From positions 1 to 36,608 of the forward strand of contig JAJEHI010000182.1 of the NCBI GenBank assembly GCA_022823775.1: a DNA stretch of 36,608 bases, in the 5' to 3' direction. Source of the stretch: Defluviicoccus sp. (GTDB lineage: Bacteria; Pseudomonadota; Alphaproteobacteria; MPNO01). This document shows positions 1 to 36,608 of the stretch, piece by piece. The position numbers were made by a program, and so were the translations under genes. The notes under the pieces were generated by a model. That model was not told the origin of the DNA. It did no database searches and was given only the letters and a program-made list of their open reading frames with translations. The stretch's first letter is position 1, and each line of letters begins with the position of its first letter.

Positions 1-212
1 TCGAGAGTGATCGCGAGGCGCCGCCTCGAAGAGAGCAGCGCCGTCGCCACCCGCCATCCCGGATAGCCTTCGATCTCGTCGAACAGCACCGCCTTGTCGG
101 TCTGCGAGGCAAGCCCCGACAGGTCGCGCGGATCGACCGGCCTGGTCACGCGCTGAATTTCGCCCGCCGCATCGAGGTCCTGGAGGAAGTCGCGGAACGC
201 TTTCTTCGTCAT
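1..212 (-). CDS. UbiD-family decarboxylase, N-terminal fragment (runs off the window)
   Basis: Only the first 70 codons are present. The start is ATG at 212 (reverse strand), with a GGGAAGAG purine run just upstream. The visible protein opens with MTKKAFRDFLQDLDAAGEI, followed by a V-T-R-P-V-D segment and later the block AVLFDEIEGYPGWRV, which is the usual opening of UbiD-type prenyl-FMN decarboxylases (short 'Fr.fl..L...Gei.rv..pvD' leader, then 'll.F..i.Gyp'). Such enzymes reversibly (de)carboxylate aromatic or alpha,beta-unsaturated acids, for example vanillate or hydroxybenzoates. The catalytic Glu-Arg-Glu region is outside the window, so activity cannot be judged. It is divergent from the HpaB-type hydroxylase gene; the 127-bp gap must hold both promoters, but I see no clear consensus there. 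A role in the aromatic pathway is inference from family and neighbours. Confidence 0.8.
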   Translation of the reverse strand, partial: MTKKAFRDFLQDLDAAGEIQRVTRPVDPRDLSGLASQTDKAVLFDEIEGYPGWRVATALLSSRRRLAITL

Positions 213-339
213 CTCTTCCCATCCCGGTGAGCGCCCATAATGGGCCGCGGTCAAACCGGGTGACAAGCGTCCGGCGGTTCGACCCGCGCCGGACCCCCGA
301 TTATCATTGCGCCCGGCGCAGTTGAGGGGAGGCCGCCGC

Positions 340-1809
340 GTGGGTATCCGAACGGGCGCGGAGCTGATCGCCGGGCTGGAAGACGGGCGCGAGCTCTATA
401 TCGACGGCGAGAGGGTCGCCGATCTGGCCGGGGATCCGCGTTTCGCCGGCGGGCTCCGGACGCTGGCCGAGCTCTACGACATGCAGCACGAGGACGGGCT
501 GACGGACGAGATGACCTATGTCTCGCCGAGCTCGGGCGAACGGGTCGGGCTCTCCTTCATCCAGCCCCGGAGCCGCGAGGACCTCGTCCGCCGTCGGGTG
601 ATGGTCAAGCACTGGCACGATCGCACCTTCGGCATGTATGGCCGCGCGCCCGATTTCATGAACGCGATGCTGGCCGGGTTCGGCGCCTGCCCCGAGGCCT
701 TCGGCGCGTTCGGCGACAACGTCCGGCGCTATTACGAGAAGGTGCGGGAAAGCGATCTCGTCACCACCCATTCGCTCACCAACCCGCAGGTCGACCGTTC
801 GAAAGACGTCTCCGAGCAGAAGGGTCCGATGGACCTCGCCGCGAAGGCGGTGCGCGAGACCGATTCCGGCATCGTGATCCGGGGCGCGCGGATGCTGGCG
901 ACGCTGGGCGCCTTTTCCGACGAGCTGGTGGTGATGCCGGCGCCGTCCTACCCGTTGCCCGACACCGAACAGGCGAAACCCTTCGCGATCGGCTTCGCGG
1001 TGCCGGTGGCGACGCCCGGCATGCGGCTGATCTCCCGTCCCGCGGTGGTCCATCGCGAGGCCGGCTCGGCGCTCGACTTCCCGCTGTCGAGCCGGCTCGA
1101 CGAGACCGATTGCATGGTCGTGTTCGACGATGTCGAGGTGCCGTGGGAGCGGGTCTTCCTCTATCGCGACGTCGACGCGTTCAACTCAATATACCCGAGG
1201 ACCGGGGCGGGCGCGGGCATGGCGCACCAGTTCGTCACCAAGAATCTCGCGAAGGCCGAGTTCATGATGGCGCTCGGCTTCACCCTGGTGCGCACAACGA
1301 AGATCGACGTGCACCAGCACATCCAGGGGATGCTGGCGGAGCTGATCAACTACACCGAGGTGGTACGATCCTGCCTGACGGCGAGCGAGGCGGAGCCGCG
1401 CGAGGGGCCGAACGGGACGCTGCTGCCGGCGATGGGGCCGCTCGATGCGGTGCGCTTCCTCTACCCGCAGATGTTCCGCCGAAGCTGCGAAATCATTCAG
1501 GTCATGGGCGCGGGAGGGCTCGTGATGGTGCCGTCCTTCGCCGAGCTCGACGGGCCGGTCGGCGCCGACGTGGAGGCCTACTACCAGGCCGCGGGCGCGG
1601 ATTCGCGGGCGCGGATCAAGCTGTTCCGGCTCGCCTACGACGCCGCGATGTCGAGCTTCTCGGGCCGTCAGCAGCTCTACGAGCGCTATTTCGCGGGCGA
1701 CCTCGTCCGCGCCGCCGGCTTCCTCTACGAGCGCACCGAGAAGGAGGCCCATGTCGAGCGCATCTGGCGCATCCTCGACGAACTGGAGGCGGAGCAGGGT
1801 TCCGCATAA
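340..1809 (+). CDS. HpaB-type 4-hydroxyphenylacetate 3-monooxygenase family protein (FADH2-dependent phenol hydroxylase)
   Basis: The protein has 489 residues if it starts at GTG 340, which has a GAGGGGAGG ribosome site 8 bases upstream; a TTG at 307 is possible but lacks one. Length and motifs fit the large oxygenase of two-component flavin monooxygenases: the leader RTGAELIAGLEDGRELYIDG (residues 4-23), a WHDRTFGMYGRAPDF block near 92-106, and HSLTNPQVDR near 144-153, equivalent to the substrate/flavin-binding His segment of HpaB. These enzymes use FADH2 from a separate reductase to ortho-hydroxylate phenols to catechols in the cytoplasm. No HpaC-type reductase gene lies in the window, so the partner must be elsewhere. 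Homologues also include vinylacetyl-CoA isomerases, but the HpaB-like His segment and the aromatic-catabolism neighbourhood favour a hydroxylase. The exact substrate is unknown. A palindromic repeat follows the stop codon. Confidence 0.85.
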   Translation: MGIRTGAELIAGLEDGRELYIDGERVADLAGDPRFAGGLRTLAELYDMQHEDGLTDEMTYVSPSSGERVGLSFIQPRSREDLVRRRVMVKHWHDRTFGMYGRAPDFMNAMLAGFGACPEAFGAFGDNVRRYYEKVRESDLVTTHSLTNPQVDRSKDVSEQKGPMDLAAKAVRETDSGIVIRGARMLATLGAFSDELVVMPAPSYPLPDTEQAKPFAIGFAVPVATPGMRLISRPAVVHREAGSALDFPLSSRLDETDCMVVFDDVEVPWERVFLYRDVDAFNSIYPRTGAGAGMAHQFVTKNLAKAEFMMALGFTLVRTTKIDVHQHIQGMLAELINYTEVVRSCLTASEAEPREGPNGTLLPAMGPLDAVRFLYPQMFRRSCEIIQVMGAGGLVMVPSFAELDGPVGADVEAYYQAAGADSRARIKLFRLAYDAAMSSFSGRQQLYERYFAGDLVRAAGFLYERTEKEAHVERIWRILDELEAEQGSA

Positions 1810-1820
1810 ATCGGCCGTGG

Positions 1821-1937
1821 GGGACGCATCCTTCGATACGCGGCTTCGCCGCTACTCAGGATGAGGAGAGGCTTGGCGATCCAAAAGAACCCATCCTCAT
1901 CCCGAGTAGGCCCGGAGGGCCGTATCGAGGGACGCCC
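1821..1937. repeat. Long palindromic intergenic repeat, copy 1 (cruciform/cloverleaf type)
   Basis: The element lies between the convergent HpaB-type and SDR genes. The outer arms are GACGCATCCTTCGATACG and CGTATCGAGGGACGCC, and inner arms CTACTCAGGATGAGG and CCTCATCCCGAGTAG pair with each other. Between outer and inner arm on each side sits a small self-complementary piece (CGGCTTCGCCG on the left, GCCCGGAGGGC on the right), so the folded form would be a long stem with two side hairpins and a central loop of about 30 bases. A second copy is at 8658-8761. Similar palindromes are, from memory, common between convergent genes in Sphingomonas-like and other alphaproteobacterial genomes; they may act as bidirectional terminators or be REP-like mobile elements. 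The right arm abuts the SDR stop codon. Confidence 0.9.
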
Positions 1938-2695
1938 TAAACCGCCGTGTAGCCTCCGTCGACGATCAGGTCGTGGCCGGTGACGAAGGCCGATTCGTCG
2001 CTGGCGAGGAAGAGCGCCGCGTCGGCCAGGTCTTCGGGCTGTCCCAGCCGCCCGATCGGGTGGAGCGGCACCAGCGCGCGGCGCACGTCCTCCATCGTGT
2101 CGTAGTGTTCCAGAAGCCTCCCGGTCTCCGTCGCACCCGGCGAGAGCGAATTGACCCGCACGTTATCCTTCGCGAAATCGAGCGCCATCGACCTCGAGAG
2201 CTGAATCACCGCCGCCTTGCTCGTCACATAGGCCGGGCGATTCGGGACGACGACGCTGCCGAGCTGCGAGGCGACGTTGATCACGCTGCCGCCGCCGGCG
2301 GCCGCGATCTTCGGGATCCCGTATTTGCACATCAGGAAGATGCCCGTCAGGTTGATCCGCATCGCCCGTTCCCACTCGGCGAGCGGAAGGTCGACGACGT
2401 TCGCCACCGGTTCGCGCGCGGCGGCGCCGTTCATCAGGATTTGGATGGTGCCGAACGCGTCGATGGCGGCCTCGACCGCCCCCTCTGTCGACTCCGGGTC
2501 GGCGACGTCGCAATGCCGCGCCCGAGCCGTTCCGCCCGCCGCAACGATATCGGCCACGGTCCGCTCCGCGCCGTCCAGGTCGATATCGCAGACGAGAACG
2601 GAAGCGCCCTCGGCAGCGAACCGACGCGCCGACGCGCCCGCGATTCCGCCCGCGGCCGCCGTGACCAGCGCAACCTTTCCGTCCAGCCTGCCCAT
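1937..2695 (-). CDS. Short-chain dehydrogenase/reductase (SDR), classical type
   Basis: A 252-residue classical-SDR-length protein, NAD(P)-dependent and cytoplasmic. Visible landmarks are the beta-1 dinucleotide loop at 12-19, the CDVAD acidic segment near 62-66, the structural M-N-G-A at 88-91, Asn115 in INLTG, Ser143, and the catalytic Tyr156/Lys160 in PAYVTSK, with a C-terminal VTGHDLIVDGGYTAV typical of FabG-like enzymes. The oddity is the cofactor loop, which reads T-A-A-A-G-G-I-A instead of T-G-x-x-x-G-I-G, so two of the usual glycines are Ala. Cys37-Asp38 after beta-2 suggests NAD preference (inference). It starts at ATG 2695 with a GGAGG-like run (reverse of cctcc) upstream. It is divergent from the isomerase gene at 2746. 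A likely role is oxidation or reduction of an alcohol/ketone catabolite; the substrate cannot be assigned. Confidence 0.88.
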   Translation of the reverse strand: MGRLDGKVALVTAAAGGIAGASARRFAAEGASVLVCDIDLDGAERTVADIVAAGGTARARHCDVADPESTEGAVEAAIDAFGTIQILMNGAAAREPVANVVDLPLAEWERAMRINLTGIFLMCKYGIPKIAAAGGGSVINVASQLGSVVVPNRPAYVTSKAAVIQLSRSMALDFAKDNVRVNSLSPGATETGRLLEHYDTMEDVRRALVPLHPIGRLGQPEDLADAALFLASDESAFVTGHDLIVDGGYTAV

Positions 2696-2745
2696 GGTCG
2701 TCTTTCCTCCCTATGTTCGGCCGAGTCTGGAGGAACGAGGGTGTC

Positions 2746-3546
2746 ATGAACAGGCTGTCCATCAACCATTACATCTGCCCGGCCGGGATGACCGTGCCCG
2801 CCTTCCTAGACAGGGCGGTCGCCGTCGGCGCCGGAGCGGTGGGTCTCACCGCGCGGGCCATCGCCGAGGAAGGAGCGGAACAGCTCAAGGCGATGCTCGA
2901 CGACCGCGGACTCTCCGTGTCCTCGGTCAACAGCGCGGGCTATTTCGCCAACAAGGACGGAGCGCTCGTCGACGACCACGACCGCCGGATGGTCGAGGCG
3001 GCGGCGATCCTCGATGCCGGCGCGGTCTGCGTGATCGCGGGCGGGCGCGGCGCGGACCGTTCGGTCGATGCGGCGCAGGCCCGCGTCCGGGACGGGCTCG
3101 AGGCGTTGGCCGCGATCGCGCGCCCGGCCGGCGTCAGGCTCGGCGTCGAGCCGATCCATCCCGTCGACCTGATGACCAAGGGCTGCGTCAATTCCATCGC
3201 CGATACGCTTGCCCTGATCGAGGGGATCGAGGGGGTCGGCATGATCCTCGACATCAACCATTCCTGGTGGGATCCGGCGCTTCCCGGTATCTGCCGCGAC
3301 CGTCTGGACCGGGTCGCCCTCTTCCAGCTGTGCAACGTGGTCGAACCCGAGCCGTCCCGCCCGCGGCGCGAATTCCTGTCCGCCGGGCTGGTCGATCTCG
3401 CCGGGCTGATCGCCGGGTTCGAGGCCGACGGCTATTCGGGGTTCTACGAGTTCGAGATTTTCCCGCCCGACCTGCACAGGCGGCCGGTCGAAGACGCGCT
3501 GGAGGACGCCGCGCGGTTCATGCGGGAGCGGGCGGGGGTTTCCTGA
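2746..3546 (+). CDS. Sugar-phosphate isomerase/epimerase-like TIM-barrel protein (xylose isomerase-like superfamily)
   Basis: 266 residues from ATG 2746; the start is chosen because GAGGGT and GGAGG purine runs precede it, whereas an upstream in-frame ATG at 2713 would overlap the divergent promoter and lacks a site. The sequence has the beta/alpha-barrel pattern of the AP_endonuclc_2/xylose-isomerase-like superfamily. Metal-binding acids lie at strand ends: Glu135 in GVEPIHP, Asp169 and His172 in ILDINHSWW, and a Glu in YEFEIF near the C-terminus. Members isomerise or epimerise sugars, hydroxypyruvate and inositol derivatives, and some are 3-dehydroshikimate dehydratases feeding protocatechuate. 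The latter would fit an aromatic region but is not shown here. Its 3' end overlaps the convergent MFS gene by 29 bases. Confidence 0.8.
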   Translation: MNRLSINHYICPAGMTVPAFLDRAVAVGAGAVGLTARAIAEEGAEQLKAMLDDRGLSVSSVNSAGYFANKDGALVDDHDRRMVEAAAILDAGAVCVIAGGRGADRSVDAAQARVRDGLEALAAIARPAGVRLGVEPIHPVDLMTKGCVNSIADTLALIEGIEGVGMILDINHSWWDPALPGICRDRLDRVALFQLCNVVEPEPSRPRREFLSAGLVDLAGLIAGFEADGYSGFYEFEIFPPDLHRRPVEDALEDAARFMRERAGVS

Positions 3547-4891
3547 GCGAGATGGCCACGCCGAGCGCGGTGAGCACCGAGAACGCGACGAACACCAGCG
3601 TCATCACCGAGAGATAGCGATCCGGCACCGAGGAGACCGAAGCCGTGCCGAGCCGCACCGAGATCAGCACGGTGACGATCGCCATCGACACCATCATGCC
3701 GAGCGAGCGCATCTCGGCCGACAATGCCGAGGCCATGCCGCGCTCGGCCGGGACCACGCTGGTCATGATGTTGGAGATGTTGGGCGCCGAGAAGAAGGCG
3801 AAGCCTAGCCCCTGGAAGACCATCACCGCGAGTATGTGAACCGGCCCCGATCCCACGTCGAGGAACGCCGCCAGCACCGTCTGGCAAAGGATGAACGTCC
3901 CGCCCGTGAAGGTGATCAGGTGCGCCGGAAAGCGGTCCGCGAGGCGCCCTCCGAGAGGCGCGAACAGGGCCATCACCACCGGACCCACGATGAGGATCTC
4001 GCCCGCCCCTTCCGGCGAATAGCCCTGGATGACCTGGAGATAGATCGAAAGCAGGAAGGTCGTCCCGACGGTCCCGCAATAGATGAGGAACTGCACCAGG
4101 AGCGCCTGCGACAGGCGGCGGTTCGCGCCGATCGCGCCGAAATTGATCAGCGGGTTGGCCGAACGTTTCTCCGCCGCGAAGTAGACGGCGCCGATGACTG
4201 CCGTCGCGGCGATCAGAATCCAGCCCAGGAGCCCGCGCCCGAGCATCGCGGAGCCCGCGATCAGGGTGGCGATCAGAACGACCAGGAGCGCGCTGTTGAC
4301 CATGTTTATCGACGCGGTCGGCGGTCGCCAGCGGCTGGGCAGCGTGAAGCGGGAAAGCGCGTAGGCGGCGAAGGGCGGTATGGCGGCGAGGTAGAACACC
4401 CACCGCCAGCCCAAATGGGTGGTCACCAGCCCGGCGAAATAGGGTCCCGAGGCGAGGCCGATATAGGTCGCCCCGATCGCCAGCCCGATCAGCCGTCCGA
4501 GCTGGCCCTTCGGGGCGATGTCGGCGACGATCGCCATCGAGGTCGCGATCAGGAAGGCCGCCGCAACCGCCTGCAGGAAGCGCATGACGATGACCAGCGG
4601 CATCGAGGGTTGCAGCCCGATCGCGAAGGTGGCGATGCCGAGCCCGATCAGTCCCCACTTGAACAACGAGTTCTTGTCGGTCGCGTCGGCGAACCGACCG
4701 ATCGGCATCAGAAGCGCGGCCGCGGCGCCAAGGAACACCGTATCGAGGAGGCTGAGTTCGAGCCCGCTCGCCCCGAACTCGCGCGCCATCGTCGGCAGCG
4801 GCACGCCCACGATCGCGTGCATGAATGCGCTGGCGAACTGCGACAGAGCGATGAACGCGATCAGGAGCCAGCGGGACCGGGCCGCCGCCAT
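3518..4891 (-). CDS. MFS drug/aromatic-compound transporter, DHA2 (EmrB/QacA)-like
   Basis: 457 residues from ATG 4891, which has GGAAGG five bases upstream; a GTG at 4924 would add 11 residues without a ribosome site. The protein is a chain of about 14 hydrophobic helices of the major facilitator superfamily, beginning WLLIAFIALSQFASAFMH. It carries the helix 2-3 loop motif as GRFADATDKN and the long transmembrane runs typical of the 14-helix DHA2 proton-antiporter group. It acts in the inner membrane, probably exporting or importing small organic compounds by proton exchange. It is divergent from the Rieske oxygenase gene across about 150 bases, so it may move a substrate or toxic intermediate of that pathway (inference). 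Convergent 3' overlap with the isomerase gene is 29 bases. Confidence 0.85.
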   Translation of the reverse strand: MAAARSRWLLIAFIALSQFASAFMHAIVGVPLPTMAREFGASGLELSLLDTVFLGAAAALLMPIGRFADATDKNSLFKWGLIGLGIATFAIGLQPSMPLVIVMRFLQAVAAAFLIATSMAIVADIAPKGQLGRLIGLAIGATYIGLASGPYFAGLVTTHLGWRWVFYLAAIPPFAAYALSRFTLPSRWRPPTASINMVNSALLVVLIATLIAGSAMLGRGLLGWILIAATAVIGAVYFAAEKRSANPLINFGAIGANRRLSQALLVQFLIYCGTVGTTFLLSIYLQVIQGYSPEGAGEILIVGPVVMALFAPLGGRLADRFPAHLITFTGGTFILCQTVLAAFLDVGSGPVHILAVMVFQGLGFAFFSAPNISNIMTSVVPAERGMASALSAEMRSLGMMVSMAIVTVLISVRLGTASVSSVPDRYLSVMTLVFVAFSVLTALGVAISLRKPPPAPA

Positions 4892-5043
4892 GGATGCCTT
4901 CCGCCGTTCGAGGTCGGGCGACACTAGGCCAGGCTCGGAACCCGGTCCAGCGGACGCAATCCCCCGGCGCGAGCCTGTCCAAGACGTACGTTTGCTGGTT
5001 AACTGCGGCGGAAGGCGCCGCCGCGCCGCGCCGGAGACCGACG

Positions 5044-6225
5044 ATGAGCGACAGCCAGAGCCGTTCGTCCGCGATCAAGACCCAGATTCCCGAACTCGGC
5101 CTGACGGAATACTGGTACCCGGCGACTTTCGCGAAAAAAGTCAAACGGCGCCCTGTCGGCGTCCGGATGCTGGGCGAGACGCTGGTGCTGTTCCGCGGCA
5201 GGGACGGCCACGTCGCCGCCGCCTCCAATACCTGCCCGCATCGCGGCGGCTCGCTGATGCACGGCGTCTGCCATTACAAGGGCACCGTCGCCTGCCCCTA
5301 TCACGGATGGGTGTTCGACGAGCGGGGCGAATGCGTCGCGGTCCTTTCCGAAGGCCCCGAGAGCGCGATGCCCGGCAAGGTCAGGCTCCGGATCTATCCG
5401 ACCGCGGAATACAAAGGGCTGGTCTTCGTCTGGATGGGGAACGGCAAGCCGGTCCCGGTCGAGAACGAGATCCCGCCCGAGTTCTTCGAAGGGAGGGAAA
5501 CCGCGCTCTTCATCTCTGCCCGGCGGTGGGACGTGAACTGGAGGGTCGCACTCGAGAACTCGCTCGACTCGCACGTCATGTACGTTCACCGGAACGCGCT
5601 GTTGCAGCTCATGGAGCCCTACCAGCAGTTCGGCCGCACCGGGTATTCCCCGCGCATCGTCAACGGCAGGGCGGCGATCGGCTATCTCAGGGATCCGCCG
5701 CGCACCGGACGCGAATTCTATCCCGGTCTCGACGATTACTGGCCGAAGACCGAGTGGCGCAGGCTGTGGCTCTGGATCTTCGCCTGGCGCAATGCCCGTA
5801 TCCGCAACAGCAGGCCATTCCTCGAAGACAACGAGGAATGGGGTATGCACACCATGGTCGACGGCCGCTACGTGCGCTCGGCCGGGCATCATCTGCCGAG
5901 CATGTTCCGCTTCGATTTCGGCGGGCAGATGTTCACCCGCTTCTGCGTTCCCATCGATGCCGACACCACGCGTGTTTTCTATATCCATGCCGCCCGCCGG
6001 AAGACGCGGCTCGGCCGCGCGCTGCGCGCCGCCTACTATCACCTCTTCCGCAACTGGGCGCTCAACATCAACTTCTCGACTCAGGATTACCGTGTAATGG
6101 CGGCCCAGGACTACGATGCGCCGGAGATGCTGTCGGCCAGCGACGGGCAGCTGGTGCGCTGGCGGCGGCTGTTGTTGACCGCGCGCGGAATGCCCGACCC
6201 GCGCGATCCGCCGGCGGGCGGATAA
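5044..6225 (+). CDS. Rieske non-heme iron aromatic-ring oxygenase, alpha subunit (O-demethylase/hydroxylase type)
   Basis: 393 residues from ATG 5044 (GGAGA seven bases upstream). The Rieske [2Fe-2S] ligands are clear: CPHRGG near residues 63-68 and CPYHGW near 83-88 (C-x-H ... C-x-x-H). The mononuclear iron site is in ENSLDSHVMYVH (about 176-187), giving the D-x-H-x4-H arrangement, with a later acidic ligand expected in the C-terminal part. The C-terminal domain is of the VanA/phthalate-oxygenase/LigX type rather than benzene-dioxygenase type, and no beta subunit follows, so a homomultimeric monooxygenase or O-demethylase is likely. It needs electrons from a ferredoxin/reductase that is not in the window. 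It is followed 22 bases later by the LigB-type dioxygenase gene, suggesting that it produces the catecholic substrate of that enzyme (inference). Confidence 0.88.
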   Translation: MSDSQSRSSAIKTQIPELGLTEYWYPATFAKKVKRRPVGVRMLGETLVLFRGRDGHVAAASNTCPHRGGSLMHGVCHYKGTVACPYHGWVFDERGECVAVLSEGPESAMPGKVRLRIYPTAEYKGLVFVWMGNGKPVPVENEIPPEFFEGRETALFISARRWDVNWRVALENSLDSHVMYVHRNALLQLMEPYQQFGRTGYSPRIVNGRAAIGYLRDPPRTGREFYPGLDDYWPKTEWRRLWLWIFAWRNARIRNSRPFLEDNEEWGMHTMVDGRYVRSAGHHLPSMFRFDFGGQMFTRFCVPIDADTTRVFYIHAARRKTRLGRALRAAYYHLFRNWALNINFSTQDYRVMAAQDYDAPEMLSASDGQLVRWRRLLLTARGMPDPRDPPAGG

Positions 6226-6247
6226 CGGCCCCGGGGGAGGGGGTGAA

Positions 6248-7306
6248 ATGGCGGAAATCCTCGGTCTGGGCATGACCCACTACACAGGGCTCCGTTTCGT
6301 CGACGAGGAGATGAGCATCTTCCTGAGGCGGACGCTCAGGGGAAGCGACGTGCCCGACGAGATGAAGGATCCCGCCAACTGGCCCGACGCGATGCGCGAG
6401 GAATGGGCCGACGACCGGGGCGCCGCTGCGGCGACCGCGCACCGCAGGCGCCACTGGGACGCCTTCACCCGCATGAAGGACGAGCTCGATTCGTTCGCAC
6501 CCGACTTCGTCGTCATGTGGGGCGACGACCAGTACGAGAACTTCGTCGAGGACATCGTGCCGCCGTTCTGCGCCTACATCGCCGACGAGTTCGTCTCGAC
6601 CCCGTACCTCGATCTCCCCGGCCGGCCGGATCCGCCCAACGCCTGGGGCGAGCCCGAAGACACGGAATTCGTTCACAAGGGCCACCCGGAAGGCGGCGCC
6701 TGGCTGGTGGAGAAGCTGAGCGAGCAGGGCATCGACATTCCCTATGCCTACCGCCTGCGGCACGGAAAGGGCCTCGCGCACGCGTTCATCAACACGCTGC
6801 TGTTTATCGACCATGAACGGACCGGTTTTCCCCACCCGCTGGTTCCGTTCCACGTGAACTGCTACGGCGGCGAATTGATCCGCACGCGGGGAGGCCATCT
6901 GGTGCCCGGCGAGGAGGACATCCGCCGCGATCCCCCGGCGCCGTCGGCGCGGGCCTGCTTCGATCTCGGGCGCGGCATCGCCCGGGTGCTCGCGGACTCG
7001 CCCTGGCGGGTCGCGCTGATCGCGTCTTCGAGCTGGTCGCACGCCTTCCTGACCGCCAAGAACCACTGGATCTATCCCGACCACGGGGGCGACCGGAGGC
7101 GGCTCGAAGAGCTGCGCGAGGGCCGGTTCGTGGAATGGCGCGACCTCACCCATGAGGAGATCGAGGACGCCGGGCAGCACGAGTTCCGCAACTGGATCTG
7201 CCTCGCCGGCGCCATGACCGAGCTCGGTGCCGGCGTCGAGATCGTCGATTACATGGAAAGCTGGGTGCTCAACTCCAACAAGTGCTTCGCGGTCATGCGG
7301 CCATGA
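6248..7306 (+). CDS. LigB-type (class III) extradiol ring-cleavage dioxygenase
   Basis: 352 residues from ATG 6248 with GGGGGAGGGGGTGAA directly upstream. The opening MAEILGLGMTHYTGL places His11 where LigB-type enzymes have their first iron ligand. The block FVVMWGDDQYENF (88-99) is the usual 'vvi.gdDq.enf' signature of this superfamily, and His178 in GLAHAF matches the position of the conserved active-site His. The segment VPFHVNCYGGEL (199-210) and the final third around Ser259-His265 also follow the family. These non-heme Fe(II) enzymes open protocatechuate, gallate or catechol-like rings by extradiol cleavage. No small LigA-like subunit gene is adjacent, so it resembles single-chain forms such as LigZ. 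The next gene overlaps its stop codon in an ATGA arrangement, implying translational coupling. Confidence 0.85.
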   Translation: MAEILGLGMTHYTGLRFVDEEMSIFLRRTLRGSDVPDEMKDPANWPDAMREEWADDRGAAAATAHRRRHWDAFTRMKDELDSFAPDFVVMWGDDQYENFVEDIVPPFCAYIADEFVSTPYLDLPGRPDPPNAWGEPEDTEFVHKGHPEGGAWLVEKLSEQGIDIPYAYRLRHGKGLAHAFINTLLFIDHERTGFPHPLVPFHVNCYGGELIRTRGGHLVPGEEDIRRDPPAPSARACFDLGRGIARVLADSPWRVALIASSSWSHAFLTAKNHWIYPDHGGDRRRLEELREGRFVEWRDLTHEEIEDAGQHEFRNWICLAGAMTELGAGVEIVDYMESWVLNSNKCFAVMRP

Positions 7307-8649
7307 CGGGAGACGCCGAGAACCCCGGCCCGCCGGCGCCGCTCTCGTCCGAACAGCAAGCATGGATCGCCCAAGCGAACGAGGCCATCGACCTCGATTT
7401 CATGCTGTCCACGCTGGAGCGCGCGGTCGGGATTCCGAGCCGCACCGGGGAGGAGCGCGCGCTGGGAGAATTCTTCGCCGGGACCATGAACGCGCGCGGG
7501 ATCGACGCGTTCTACCAGCCCATCGACGAGCACCGCGGCAACAGCATCGGGCGGCTCGCCGCCGGCGGCGGCGGCGCGGACCTCCTGTTCTACGGCCATC
7601 TCGACACTACCTTCAGCGCCGATGCGCGGGAGGACGCCCAGATGACCGGCGGGCGCCCCCGGCCCGACCTGGAACCGCGTATGCGGCGGGAGGGCGATCT
7701 GCTTTACGGCCTCGGCGTGCAGAACCCCAAGGGCAGCGTGGTCTGCGCCATCGCCGCGCTAGACGCGGCGGCGCGGGCCGGCGTTCCGCTCAAGGGCGCC
7801 GCCAGCATCGGCATTGCCGCCGGAGGAATTCACAAGGGGCCGGTCGAGGGCTTGATGCATTCCTATCGCGGCCGCCGCTACCAGGGCTTCGGGGTCGGGT
7901 GCGAATACATGCTGACGCACGGGCTGGCCGCCGATTACTGCGTCAGCACCAAGCCCGGTTACGGCATCGTCTGGGAGGAACCGGGCGAGTGCTGGTTCAG
8001 GGTCACGATCACGGGCGAGCTCTGCTACTCGGGCCTCCGCCACATCCAGCCTAACCGCAACCCCATTGTCGATGCCGCCGCGGTCGTTCCCATGATCGAG
8101 GACTGGATCGCCGATTACACCGAACGCCACACCATGGGCCAGATCGCGCCGCAGGGAACCGTCGGCGGAATCGAGGCGGGGTGGCCGTTCAAGCCCGAAT
8201 TCATTCCCGGCGTCTGCGTGCTCTACGTCAACATCCACACCAATTCGGCGACCCGTCCCATCGAGGTCCGGCGCGAGTTCGAGGCGCTGATCGACGACAT
8301 CCGGTCGAAGCGCGAAGGCATCGACATCGGCGTCGAGATGCTGCTCTCGACCCCGGGATCGCGGACCGAGCCCGACAACTGGATCGTGCGTTCGGCCTCG
8401 GCAGCGATCGAGGCGGTGGAGGGGCGGCCCATCGTCGTCAGCGGGCTCAGCGGCACTACCGACGGCGCGATCCTGAGGAATGCGGGCATCGCCACCGCGC
8501 GGATCGGCCTGCCGGGCATGGCCGAACCCGAGCCCGACTGGCCGCCGATGTTCGATGCCTGCCGGATCGGCGATCTCGAACGCCTGACCCGGGTTTACCT
8601 GCACGCCCTGATCGACACCTGCACGCGGGAGCGGGAGGAGATGGGGTGA
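7303..8649 (+). CDS. M20-fold (peptidase M20/M25/M40-like) protein with degenerate metal site
   Basis: 448 residues from ATG 7303, which overlaps the stop of the upstream dioxygenase gene (ATGA). The overall M20 layout is present: LLFYGHLDTTF holds His99 and Asp101 of the first metal motif, GLGVQNPKGSVVCAI follows at 137-150, and SGLSGTTDGAILRNAGI is near the C-terminus. Most other ligands are changed. The bridging Asp of the usual G-x-G-x-x-D-x-K-G is Asn141; the Glu-Glu catalytic pair is replaced by AAGGIHKGPVEG (172-183); the Glu of the usual E-P-T is Lys217 in STKPGY; and the final His motif reads MFDACRIGDL (416-425). A normal dizinc peptidase mechanism therefore looks unlikely. Because it is coupled to a ring-cleavage dioxygenase, it may be a repurposed hydrolase for the ring-opened product or a non-catalytic partner (inference). 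The assignment to the fold is secure, the function is not. Confidence 0.8.
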   Translation: MTGDAENPGPPAPLSSEQQAWIAQANEAIDLDFMLSTLERAVGIPSRTGEERALGEFFAGTMNARGIDAFYQPIDEHRGNSIGRLAAGGGGADLLFYGHLDTTFSADAREDAQMTGGRPRPDLEPRMRREGDLLYGLGVQNPKGSVVCAIAALDAAARAGVPLKGAASIGIAAGGIHKGPVEGLMHSYRGRRYQGFGVGCEYMLTHGLAADYCVSTKPGYGIVWEEPGECWFRVTITGELCYSGLRHIQPNRNPIVDAAAVVPMIEDWIADYTERHTMGQIAPQGTVGGIEAGWPFKPEFIPGVCVLYVNIHTNSATRPIEVRREFEALIDDIRSKREGIDIGVEMLLSTPGSRTEPDNWIVRSASAAIEAVEGRPIVVSGLSGTTDGAILRNAGIATARIGLPGMAEPEPDWPPMFDACRIGDLERLTRVYLHALIDTCTREREEMG

Positions 8650-8657
8650 GGTTGCTT

Positions 8658-8761
8658 GGACGCCCTTCGATACGCCGCTTCGCGGCTACTCAGGGTGAGG
8701 GATTCTTCATCCCATCCTCATCCCGAGTAGGCGCCGCAGGCGCCGTATCGAGGGACGCCCA
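8658..8761. repeat. Long palindromic intergenic repeat, copy 2
   Basis: Same architecture as the element at 1821-1937: left outer arm GGACGCCCTTCGATACG, side hairpin CCGCTTCGCGG, inner arm CTACTCAGGGTGAGG, a short loop, inner arm CCTCATCCCGAGTAG, side hairpin GGCGCCGCAGGCGCC, right outer arm CGTATCGAGGGACGCCC. The right half is nearly identical to copy 1 while the side-hairpin sequences and the loop differ but keep their self-complementarity, so the fold rather than the letters seems conserved. It again separates two convergent genes (M20-like + and modC -). Here the element also supplies the last codons and the stop of modC. Confidence 0.9.
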
Positions 8762-9862
8762 ACCGCCGGTTTCCAGACCGCCGATGTCGCTCCGTGCCAC
8801 CGCTGTCGAGTTGACGATCGCGTAGCACGGCTTGCCGGGGGCAAGGCCCAGCGCGCGCACCGATCTCCTCGTGACGCGGGCGAGCAGCCGGTCGGTGCCT
8901 GACTGAAGCCCGACCGCCGCGCCCGGGCCCTCGCCTTCGTGGATCGCGCTCACGGTCGCGGGAAGGATGTTGAGCGCGCTCAGCCCCGTCGGCTTCTCCG
9001 TCGCGATTATCACGTCCTCGGCGTGGATGCGAAGGCTGAGCGCGGCGCCGATGGCTGCGTCGATATGCGGCAGCTGCAGCCGCCCTCCGCTCACCGACAG
9101 GACGGTGAGCCCGGTCGCCGCGTCATGGCCCAGAATCGTTGCCGACAGCAGCGCGCCGGCTTCGTCGATGCCGATAAACGGAACCGCCTCCGGATCGGAC
9201 AGCACCTCCGCGGCGGGGCCCGAGCGAGCGACGCGTCCCCGGCTCATCGCCACCACCGTGGTCGCGAGATGGACGATTTCCGCGACCGAATGGCTGACAT
9301 AGAGGATCGGTATTCGCGTCTCCGCGCGGAGGCGCTGGAGATAGGGCAGAATCTCTGCCTTGCGCGGCTGATCCAGCGAGGCGAGCGGCTCGTCCATCAA
9401 CAGGATACGAGGCGCGCTCAGGAACGCGCGGCCGATGGCGACGCGCTGCTTCTCGCCGCCAGACAGCCGTCCGGGCCGGCGGTCGAGCAGGTGCCCGATC
9501 CCGAGGATTTCGACGATTTGCCCGATGTCCTCCGTCTCGGCGCCGCGCGGTGCGAACCAGCGGCCGAACGCAAGGTTCTGGCGGACCGTGAGGTGGGGGA
9601 ACAGGCGCCCTTCCTGGAATACGTAGCCGACCCGACGGCGATGCGCCGGAAGCGCGACTCCGCGACCCGTATCGAGCAGGACCGTATCGCCTGCCTCGAC
9701 CCTTCCCTCGTCCGGCCGCAACAGGCCCGCGATCGCTTCGACGACCGTGGTCTTGCCCGCGCCCGAACGCCCGAACAACGCCGTGATGCCGTCGGGCGCG
9801 GAGAATTCCGCGTTGAGCGCGAATCCCTCGAAGCGATGCCGGAGAGAAACGTCCAGGCTCAT
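8690..9862 (-). CDS. modC: Molybdate ABC transporter ATP-binding protein ModC
   Basis: 390 residues from ATG 9862, overlapping the modB stop in an ATGA. The ATPase domain has Walker A GRSGAGKTT at 31-39, signature LSGGEKQRVAIGRA, Walker B ILLMDEPLASLD and a switch His in YVSHS. It is followed by a C-terminal region with two TOBE-like (MOP) halves that sense molybdate, ending in the normal ModC terminus GLAPGKPCYAIVNSTAVA. It energises inner-membrane import of molybdate by ModB from periplasmic ModA. The last roughly 24 residues (from about GGWASLDTAP onward) are encoded by the palindromic repeat at 8658-8761 and are not family sequence. This is the third gene of modABC; molybdate uptake fits the molybdenum hydroxylase at 32.7-36.3 kb. 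Confidence 0.95.
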   Translation of the reverse strand: MSLDVSLRHRFEGFALNAEFSAPDGITALFGRSGAGKTTVVEAIAGLLRPDEGRVEAGDTVLLDTGRGVALPAHRRRVGYVFQEGRLFPHLTVRQNLAFGRWFAPRGAETEDIGQIVEILGIGHLLDRRPGRLSGGEKQRVAIGRAFLSAPRILLMDEPLASLDQPRKAEILPYLQRLRAETRIPILYVSHSVAEIVHLATTVVAMSRGRVARSGPAAEVLSDPEAVPFIGIDEAGALLSATILGHDAATGLTVLSVSGGRLQLPHIDAAIGAALSLRIHAEDVIIATEKPTGLSALNILPATVSAIHEGEGPGAAVGLQSGTDRLLARVTRRSVRALGLAPGKPCYAIVNSTAVARSDIGGLETGGWASLDTAPAAPTRDEDGMKNPSP

Positions 9863-10557
9863 CTCGCGGCCACCCAACGTGCGATTCGCCGGGAGACGAA
9901 CTCCGAGGCCAGGAGAGCCGCCATCGCAACGGCGATCGAGACGACGACGAGCCTGACGGCGGACGATTCCCCGCCCGGCACCTGGAGAAAGGCATAGATC
10001 GCCGAGGGCAGCGTCTGGGTCTCGCCCGGTATGTTCGAGACGAAAGTGATGGTGGCGCCGAACTCGCCCATCGCCTTGGCGAAGGCGAGGATTGCGCCGG
10101 CGACGATGCCCGGCAGGATCAGCGGCAGGGTGACCACGAGGAACGTCCACGTCCGGCTGGCACCGAGCGTGGCGGCGGCTTCCTCGAGACGGGAGTCCAC
10201 CGCCTCCATCGCGAGCCATATCGCCCGCACCATCAGCGGAAATGCCATGATTGCCGCGGCGAGGGCCGCGCCCGTCCAACGGAAGGCGAAGACGATCCCG
10301 AAGCTGTCCATGAGAAACCCGCCTATAGGCCCCTGCCGTCCGAACAGGATCAGGAGCAGATAGCCAGTGGCGACAGGCGGTATGACCAGCGGCAAATGGA
10401 CCAGGAGGTTGAGTATCTGCCGCCCCCAGAACCGCCCCCGCGCCAGCAGCAGCGCCGTCGCGACGCCGAACGGGAGGCTCGCCAGAGTCGCCCAGAACGC
10501 GACCCGGATCGAAAGCCGCACCGCCGTCCATTCCTCCGCTGACAGCCAGTCGATCAT
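9859..10557 (-). CDS. modB: Molybdate ABC transporter permease ModB
   Basis: 232 residues, the usual ModB length, with about five or six membrane helices. The cytoplasmic EAA loop that docks the ATPase is visible as EEAAATLGASRTWTFLVV followed by LPLILPGIVAGAILAFAKAMGEFGAT, which is highly characteristic of ModB/CysT-type permeases. It forms the inner-membrane channel of the molybdate importer. The start ATG at 10557 lies seven bases after the modA stop, and its stop codon overlaps the modC start, so the three genes form one transcript. No other function is likely given modA upstream. Confidence 0.95.
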   Translation of the reverse strand: MIDWLSAEEWTAVRLSIRVAFWATLASLPFGVATALLLARGRFWGRQILNLLVHLPLVIPPVATGYLLLILFGRQGPIGGFLMDSFGIVFAFRWTGAALAAAIMAFPLMVRAIWLAMEAVDSRLEEAAATLGASRTWTFLVVTLPLILPGIVAGAILAFAKAMGEFGATITFVSNIPGETQTLPSAIYAFLQVPGGESSAVRLVVVSIAVAMAALLASEFVSRRIARWVAAR

Positions 10558-10564
10558 CGCTGCC

Positions 10565-11329
10565 TTATTCGACCGCCGTGAAGCCCTGGCGTTCGAAGAG
10601 CGGCCTGGCCGCGGCCGAGAAGAGATGCGCGTAGAACGCCGCCGCCTTTCGGTTCTCCGGCCCGGCGGTCAGCGCAGCCGGATAGGCGATCGGCCGGTGG
10701 CTCGAGGCCGGGAACGCGGCGACGACGCTCACCCTGTCGGACGCCGCCGCGTCGGTCGCATAGACGATACCGAACGGCGCCTCGCCGCGCGCGACGAATG
10801 CGAGCGCCGCCCGAACGTTGTCCGCCTGTACCACCCGTCGGGCGACGCCTTGCCAGACGCCGAGAGACTTCAGCGCCTGACGGCCGTATATGCCCGCCGG
10901 CACGGAGTCGACCAGCGCCATCGCCAATCGCCCGGCTTCGAGACGGCCCGGCAGATCCCCGATCCTCATCGAAGGCAGGTTTCGTCCGTGACCGATCAGC
11001 ACCAGCCGGTTTCCGAGCAGGTCCCGGCGGGACTCGCGCCGGATGGAGCCCTTCCTTTCCAGCACATCCATCCAGTCCCGGTTGGCGGACACGAATATGT
11101 CGGCAGGCGCGCCGCGCAGGATCTGGCGCGCGAGAGTCGACGTCGCCGCGTATGAGACGGTCGGTCTCGTGCCGGTGCTTGCGTGCCACTGACGAGCGAC
11201 CTCGTCGAGCGCGGTCTTGAGGCTCGCGGCGGCGAAGACCAGGACCTTCGGCTCCGCCCGCGCGCTGGGCGGTGCCGCCGCGCATATCGCCACGGCGCAG
11301 ATTGCCGCTATCAGGCAGCGTCTCGACAT
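10565..11329 (-). CDS. modA: Molybdate-binding periplasmic protein ModA
   Basis: 254 residues from ATG 11329 (GGAACGGA upstream). The N-terminus is a Sec signal peptide (MSRRCLIAAICAVAICAAA, predicted cleavage after SARA near residue 25). The mature protein starts with VLVFAAASLKTAL, the oxyanion-binding opening of ModA, and contains the usual GAPADIFVSANRDWMD segment and the IVYATDAAAS segment of the second lobe. It binds molybdate (or tungstate) in the periplasm and delivers it to ModBC. It is first in the modABC operon and divergent from the catechol 2,3-dioxygenase gene. I could not find a convincing ModE-type box in the 168-bp intergenic region, only a weak GGAATA...TATTCC inverted pair (11358-11399). 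Confidence 0.95.
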   Translation of the reverse strand: MSRRCLIAAICAVAICAAAPPSARAEPKVLVFAAASLKTALDEVARQWHASTGTRPTVSYAATSTLARQILRGAPADIFVSANRDWMDVLERKGSIRRESRRDLLGNRLVLIGHGRNLPSMRIGDLPGRLEAGRLAMALVDSVPAGIYGRQALKSLGVWQGVARRVVQADNVRAALAFVARGEAPFGIVYATDAAASDRVSVVAAFPASSHRPIAYPAALTAGPENRKAAAFYAHLFSAAARPLFERQGFTAVE

Positions 11330-11497
11330 TCGTTCCGTTCCCGCCGGATGACGGTCGGGAATATCCTTCCGCCCCGTGGGCTTTGGCAAATGGTATTCCG
11401 GACATGCGGTACGCCTTGACGGTCGCCCCGGGCCGGGCCGAAAGTGTCGGGGCGGAAGAATAAGCAACCGACAAGGGCTCTTCAGCGGGAGAACAAA

Positions 11498-12424
11498 ATG
11501 GCGATCACCGGGGTGATGCGCGCCGGCGCGGTGCAGATCCGGGTCACCGAGATGGGGCCGGCGCTGCGCCACTACAAGGATATTTTGGGCCTGTTGCAGA
11601 CCGCCGAGGGGTCGGACGGACGGGTCTATCTCAAGGCATGGGACGAGCACGACCACCACAGCGTCGTCCTGCGCGAGGCCGAAAGCCCGGGCATGGACCA
11701 TATGGGATTCAAGGTCTCGGACAACGCGGCGCTCGACGACTTCGAACGAAGACTCGAAGACTCCGGCGTCACCGTGACACGCATTCCGGAAGGCCAGGAC
11801 GAAGCGACCGGCGAGCGGCTGCAATTCGTCGTGCCGACCGGCCACACGATCGAGCTCTATGCCGAGATGGAGCAGGTCGGCAACGGCATGTCGCTCGACA
11901 ACCCCGAAGTCTGGCCCGACGATCTGAAGGGGATGAAGCCCACCCGCTTCGACCATTGCCTGCTCTACGGCGACGACCTCGACGGGACGGTGAGGCTGTT
12001 GACCGAGGTGCTCGGCTTCCACATCGCCGAACAGATCGTGACCCCAGACCGGCAGACGATGATCGGCGCGTTCCTGACGGCGGCGACCAAGCCGCACGAC
12101 GTGGCCTTCATCCGATCGCCGGAGAAGGACCGGTTTCACCACGCCTCGTTCTTCATCGAATCCTGGCACGACATCCAGGTCTGCGCCGACCTCATCGCCA
12201 AGCACCGGGTGCCGCTCGATATCGGGCCGACCCGGCACGGGATCACGCGCGGCGGGACGATCTACTTCTTCGACCCGTCGGGCAACCGCAACGAGACATT
12301 CTGCGGCGGCTACATCTTCTATCCCGACCGGCCGGCGCTGACCTGGACCGAGGACGACATCGGCCGGGCGATCTTCTATTACGACCGCAAGCTCAACGAG
12401 AATTTCCTGTCCGTGACGACCTGA
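11498..12424 (+). CDS. xylE: Catechol 2,3-dioxygenase (XylE-type, VOC-fold extradiol dioxygenase)
   Basis: 308 residues from ATG 11498 (GCGGGAGAACAAA upstream), against 307 for Pseudomonas XylE, with recognisable identity along the whole length. The iron ligands fall at His153 (TRFDHCLLYG), His214 (RFHHASFFIE) and Glu266 (NRNETFCGG), the same positions as in XylE give or take one. The stretch DIGPTRHGIT...TIYFFDPSGNRNE is diagnostic. The enzyme opens catechol to 2-hydroxymuconic semialdehyde using Fe(II) and O2. It is the first gene of a tight + strand operon running to 17656 that continues with two hydrolases suited to ring-cleavage products. No XylT-type reactivating ferredoxin is present nearby. 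Substituted catechols are equally possible substrates. Confidence 0.93.
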   Translation: MAITGVMRAGAVQIRVTEMGPALRHYKDILGLLQTAEGSDGRVYLKAWDEHDHHSVVLREAESPGMDHMGFKVSDNAALDDFERRLEDSGVTVTRIPEGQDEATGERLQFVVPTGHTIELYAEMEQVGNGMSLDNPEVWPDDLKGMKPTRFDHCLLYGDDLDGTVRLLTEVLGFHIAEQIVTPDRQTMIGAFLTAATKPHDVAFIRSPEKDRFHHASFFIESWHDIQVCADLIAKHRVPLDIGPTRHGITRGGTIYFFDPSGNRNETFCGGYIFYPDRPALTWTEDDIGRAIFYYDRKLNENFLSVTT

Positions 12425-12501
12425 CCGGTTTGGCCGCCGGGCGCCGTTTGGGTATAGAGGGCCCGCGCGCGCCGGCCGAGCGAGTCAGGGAGTATCGTCC
12501 G

Positions 12502-13416
12502 CTGAGCATTCTCGAAGTCCCGAAGCCCGTCGCCGTCGTCGATCTGACGATGGCCGACGGAGCGAACATCGCGGTGCGCCGTCACGGCAACCCGGACGCC
12601 CGCGTGCGCATCTTCGCGAGCCACGGCAACGGGTTCGCCATCGACGGCTACCTCCCGTTCTGGCAACTCCTCTGCCCGCGTTACGAAGTCGTCGTGTTCG
12701 ACATGCGGAACCATGGCCGGAACCCGCCTTCCGCCGTGCCGAACCATGACTACGACCACATGGCGCGCGACATGGGGGAGATACACACACGGATCTCCGA
12801 ACGCTTCGGCGCCAAACCATCGGTCGGCGCCTTCCACTCGATGTCGGGCCGCGCCGCCATGAAGGACGCGGTCGAGACCGCGTGGCGGTGGGATGCGCTG
12901 GTGCTGTTCGACCCGCCGGACATTCCGCCCGAAGGGCACAAGCTGTTCGACATGATGGTGAGGTTCGAGCACCGGCTCGCCGACTGGGCGAAATCCCGGC
13001 CCTCGCGCTTCGCCGATCCGTCCGGGCAGGAGGCGGAATACGCCAATGGGCGCGCGGCCCGGAAATGGGTGGAGGGAACGCACGGGCTGATGGCCCGGTC
13101 CATCCTGCGCCCCGCCGGAGACGGCTGGGAACTTCGCTATCCCGGCGAGATCGAGGCCGAGACCTATGTCGCCAATATTCCGATGAACCTCTGGCCCAAG
13201 GCGTCGGAATTCGGCGGTCCCGTTCTCCTCGTGGGCGCCGATCCGGACGTCGAGCGGCCCTCGCCCACCGCGACCGCCAACAAGGCGATGGCGGAAGAGG
13301 GCGGCTACGACTATGTCGCGATCCCCGGCACCGGCCACATGCTGCAGCTCGAAGAACCCGAAGCCTGCGTCCGCGCGATGGAGAGCTTCCTCGCGCGGCA
13401 CGGGCTCGCCGCCTGA
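12502..13416 (+). CDS. Alpha/beta-hydrolase fold protein (first of two in the ring-cleavage operon)
   Basis: About 304 residues; the stop is certain but the start is not. I place it at CTG 12502 because AGGGAG lies nine bases upstream and homologous sequence begins about here. TTG 12448 (longer) and ATG 12550 (shorter, no ribosome site) are alternatives. The oxyanion segment ASHGNGFAIDG (39-49), the nucleophile elbow GAFHSMSG with Ser113, an acid in VGADPDVERP and the catalytic His279 in GTGHMLQLEEPE complete the triad. The elbow has Phe and Ser where G-x-S-x-G is usual. Cytoplasmic; a role in hydrolysing a meta-cleavage product or a related ester/lactone is inferred from its place after the catechol dioxygenase gene, 77 bases downstream. 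Confidence 0.8.
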   Translation: MSILEVPKPVAVVDLTMADGANIAVRRHGNPDARVRIFASHGNGFAIDGYLPFWQLLCPRYEVVVFDMRNHGRNPPSAVPNHDYDHMARDMGEIHTRISERFGAKPSVGAFHSMSGRAAMKDAVETAWRWDALVLFDPPDIPPEGHKLFDMMVRFEHRLADWAKSRPSRFADPSGQEAEYANGRAARKWVEGTHGLMARSILRPAGDGWELRYPGEIEAETYVANIPMNLWPKASEFGGPVLLVGADPDVERPSPTATANKAMAEEGGYDYVAIPGTGHMLQLEEPEACVRAMESFLARHGLAA

Positions 13417-13423
13417 GGCCACG

Positions 13424-13828
13424 ATGAGCGCGCCGCCGACCCCGGAGTGGATGGAGCGCTACCGCGAGAGGGTCAACGCCGACCCGGAAATGCAGGTGAT
13501 CGGCGACTGGTTCTCGCTCGACTTCAAGCTCGCTTTCGAGGGCGAGGCCTGGCTGCTCTCCGTGCGCGAGGGGCGGATCGTCCAAATCGTCCAAAACCCG
13601 CGCTTCGACCGGCCGGCACGGTTCACGATCTCCGCGCCGATGCGGGTCTGGACCAGGTTCGTCCGGCCCGACCCGGAACCGCTCTACCACGATTTCTTCG
13701 CCATGCTGATGCGGGTGCCGGAGTTCGAGATCGACGGCGATTCCCTCGCCGCCATGCAGAACGCCCGCGCACTCCACCGCATGATGAACATCCTAAAGAC
13801 GATGGAGCCGCTCGATGGCCGATCTTGA
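13424..13828 (+). CDS. Small SCP2-like (sterol-carrier-type) protein, function unknown
   Basis: 134 residues from ATG 13424, seven bases after the preceding stop. The central part, with a strand-rich block around GEAWLLSVREGRIVQIV and then FTISAPMRVWTRFVR, resembles SCP2-type lipid/hydrophobic-ligand binding domains, and ends in a helical tail. No catalytic motif or signal peptide is visible. Such domains bind acyl chains or other hydrophobic ligands in the cytoplasm. Its 3' end overlaps the following hydrolase gene by 14 bases, so the two are co-translated and may work together, for example by holding a poorly soluble intermediate (inference). The SCP2 relation is a weak-similarity call made by eye. 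Confidence 0.6.
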   Translation: MSAPPTPEWMERYRERVNADPEMQVIGDWFSLDFKLAFEGEAWLLSVREGRIVQIVQNPRFDRPARFTISAPMRVWTRFVRPDPEPLYHDFFAMLMRVPEFEIDGDSLAAMQNARALHRMMNILKTMEPLDGRS

Positions 13829-14651
13829 GCCGGTGGTCGGCCGCTATCTCAACCTCGAGAGCGGCGGGCGCCGCTACAGGATTTATTACGAGGAGGCGGG
13901 GGAGGGCCGGCCGCTGATCTGCCTGCACACCGCGGGCGCCGACGGCCGGCAGTTCCGGCATGTGCTGAACGATCCCGAGATTACCGACCGGTTCCGCGTG
14001 CTCGCCTTCGATCTGCCGTTCCACGGCCGCTCCAACCCGCCCGACAAATGGTGGCTGGAGAGATACCGCCTCACCACGGATGTCTATCTCGGCCTGATCC
14101 GAGATTTCTGGCGAACGCTCGGTGTCGAACGCCCGGTGGTGATGGGCTGTTCGATGGGCGGCGCCATCGTGCTCAAGGTCGCCGCCGACCACCAGGACGA
14201 GATTACCGGGATCGTCGGCCTGGAGAGCACCGCCTTCGCCGAGGGCCGCGACAACGATTTCCTGCACCACCCGGCGATCCACGGCGGCGAGCTTGCCGCT
14301 TGCTATACCTACGGGCTCAACGGCCCGGACTCGCCCGAAGCCGGCTGTCGCGAGAACTGGTGGTACTACAGCCAGTCCGGCCCCGGGGTCTACAAGGGCG
14401 ACGTCTACTATTACTGCGAGGACTGGGATGCGCGCGAGGACATCAAGCGGATCGATACCGACCGTTGCAAAGTCTCGCTGCTGACCGGCGAATACGACTA
14501 CTCGGCGACGCCGGAGATGACGCGCGAAGCGGCGGAGGCGATCCCCGGATGCCGCTTTACCGTGATGAAGGGTATCGGGCATTTCCCGATGGTCGAGAAT
14601 TACGACCTCTTCCGCGGATATCTGTTGGAAGAGCTGGCGTCGATGGCCTGA
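13815..14651 (+). CDS. Alpha/beta hydrolase, meta-cleavage-product-hydrolase-like
   Basis: 278 residues from ATG 13815. The fold markers are CLHTAGADGRQFR (36-48, oxyanion region), the nucleophile elbow GCSMGG with Ser113 (111-116), Asp228 in LLTGEYDYS and His256 in GIGHFPM. Length and layout fit C-C bond hydrolases of ring-fission products (MhpC/BphD/XylF group) but also esterases and haloperoxidase-like proteins. There is no signal peptide, so it is cytoplasmic. The middle lid segment is unusually rich in Tyr/Trp (ENWWYYSQSGPGVYKGDVYYY), which suggests an aromatic-lined pocket. In an operon with a catechol 2,3-dioxygenase, hydrolysis of the ring-opened semialdehyde or ketone is the natural reading; this is inference. 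Confidence 0.85.
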   Translation: MADLEPVVGRYLNLESGGRRYRIYYEEAGEGRPLICLHTAGADGRQFRHVLNDPEITDRFRVLAFDLPFHGRSNPPDKWWLERYRLTTDVYLGLIRDFWRTLGVERPVVMGCSMGGAIVLKVAADHQDEITGIVGLESTAFAEGRDNDFLHHPAIHGGELAACYTYGLNGPDSPEAGCRENWWYYSQSGPGVYKGDVYYYCEDWDAREDIKRIDTDRCKVSLLTGEYDYSATPEMTREAAEAIPGCRFTVMKGIGHFPMVENYDLFRGYLLEELASMA

Positions 14652-14685
14652 CGGCGCGTCGGGCGCTGAACGACGGCATGCGAAG

Positions 14686-16338
14686 GTGACGACTTCATAT
14701 CCGGCCTTCGGTCTCCAAAGCCGCAGGGCGCTCTACGCCGGGGTGAGGGTGCTCGCGGACGCGGTGCGCGTAACGCTCGGACCCGCGGGGCGCGCGGTAC
14801 TGATCGAGGAGGACGGCAAGCCGCCGTTCTTCACCCGCGACGGCGCCCGCGTGGGGCAGGCAATGGAGCTTGCCGACAGGTTCGCGGATATGGGGGCGCG
14901 GCTGGTCCGCGGCGTGGCCGCGCGCACCGCCGAGGAGGCGGGGGACGGCCGGACCACCGCTACGGTCGTCGCGGCCGCGCTGATCGAAGAAGGGATCAAG
15001 GCCGTCGCGGCGGGCGCGGATCCGGCCGAGTTGAAGCGCGGCATCGACCGCGGCGTGCTCGCCGTGCTCGATACCCTTTGCCGGTCCGCGCGCCCGGTGG
15101 AACCCGGCGATACGCTCGCGAGGATCGCGACGCTGGCCGCGAACGGCGATACGGAGATCGGGTGGATCGCCGCCGAAGCGGTCGCGGCGACGGGCGCCGA
15201 AGGCGTCGTCGATGTCGAGGACGGCCACGGCCGGGGCGTCGAATACGAGATCGTCACCGGCGTGCGCTTCGACCAGGGCTATGTGTCGCCCTACTTCATG
15301 ACCGATCCGGAGACTCTGCTCTGCACCTATGACGAGCCGTTGATCCTGCTCCATGACGGGAAGCTCGACCGTCACGAACCCCTGCTCGGGCTGCTGGAAG
15401 CCGCGGTTCGGATGCGCCGCCCGCTGGCGATCGTGGCCGAGGCGGTGGAAGGCGAGGCGCTCCAGACGCTGACGACGAACAAGGTCAGGGGCGGCCTCAG
15501 GCTGGTCGCGGCCAGGGCCCCCCATTTCGGCGACCGCCGGCGCGCCGCTCTCGAGGATGCGGCCGTGCTGACCGGCGCCACCGTCATCGCCGATGACAAG
15601 GGGCTTGCCCTGCGGAATGCCGGCCCTGGCCTCCTCGGCGGCGCCCGGCGCACGGTGATCTCCGGCAGCGAGACCCTGTTCGTCGAAGGCGCCGGCGAGC
15701 CGGCGGCGATCGAGAACCGCCGGCACGAGATACGCAACGCGATTGCCGCGGCCAGGACCGACTACGACCGCGAGCTGCTGACCGAGCGTCTCGCGCGGAT
15801 CTCAGGCGGGGTCGCGTCGATCGGGGTCGGCGGCGATTCGGAGGCGGAAATCGCCGCCCGCTCCGAAAGCGCACGCACGGCCGCCCGCGCCGCCCGCGCG
15901 GCGCTTGCCAACGGCGTCGTGGCCGGCGGAGGCGCCGCGCTGCTGCACGCCGCGAGGGTCCTCGACCGCGCGGCCTCCGGCCCCCACGCGCGCCTCGTGT
16001 TGCGGGCGGGACTCGCCGCGCCGCTCCGCCAGATCGCCGACAACGCCGGACATGACGGCAGGGCGATCGCCGCCCGGTTGGCCGAGATGGACGATCCGGA
16101 ACGCGGATTCGACGCGATCGCCGGCGAGATCAGGGACATGAGCGCCGCGGGCATAAGCGATCCGCTCGACGTGATTTCGGCCGCGCTGCGCCACGCCGCT
16201 TCCGTGGCGGGAATGGTCCTCACCGCCGAGGCGGCGCTCGCCAGGCCGCCCGCCCCGCCATCCGGCGAGCCGGAAGGTTTCGGTCCGACCACGCCCGATT
16301 TTCGCGCAGACGAACTCGAGGGGCTGGGCCTTGCCTGA
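14686..16338 (+). CDS. Divergent GroEL/Hsp60 paralogue with altered ATPase residues
   Basis: 550 residues from GTG 14686; the N-terminus aligns with GroEL without gaps (VLADAVRVTLGPAGR matches GroEL 22-36). Equatorial, intermediate and apical domains are all present: RDG with Asp52, EAGDGRTTATV with Asp87, GYVSPYF in the apical domain, PLRQIADNAG near the end. Key changes against E. coli GroEL are Asp398 to Thr398 (codon 15877-15879), Lys51 to Arg, Thr89 to Arg, and Val263/Val264 of the apical substrate groove to Thr/Thr. The C-terminal Gly-Gly-Met tail is missing; the end is GFGPTTPDFRADELEGLGLA. No groES lies nearby. It sits inside a ring-cleavage operon, which recalls the dedicated GroEL-like MimG that helps a diiron monooxygenase fold in actinobacteria. 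A pathway-dedicated chaperone with weak ATPase is my inference. Confidence 0.93.
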   Translation: MTTSYPAFGLQSRRALYAGVRVLADAVRVTLGPAGRAVLIEEDGKPPFFTRDGARVGQAMELADRFADMGARLVRGVAARTAEEAGDGRTTATVVAAALIEEGIKAVAAGADPAELKRGIDRGVLAVLDTLCRSARPVEPGDTLARIATLAANGDTEIGWIAAEAVAATGAEGVVDVEDGHGRGVEYEIVTGVRFDQGYVSPYFMTDPETLLCTYDEPLILLHDGKLDRHEPLLGLLEAAVRMRRPLAIVAEAVEGEALQTLTTNKVRGGLRLVAARAPHFGDRRRAALEDAAVLTGATVIADDKGLALRNAGPGLLGGARRTVISGSETLFVEGAGEPAAIENRRHEIRNAIAAARTDYDRELLTERLARISGGVASIGVGGDSEAEIAARSESARTAARAARAALANGVVAGGGAALLHAARVLDRAASGPHARLVLRAGLAAPLRQIADNAGHDGRAIAARLAEMDDPERGFDAIAGEIRDMSAAGISDPLDVISAALRHAASVAGMVLTAEAALARPPAPPSGEPEGFGPTTPDFRADELEGLGLA

Positions 16339-16389
16339 GCGGGCGCCGTGCGCAACATGTCCGCCGACATCAAGCAGGAGGGACCCGTC

Positions 16390-17331
16390 ATGACCAGCGA
16401 TGCCGTAACCAGGAACACCGTCGGTTGGATCGGCGCCGGGCGCATGGGCTTCCCCATGGCCGAGCTGCTGCTCAAGGCGGGGGCCGAGGTGACGGTCTAC
16501 AACCGGACGGCGGCCAAGGCGGAACCACTGACGGCCTATGGCGCCAGCATCGTCGGGAGCCCCGCCGCACTCGCCGAACGGGACGTGGTGTTCGCCATGG
16601 TCGCCGGGCCCGACGATTTGCGCGCGGTGATCGCGGGTCCCGACGGGCTGCTCTCCAATCCCGCCGCGACGCCCCGCATCGTCGTCGACTGCTCCTCGGT
16701 GGACGAGGAAGCTTCCGAGGATGTACGCCGGGCGCTCGCCGAACGGGGCGTCCAGTTCCTCGCCGCGCCGGTCAGCGGCAACGGAAAGGTGGTCAAGGCG
16801 CAAAAGCTCACCATCGTCTCGTCCGGTCCGAGGGACGTGTTCGACGAGGTACGGCCGTTGCTTGAGGTCATGGCGCCCTCCGGCGTGACCTGGGTCGGGG
16901 AAGGCGATCTCGCCCGGACCTGCAAGATCTGCCACAACGTGATGCTCGGCGTGGTGATCCAGTGCCTGTCCGAGATCACCGTTCTCGCCGAACGTGCGGG
17001 CGTGCCGCGCTCGGCCTTCCTCGAATTCATGAACGCATCGGTGATGGGATCGACCTTCACCCGCTACAAGTCGCCGGCCCTGGTCAATCTCGACTACACC
17101 ACCACCTTCACGCCACCGCTGCTGCGCAAGGATCTCGATCTCGGCCTCGCGCTGGGCCGAGCGCTGGACGTGCCGATGCCGGTCACGGCGCTCACACGGG
17201 AGATCCTGTCTTCGGTCGTGGGGAAGGGACATACCGACATCGATTTCTCTATCCTGCTACAGCATGAGGCCGAAGGCGCCGGACACGAGTTGGTGGCGGA
17301 GAACGTCGAGGTCGACGACGGGCTGGGATAA
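16390..17331 (+). CDS. NAD(P)-dependent beta-hydroxyacid dehydrogenase (3-hydroxyisobutyrate dehydrogenase family)
   Basis: 313 residues from ATG 16390, chosen because GGAGGGA lies six bases upstream; GTG 16348 and ATG 16357 are weaker. The N-terminal Rossmann loop is GWIGAGRMGFPMA (12-24), with Asn38-Arg39 after beta-2 favouring NADP. The substrate motif APVSGN is at 126-131 and the catalytic Lys179 is in ARTCKICHNVML, with Asn183 following. The second half is the all-helical dimer domain of the family. The reaction is oxidation of a short beta-hydroxyacid or reduction of a semialdehyde. In this operon it could act on a fragment released from the cleaved ring; related enzymes also reduce succinic semialdehyde or tartronate semialdehyde. 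Substrate not assignable by eye. Confidence 0.87.
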   Translation: MTSDAVTRNTVGWIGAGRMGFPMAELLLKAGAEVTVYNRTAAKAEPLTAYGASIVGSPAALAERDVVFAMVAGPDDLRAVIAGPDGLLSNPAATPRIVVDCSSVDEEASEDVRRALAERGVQFLAAPVSGNGKVVKAQKLTIVSSGPRDVFDEVRPLLEVMAPSGVTWVGEGDLARTCKICHNVMLGVVIQCLSEITVLAERAGVPRSAFLEFMNASVMGSTFTRYKSPALVNLDYTTTFTPPLLRKDLDLGLALGRALDVPMPVTALTREILSSVVGKGHTDIDFSILLQHEAEGAGHELVAENVEVDDGLG

Positions 17332-17362
17332 TCTGACGACGAAACGCCGAAAGGAGGATGCA

Positions 17363-17656
17363 ATGGCGAAGGGCTACTGGGTGAGTTGTTACCGCGCGAT
17401 CAAGGACCCCGACGCGCTCGGGGAGTACGCCAAGCTCGCGGGGCCTGCGATCGCGGCCGGGGGCGGGAAATTTCTCGCCCGCGGCGGTCGGGTGGCGGCC
17501 TTCGAGGCCGGCGTGAACGAACGCACCGTCGTCGTCGAGTTCGAGAGCTTCGAGCAGGCACTGGCGACCCATGACGGGGAAGCCTATCAGGCGGCGCTCG
17601 CGAAGCTCGAAGGAGCCGTCGAGCGGGACCTGCGGGTCGTCGAGGGTATCGACTGA
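17363..17656 (+). CDS. DUF1330 family small protein
   Basis: 97 residues from ATG 17363, which has an excellent AAAGGAGG site. The sequence MAKGYWVSCYRAIKDPDAL, then GGKFLARGG, VVVEFESFEQALA and YQAALAKLEGAVERDL at the end are the standard DUF1330 pattern, a ferredoxin-like alpha/beta barrel of the dimeric ABM type. No characterised activity is common to the family; members often accompany oxidoreductases and aromatic-compound genes. It is the last gene of the operon that starts at the catechol dioxygenase gene, 31 bases after the dehydrogenase stop, and converges with the next gene across 12 bases. Confidence 0.88.
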   Translation: MAKGYWVSCYRAIKDPDALGEYAKLAGPAIAAGGGKFLARGGRVAAFEAGVNERTVVVEFESFEQALATHDGEAYQAALAKLEGAVERDLRVVEGID

Positions 17657-17668
17657 GGGGAAGCGGCG

Positions 17669-18472
17669 CTACGCCGCCATCAGCGCTTCGGCCCTGTCGT
17701 AATCGAACGCGACGGGGTCGATTTCGCCCGCGTGGATTTCCGCCACGCGCTCCGAAGACAGCGGGTTGGAGAACTGCCCGTTCCGCATGACCACGCGGGC
17801 CTTGAGCAGTTCCCCGACCAGCGCTTCCATCCGGGCCCATTCGGCGTCCGTCATTCCCTCGGCATCGAGGCCGACGATGCCGCCCAGCATGTGCTCGAAC
17901 TCGTCGTCGTAGACCCTGGCGCAGGCATCGGCGATCAGCGCGTCGTTGCCGCCGCGGTCGACAATGCGCATGCCCTCGCGGAACAGCGTGCAGTAGCCGC
18001 CCTCGGAGAATTTCGACGCCCGGGCGCCGATCTCGCCATGCTCGGCCAGTATCTCGTAACGGAGCCGGGTGAGCACGGTATCCTCCTCCCAGCCTTGGCA
18101 GCGATGGGGGTCCAGCTTCGGCGTGCCCTCGGGGCGGATCGCGTCGTAGACGTCCGCGAAGGCGACCAGATGGGTGAACTCCTCGTATAGCCCTTCGAGC
18201 AGATCGCGGATGCGGTGGCGCGGCACCTCGATGTCCATTTTTGGCAGGACTTCGAGCGCCTCGGTCAGCGGTCCCACGATCACGCCGCGGTTGCCGTAGT
18301 CGCCGACGCCGGACCCCTTGAACTCCTTGAATACCTGCAATTCGAGCCAACGCAGGTCGGTCTCGATCGTACGGACGGGCGAATCCCAGTAGGTGCGGAC
18401 CACTTCGGCTTCGCCCGCGAACAGCGGGGCGGCGGACTCGATCAGCCGGCGGAGGGGCGGGCTCATCGCCAT
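17669..18472 (-). CDS. Unknown helical protein, possible ferritin-like di-metal carboxylate protein
   Basis: 267 residues from ATG 18472 (GGAG nine bases upstream); an ATG at 18517 would add 15 non-conserved-looking residues. I do not recognise the family. The protein is predicted almost fully helical and carries a spacing that suggests a ferritin-like diiron site: an acidic residue in a first helix (Glu44 or Glu50 in LRWLELQVFKEF), Glu98-x-x-His101 in YEEFTHL, a Glu in a third helix (Glu157 in KFSEGGY, or Glu144/Glu147), and Glu191-x-x-His194 in DDEFEHML. That is the E...ExxH...E...ExxH order of ferritin-like oxygenases. No signal peptide. It converges on the ring-cleavage operon and is divergent from a permease gene. 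The metal site is inference. Confidence 0.65.
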   Translation of the reverse strand: MAMSPPLRRLIESAAPLFAGEAEVVRTYWDSPVRTIETDLRWLELQVFKEFKGSGVGDYGNRGVIVGPLTEALEVLPKMDIEVPRHRIRDLLEGLYEEFTHLVAFADVYDAIRPEGTPKLDPHRCQGWEEDTVLTRLRYEILAEHGEIGARASKFSEGGYCTLFREGMRIVDRGGNDALIADACARVYDDEFEHMLGGIVGLDAEGMTDAEWARMEALVGELLKARVVMRNGQFSNPLSSERVAEIHAGEIDPVAFDYDRAEALMAA

Positions 18473-18586
18473 GGAGCGATACTCCGGGTGAGGGCTGGAC
18501 TCGATGCGACGGGGCATTGCTAATGAAAGCCTTGGGAGCGCGCAAGCGGGCTCCCTGCCCGCCGTCGAAAGGACGTGCCGCTCGGC

Positions 18587-19333
18587 ATGGAGATGGATTC
18601 CGCGCTGATAGCGACAGCAGCCGTCGCGTTCACCGCCGCCGGCATGGTCAAGGGCGTGATCGGGCTCGGCCTGCCCCTGACGGCGATCGCGGTGCTGACG
18701 ATTACGATCGGGCTGAGGGAGGCGGTCCCGCTGATCATCGTACCGGTACTGATCACCAACGCCTGGCAGATGACCCGGGGCGGATTGCTCGTCTCGGTGT
18801 TCAAGCGGTTCTGGACGATGATCGTGCCGCTCGGGATCGGCGCCTGGTTGGGGACGGTCCTCCTCTTCTCCATCGACGAGACCCTGGTCGGCGCGCTTCT
18901 CGGGGTCGTGATCATCGTCTATTCGCTGGTCAACATCTTCGCGATCAGGTTCCGCATTCCGGACAGCCACGAGCGCTGGTATTCGCCTGGCGTCGGGCTC
19001 CTGTCGGGATTGCTGACCGGCTTGACCGGCTCCGTCGGCGGTCCCGTCGCGATCTATTTCCAGGCCCTCGGGCTCGAACGCGAAACGTTCCTGCGGGCGG
19101 TCAGCCTCGCCTTCTTCCTGACCGCGCTGCCCTGGGGCGGAACGCTGATCGCCGAGGGCGCGCTCACCGTGGAGGCGGCCGCCATCGGCGCCGTCGCGCT
19201 GCTGCCTTCCTTCGCCGGCATGTGGGCCGGTCGGAAAATCGGCGAGCGGCTGTCTCAAGAGGTATTTTCGAAAGGCGTGTTCGGGTTTCTGATCCTGATC
19301 GGCGCCAACCTGATCCGGCGCGCGATCGTGTAA
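18587..19333 (+). CDS. TauE/SafE-family membrane permease (sulfite/organic anion exporter type)
   Basis: 248 residues from ATG 18587; GTG 18575 is an alternative with AAAGGA closer upstream. About eight hydrophobic helices are seen, in two similar halves, each with the family's glycine-rich re-entrant segment (GMVKGVIGLGLPL near 19-31 and LTGLTGSVGGPVAIYF in the second half). The family transports sulfite, sulfoacetate and other small organosulfur or carboxylate anions across the inner membrane. It is 18 bases upstream of the reductive-dehalogenase-like gene and probably shares its transcript, so it may move that enzyme's substrate or product (inference). Confidence 0.88.
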   Translation: MEMDSALIATAAVAFTAAGMVKGVIGLGLPLTAIAVLTITIGLREAVPLIIVPVLITNAWQMTRGGLLVSVFKRFWTMIVPLGIGAWLGTVLLFSIDETLVGALLGVVIIVYSLVNIFAIRFRIPDSHERWYSPGVGLLSGLLTGLTGSVGGPVAIYFQALGLERETFLRAVSLAFFLTALPWGGTLIAEGALTVEAAAIGAVALLPSFAGMWAGRKIGERLSQEVFSKGVFGFLILIGANLIRRAIV

Positions 19334-19351
19334 GCCGAAGGAGTAGGCGAT

Positions 19352-20329
19352 ATGCGGAAGCTCCCCGTTTACCGGACACCCGAAGAACAACGGGCCCTGT
19401 TTCCGGACATCTCCGGCAACGACGTCAACGGACGCGGCGAGCGCGCATCCCGCCGGCCGAGACCGCTGTTCTGGCATTACGGTGTCGATATCCCGCACAA
19501 GGCTCTGCAGGATTACTACATGGAGCGCTTCGAAGCGTTCCCGGAGCTTCAGGATTTCCACCTCAAATACGGCGGGCGCGGACAGAGGAAGCCGCCGGAG
19601 AAGCCGGAGGCGCCCGAGGCCGATACGCCCGGGAACTGGTCGCGCCGGGTAAAGGACTATGCGCTCGCGCACGAGGGCGATCTCGTCGGGATCGCACGGG
19701 TGAACCCGGAATGGGTGTTCGAGGGCTACGAGGCGCCCGAACCCTGGATCGTCGTCATCGGGGTGGCGATGGACCATGGCGAGCTCGCCAAGGCGCCGAC
19801 GATTCCCGCCGCTGTCGAGACCATGACGCAGTACAACCGGGGCACCCGCGCGGCGCGTGCGCTCGCCAACTTCATCCAGTCCGTCGGATACCGCGCGCGG
19901 CCCCATGGCGGGCCGGCGGCGGGGCCGGTCACGTTGATCCCCGCCGCCATCGAGGCTGGGCTGGGTGAGCTCGGCAAGCACGGCTCGATGATCAACCGGA
20001 CCTACGGGTCGTCCTTCCGCCTTGCCGGGGTGCTCACCGACCTGCCGCTGATCGCCGACGCGAAAGACATGTTCGGGGCCGACGATTTCTGCACGAGCTG
20101 CCAGGTCTGCACCGATGCTTGCCCGCCGGATGCGATCTCGCGCGAAAAGGAATGGGTACGCGGCGTGGAGCGCTGGTATGTCGATTTCGACAAATGCATC
20201 CCGTATTTCAACGACACCCAGGGATGCGGCATCTGCATCGCCGTCTGCCCCTGGAGCCGTCCCGGGACCGCCCCGAAACTGGCCGAGAGGATGACTCGCC
20301 GTCGGCGCAGGCTCGACGATCGGGGCTGA
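19352..20329 (+). CDS. Cytoplasmic reductive-dehalogenase-like protein (corrinoid, two [4Fe-4S])
   Basis: 325 residues from ATG 19352 with AAGGAG upstream. It carries the RdhA core: GDLVGIARVNPEWVFEG (109-125), then IPAAIEAGLGELGKHG (196-211), YGSSFRLAGVLTDLPL (218-233), and a C-terminal ferredoxin domain with Cys247, 250, 253, 257 and Cys282, 292, 295, 299 for two iron-sulfur clusters. These are the cobalamin-dependent reductase features shared with epoxyqueuosine reductase QueG. Unlike respiratory RdhA there is no Tat signal and no RdhB anchor gene. Unlike the catabolic NpRdhA type, as I recall it, there is no fused reductase domain. It could remove a halogen from an aromatic ring, or perform another corrinoid-dependent reduction. 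The family call is firm; dehalogenation is inference. Confidence 0.85.
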   Translation: MRKLPVYRTPEEQRALFPDISGNDVNGRGERASRRPRPLFWHYGVDIPHKALQDYYMERFEAFPELQDFHLKYGGRGQRKPPEKPEAPEADTPGNWSRRVKDYALAHEGDLVGIARVNPEWVFEGYEAPEPWIVVIGVAMDHGELAKAPTIPAAVETMTQYNRGTRAARALANFIQSVGYRARPHGGPAAGPVTLIPAAIEAGLGELGKHGSMINRTYGSSFRLAGVLTDLPLIADAKDMFGADDFCTSCQVCTDACPPDAISREKEWVRGVERWYVDFDKCIPYFNDTQGCGICIAVCPWSRPGTAPKLAERMTRRRRRLDDRG

Positions 20330-20462
20330 CGGACAGCTGCTTCTCGGTCTCCTCCCGCCTCGCCACGGCCGCTTTGACCGGGCCCTGCCCTCATCGGAAA
20401 ATACGTTCTCGGCAGCCGGGCCCGAACCCGCCAATCCCGAACGGAGACCGAGGAACCCCGAG

Positions 20463-21296
20463 ATGACCAGAAGAATCGAGCATTCCTGCGTCACGACCGA
20501 AATCGACGACGAAGGCATCGCCTGGGTGACGTTCAACCGGCCGGAGAAGCGCAACGCGATGAGCCCGCAACTCCATTACGACATGGAAGCCGTAATGATG
20601 GAGATCGAGACCGACGAGTCGGTCAGGGTCACCGTACTGACCGGCGCCGGCGATTCGTGGAGCGCGGGGATGGACCTGCGGGAGTATTTCCGCGAGACCG
20701 ACAACGATCCCACCGCGCAGTTTCGCTCGTTTACGGCGAACAAGCACTGGAGCTGGGAGATCCTGTCGATGTCGCGCAAGCCGACCGTCGCGATGGTCAA
20801 CGGCTATTGTTTCGGCGGAGCGTTCATCCCGCTCTGCGCCTGCGACATCGCGATTACGGCGGAAGATGCGGTGTTCGGCCTCTCCGAGATCAACTGGGGA
20901 ATCCTGCCGGGCGGCATCGTCAGCAAGGTGATTCAGGACTTCCTCGCGCAGCGCGACGCGATCTTCTACGCCATGACCGGTCGGACGTTCGACGGCACGA
21001 AGGCGGTCGAAATGAAGCTCGCGAATATCGCGGTGCCGCGCGAGAGGCTGGAGGAGGAGACCCGGGCGCTCGCCCGCGAACTGATGGAGAAAAACCCGGT
21101 CGTCCTCGGCTACACAAAGCAGGCGGTCAAGGCGGTCCGCACGATGGATGTCGAGATGGCCTACGAATATCTCCGCGCAAAGTCTCTCGCGCTCAGATTC
21201 GCCGACACCGAGGACACGCGCGGCCGGGGTATGGAAGAGTTTCTCGACAACAAGACCTATCGGCCCGGCTTCGAACCGGTCGGAAAGAAATCCTGA
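20463..21296 (+). CDS. ech: Hydroxycinnamoyl-CoA hydratase-lyase (feruloyl-CoA hydratase/lyase, crotonase fold)
   Basis: 277 residues from ATG 20463. It closely follows Pseudomonas HCHL: FNRPEKRNAMSP (24-35), AGMDLREYFRE (68-78), KPTVAMVNGYCFGGAFIPL (106-124), FGLSEINWG with catalytic Glu142 (138-146), MEKNPVVL (208-215), Tyr236 in YEYLRAK, and the MEEFLDNKTYRPGF terminus. The enzyme hydrates feruloyl-, caffeoyl- or coumaroyl-CoA and cleaves it to vanillin-type aldehyde plus acetyl-CoA. One difference is Ile122 at the place where the Pseudomonas enzyme has Ser123, which contacts the 4-hydroxyl, so the phenolic group may be held differently. It is followed 14 bases on by an acyl-CoA ligase gene that would make its substrate. 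Confidence 0.9.
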   Translation: MTRRIEHSCVTTEIDDEGIAWVTFNRPEKRNAMSPQLHYDMEAVMMEIETDESVRVTVLTGAGDSWSAGMDLREYFRETDNDPTAQFRSFTANKHWSWEILSMSRKPTVAMVNGYCFGGAFIPLCACDIAITAEDAVFGLSEINWGILPGGIVSKVIQDFLAQRDAIFYAMTGRTFDGTKAVEMKLANIAVPRERLEEETRALARELMEKNPVVLGYTKQAVKAVRTMDVEMAYEYLRAKSLALRFADTEDTRGRGMEEFLDNKTYRPGFEPVGKKS

Positions 21297-21310
21297 GCGA
21301 CTCGCGCGCC

Positions 21311-22864
21311 ATGCGCGAGGTGGACCGCTTTCGCGCGGAAACGCTCGCCCGGCTGCCGTCCCGCATCGCCGACGTCCCGACGCGCTGGGCGGAAGAGACC
21401 CCCGCCGCGCCGGTCGTCCATGCAGGTTCCGGAACCCGGACTTATGCCGATCTCGCGGCCGGTATCGACGAGGCGGCGTCCGCCCTCGGCGAGGCCGGCG
21501 TCCGGGGTGGCGACCGCGTTCTCCTCGTGATGGAGAACTGCTTCGAGGCCCTCTGTGCCTTCTACGCCATCACCGCCTTGGACGCGTGGGCGGCGATGGC
21601 GAACGCGCGCCTGTCGCCCCGCGAGATCGACGTCGCGATCGATTGCGCCGATGCCCGTTTCGCGGTCTTCGCCGAGGCCGTTTCCCCCGAGGCCCGAGCC
21701 CACGCCGAGGCGCGGGGCGCGAAGACTCTCGCCGGCTTTCGCCGCGGCGGGCTTGCCCTGGCCGTCGTCCGGCCCGGGGCCGCGCCCGAACCCGTCGAGG
21801 AGGATCCCGCCCGGCGGATCGCCGCGCTGCTCTTCACGTCGGGCACGACCGGACGGCCGAAGGGAGCGATGCTGTCCCACCGGACCATGCTCTACCAGGG
21901 CGCGGTGGTCGGCGCCGGGCGTTTCGTCCGGGGCGACTGCCCCTATGTGGTGGCGCCGTTCGTCCATATCCTGGGGCTTTGCGGGCTGGTCGTGCCGCTC
22001 ATCCATGTCGGCGCCGCCTTCGAGTTCCACGCGCGTTTCGATGCCGACACCGTGCTGGAGGGGCTTGCCGCCGGGCGCCTTACCCATGTATTCGGCGCGC
22101 CGCCGGTGTTCGCGGCGCTGGTCGCGAAGGCGGACGCGAGCGGCGGCGCGATCCAGGCACCGCGCTTGAGGCAGATCCTGGCCGGCGGCGCACCCGTCGA
22201 TCCGGCCTTGCGCGAAGCCGCGGAACGCGCGTTCGGAACGCCGCTCGGCGCCGGTTATGCCGCCACGGAGTTCGCGCCGATCGCCTCGAGCCCGCCCGGG
22301 GAAAGGCCGAACTCGGGCGCCGCCGGATATCCCTGGCCGGGCAATGAGATCAGGCTTGTCGGTGCCGACGGTGCCGAGGTCGCCGACGGCGAGGTGGGAG
22401 AAGTGCAGTGCCGCGGCCCCAACGCGATGGCGGGGTATTTCCGCGATCCGGAGGCAACCGCGGCGGCGATCGATTCCGACGGGTGGGTGTCGATCGGCGA
22501 TCTCGCGCGGATCGACGAGGACGGCCAGATTCACGTCGTGGGCCGGCTCAAGGAGCTCATCCTTCGCTCGGGCTTCAACGTCTATCCGCCCGAGGTCGAG
22601 GCGGTTCTGAGCAGCCACCGCGACGTCGCCCAGGCCGCCGTCGTCGGCCGCGACGTCGAGGGCAACGAGGAGGTGATCGCCTTCGTTGAACCGGTTCCCG
22701 GCCGCGGCATCGATGTTGCCGCGCTGGCGGTCCACGCGGCCGGGCAACTGGCGCCCTACAAGCGCCCGTCGCGTATCGTCGCGCTCGACGCGCTCCCTGT
22801 CGGTCCGACCGGCAAGATCGACCGGGTCGGGTTGAAGGACCGCGCGCGGGAATTGCCGGAATAG
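21311..22864 (+). CDS. Acyl-CoA synthetase (AMP-forming), probable feruloyl/hydroxycinnamoyl-CoA ligase
   Basis: 517 residues from ATG 21311; the ribosome site is weak, so translation may be coupled to the hydratase-lyase gene 14 bases upstream. The ANL-superfamily motifs are all present: ATP loop LLFTSGTTGRPKGAMLSH, GYAATEFAPI (A5), IGDLARIDEDG (A7), and the C-terminal domain with RLKELILRSGFNVYPPEVE (A8) and the catalytic Lys in VGPTGKIDR (A10). It activates a carboxylic acid to an acyl-adenylate and then to the CoA thioester in the cytoplasm. Pairing with a hydroxycinnamoyl-CoA hydratase-lyase points to ferulate, caffeate or coumarate as substrate, but the binding pocket cannot be read reliably by eye, and medium-chain acids remain possible. 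Confidence 0.9.
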   Translation: MREVDRFRAETLARLPSRIADVPTRWAEETPAAPVVHAGSGTRTYADLAAGIDEAASALGEAGVRGGDRVLLVMENCFEALCAFYAITALDAWAAMANARLSPREIDVAIDCADARFAVFAEAVSPEARAHAEARGAKTLAGFRRGGLALAVVRPGAAPEPVEEDPARRIAALLFTSGTTGRPKGAMLSHRTMLYQGAVVGAGRFVRGDCPYVVAPFVHILGLCGLVVPLIHVGAAFEFHARFDADTVLEGLAAGRLTHVFGAPPVFAALVAKADASGGAIQAPRLRQILAGGAPVDPALREAAERAFGTPLGAGYAATEFAPIASSPPGERPNSGAAGYPWPGNEIRLVGADGAEVADGEVGEVQCRGPNAMAGYFRDPEATAAAIDSDGWVSIGDLARIDEDGQIHVVGRLKELILRSGFNVYPPEVEAVLSSHRDVAQAAVVGRDVEGNEEVIAFVEPVPGRGIDVAALAVHAAGQLAPYKRPSRIVALDALPVGPTGKIDRVGLKDRARELPE

Positions 22865-22868
22865 GCGA

Positions 22869-23879
22869 TCAGGGCAAACGCAGAGCCGTCTCGATCAGCC
22901 GGTCCACCTCGTCCGGCGTCGTCGCGTAGCTCGGCACCAGCCGCACCGAAGCGCCGCCCCGCGCGGCGTGAATGTCGAACTCCTCGGCGCGCAGCCCTTC
23001 GAGGACGACGGGCGGCATGTCGAGAAAGACCAGATTGGCTTCGACCGGCTCCAGCAGGGAGATGTCGCGGTGCCCGGCGAGCCCGTCGGCCAGCCGGCGC
23101 GCCATGGCGTTGGCGTGGGCGGCAAGCTCCAGCCAGAGACCGCCCGCCAGATAGGCTTCGAGCTGGGCGCTCAGATAACGCATTTTGGAATAGGCGTGAC
23201 CGGACCGTTTTCTCATCGGGAACAGCTCGTCGGCGAAGTCCGGGTCGAAGAACAGCATGGCCTCGGCGTTGAGGGTGCCGTTCTTCGAGGTTCCGAAAAC
23301 CAGCGCGTCGACGCCCGCGCGCTGGGCGATGTCGGCCGGGTGGCAACCGAGCCAGGCGACGGCGTTGGCGAACCGCGCGCCGTCCAGCTGGACGCGAAGC
23401 CCCGCATCCCGCGCGATCCCGGCGAGCTCGGCAATCGCGGCCGGGGTATACACCGTCCCCCGCTCCGTCGCCTGGGTGACGCTGAGGATTCCGCGGCTCC
23501 CGTTCGACAGCGCCGCCATGAGAGCCGCCGGATCGATCCGGCCCTGCTCGCCCGCGACGCCGATGCATTCTCCGCCCGAGACATAGAACTCCGGCGCTCC
23601 TTCCTCCGCGACCGCGATATGGGCCTGCTCGTGGCAGTAGAACCGCGCGCCCGGCTCCGCGATCGCGGCCAGGCTGAGCGCGTTCGCCGCGGTGCCGGTG
23701 GCGACCGGAACCACCCGGACATCGGCGTCGAATATCCGGCCGAAAAGGTCGTCGAGCCGGCTGGAGATCCCGTCCTCGCCGTAGGAGGACGCGGGTCCCG
23801 AATTTGCGGCGGCGATGGCCTCCATCACGACCGGGTGCACCGGCGCTACGTTGTCGCTCACGAAATTGCGCCCGGTCAC
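22869..23879 (-). CDS. ltaE: Low-specificity threonine aldolase (PLP, beta-eliminating lyase family)
   Basis: 336 residues from ATG 23879. The family landmarks are FVSDNVAPVHP at 6-16, the His83 stacking residue in FYCHEQAHI, LDGARFANA with Asp166 and Arg169, and the pyridoxal-phosphate Lys199 in FGTSKNGTLNAEAM. The length matches E. coli LtaE (333). It splits threonine or allo-threonine into glycine and acetaldehyde; relatives also cleave phenylserine-type compounds to aromatic aldehydes. It converges on the acyl-CoA ligase gene (four-base gap) and is divergent from the TGA-containing redoxin gene. A link with the aromatic pathway is not evident. Confidence 0.9.
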   Translation of the reverse strand: MTGRNFVSDNVAPVHPVVMEAIAAANSGPASSYGEDGISSRLDDLFGRIFDADVRVVPVATGTAANALSLAAIAEPGARFYCHEQAHIAVAEEGAPEFYVSGGECIGVAGEQGRIDPAALMAALSNGSRGILSVTQATERGTVYTPAAIAELAGIARDAGLRVQLDGARFANAVAWLGCHPADIAQRAGVDALVFGTSKNGTLNAEAMLFFDPDFADELFPMRKRSGHAYSKMRYLSAQLEAYLAGGLWLELAAHANAMARRLADGLAGHRDISLLEPVEANLVFLDMPPVVLEGLRAEEFDIHAARGGASVRLVPSYATTPDEVDRLIETALRLP

Positions 23880-23974
23880 GGCCGCGTTCCTCTCTCAAGA
23901 GATCGACGAGGGGGGTTAACCCTCCCGCCGGGCCGTTGCAAGCCGTATAATGGCCGGCATCGATCGGAGGGCCG

Positions 23975-24565
23975 ATGCGCAGTCCGGCTATCGCAACGCT
24001 TCTCGCCTTCGCGCTGTTCGCCGTGACGCTCGTCCCGGACGCGCGCGCGGCGGGCGCCGTGGACGAGCGGCTCGACGGGCCGGCGGTAGGTGCGCGGGTG
24101 GGCGAGCTGGTCGTTGCCACGGACCAGACCGGGACGGCGCGGGACTTCCGCTCGCTGCGCGGCAAGAAGGGGCTGATCCTCCTGTTCTCGCGCTCCTTCG
24201 ACTGGTGACCCTTCTGCAAGAACCAGGCGGTCGCCTGGAACCGGCATCTGGAAGAGATCGGGGCGCTGGGCTACGGGCTCGCGGCGGTCACCTATGACGG
24301 GGTGCCCGTGCTGGAACGCTTCGCCGGCCGGTCCGGGATCGGCTATCCCCTCCTTTCCGACGAGGGATCGAAGATCATCCAGGCATTCGACCTGCTCGAT
24401 CCGGGTCCCGCCCGATCGACCCCGTGGTACGGCATCGCCAAACCGATGATCGTGGTGATCGATGCCGACGGCGTGGTGCGTCAGCGCTTCTCGACGCAAG
24501 GCTACCGCGATCGGCCGGAAGCGGGCGCCGTGCTGCAGGCGATCCGGAGCCGCGCCGGGTCCTGA
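23975..24565 (+). CDS. Periplasmic thioredoxin/peroxiredoxin-like protein with in-frame TGA at the redox Cys: probable selenoprotein (U-x-x-C)
   Basis: 196 residues if TGA 24206-24208 (codon 78) is read as selenocysteine. ATG 23975 has a GGAGG site five bases upstream. Residues 1-25 form a signal peptide (MRSPAIATLLAFALFAVTLV, cleavage near DARA). Then comes a redoxin fold: LRGKKGLILLFSRSFDW, the TGA, PFCKNQAVAWNRHLEEIGALG, GIGYPLLSDEGSKIIQAFDLL, and KPMIVVIDADGVVRQRFS. Cys homologues of this AhpC/TSA-like group have DWCPFCK or DWCPYCK here, so the TGA sits precisely on the first catalytic Cys, giving U-P-F-C. The frame is intact on both sides with no other lesion. A hairpin of SECIS type starts 14 bases after the TGA. 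Role: periplasmic thiol peroxidase or disulfide oxidoreductase (family inference). A pseudogene or sequencing error is the alternative. Confidence 0.82.
24209..24254 (+). promoter_or_regulatory. SECIS-like stem-loop downstream of the in-frame TGA
   Basis: A perfect six-pair stem CCAGGC/GCCTGG (24223-24228 with 24233-24238) carries the four-base loop GGTC at 24229-24232, with G in the first two positions as in bacterial selenocysteine insertion elements such as that of fdhF. The loop starts 20 bases after the TGA, within the range reported for bacterial elements (about 16-37). An imperfect lower stem extends it: CTTC 24211-24214 with GAAG 24251-24254 and TGC 24215-24217 with GCA 24244-24246, with an internal loop between. 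It lies inside the coding sequence, as bacterial SECIS elements do. Confidence 0.65.
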
Positions 24566-24634
24566 ACCGATTGCCCCTGTTCTCCCGGCCGCGCACGGGT
24601 TAGCCTTCGTCCGCGATCCGACCCGGAGGGAGAC

Positions 24635-25507
24635 ATGGCGCAGCAAATCGACCGCTCGACCGAAGATCTCGGCAATATCGTCGCGCTCGAACACGTCAAC
24701 GTGCAGATACCGGACCAGCGCCTGTCGACGCTGTTCTACGTCACCGGGCTCGGGCTCACCCGCGACCCCTATCTGATGACCAGCACCAACAACATGTGGG
24801 TCAATATCGGTCGCAGCCAGTTCCATCTGCCGACCGGAGAGCCGCAGCGCCTGCGCGGTACGGTCGGGCTGGTGATCCCCGATCTCGAAGGGCTGGTCCG
24901 GCGGCTCAAGAAGGTGGGCGATCAGCTCGAGGATACCGAGTTCGACTACAGCCCCGCGAACGACCATGTCGACGCGACCAGCCCGTGGGGCAACCGGATC
25001 AGGCTGCACGAGCCTGGCGAGCGCTTCGGTCGGATGCGCCTCGGCATGGCCTATGTCCGCCCCGACGTTCCCGTCGGCAGCGCCGCCGGGATCGCCCGCT
25101 TCTACGACGAGATCGTCGGCGCGCCGGCGAAGCTTGGGGATGAGGACGGCGCGCCGGCGGCGTTCGTCTCCGTCGGGCACAACCAGACGCTGGTGTTCCG
25201 CGAGACCGAGGACCCGATCCCCGACTACGACAACCACCACATCCAGGTCTATGTCGCCGATTTCTCAGGCCCTTACGGGCGGCTTATGGAACGCGGGCTG
25301 GTGAGCCAGGAGGACGGGCAGCACCAGTACCGCTTCAAGGACATCATCGATCCCGAAAGCGGCGAGGTGCTGTTCACGCTCGAGCACGAGGTACGCTCGA
25401 TGACCCACCCGCTCTACGCCCGCCCGCTGGTCAACCGCAATCCCGACCACACCAACTGGAATTACGTGCTGGGCTACGAGAACGAGGCCGCCGCGCTGCC
25501 GATTTGA
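24635..25507 (+). CDS. VOC-superfamily (glyoxalase/bleomycin-resistance fold) protein, function unknown
   Basis: 290 residues from ATG 24635 (CGGAGGGAGAC upstream). Two glyoxalase-type halves are visible: VALEHVNVQIPDQRLSTLFY (16-35) with WGNRIRLHEP closing the first, and a second half around GIARFYDEIVG, QTLVFRE and HHIQVYVADFSG. Fe(II)-type ligand residues of extradiol dioxygenases are not all in place: the C-terminal Glu in GEVLFTLEHEVRS could serve, and the His pair in DNHHIQVYV could supply another ligand. The protein may therefore be a dioxygenase, an isomerase or a binding protein. It lacks a signal peptide. The gene follows the redoxin by 69 bases and converges with the HEPN gene across 15 bases. 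Confidence 0.75.
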   Translation: MAQQIDRSTEDLGNIVALEHVNVQIPDQRLSTLFYVTGLGLTRDPYLMTSTNNMWVNIGRSQFHLPTGEPQRLRGTVGLVIPDLEGLVRRLKKVGDQLEDTEFDYSPANDHVDATSPWGNRIRLHEPGERFGRMRLGMAYVRPDVPVGSAAGIARFYDEIVGAPAKLGDEDGAPAAFVSVGHNQTLVFRETEDPIPDYDNHHIQVYVADFSGPYGRLMERGLVSQEDGQHQYRFKDIIDPESGEVLFTLEHEVRSMTHPLYARPLVNRNPDHTNWNYVLGYENEAAALPI

Positions 25508-25522
25508 TCGGCTCGCTCCCCG

Positions 25523-25948
25523 TCAGAGTCGGGTCCCACTTCGATCTGAGACCCGCGACGCCACTTCCTCGGCCGCCCGGATCAGCGCCTCCACCAAGTT
25601 TTCGTCAACATCGATCACGCCTTCGTACTCGGCGAGATTCCTTTTGCGATGCGCCTGATCGAGCACACGCCAATTCTCGTTGGGGAGACCGACCGTGTGC
25701 TCCAGGCATTGGAAGACCAGATAACGATTCTTGGCCCGAAAACCGGCTTTCCGCAGTGCCGCCAGCGACAAGGCATGCGCGGCGTTGTAGGCCAGATCGA
25801 ACCGTGACTCGGGGCTGAGCTCCGCATTCTTCGCGTCCGCGAGTCGGGCGGTTCCAGAACGAATCAGTCCCGATACTTCGTCGCGTGTCGACGCCTCTGT
25901 CTTCAACAGGCCACGCGCGGCGAGATTGTCCAGATGCTCATTCGCCAT
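25523..25948 (-). CDS. HEPN-domain protein (SAV_6107-like), probable toxin partner of the adjacent nucleotidyltransferase
   Basis: 141 residues from ATG 25948. The all-helical HEPN pattern is seen, with RFDLAYNAAHALSLAALRKAGFR (49-71) as the second helix, LEHTVGL, and the catalytic-type motif in AHRKRNLAEYEG (99-110). Classical HEPN RNases have R-x4-6-H; here it is R103-N104 followed by Tyr108, as I recall for SAV_6107-type HEPN proteins. In MntA-HepT modules the HEPN member is the RNase toxin and the nucleotidyltransferase AMPylates and silences it. Its start overlaps the end of the nucleotidyltransferase gene by 11 bases, a toxin-antitoxin arrangement. Whether it is toxic is unproven. Confidence 0.75.
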   Translation of the reverse strand: MANEHLDNLAARGLLKTEASTRDEVSGLIRSGTARLADAKNAELSPESRFDLAYNAAHALSLAALRKAGFRAKNRYLVFQCLEHTVGLPNENWRVLDQAHRKRNLAEYEGVIDVDENLVEALIRAAEEVASRVSDRSGTRL

Positions 25949-26531
25949 CGAGGTTTCCCGCGACGACGATATGCGGCCCTTGCAGGATGCGGGTCAGAAA
26001 CCCGGCCCCGGTCCGGCGCCGCTCCTCGAACTCGACCGGCGTGTAGATCGTGGGGTTCACGCGCCGGCCGAGCAGGTCTTCCAACGGCGCCATGGCGGTA
26101 TAGACCGTCTCCAGCGTCAGGTCGTCGGAGACGAGCAGCAGATCCACGTCGCTGGCCGCCGTCTCCGTTCCCCGGGCGACCGATCCGAACAACAGGGCCA
26201 GGACGATTCTGCCGGCCAACGGTTCCAGCGCGCCTCGAACCGCCTCTTCCAGGCCGACGGTCTTGCGGACGATGCCACAAATCTCGTCGAAGAGAGGCGA
26301 TTCGGGGTTCGCCCGGTAATGCTTGCGGTTGCCGACGCGGGAGACGGAGGCGAGACCGCTTCCGGCGAGCCGGGCCAGCTCCCGTTGCACCGCTCCGCGC
26401 CCCGACCCCGCCAGCGCGATGAGCTCGGTGACATAGAATTCCCGTTCCGGCTGCCCGAAGAGCAGCGCGAGCACGCGTTGCTGCGTCGAGGTGAACAACG
26501 CGTTGGCGAGTGTCGAACCCTCTGTACCCAT
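25938..26531 (-). CDS. Winged-helix-nucleotidyltransferase fusion (MNT-type antitoxin/regulator)
   Basis: 197 residues from ATG 26531. Residues about 8-75 are a winged helix-turn-helix of MarR/ArsR type (FTSTQQRVLALLFGQPEREF, then GAVQRELARLAGSGL and VGNRKHYRAN). The second part is a minimal nucleotidyltransferase: LLFGSVARGTETAASDVDLLLV with Gly116-Ser117 and the metal-binding Asp128 and Asp130. It is the upstream member of the HEPN pair. By analogy with MntA it would transfer AMP to the HEPN partner's tyrosine, and the winged helix should bind the palindrome in its own promoter, giving autoregulation. The roles are inference; the domain calls are firm. Confidence 0.85.
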   Translation of the reverse strand: MGTEGSTLANALFTSTQQRVLALLFGQPEREFYVTELIALAGSGRGAVQRELARLAGSGLASVSRVGNRKHYRANPESPLFDEICGIVRKTVGLEEAVRGALEPLAGRIVLALLFGSVARGTETAASDVDLLLVSDDLTLETVYTAMAPLEDLLGRRVNPTIYTPVEFEERRRTGAGFLTRILQGPHIVVAGNLDGE

Positions 26532-26534
26532 AGT

Positions 26535-26566
26535 GAGTATTTTAGTACTCGAATTGGGTATATCAA
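26535..26566 (-). promoter_or_regulatory. Promoter with palindromic operator for the nucleotidyltransferase/HEPN pair
   Basis: Read on the reverse strand, TTGATA (26566-26561), a 16-base spacer and TAAAAT (26544-26539) make a good sigma-70 promoter, an AT-rich island in GC-rich DNA. A palindrome GAGTA-N6-TACTC (26535-26550) overlaps the -10 box, so a bound repressor would block transcription; the gene's own winged helix is the obvious candidate. The start codon (26531) follows so closely that transcription would begin at or within a base or two of the ATG, and no ribosome site is seen, so the messenger is probably leaderless. Confidence 0.7.
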
Positions 26567-26585
26567 GATCTTCGGTTCGATCCGA

Positions 26586-27509
26586 TCAACGCACCTGCAG
26601 GACCAGCTTGCCCCGCAGGTGGCGCGACGCGCTGGTTTCCAGAGCGGAAGCGGCATCGGCGAGGGGGAAAATCGTGATCTTGGGCACGCTGACCGCGCCG
26701 GACTCGAACAGTTCGAGAATCCGCACCAGATGCGGGCGGTCGCGACCGACTCGGGGACGCAGCGAGGTCACGTCGTCGCGTGGCGGTTCCGGCGCGGTTG
26801 AGCCCGAAGCGATGAAGGCCGCCCGGCCGCCCGGCTTGAGGACGGCGAAGGAACGCTGGGTCACGTCGCCGCCGACGGTTTCGAACACCGCGTCGCAGTC
26901 CGATACGGCTTCGGTGAAATCCGCCTCGTTGTAGTCGACGATTTCGTCGGCGCCGAGAGCGCGCACGTAATCGATATTGCGGGCGCTGCACGTCGCGACC
27001 ACATGAGCGCCGATATGCTTGGCGAGTTGGATGCCGAACCCGGCGACCCCGCCGGCGCCGCCCTGGATCAGGATTTTCTCGCCCGGCCGGAGCTTCAACG
27101 TGTCCTCGATCGAGACCAGCGCGGTGAGGCCGATCAGCGACAGCGCCGCGGCATCGACATGGGCGACGCCGTCCGGTTTGTGCGCGCAAAGCGCCGACTT
27201 CATCGCGATCTTCTCGGCGTAAGTGCCTTCCTGGCCCGGTGCGCAGACGCCGAAAACCGCATCGCCCGGCGAGAATTCGACGACGCCTTCGCCGAGCGCC
27301 GCGACGGTGCCCGAAAAATCCCGACCCAGCACGTAGGGGAAGTCGGTGAGTTCGCTGTAGCGCCCCGCCAGCACCTTCCAGTCCGCGCCGTTCACGGTGG
27401 CGGCATGGATATCGACGACGATCTCGCCCGGCCCCGGCGACGGGTCCGGCAGGTCGCCGTAGCGCAGGACCTCGGGTCCGCCGTGCCGTTCGAAATAGAC
27501 CGCTTTCAT
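26586..27509 (-). CDS. Zinc-independent quinone oxidoreductase-like MDR family protein
   Basis: 307 residues from ATG 27509. The MDR layout is clear: N-terminal GroES-like fold with VNGADWKVLAGRY (39-51) and VLGRDFSGTVAALG (60-73), then the nucleotide-binding GGAGGVAGFGIQLAKHIGA (150-168). The catalytic and structural zinc Cys/His residues of alcohol dehydrogenases are absent, as in quinone oxidoreductase (QOR) members. These reduce quinones or enones with NADPH in the cytoplasm. It lies upstream of the toxin-antitoxin-like pair on the same strand (54-base gap with its own promoter between) and downstream of a PhyH-type gene; no functional link is evident. Confidence 0.85.
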   Translation of the reverse strand: MKAVYFERHGGPEVLRYGDLPDPSPGPGEIVVDIHAATVNGADWKVLAGRYSELTDFPYVLGRDFSGTVAALGEGVVEFSPGDAVFGVCAPGQEGTYAEKIAMKSALCAHKPDGVAHVDAAALSLIGLTALVSIEDTLKLRPGEKILIQGGAGGVAGFGIQLAKHIGAHVVATCSARNIDYVRALGADEIVDYNEADFTEAVSDCDAVFETVGGDVTQRSFAVLKPGGRAAFIASGSTAPEPPRDDVTSLRPRVGRDRPHLVRILELFESGAVSVPKITIFPLADAASALETSASRHLRGKLVLQVR

Positions 27510-27600
27510 TGCTTTCCCCCGCGTTCGAGCCCCAGCCGCGCGGGAGTGTATCTAGAACGCCCGGCCTGTCACCCCGGCGGTTACGGTGTGTCGGGTCGGG

Positions 27601-28434
27601 CTACCCGGTGGCCGTCTTGCGTTCGGCCTCGGACCTGAGCTCCGGGTCGAAATAGCCGTCGAGGAAGCCGTTGAGATAGTCGAGCATCGCCGGGTCCATC
27701 ACCCGGTCCGGAATGGGGTCGCGTTCGAAATTTCCGTACCTGTCCTCGCCCCGCACCAGCATCGCCGGAAAACGCCCCAAACTCGGCCGCACATGCGGCG
27801 GGCAGTAGACGAAGAGGATTCCGATACGCCGGTCGCCGGTGGTGTTGGGCTTCGACGAATGGGCGGTGCGGAAATGGTGGATCGTCGCCTCGCCCGCCCG
27901 GACCTCGGCATCGACCACGCCGGTCTCGTCGAATTCGGGGATCATCTGGCCGCGCGCCAGCAGATTGTCCTCCGCCCAGGTCTCGGTATGGTCCATCTCG
28001 TCCCTGAGATGCGAACCGGGCTTGTAGCGCAGGCAGCCGTGCCTGACGAGGGAATCGGTGAGCCCGATCCAGGCACCCCAGACCTCCAGCGGCTCGTATC
28101 CGAAATAGGCCGAATCCTGGTGCCAAGTGGTGAAGGAGGGATCGTTGCCGTTCTTCACCCAGATCGCCGAGCTGGTCAGCATGATGTCGGGGCCGATCAG
28201 CCGTTCGATGGCGTTCAGCAGGGCCGGCGTGGTTCCAAGTTCCACCATCCATGGGAACAGCACGTGCGGCTTGACCATCAGCTTGCGCGGACCGCGGCCG
28301 GCATATTCGCGCTCGTAGTCCTCGAACCGGTCGAGATAGTATCGTGCCTTCTCGCGGCTCAGGACCGGCACCGGGAACACGAACCCCTCGCGCCGCGCGG
28401 CTTCGACCCGGTCGTCGTTCAGGATTTCCACCAT
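27601..28434 (-). CDS. Phytanoyl-CoA dioxygenase (PhyH)-like Fe(II)/2-oxoglutarate oxygenase, copy A
   Basis: 277 residues from ATG 28434, which has a GGGGGAAAG purine run upstream. The 2-His-1-carboxylate iron site is seen as His105 and Asp107 in TTWHQDSAYFG and the distal His192 in FRTAHSSKPN, followed by Arg202/Arg203 (GDRRIGI) for the 2-oxoglutarate carboxylate. It hydroxylates or oxidatively modifies a small organic substrate with O2 and 2-oxoglutarate. The neighbouring gene on the opposite strand (28493-29323) encodes a similar protein, and the two starts are only 58 bases apart. The substrate is unknown. Confidence 0.85.
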   Translation of the reverse strand: MVEILNDDRVEAARREGFVFPVPVLSREKARYYLDRFEDYEREYAGRGPRKLMVKPHVLFPWMVELGTTPALLNAIERLIGPDIMLTSSAIWVKNGNDPSFTTWHQDSAYFGYEPLEVWGAWIGLTDSLVRHGCLRYKPGSHLRDEMDHTETWAEDNLLARGQMIPEFDETGVVDAEVRAGEATIHHFRTAHSSKPNTTGDRRIGILFVYCPPHVRPSLGRFPAMLVRGEDRYGNFERDPIPDRVMDPAMLDYLNGFLDGYFDPELRSEAERKTATG

Positions 28435-28492
28435 GGCTTTCCCCCGCCTTCCCGCTGTGAGAGGATCATATCGCGCGAACGGAGAGCGAGCC

Positions 28493-29323
28493 ATGCCGCT
28501 GACCCCGCAACAGATCGAGCAGTATCGCCGCGACGGTTATGTATTCCCGCTGCCGGTGCTGGAGCCGCACGAGATCCCGCCGCTCCGCGCGCGGCTGGAG
28601 GCGTTCGAGGCGGAGAACGGCGGCAAGTTGAAGAGCAGCCAGCGCAACAAGTCGCACCTCCTGTTCAAGTGGCTCGACGACCTTATCCGCGACCCCCGGA
28701 TCCTCGATCCGGTGGAGCAGCTCATCGGCCCCGATATCCTCTGCTGGAACACGATCTTCTGGATCAAGGACGTGGGCTCCCGGAGCTTCGTTTCGTGGCA
28801 CCAGGACTCGCGCTATTGGGGCCTCTCCAGCGAGAAGGTGGTGAGCGCCTGGCTCGCGTTGTCCGAGGCGAGCATGGAAGCGGGCTGCATGCGGGTGATG
28901 CCGGGCACCCATACCGGCGACACGCTCGTCCATCGCGACAGCTATCACGAAGACAACATGCTGACCCGGGGGCAGGAAATCGTCGACGGGGTCGACGACG
29001 AGGCGGCCGTGCATATGCCGCTCGAGGCCGGCCAGATGTCGCTTCACAGCTACCGGCTCGCGCATGCCTCGGGGCCCAACCTCTCGGACGACCGGCGCAT
29101 CGGCATCTCGATGCACTTCATGCCGCCCGAAACGGCGCAGGTGGTGGGCGACTGGGACTCGGCGGCGCTGGTGCGGGGCTCCGATCCGTTCGGCTATTTC
29201 GAGCACACCCCGGTTCCGCGAAGGGATTTCGACGAGACCGCCGTCGCCTTCCATGCTCGCGCCGCGCGGGCGGTTACCGAGGTTCTCTACGCCGGCGCGG
29301 AGCGCAACACCGAGAAGCTGTAG
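28493..29323 (+). CDS. Phytanoyl-CoA dioxygenase (PhyH)-like Fe(II)/2-oxoglutarate oxygenase, copy B
   Basis: 276 residues from ATG 28493 (GGAGAG upstream). Iron ligands: His103 and Asp105 in SWHQDSRYWG, His191 in YRLAHASGPN, and Arg201 or Arg202 in DDRRIGI for the co-substrate. Shared blocks with copy A include the opening R-x-x-G-[FY]-V-F-P-[VL]-P-V-L, the L-I-G-P-D-I segment near residues 77-82, a Pro-Gly-[ST]-His segment near 137-140, and the E-D-N-[ML]-L-x-R-G-Q block near 153-161, so the two are paralogues of roughly equal length that probably act on related substrates. It converges on the ABC permease gene across 15 bases. Confidence 0.87.
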   Translation: MPLTPQQIEQYRRDGYVFPLPVLEPHEIPPLRARLEAFEAENGGKLKSSQRNKSHLLFKWLDDLIRDPRILDPVEQLIGPDILCWNTIFWIKDVGSRSFVSWHQDSRYWGLSSEKVVSAWLALSEASMEAGCMRVMPGTHTGDTLVHRDSYHEDNMLTRGQEIVDGVDDEAAVHMPLEAGQMSLHSYRLAHASGPNLSDDRRIGISMHFMPPETAQVVGDWDSAALVRGSDPFGYFEHTPVPRRDFDETAVAFHARAARAVTEVLYAGAERNTEKL

Positions 29324-29338
29324 CAGCCGCCCACCCCC

Positions 29339-30598
29339 TCAAGTCCTAGCCGTCATCCCGTCGGCGAGCGATTGGGCATAGGCGCGCCATGCCGGGATGG
29401 CTCCGGAGAGCGCGCCGGCGAAGATCACGAGCCCCAGAAACGCGAGCTCGCGCCCGGTCGGCGGGGCGATCGGCAGGTAGAGGCCGTAGGAGGCGCTTAC
29501 CGTCGGCTGGGCGAGCGCCAGCGCCGCGTAGAAGATGCCGAGCCCGACCGCGATGCCGGCGATCGTCAGCGCCATGGCCTCGGCGACCAGGAGCCCGAAT
29601 ACATGGGCCGGACGGGCACCGACCGAGCGCAGGATGGCCATCTCACGCCGGCGTTCGCCGAGGCCCGCCAGCATCGTCGCCATCATGCAGAGGAGACCGG
29701 TCGCGACGACGAAGACCGAGATCGCCGAGAGCGCCGCCTCCGCCGTTCCCATCAGGTCCCAGAGTTCCTGCAGCGCGACGCCGGGGAGGATCGCCAGCAG
29801 CGGTTCGGCCCTGTACTCGTTGATCCGCCGTTGCAGCCCGAACACCGCGAGGCGCGACTTGAGCCCCACCAGGAAGGCGGTGATCGTCTTCGGCGTGAGG
29901 TCCATCCCCCGCACCGCCTCCGCGGTCACCGCAAGCCCCGGTATCGGTGCGCCGTGCCGCCAATCGACGTGGATCGCCTCGATCCCCTGAAGGCTGACAT
30001 GGACGGTCCGGTCGACCGGGGTCCCGGTTCTGGCGAGAATGCCGGCGACGCGGAACGGCTTGTCCGCGTGATCCGAGATGCCCGACGCGCCCAGCCCGTG
30101 GCTCACCACGATGGGATCGCCGGGACGGTAGCCCAGCCTGTCGGCCACTTCGGCGCCCAGCACCGCGTCGAACACGTCGTCGAACGGCGCGCCGGCCGCG
30201 AAGGAAAGCCTGTTCCGGCGGCCGAAGCGGTAGTGCTCGAAATAGCCGCGATCCGTGCCCAGGACGCGAAAGCCGCGATGGGAATCGCCCAGCGATAGCG
30301 GGATCGTCCAGGCGATTTCGGGCGACCGCGCGATCGTCCGGTAGCTCTTCCAGGAGATGTTGTTGGTCGCGTTGCCGATCCGGAAAACCGAATAGAGCAG
30401 GAGCGGAAGCGCGCCGCTCCGCGCGCCCACGATCAGGTCGGTGCCGGAAATGGTGTTGGCGAAGCTTGCCCTGGCTTCCGTTCGGACCCGCTCGACGCCG
30501 AGCAGCAGCGCGACGCTGACCCCGATCGCGAAGACGACGAGACCTGCGGTCGCCGCGCGGTTCAGAACGCTCTTCAGCGCCAGGCTTACGATCGGCAA
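29339..30598 (-). CDS. FtsX/MacB-like ABC transporter permease of a DUF2796-associated (zinc-linked) system
   Basis: 419 residues from ATG 30598, one base after the ATPase stop. The N-terminal helix (TAGLVVFAIGVSVALLLG, about 17-34) is followed by a large periplasmic MacB-type domain, then three helices at the C-terminus including SAISVFVVATGLLCMMATM and the coupling segment RRREMAILRSVGARPAHVFG that contacts the ATPase. This is the type VII mechanotransmission permease architecture of LolCDE/MacB-like systems, which act on periplasmic or lipid-linked substrates rather than forming an import channel. With the DUF2796 and DUF3299 genes it matches zinc-regulated sets of the zrg type. Confidence 0.87.
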   Translation of the reverse strand: MPIVSLALKSVLNRAATAGLVVFAIGVSVALLLGVERVRTEARASFANTISGTDLIVGARSGALPLLLYSVFRIGNATNNISWKSYRTIARSPEIAWTIPLSLGDSHRGFRVLGTDRGYFEHYRFGRRNRLSFAAGAPFDDVFDAVLGAEVADRLGYRPGDPIVVSHGLGASGISDHADKPFRVAGILARTGTPVDRTVHVSLQGIEAIHVDWRHGAPIPGLAVTAEAVRGMDLTPKTITAFLVGLKSRLAVFGLQRRINEYRAEPLLAILPGVALQELWDLMGTAEAALSAISVFVVATGLLCMMATMLAGLGERRREMAILRSVGARPAHVFGLLVAEAMALTIAGIAVGLGIFYAALALAQPTVSASYGLYLPIAPPTGRELAFLGLVIFAGALSGAIPAWRAYAQSLADGMTART

Positions 30599-30599
30599 T

Positions 30600-31286
30600 T
30601 CAGCCCCCGGGCGAGGCGCGGTTGATTTCGCCGAGGGCGAGGCTGCGCCCGAAGGCCGGTTGGAGCCGGGCGTCGTGACTGACGAAGATCAGCGTCGAAC
30701 CCGCCTTGTCGACCTCTTCCATGAGGAGGGAGAGAAACGCTGCCCTTGCATTTTCGTCGAGGGCGGAGGTGGGTTCGTCGGCGATGACCAACTCCGGCGT
30801 TCCGATCAGGGCGCGCGCGACGGCGACACGCTGTTGCTCGCCCTGGCTGAGATGCGAGACGGGGCGTCCGGCGAGCCGTTCCACGTCGAGGCCCATATGG
30901 GCGAGCAGCCGCCGGGCCTCGATATCAGGGCGCGCGCCGGCCCGTCCCCTTCGCCTTGCCGAAAACCGGCACGGCAGCAGCACGTTGTCGATCAACGGCA
31001 GGTAGGGGACCAGGTTGAACATCTGGAACACGAAGCCGATATGATCGGCGCGGAACGCGTCGCGCGCCCCGCCGCGAAGATCCGCGATCTCGGTCCCCAG
31101 GATCGAGACCGTGCCCGCCTCCGGCTCGATCACCCCGCCGAGCAGGTTGAGCAGCGTGGTCTTGCCGCCGCCGCTCGGCCCCCTGACGAACAGTTTTTCG
31201 CCGTCGTCGACGACGAGTTCCGGAATGTCGAGAACCAGCGGATCCCGGCTGCGCCAGCGGAAGCGGATATCGGCGAGGCGGATCAT
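30600..31286 (-). CDS. LolD/MacB-like ABC transporter ATP-binding protein
   Basis: 228 residues from ATG 31286. Walker A is GPSGGGKTT (36-44), the Q-loop is FVFQMFNLVPYL, the signature is LSQGEQQRVAVARAL, Walker B is LVIADEPTSALD and the switch His is in FVSHD. The Q-loop wording is that of LolD/MacB-type ATPases. It drives the FtsX-like permease encoded one base downstream. It sits 27 bases after the DUF2796 gene, in the operon 31868 to 29339. Its coupling to metal homeostasis is inferred from neighbours only. Confidence 0.9.
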   Translation of the reverse strand: MIRLADIRFRWRSRDPLVLDIPELVVDDGEKLFVRGPSGGGKTTLLNLLGGVIEPEAGTVSILGTEIADLRGGARDAFRADHIGFVFQMFNLVPYLPLIDNVLLPCRFSARRRGRAGARPDIEARRLLAHMGLDVERLAGRPVSHLSQGEQQRVAVARALIGTPELVIADEPTSALDENARAAFLSLLMEEVDKAGSTLIFVSHDARLQPAFGRSLALGEINRASPGG

Positions 31287-31313
31287 GCAGACGGGACAAG
31301 TCCCGGCAGGGGG

Positions 31314-31868
31314 TCAGAAGTCGAAGCGGTTCGCGCCCGGCTTCAGGCTGGCCGCGCGCTGGCCTCCCGGCAGGATAGCGCCGACCTCGACTTCCCGCAT
31401 CGTACGGAACGAATCGAACAGAAGAACCTCCATACCCTTCAGGCGCCCGGGCTGCGCGCAGCGGAACCGGTAATGGGCGTGAAACTCCGAATGCTCCTCT
31501 TCCTCCGCGCGCTTGTGCTCATCCTTGTGATCCGCTTCCGCGAGCGGCGTCTCGATTTCCGCCTCCTCAAGCTTGCAGCCCGCGGCGGGCGTCAGACGGA
31601 ACAGCGCCTCTCCCTTCTTGAGCGCGGCCACGGCGCTTTCCACCGCGGCACGTTGCTCGGCTGTCTTCGGCATACTTTCGAAGCCGACGATATCGTGGGC
31701 TGGCGATTCGAATTCGATTTCCACGACGTTTCCTTCGATCGCCAGCTTGACCTTGCTCTCGCCGTGCACATGCGCCTTGTGTCCGCCCTCCGCCGCCCAT
31801 GCACCGCCTGACAGGAAAGCGGCCGCGACACAGAACCCGATCCCCGTGCCAAGCCGTTTTGCGAGCAT
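31314..31868 (-). CDS. DUF2796 (ZrgA-like) periplasmic zinc-binding protein
   Basis: 184 residues from ATG 31868 (GGAGGGAACGAA upstream, ideal). Residues 1-25 are a signal peptide (GFCVAAAFLSGGAWA). The mature protein opens with HKAHVHGESKVKLAIEG and has IEFESPAHDIVGFE, both classic DUF2796. In the middle is a His/Glu-rich stretch (EADHKDEHKRAEEEEHSEFH) likely to bind zinc. The end GGQRAASLKPGANRFDF is also family-typical. ZrgA-type proteins in Vibrio are zinc-regulated and support zinc acquisition. It heads the operon with the ATPase and permease genes, directly behind a Zur-like box, which fits zinc-limitation control. Confidence 0.88.
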   Translation of the reverse strand: MLAKRLGTGIGFCVAAAFLSGGAWAAEGGHKAHVHGESKVKLAIEGNVVEIEFESPAHDIVGFESMPKTAEQRAAVESAVAALKKGEALFRLTPAAGCKLEEAEIETPLAEADHKDEHKRAEEEEHSEFHAHYRFRCAQPGRLKGMEVLLFDSFRTMREVEVGAILPGGQRAASLKPGANRFDF

Positions 31869-31897
31869 TTCGTTCCCTCCTTCTCGGTCGCCGCCGA

Positions 31898-31922
31898 TTT
31901 CAACAATATAACATTACAAATT
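31898..31922 (-). promoter_or_regulatory. Candidate Zur (zinc uptake regulator) box
   Basis: On the reverse strand, 30-55 bases before the DUF2796 start, the sequence contains GTAATGTTATATTGTTGAAA. The left half matches the Zur consensus half-site (AATGTTATA) exactly; the right half is degenerate. It is the only strongly AT-rich patch in this part of the window. Binding of Zur with zinc here would repress the DUF2796/ABC operon when zinc is plentiful. The call rests on the half-site match plus the zinc-type gene downstream. Confidence 0.5.
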
Positions 31923-31962
31923 GCGGTGAAGCGCTGCCGTGCGGTCGATCCGATCGCGCGGG

Positions 31963-32622
31963 TCAGCGCTTGTAGGGTTCGATCCCGGTGCCGGCGAGGG
32001 TATAGCCGGTGACCAGATTGGCCCGGCCGTCGACGTAGGAAAGCGATTTGGTGCTCCGTTCGACGCTCATCCGGCCGGTGATCCAGACCGGCGCGAACAG
32101 CTCGTTCACCACATAGGGCTCGTCGAGCGTGACGAACACAATCTGGTTCGGCGGCGGCGGCGGAACATGAATGCACGCCCCGAAATAGGGGACCAGCAAG
32201 AGCTCCTTCACCGCGATCCCCGCGAATTCCAGCGGCAGCGCATAGCCCGGAATGCGCACGAGCTCGCCGTCCAGCCCGTCGTCGACCCGCCGGTTCAACG
32301 CGTCCACCTGCGCGCGGAAGCTCTCGTACTTCGCCACCAGCGCGTCCACGTCGAGACCCTGTTGCGCGAGCCCGCTCGCCATCTCGACGGCGATTTCGTA
32401 CTCCTCGCCCACGGCGGATATCTCGCCTCGCCGCTCCGCGGCGCGCGCCCATGCCACGGCCTCGAGGTCCAGCCTCTGGTCGCCTGTCAGATCGGCAAGG
32501 GGGTCGACGAGCGACTCTCCGCCGGGCGCGAGGTCTCGCCACGAAAGCTCGCGCGCCAGATCCGCGGCCGCCGGCGCCGAAACGAGAAAGACCAGTGCGC
32601 AGGCGGCAAGGATCGACCGCAT
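31963..32622 (-). CDS. DUF3299 periplasmic protein of the zinc-linked gene set
   Basis: 219 residues from ATG 32622 (GAAGAGG eight bases upstream). It has a signal peptide (MRSILAACALVFLVSAPAAA). The core block around residues 120-155 reads GYALPLEFAGIAVKELLLVP and then YFGACIHVPPPPPNQIVFV, the DUF3299 signature, whose conserved Cys and His may bind metal. The N-terminal half is helical. DUF3299 genes commonly sit with DUF2796 and LolD/FtsX-type ABC genes, and in Vibrio they belong to the zinc-regulated zrg cluster as I recall. The gene precedes the DUF2796 gene by 94 bases on the same strand, with the Zur-like box between them, so it may be transcribed separately. Confidence 0.85.
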   Translation of the reverse strand: MRSILAACALVFLVSAPAAADLARELSWRDLAPGGESLVDPLADLTGDQRLDLEAVAWARAAERRGEISAVGEEYEIAVEMASGLAQQGLDVDALVAKYESFRAQVDALNRRVDDGLDGELVRIPGYALPLEFAGIAVKELLLVPYFGACIHVPPPPPNQIVFVTLDEPYVVNELFAPVWITGRMSVERSTKSLSYVDGRANLVTGYTLAGTGIEPYKR

Positions 32623-32653
32623 TATCCGAACCTCTTCACGCGGGAATAAAGCC

Positions 32654-33121
32654 CTACCCCCGCCGTTTCTCCAGTACCGCGAGAATTGCGCGGACGATCC
32701 CCACATAGCCCGTGCAGCGGCACAGATTGCCCGAAAGCTCCAGCCTTACCCGCTTTTCGTCGGCATCCGGCAGGCGTCGGACGATGTCACGGGCGGTCAC
32801 CAGCATCCCCGGCGTGCAATAGCCGCATTGCAGGCCGTGGTTCTCGGTGAAGGCCTGGCGCAGATCCTCCATCACGTCGTCGTCGTCGAAGCCCTCGATG
32901 GTGGTGATCGACGCGCCGTCGCAGCTCACCGCGTAGGTGATGCAGGAACGCATCGGCTCGCCGTCGATCTCCAGTGTGCAGGCGCCGCAGACGCCGTGCT
33001 CGCAGCCGAGATGGGTGCCGGTCAGGCGCTGGCTGTCGCGTACGAAGTCGGCGAGGCTGGTCCTCGGCTCGACGCTCGCCGTGACCGGCTCGCCGTTGAT
33101 CGTCAGGCTGATCTCGGTCAT
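32654..33121 (-). CDS. Molybdenum hydroxylase small subunit, two [2Fe-2S] (CoxS/IorA/NdhS-like)
   Basis: 155 residues from ATG 33121, overlapping the FAD-subunit stop (ATGA). The plant-type cluster ligands are Cys40, 45, 48 and 60 (GCEHGVCGACTL), and the second cluster ligands are Cys99, 102, 134 and 136 (QCGYCTPGM and NLCRCTGY). It passes electrons from the molybdopterin site of the large subunit to the FAD of the medium subunit. It is third in the transcript, after the large and medium subunits. No xdhC- or coxD-like maturation genes follow in the window; DUF3299 comes next. Confidence 0.95.
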   Translation of the reverse strand: MTEISLTINGEPVTASVEPRTSLADFVRDSQRLTGTHLGCEHGVCGACTLEIDGEPMRSCITYAVSCDGASITTIEGFDDDDVMEDLRQAFTENHGLQCGYCTPGMLVTARDIVRRLPDADEKRVRLELSGNLCRCTGYVGIVRAILAVLEKRRG

Positions 33122-33942
33122 GACGCGAGCGCTCCCTTGATCGCGCGGCTGAGCGCGACGGCGTGGATCTGGTTGCCGTAATCGTCGAACACCGCGCCCT
33201 GGGCGGCGAGCGCCGCCTTGGCGTCGTCGATCTCGACGGCCGTGCCGGCCCTGACCGCCTCCGCGAGAGCGGGGACGTCGAGCGGCGCCCCGTCCGTCGC
33301 GCCGAGAACGACGTTGGTCCGGCCGCGTTCCGGATCGTGCACCACGGCGCCGATCGAATCCGCGAACTCGCCCGGCTTGCGGCATATCTTGTAATAGCCC
33401 CATTTAGCCCCCGGAGAGAGCTTGGGGATGCGGAGCGCCGTCACGATATCGGCGGGTTCCAGCGCGACGGTGAAGGCGGCGAGCTGGAATTCCGACAGCG
33501 GCACGACCCGCGCGCCGTCCGGCCCGTCAATCGCCACCTCCGCGCCCAGCGCGCGGAGCGCCGTCGGCCAGTCCGCCGCCGGGTCGGCATGGGCGATCGA
33601 GCCGCCGACGGTTCCCCGGTTGCGCACCGCGCGGTAGGCGATCTGGCCGGCGACGAAGCGCATCATGCCGTTGGCGGTATCCGGGATCTTGCCGTCCTCG
33701 ATCTCCGCGTGGGTGATGCCCGCGCCGACAACGAGGTACCCGCCTTCCTCCGTCACCGCCTTCAGCGCGTCGAGTTTGCGGACCTCGACCACGAGGTCGG
33801 GCTGGGCGAGACGGAGGTTCATCATGGGTCCGAGCGACATCCCGCCGCCGAGCGGCTTGTTGAACCCGTCGGTCGAGCCCAGCAGCCGGATCGCGTCGGC
33901 GACGTCGCCGGCGCGCGCGTAATCGAATTTCGCCGGCTTCAT
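33118..33942 (-). CDS. Molybdenum hydroxylase medium subunit, FAD-binding (CoxM-like)
   Basis: 274 residues from ATG 33942, overlapping the large-subunit stop by four bases. FAD contacts are seen at LGGGMSLGPMMNLRL (31-45) and RNRGTVGGSIAHADPAADWP (108-127), followed by the C-terminal CO-dehydrogenase-flavoprotein-like domain. It receives electrons from the iron-sulfur subunit and hands them to an external acceptor. The order large-medium-small matches isoquinoline- and CO-dehydrogenase-like sets with an unusual gene order. Substrate specificity lies in the large subunit. Confidence 0.94.
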   Translation of the reverse strand: MKPAKFDYARAGDVADAIRLLGSTDGFNKPLGGGMSLGPMMNLRLAQPDLVVEVRKLDALKAVTEEGGYLVVGAGITHAEIEDGKIPDTANGMMRFVAGQIAYRAVRNRGTVGGSIAHADPAADWPTALRALGAEVAIDGPDGARVVPLSEFQLAAFTVALEPADIVTALRIPKLSPGAKWGYYKICRKPGEFADSIGAVVHDPERGRTNVVLGATDGAPLDVPALAEAVRAGTAVEIDDAKAALAAQGAVFDDYGNQIHAVALSRAIKGALAS

Positions 33943-36278
33943 GCCGCCTCTCCCTCGGCCGCCGCGATCGCCGCGAGCACGCGTCGGGGCGATATCGGGG
34001 TTTCGTTGACCTCGGCTCCGTAACGCTTGAGCGCATCGTTGACCGCGTTTCCGATCACCGCCGGGGTCGGGATGGTGCTGCCTTCGCCCATCCCCTTGAT
34101 GCCGTGCTCGGTGTGGGGCGAGGGGGTGACCATGTGGGCGAGGCGGAACGCCGGCACTTCGGCCGCGCCCGGCAGGTGGTAGTCCGCGAAGGTCGACGCC
34201 AGCGGCTGGCCGGACTCGTCGAACGGCGATTCCTCGAACAAGGCCGTGCCGATGCCCTGCGCCGCGCCGCCATAGACCTGGCCCGAGACCACCATCGGGT
34301 TGACCATGGTTCCGCAGTCCTCGACCACGACGTAATCGAGCACCTCGACCGCCCCGGTGTCGGGATCGACCGCGACGACCGCCGCATGGGTCGAGTAGGA
34401 AAACGTGCCGTGATCGGGTTCCGGGCGATAGCCCACGACCGCCTCGACCCCGTCGGTGTCGACGTCGGCCGGCAGCTCCTCCGGGTTGATGTACCAGACC
34501 CGGCCGATCTCGGAGAACGGCAGGTCGCCGCCCGGCCCCATGACGCGCCCGCCGGCGACGCGGATCTGGTCGGGCTCGCATTGCAGCAGGTGGGCGCCGA
34601 TGGTCCGCATCCGCTCGACCAGCACCTCGCAGGCGCGCGAGACCGCGCCGCCCGCCATGACGATGCTGCGCGAGGCGTAGGTGCCCGTCGAATAAGGGGT
34701 GAGCCCGGTATCGCCGTGGATCACCGAGACGTTCTCCGGGTCGATTCCCAGGATCTCGCTCGCCACCTGGGCGAGGGTGGTCTCCATCCCCTGGCCGTGC
34801 GACTGCACGCCCACCCGGAGCTCCAGCCCGCCGTCCGGGGTCAGCTTGGCGCCCGCCTGCTCGTAGCCCGGCACCATCTGCACGCCCCAGCTCGCGAACA
34901 CCGAGGTCCCGTGCGCGGCCTGCTCGACGTAGCTGCCGAAGCCGAGCCCGATCAGCCTCCCGTCCGGCTCGTCCCGGGCCTGGCGCTCGCGCACCGCGGC
35001 GATGTCGATCATTTGCGCGGCCCGGGCAACGGCCCCGGGATGATCGCCCGAATCGAACGTCTTCCTGGCGATATTGGTGTAGGGCATGGCCGATGCCGGG
35101 ACCATGTTGATCATCCGGACTTCGTGCGGCTCGCGCCCGACCGTGCGCGCCACCGCGTCGACCAGCATCTCCATCGCGAAGGCGACGCCGGGCCGCGCCA
35201 CGCCGCGATAGGGGACCAGGGGCGGCTTGTTGGTGACCACCGTCCAGGTCTTCACGCCATAAGCCTCGATCGCGTACGGTCCCGGCAGGTTGCCGCCGGC
35301 CATCGCCGCTTCCAGGCAGTTGGTGAAGGGGTAGATCGAGTACGCCCCGGCATCGACCGTGACCTCGCCCTCTAGGCCGAGAATCCTGCCCTCCTCGTCG
35401 GCGTGCGCGGTGACGATGTAATGATGCTCGCGGCAATTGGCGTCGGCGATCAGATGCTCGCGCCGGTCGGAGATCCAGCGGGCCGGGCGGCCGAACTTCA
35501 TCGCGTACCAGCAGGCGACCAGCTCTTCCGGCTGGACATACGTCTTGAGCCCGAACCCCCCGCCCACGTCGGGCGCGATCACCCGCACCTGACGCTGCTC
35601 GAGCCCGAGAAACATGGCGAGCCCGGCGCGGATCAGATGCGGCACCTGGGTCGCGGTGTGGACGATCAGCTGGTCCATCCGCGAATTCCACTCCGCCAGG
35701 ACCGCGCGGCCCTCCATCGGCACCATCGCCTGGCGGCTCATGCGGAACTCGCGGGTCACCGAATGCGCCGCGCGCGCCTTGACCGACTCCATGTCGCCGT
35801 CGGTGCGGGTTGCCAGCGCGATGTTGTCGCCCCACGAATCGTGGACCAGCGGGGCTCCCGGCCTGCGCGCCTCAAGCATGTCGACCGCGGGGTCGAGCTC
35901 TTCGTAATCGACCTCGACCGCCTGCGCGAGGTCTTCCGCCTCGGCCCTGGTGGCGCCCACGCAGGCCACGACGGTCTCGCCGACGAACCGCACCTTGCCG
36001 ATGGCAAGCGCCGGGAAGTCGGATGGCTTGTATCCCGGCAGCTTGGACGGCGCGCGCATCGGCTCGACGCCGTCGAGATCGTCCGCCGTGAACACCCGGT
36101 TCTCCGCGCCGTCCGGTTTTCGGATCGAGCGGATGCGGCCGTGCGCCACCGGGCTCCTGACGAAGGCGAGCGCCATCTCGTTGGCGGCGGCGATGTCGGC
36201 GACGTAGTTGCCACGCCCGGCGAGGAAACGCCGGTCCTCCTTGCGCGGCACGCTCGCCCCGATCCCCGTATCGCTCAT
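33939..36278 (-). CDS. Molybdenum hydroxylase large (molybdopterin) subunit, CoxL-like form II / aromatic hydroxylase type
   Basis: 779 residues from ATG 36278 (GGAAGGGAAGCAGCG upstream). The molybdopterin-cytosine-dinucleotide fold is recognised from VPRKEDRRFLAGRGNYVADI at the start, PDVGGGFGLK, GVQSHGQGMETTLAQ, and the catalytic Glu in KGMGEGSTIPTPAVIGNA near the C-terminus. The loop that in CO dehydrogenase reads A-Y-x-C-S-F-R is PYRGVARPG here, so this is not a true CO dehydrogenase but a hydroxylase of N-heterocycles, aromatic aldehydes or other small compounds. It needs molybdenum, supplied by the modABC transporter at 8690-11329. It is divergent from a flavin monooxygenase gene across 141 bases. 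Confidence 0.93.
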   Translation of the reverse strand: MSDTGIGASVPRKEDRRFLAGRGNYVADIAAANEMALAFVRSPVAHGRIRSIRKPDGAENRVFTADDLDGVEPMRAPSKLPGYKPSDFPALAIGKVRFVGETVVACVGATRAEAEDLAQAVEVDYEELDPAVDMLEARRPGAPLVHDSWGDNIALATRTDGDMESVKARAAHSVTREFRMSRQAMVPMEGRAVLAEWNSRMDQLIVHTATQVPHLIRAGLAMFLGLEQRQVRVIAPDVGGGFGLKTYVQPEELVACWYAMKFGRPARWISDRREHLIADANCREHHYIVTAHADEEGRILGLEGEVTVDAGAYSIYPFTNCLEAAMAGGNLPGPYAIEAYGVKTWTVVTNKPPLVPYRGVARPGVAFAMEMLVDAVARTVGREPHEVRMINMVPASAMPYTNIARKTFDSGDHPGAVARAAQMIDIAAVRERQARDEPDGRLIGLGFGSYVEQAAHGTSVFASWGVQMVPGYEQAGAKLTPDGGLELRVGVQSHGQGMETTLAQVASEILGIDPENVSVIHGDTGLTPYSTGTYASRSIVMAGGAVSRACEVLVERMRTIGAHLLQCEPDQIRVAGGRVMGPGGDLPFSEIGRVWYINPEELPADVDTDGVEAVVGYRPEPDHGTFSYSTHAAVVAVDPDTGAVEVLDYVVVEDCGTMVNPMVVSGQVYGGAAQGIGTALFEESPFDESGQPLASTFADYHLPGAAEVPAFRLAHMVTPSPHTEHGIKGMGEGSTIPTPAVIGNAVNDALKRYGAEVNETPISPRRVLAAIAAAEGEAA

Positions 36279-36419
36279 CGCTGCTTCCCTTCCTGGAGGT
36301 GCCGCATGATTCACGCCGGGAGAAGGCCCGTCAACGCCGTGCGGCCCGGGCTTCGTTGCGGCCCTCCCGATTTGCCTATACACATCCGCCGTACCAGCCC
36401 GGCCCGGGAGCGCAGCGTC

Positions 36420-36608
36420 ATGGAATTCGGCTATTTCACCCTTTCCGACAACTACTATCCGGACAATCCGCGGAGCGCGAGCGACTTCGTTCTGGAGATC
36501 CGCGAGCAGGCGATCCTCGCCGACCGGCTGGGCTTTCATTCGGCCTGGATCGGCGAACATCACTTCGACCGGCTCGGTGTCAACTCCCGCCCCGACCTGG
36601 TGCTGGCC
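36420..36608 (+). CDS. Luciferase-like (LLM-class) flavin-dependent monooxygenase, N-terminal fragment
   Basis: Sixty-three codons from ATG 36420 to the window edge (GGGAG upstream). The opening MEFGYFTLSDNYYPDNPR and the segment ILADRLGFHSAWIGEHHFDR, the first helix and second strand of the barrel with the E-H-H-F motif, are typical of bacterial luciferase/alkanal-type monooxygenases. They use FMNH2 from a separate reductase. The rest of the gene, including the FMN pocket, lies outside the window. It is divergent from the molybdenum hydroxylase operon and could share its regulation (inference). Confidence 0.85.
   Translation, partial: MEFGYFTLSDNYYPDNPRSASDFVLEIREQAILADRLGFHSAWIGEHHFDRLGVNSRPDLVLA

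Follow-up and report, generated by a model that had tools for sequence, protein, structure and literature searches.

An open reading frame in the wastewater bacterium Defluviicoccus sp. encodes a divergent group I chaperonin in which the catalytic aspartate of GroEL, Asp398, has been replaced, as it has in all four orthologues from the same genus, and which lies within a conserved catabolic operon. We give an even chance to the reading that this chaperonin is dedicated to its own operon, where it would probably bind nucleotide while hardly hydrolysing it, and would act as a holdase or assembly scaffold for one of the operon enzymes. Coordinates refer to the window, the whole 36,608-nucleotide stretch analysed.

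Identity and fold of the divergent chaperonin

The frame at 14686-16338 (plus strand) is open throughout, without an internal stop codon, and its 550-residue product matches Pfam PF00118 (Cpn60_TCP1) with an E value of 2.8e-57. It is 43-49% identical to canonical GroELs, can be numbered without gaps against E. coli GroEL up to approximately residue 425 (the reference being identical to PDB 4pkn_G over residues 1-544), and carries the complete three-domain chaperonin architecture. Its score against TIGR02348, the GroEL equivalog, is 537.1 bits and misses the 582.1 cut-off, while four broader PRK subfamily cut-offs are passed. Its top matches in the PDB are without exception chaperonins of the GroEL/Hsp60 type, the first by sequence being 1iok, 'chaperonin 60'. 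A predicted structure (mean pLDDT 82.6, pTM 0.72) has the GroEL fold throughout; this model confirms the fold only.

Three chaperonin genes are present in the 4.8-Mb genome, with canonical copies on contigs C71 and C110 and the divergent one on the window contig, C164. There are two GroES genes, one immediately preceding the C71 GroEL gene and the other near the end of contig C86. The latter may belong to the C110 GroEL, since both are found at contig ends. The view in the initial annotation that this is not a housekeeping chaperonin is borne out by the presence of two canonical GroELs elsewhere in the genome.

The chaperonin gene lies in a catabolic operon

The gene is the fifth of seven close, co-directional genes:

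11444-12424, plus strand: catechol 2,3-dioxygenase, first gene of the run (TIGR03211, 429 bits, cut-off 320)
12424-13416, plus strand: alpha/beta hydrolase 1 (coordinates are those searched; the gene may begin further in)
13424-13828, plus strand: 134-residue protein with no Pfam or NCBIfam match (ORF from 13313, likely ATG 13424)
13815-14651, plus strand: alpha/beta hydrolase 2, directly upstream of the chaperonin (dN/dS 0.08-0.09, the tightest constraint among four measured neighbours)
14686-16338, plus strand: divergent group I (GroEL-like) chaperonin, 550 residues, GTG start, no adjoining GroES gene
16390-17331, plus strand: dehydrogenase, 3-hydroxyisobutyrate/tartronate-semialdehyde reductase-like (ORF from 16348, likely ATG 16390)
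17363-17656, plus strand: DUF1330 protein (ORF from 17264, likely ATG 17363)

The gap on the 5' side of the chaperonin gene is 34 bases and that on the 3' side 9 to 51, depending on the start codon chosen. We infer that the seven genes form one transcript, and the operon looks as if it serves the breakdown of aromatic compounds. Its full order is common to the orthologous loci L021, L022 and L023. In a further genome (G005), a 3.6-kb contig (L024) holds only hydrolase 1 through the chaperonin, and a second locus (L019) holds the end of the chaperonin and the next two genes.

The 14 loci with the divergent gene contain no GroES-like ORF, and a Pfam scan of 20 window ORFs revealed no di-iron monooxygenase. 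A PF02332 search of the same genome gave no match but, being silent in all 14 controls as well, carries no weight.

Further upstream, at 4894-8649, the window seems to encode another aromatic pathway, with genes for a Rieske oxygenase and a LigB-type extradiol dioxygenase, joined by one for an M20-type deacylase (an NCBIfam match under its cut-off). Three genes on the minus strand at 8690-11333 resemble a molybdate-type ABC transporter as judged by eye, and relatives of these are likewise placed in L021-L023.

Altered residues in the ATP site, apical domain and C-terminal tail

The codons that distinguish the protein from E. coli GroEL are the following:

14836-14838, plus strand: codon 51, Arg, where E. 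coli has Lys; the five orthologues read R/T/S/G/S
14950-14952, plus strand: codon 89, Arg (CGG); Arg in 5/5 orthologues, Thr in all readable non-orthologues
15472-15477, plus strand: codons 263-264, Thr-Thr, where the canonical apical domain has Val-Val; 5/5 orthologues have Thr at 263
15874-15879, plus strand: codons 397-398, Arg-Thr, where E. coli has Glu-Asp; 5/5 orthologues have Arg at 397 and read T/S/A/S/A at 398
16270-16335, plus strand: conserved non-GGM C-terminal tail PEGFGPTTPDFRADELEGLGLA, predicted to be disordered (pLDDT < 50)

The substitutions listed by the initial annotation are all seen in the alignment with E. coli GroEL: Thr at position 398 (gapless alignment, codon ACG at 15877-15879), Arg in place of Lys51 and Thr89 with Asp52 and Asp87 retained, Thr in place of both Val263 and Val264, and the absence of a GGM tail. 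Conservation of Thr398 itself, which it had proposed to examine, did not hold up. In the window, L022, L021, L023 and L024, in that order, position 398 reads T, S, A, S and A; the idea of Thr398 as a conserved gain was rejected, and the signal is the loss of Asp. Homologues with Asp at 398 were looked for within the clade, and none of the five orthologues has it. The residue table holds 41 non-orthologous rows, E. coli included, and D398 and T89 are each found in 40 of the 40 rows readable at that position. The loss of Asp398 in every orthologue is thus not a matter of chance, and the altered hydrolysis site is common to the whole genus-level clade.

Position 51 (R, T, S, G and S, in the same order) is not diagnostic, because ordinary GroELs often have Asn there (15 of 40 readable non-orthologues); we therefore rejected the loss of Lys51 as a mark of a dead ATPase. 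Fixed in all five orthologues are Arg89, Arg397, Thr263 and the new C-terminal tail, and position 264 reads T, T, T, A and A in the order given above.

Much of the remaining site is retained. Gly32-Pro33, Asp52 and Asp87 are found in all five orthologues, together with T90 or S90 and the readable adenosine contacts, and Gly415, Ile493 and Asp495 wherever they can be read. At 21 positions which we take to be the nucleotide contacts of GroEL-ATP structures, the window copy equals the cell's own canonical GroEL in 16 and differs at 51, 89, 150, 398 and 481; the adenosine-side contacts are mostly retained, and the phosphate and catalytic side is altered. In the GroES/client groove, Y199, Y203, F204, L234, L237 and L259 are unchanged.

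The tail, PPSGEPEGFGPTTPDFRADELEGLGLA in the window protein, is 22 residues long and devoid of the GGM repeat. It is nearly identical in the five orthologues, none of which has GGM, with the consensus PEGFGPTTPDF(R/G)ADEL(E/D)(G/D)LGLA, and corresponds to a low-confidence region of the structure model.

Distribution and phylogeny

All five Defluviicoccus (genus-level) genomes searched carry the divergent gene. One genome of another genus in the family yielded GroEL fragments only, at 43-44% identity (the assembly is 79% complete). In a tree of 37 rows, the five orthologues are monophyletic, with 100/100 support, and their stem measures 1.83 changes per column. The clade falls among alphaproteobacterial GroELs, though support for this is weak (82/75), and its sequences are unusual in composition; for these two reasons its exact sister is unsure. 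L028, one of two Nitrospirillum GroEL paralogues (L028:7938-9611 and L044:7938-9611), is weakly placed in that position (83/53). Both paralogues have D398, Asn51 and a short non-GGM tail, and no GroES-like ORF in the stretch.

A search covering 385 genomes of the class, with a threshold of E <= 1e-147 and scoring of no more than three candidates from each genome, gave no further orthologue, its four other matches being GroELs of 47-49% identity with D398. That of the order (27 genomes) added two more GroEL matches at 46-47% identity and no further orthologue, and that of the phylum (398 genomes, E <= 1e-150) returned nothing besides the window's own protein. An exact-peptide contig scan, which reaches close relatives only, detected 28 loci, namely four Defluviicoccus orthologues and 24 loci at 40-47% identity. 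All 23 of the latter that entered the residue table have D398; the remaining one (L047) is a fragment that stops at query residue 291 and was excluded as too short.

The 134-residue protein and hydrolase 2 occur in four other alphaproteobacterial genomes. The stretches read there, some of them cut off by a contig end, contain no chaperonin. Hydrolase 2 thus appears not always to need the divergent chaperonin. A relative of the dehydrogenase (64%) is present in one more genome, again with no chaperonin alongside. In three of the four genomes, which belong to another family, the two proteins are 77-93% identical to those encoded at 13424-14651 of the window, and in the fourth 46-70%. High identity in such distant hosts could reflect either horizontal transfer or strong constraint.

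Proposed mode of action

We propose that an alphaproteobacterial GroEL was duplicated and that the copy had already been changing for a long time when the sampled Defluviicoccus species diverged. In the resulting protein, the adenosine side of the pocket would still hold nucleotide, and the two new arginines, 89 and 397, would hold its phosphates. Hydrolysis would be very slow or absent, leaving the protein devoid of the GroEL/GroES timer. A nucleotide-bound, slow state seems likely because Asp398 is gone from every orthologue and Thr89 has become a fixed Arg.

Mutant work places Val263 and Val264 among the sites required to bind polypeptide and GroES. Polar or small residues at 263, and also at 264, would be likely to weaken the binding of both general unfolded protein and GroES. 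One or a few clients may instead be bound through the re-specified apical groove and the new tail. The client is most likely an operon enzyme, and our guess is either hydrolase 2, encoded just upstream, or the catechol 2,3-dioxygenase. It would be held or assembled, and released by its own folding or oligomerisation rather than by ATP turnover. A dedicated holdase or assembly scaffold is suggested by the combination of polar or small residues at 263-264, loss of Asp398 and Thr89, and operon position.

The E. coli D398A mutant offers a guide to what loss of the aspartate may entail: an excerpt of the work describing it (PMC3813556) gives a residual ATPase activity of approximately 2% and a slowed apical movement, and bound protein was released 4- to 15-fold more slowly by D398A and by a single-ring mutant. 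Against a dedicated chaperonin, positions 51 and 398 are unfixed, as relaxed constraint would also have left them. The frame break in one of the five orthologues and the weaker selection on this gene than on canonical GroEL, both described below, count against it too, as does the occurrence of hydrolase 2 apart from the chaperonin.

More tentatively, the protein may be a bacterial group I pseudo-chaperonin, that is, a GroES-free ring which binds ATP without splitting it, serves as a permanent scaffold or mould for a ring-cleavage enzyme and is kept by selection. If so, it would be a bacterial counterpart of the BBS-type chaperonin-like proteins that lack hydrolysis residues; client holding and the ATP timer, joined in GroEL, would here have come apart, and selection could be said to maintain a GroEL-type ring without a timer. 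It would also provide a natural, operon-encoded system whose client can be guessed from its neighbours and directly tested, and would add a monooxygenase-free setting to the small set of catabolic operons with their own chaperonin.

Selection on the gene and alternative explanations

Over residues 6-523, dN/dS is 0.19-0.22 when the window, L021 and L022 are compared, and it is 0.05-0.18 in the tail. The corresponding values are 0.02-0.07 for canonical GroEL (four of the same genomes) and 0.08-0.20 for four operon neighbours. The divergent gene is under purifying selection that is 3-10 times weaker than that on the canonical copy, its constraint being similar to that of the loosest neighbours and far below that of housekeeping GroEL. 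Variable columns are less frequent in the apical (28/186) than in the equatorial domain (70/239; Fisher p 0.0007). We withdrew apical conservation as a sign of client selection and give it no weight, since canonical GroELs show the same bias: the equatorial/apical divergence ratio is 1.06-3.67 in canonical pairs (n=59, median 1.44) and 1.27-2.25 in the divergent clade.

These values bear on the possibility, which we regard as unlikely, that the gene is a decaying paralogue that lost its chaperonin role after duplication and is drifting, its frame open by chance or through weak selection. Gene decay in relatives had been named by the initial annotation as evidence that would speak against its reading, and it is seen in part. 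The bin129 orthologue (L023, the record behind G002) has its frame broken just after codon 398, at a tandem duplication (L023:9197-9313, 61-nt spacing, copies 82% alike over 56 nt), a break that may be either real or an assembly fault. The other four genomes have no visible frame break, the G005 copy being divided between two contigs. Decay would also fit the variation at residues 51 and 398, a dN/dS that exceeds that of canonical GroEL 3-10 times, and a GC content of 73% in the 1-kb block 15000-15999, as compared to 66-70% in the surrounding blocks. However, dN/dS is still approximately 0.2, R89, R397, T263 and the tail are fixed despite a dS of approximately 0.5, and the operon position has been retained.

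Mixing of subunits with canonical GroEL, which would give hybrid rings that either have fewer working ATP sites or present a changed binding face, seems to us improbable. Mixed rings are formed by the alpha and beta subunits of chloroplast Cpn60, the cell has two canonical GroELs and two GroES genes, and fold and gapless numbering are retained; but identity to the cell's own GroELs is just 45-47%, and the gene belongs to a catabolic operon, apart from groESL.

A cycling chaperonin with a rebuilt site has, in our estimate, marginally poorer prospects still. Asp52 and Asp87 would carry Mg and water, Arg89 would bind phosphate, and a lower ATPase would work with the cell's GroES. In line with this, D52, D87, Thr or Ser at 90 and those adenosine contacts that can be read are retained, as are the groove residues Y199 through L259 named above. 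Both V263 and V264, however, are replaced, at sites for polypeptide and GroES binding, and 398 is Ala in two orthologues, the same change that reduces the E. coli enzyme to the residual activity cited above (PMC3813556, in excerpt). It is very improbable that the protein is a moonlighting or monomeric one using the GroEL fold for a non-folding role, for instance to bind an anion or a small molecule of the pathway: the additional pair of arginines close to the phosphate site, the lack of GroES and the altered apical residues would suit such a role, but the whole three-domain architecture has been kept.

Comparison with known chaperonins

With canonical GroEL/Cpn60 (TIGR02348) the Defluviicoccus protein shares the three-domain group I fold, gapless numbering, Gly32-Pro33, Asp52, Asp87 and Asp495, whereas Asp398, Thr89, Val263, the GGM tail and an adjoining groES are absent from it. 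Its favoured role, that of a dedicated chaperonin, has precedents in monooxygenase operons. Excerpts from the literature describe MmoG as a proposed single-enzyme chaperonin of a catabolic operon (PMC9324122), a catabolic-operon chaperonin serving one enzyme in the smo cluster (PMC11057499), and a mycobacterial monooxygenase chaperonin that likewise serves one enzyme (cited in PMC6849523). These systems (MimG of mycobacteria, the groEL of smoABCD and MmoG of methanotrophs) have in common with ours an extra, groES-less GroEL-like gene in a catabolic operon and an altered tail, but they are encoded together with a di-iron monooxygenase, which is not among the window ORFs scanned with Pfam.

Five plasmid GroELs from catabolic, mostly monooxygenase, clusters all have D398, T89, V263 and V264; for four of them monooxygenase genes are present in the stretch read, and for the fifth (L079) only the shared dehydrogenase neighbours. 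On this comparison, the Defluviicoccus protein is like the monooxygenase-operon chaperonins in setting and unlike them in its ATP site. The fifth locus (L079:6998-8599, plasmid unnamed2 of Mycobacterium dioxanotrophicus) retains the dehydrogenase and groEL section of such a cluster, but the stretch read has no annotated monooxygenase gene.

Chlamydial GroEL2 and GroEL3 are also divergent group I paralogues beside a canonical GroEL, and are reported, in an excerpt of PMC1892554, to differ at the ATP and GroES regions. Their profiles, NF038370 (GroEL2) and NF038369 (GroEL3), gave 176.0 and 188.7 bits with the window protein and did not reach their cut-offs of 600. Vertebrate MKKS, BBS10 and BBS12 retain the ATP-binding Gly-Pro while their hydrolysis residues are changed or lost, according to part of PMC2846930. 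They are the nearest functional parallel for a chaperonin with Gly-Pro and altered hydrolysis residues. They are eukaryotic and of group II, and the likeness is one of pattern, not of membership. Literature searches for D398 GroEL paralogues, dioxygenase-cluster chaperonins and chaperonins lacking the catalytic aspartate showed no bacterial case among the matches listed, which is not proof of absence, and no report linking Defluviicoccus with a chaperonin was found among the papers covered.

A GroEL from a plasmid of Caballeronia sp. SBC2 (L074) is likewise a strongly diverged bacterial paralogue, 42% identical to that of E. coli, but has the opposite pattern, with D398 and T89 intact and M204, A234, Q237, V259, L263 and A264 in the apical domain. 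In this protein (L074:7860-9608) most apical hydrophobic residues have been replaced; its end branch measures 2.05, and its place in the tree is unsure.

Follow-up and report, generated by a model that had tools for sequence, protein, structure and literature searches.

A gene for a peroxiredoxin-like protein in Defluviicoccus, a genus of the Rhodospirillales within the Alphaproteobacteria, is almost certainly a selenoprotein gene, the in-frame UGA at positions 24,206 to 24,208 being decoded as selenocysteine (Sec) under the direction of a downstream hairpin. The gene lies in the window, by which we mean the whole stretch of 36,608 nucleotides that was analyzed; it makes up contig C164 of a genome of 4.8 Mb, rated 100% complete and 4.75% contaminated. 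Comparison of homologous sequences gives strong support for Sec at this UGA. By its domain and motif, the gene appears to join the UxxC Prx-like selenoproteins, a group already known and catalogued since 2005.

The Gene and Its Reading Frame

The gene, which encodes a Sec-containing Prx-like protein of the AhpC/TSA fold, occupies positions 23,975 to 24,565 of the forward strand, from an ATG start (23,975–23,977) to a TGA stop (24,563–24,565). Just upstream on the same strand, a GGAGG read directly at 23,966–23,970 is the likely ribosome-binding site. The original prediction of a single in-frame TGA, located between DW and PFCKNQ, agrees with the sequence and its translation: the 196-codon frame is interrupted only at 24,206–24,208 (+), that is, at codon 78. 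Comparison with homologues identifies this triplet as the Sec codon, which opens a U-P-F-C motif. In the read-through frame, residues 48–170 match the Pfam family PF00578 (AhpC-TSA, E 2.7e-19); PF08534 (Redoxin, E 4.6e-13) is also found, PF00578 scoring better. As the domain match covers residues on both sides of the TGA, the homology spans it. Moreover, dN/dS values of 0.13–0.28 were obtained 3' of the UGA when genus members were compared, indicating that the sequence beyond it is translated and performs a function. The Pfam match, the conservation within the genus, and this purifying selection together uphold the view that the redoxin frame is intact on both sides of the TGA. The gene's own terminator is also TGA; hence, UGA is not simply reassigned in the host.

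Residues 1–25 (MRSPAIATLLAFALFAVTLVPDARA; 23,975–24,049, +) were recognized by eye as a signal-peptide region, with a hydrophobic stretch followed by ARA-A; the N-termini of homologues are similar, and AlphaFold places a low-confidence helix at residues 5–18. The product would thus have 196 residues, be exported to the periplasm, and carry the active site U78-P-F-C81.

UGA and Cysteine at Residue 78

UGA is present at codon 78 in all five genus members, the four others being 82–92% identical to the window gene. Eight further genes of the order, with 42–48% identity, read DW-UGA-PHC, except for one DW-UGA-GSC; the latter (L041), with GSC in place of UPxC, retains the hairpin. A search at E 1e-8 among 27 genomes of the order gave no Cys form. 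The wider search, in a class sample of 385, yielded nine UGA genes, including tandem pairs in three genomes. These tandem redoxin pairs (L044/L053, L045/L054, and L046/L055) belong to three genomes of one family (f106). More distant UGA forms were found in G117 (two) and G148 (one), and Cys forms in G192, G208, G342, and G161; gammaproteobacterial homologues also carry Cys at this site. Altogether, codon 78 is UGA in 22 genes (19 in one clade plus three distant ones) and Cys in eight other homologues. The proposed alignment at residue 78 thus gives Cys or UGA in other species, and the TGA does stand at the first position of a CxxC-type motif where homologues have Cys.

In a tree calculated with this site masked, the 19 UGA genes, from four families, form a single clade (support 98/99). 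The remaining three fall outside it, two of them next to Cys forms from gammaproteobacteria, which means that gain, or loss, of Sec occurred more than once. One sequence, L052, sits on a very long branch.

The possibility that the gene is a pseudogene, or that the TGA is a nonsense mutation or a misread TGC or TGT, was considered in the light of these data. Decayed copies do occur in the order: L042 (G024:C9) has a frameshift and several stops, W-UGA-PHCK being still visible, and L040 (G021:C140) has an additional in-frame TAG four codons 5' of the UGA. The random stops and frameshifts that would mark a decaying family are confined to these two. The same UGA, for its part, recurs across many independently assembled genomes, in 22 genes, selection is purifying 3' of it, and synonymous codons are frozen in the hairpin described below. 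Pseudogenization or sequencing error is therefore most improbable, and was rejected on the basis of the conservation of the UGA across genes.

Selenocysteine Machinery

The search of the genome for selA, selB, selC, and selD found all four. Profile scores are 572 bits for selA, 457 bits for selB, and 311 bits for selD; the tRNA-Sec scores 75 bits and is called by ARAGORN as tRNA-SeC with anticodon tca. A single contig (C147) carries selA, selB, and selC. selD (L010, G000:C195:12824) lies within a 775-codon frame, the N-terminal half of which is NAD(P)/FAD oxidoreductase-like. Its motif CGGCGAK reads Cys, and the frame is a Cys form resembling the Ndh-SelD fusions (PMC2398784).

At the level of the order, selA was found in 25 of the 27 genomes. 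One of the two without a match, G008, has selB (446 bits); the other, G020, is 67% complete and gave no redoxin match. Beyond mere presence, selB follows the form of the redoxin. Six genomes with the UGA form were tested (G008, G233, G399, G322, G117, and G148), and each has a selB match above the cut-off; the four with the Cys form have none. In the proposed mechanism, Sec-tRNA-Sec bound by SelB would decode the UGA at 24,206–24,208.

A SECIS-Like Hairpin Downstream of the UGA

A bSECIS-like hairpin is found at 24,223–24,238 (+), made up of the stem CCAGGC/GCCTGG, which begins 14 nt after the UGA, and of the loop GGUC (24,229–24,232), 20 nt after the UGA. Published bSECIS criteria comprise a loop of 3–9 nt, a stem of 4–16 bp, a distance of 16–37 nt from the UGA, and an MFE <= -7.5, as well as a G in the first two loop positions (PMC13188914). 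With its 4-nt GGUC loop, its 6-bp stem, and its spacing of 20 nt, the hairpin conforms to this description; the hairpin folds at -10.1 kcal/mol and the 39-nt segment at -14.2 kcal/mol. These criteria are unspecific in the GC-rich window, since 434 of 3000 random positions (~14%) and 58 of 351 TGA triplets also pass. The hairpin on its own is thus poor evidence for Sec decoding, and it is the comparative evidence that carries the SECIS case. Single-sequence folding of the region is not significant (z -0.19), and an Rfam scan brought up no meaningful match to a known SECIS-like family. A synonymous redraw reached only ~0.05 for the window gene and was weaker for most other genes; for this reason, a comparative test was used.

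In 22 of 22 UGA genes, a hairpin with 5 bp or more is present at the same place; among eight Cys homologues, only one shows any hairpin, at -0.8 kcal/mol. In the 19-gene clade, 100% of the cells are paired vs. 37.5% in the Cys homologues. Stem codons are identical in 0.89–0.92 of same-residue pairs vs. 0.46–0.49 elsewhere; when the set is thinned to roughly a single locus for each genus, identity is 0.89 vs. 0.46, a value that random draws of columns never reached in 20,000 trials. Among genus members, some 105 nt surrounding the UGA, hairpin included, show one variable column. Changes in the stem across the clade are limited to one compensatory synonymous double change (L054, G-C to A-U) and two wobble changes, so that covariation within the clade amounts to this single double change. 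The distant Sec genes L047, L052, and L056 have different stem sequences with the same spacing. In the host's own genome, no other SECIS copy of the same kind with a TGA-interrupted frame was found. Taken with the conservation of the UGA, the hairpin at 24,223–24,238 would direct Sec insertion.

If a different tRNA (for Trp or Cys, or a near-cognate one) read through the UGA, translation of the region 3' of it would likewise be maintained. None of the tools gave a sign of such read-through, and it runs against several observations: UGA is a normal stop in the host, including at the end of the redoxin gene itself, residue 78 alternates with Cys alone, selB tracks the UGA form, and a SECIS-like hairpin lies downstream. 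We give this explanation very little credit compared with decoding as Sec.

Fold, Active Site, and Probable Reaction

AlphaFold predicts a peroxiredoxin fold with confidence (pLDDT 89.7). Among solved structures, BcpB, AhpE, and PrxQ come closest (Z about 21–23), a ResA-type oxidoreductase being lower in the Foldseek list; fold searches thus place peroxiredoxins ahead of thiol:disulfide oxidoreductases. In the phmmer alignment, residue 78 corresponds to the Thr of the PrxQ TxxC motif. Cys81 (TGC, 24,215–24,217, +), the partner of Sec78, is an invariant alignment column and aligns with the peroxidatic Cys. The catalytic Arg of PrxQ aligns with residue 156, which varies among homologues, and Pro157 is conserved in at least 90% of them; it could be the cis-proline of the thioredoxin fold. 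Hence, the protein has the fold of peroxiredoxins but neither the TxxC motif, Sec or Cys standing at the Thr position, nor the catalytic Arg.

The replacement of the TxxC threonine, the variability of the Arg position, and the conservation of Pro157 favor UxxC thiol:disulfide chemistry. Judging from its sequence, the protein most likely acts in the periplasm as a UxxC oxidoreductase of the thiol:disulfide (or peroxide) type, and its chemistry may be closer to that of thioredoxin/ResA on a peroxiredoxin scaffold than to that of a classical peroxiredoxin. In such a reaction, the selenol of Sec78 would be the attacking nucleophile and would pair with Cys81 as a selenenylsulfide.

Selenols are good peroxide nucleophiles. 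This property, the nearest solved folds (BcpB, AhpE, and PrxQ, Z ~22), and the peroxidatic position of Cys81 make it possible, at a lower probability, that the selenoprotein is a true peroxidase acting in oxidant defense and not a thiol:disulfide oxidoreductase. The replaced threonine and the non-conserved Arg position argue against a peroxidase, as does the fusion of the distant relative L052 to DsbD_N. In L052 (positions 1435–2655), a divergent UGA redoxin with its UGA in WUPPC is joined to a DsbD N-terminal domain, an arrangement that fits disulfide traffic. Oxidant defense is just one of the two roles that are likely for the protein.

Relationships With Known Selenoprotein Families

Work on the Sargasso Sea described UXXC “Prx-like” selenoproteins in 2005 (PMC1088965); in 2008 they were split into subfamilies, among them “Prx-like 1” and “Prx-like 3” (PMC2398784). 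Catalogues from 2022 and 2026 (PMC13188914, PMC9312934) contain Prx-like thiol:disulfide oxidoreductase selenoproteins (PF00578, UxxC/UxxU), with WP_010940744.1 as catalogue exemplar. Their listed carriers include Geobacter and other deltaproteobacteria (PMC1794560), as well as marine metagenome sequences. The window gene shares with them the PF00578 fold, UxxC for CxxC, and a predicted redox role; PF00578 is matched by 28 of 28 members, and UxxC is present. The clade differs from the listed carriers in being alphaproteobacterial and signal-peptide-bearing, the comparison being made by description. Also by description, a PF08534 match and UxxC are shared with the Redoxin family selenoprotein (PF08534, UxxC; PMC13188914).

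Other relatives are more remote. Sec-peroxiredoxin has the same peroxiredoxin fold, but its Sec is peroxidatic and stands in the last position of TxxU, whereas in the window protein Sec comes first and Cys last. The fold is likewise common to PrxQ/BCP and AhpE (Z about 20–22), of which the TxxC threonine and catalytic Arg are not kept here. Finally, the SelL-related redox protein model NF040769 gives a weak profile match (E 5.9e-7; 29.3 bits, far under the curated cut-off of 120), and 21 of 28 members match it at E 1e-5. No NCBIfam model is above its cut-off for the window family, and no paper in the literature searched combines Defluviicoccus with the word selenoprotein.

Genomic Neighborhood

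The gene is flanked by one for a beta-eliminating lyase and, downstream, by one that looks VOC-like by eye and has no Pfam match; these neighbors are conserved only within the genus. Comparison of conserved neighbors revealed no syntenic redox partner gene, and the window gene had no match on plasmids. A nucleotidyltransferase gene (PF18765/PF01909) with a small partner gene, MNT/HEPN-like by eye, occupies 25,523–26,531 (-); this pair is near the redoxin in some genus members only. Elsewhere in the window, a divergent GroEL-like protein (PF00118, 2.8e-57) is encoded at 14,686–16,338 (+) amid catabolic genes, with no obvious groES adjoining.

Selenocysteine Use in Alphaproteobacteria

In a 2006 survey, fdhA, adjoining selABC, was the sole alphaproteobacterial selenoprotein gene (PMC1794560). 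In the genome studied here, seven PF04879 matches were found, with no stop within any match and none on the selABC contig; the two that are formate-dehydrogenase-like (L076 and L077) have Cys at the Sec site. No Sec formate dehydrogenase was thus found among the PF04879 matches of this genome.

Sec use in Alphaproteobacteria therefore reaches past formate dehydrogenase. Gene callers that treat UGA solely as a stop split the window gene in two; as no NCBIfam model is available above cut-off either, the family may well be mis-annotated. The UGA and Cys forms, following selB, provide a natural Sec/Cys comparison set. More tentatively, these periplasmic UxxC redoxins, an alphaproteobacterial clade without a model until now, might be a main client of the Sec machinery of the lineage. 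If so, the clade would help to retain selABCD where formate dehydrogenases have Cys, and the SECIS would have shaped the protein sequence itself (QAVAWN for QLxxL).
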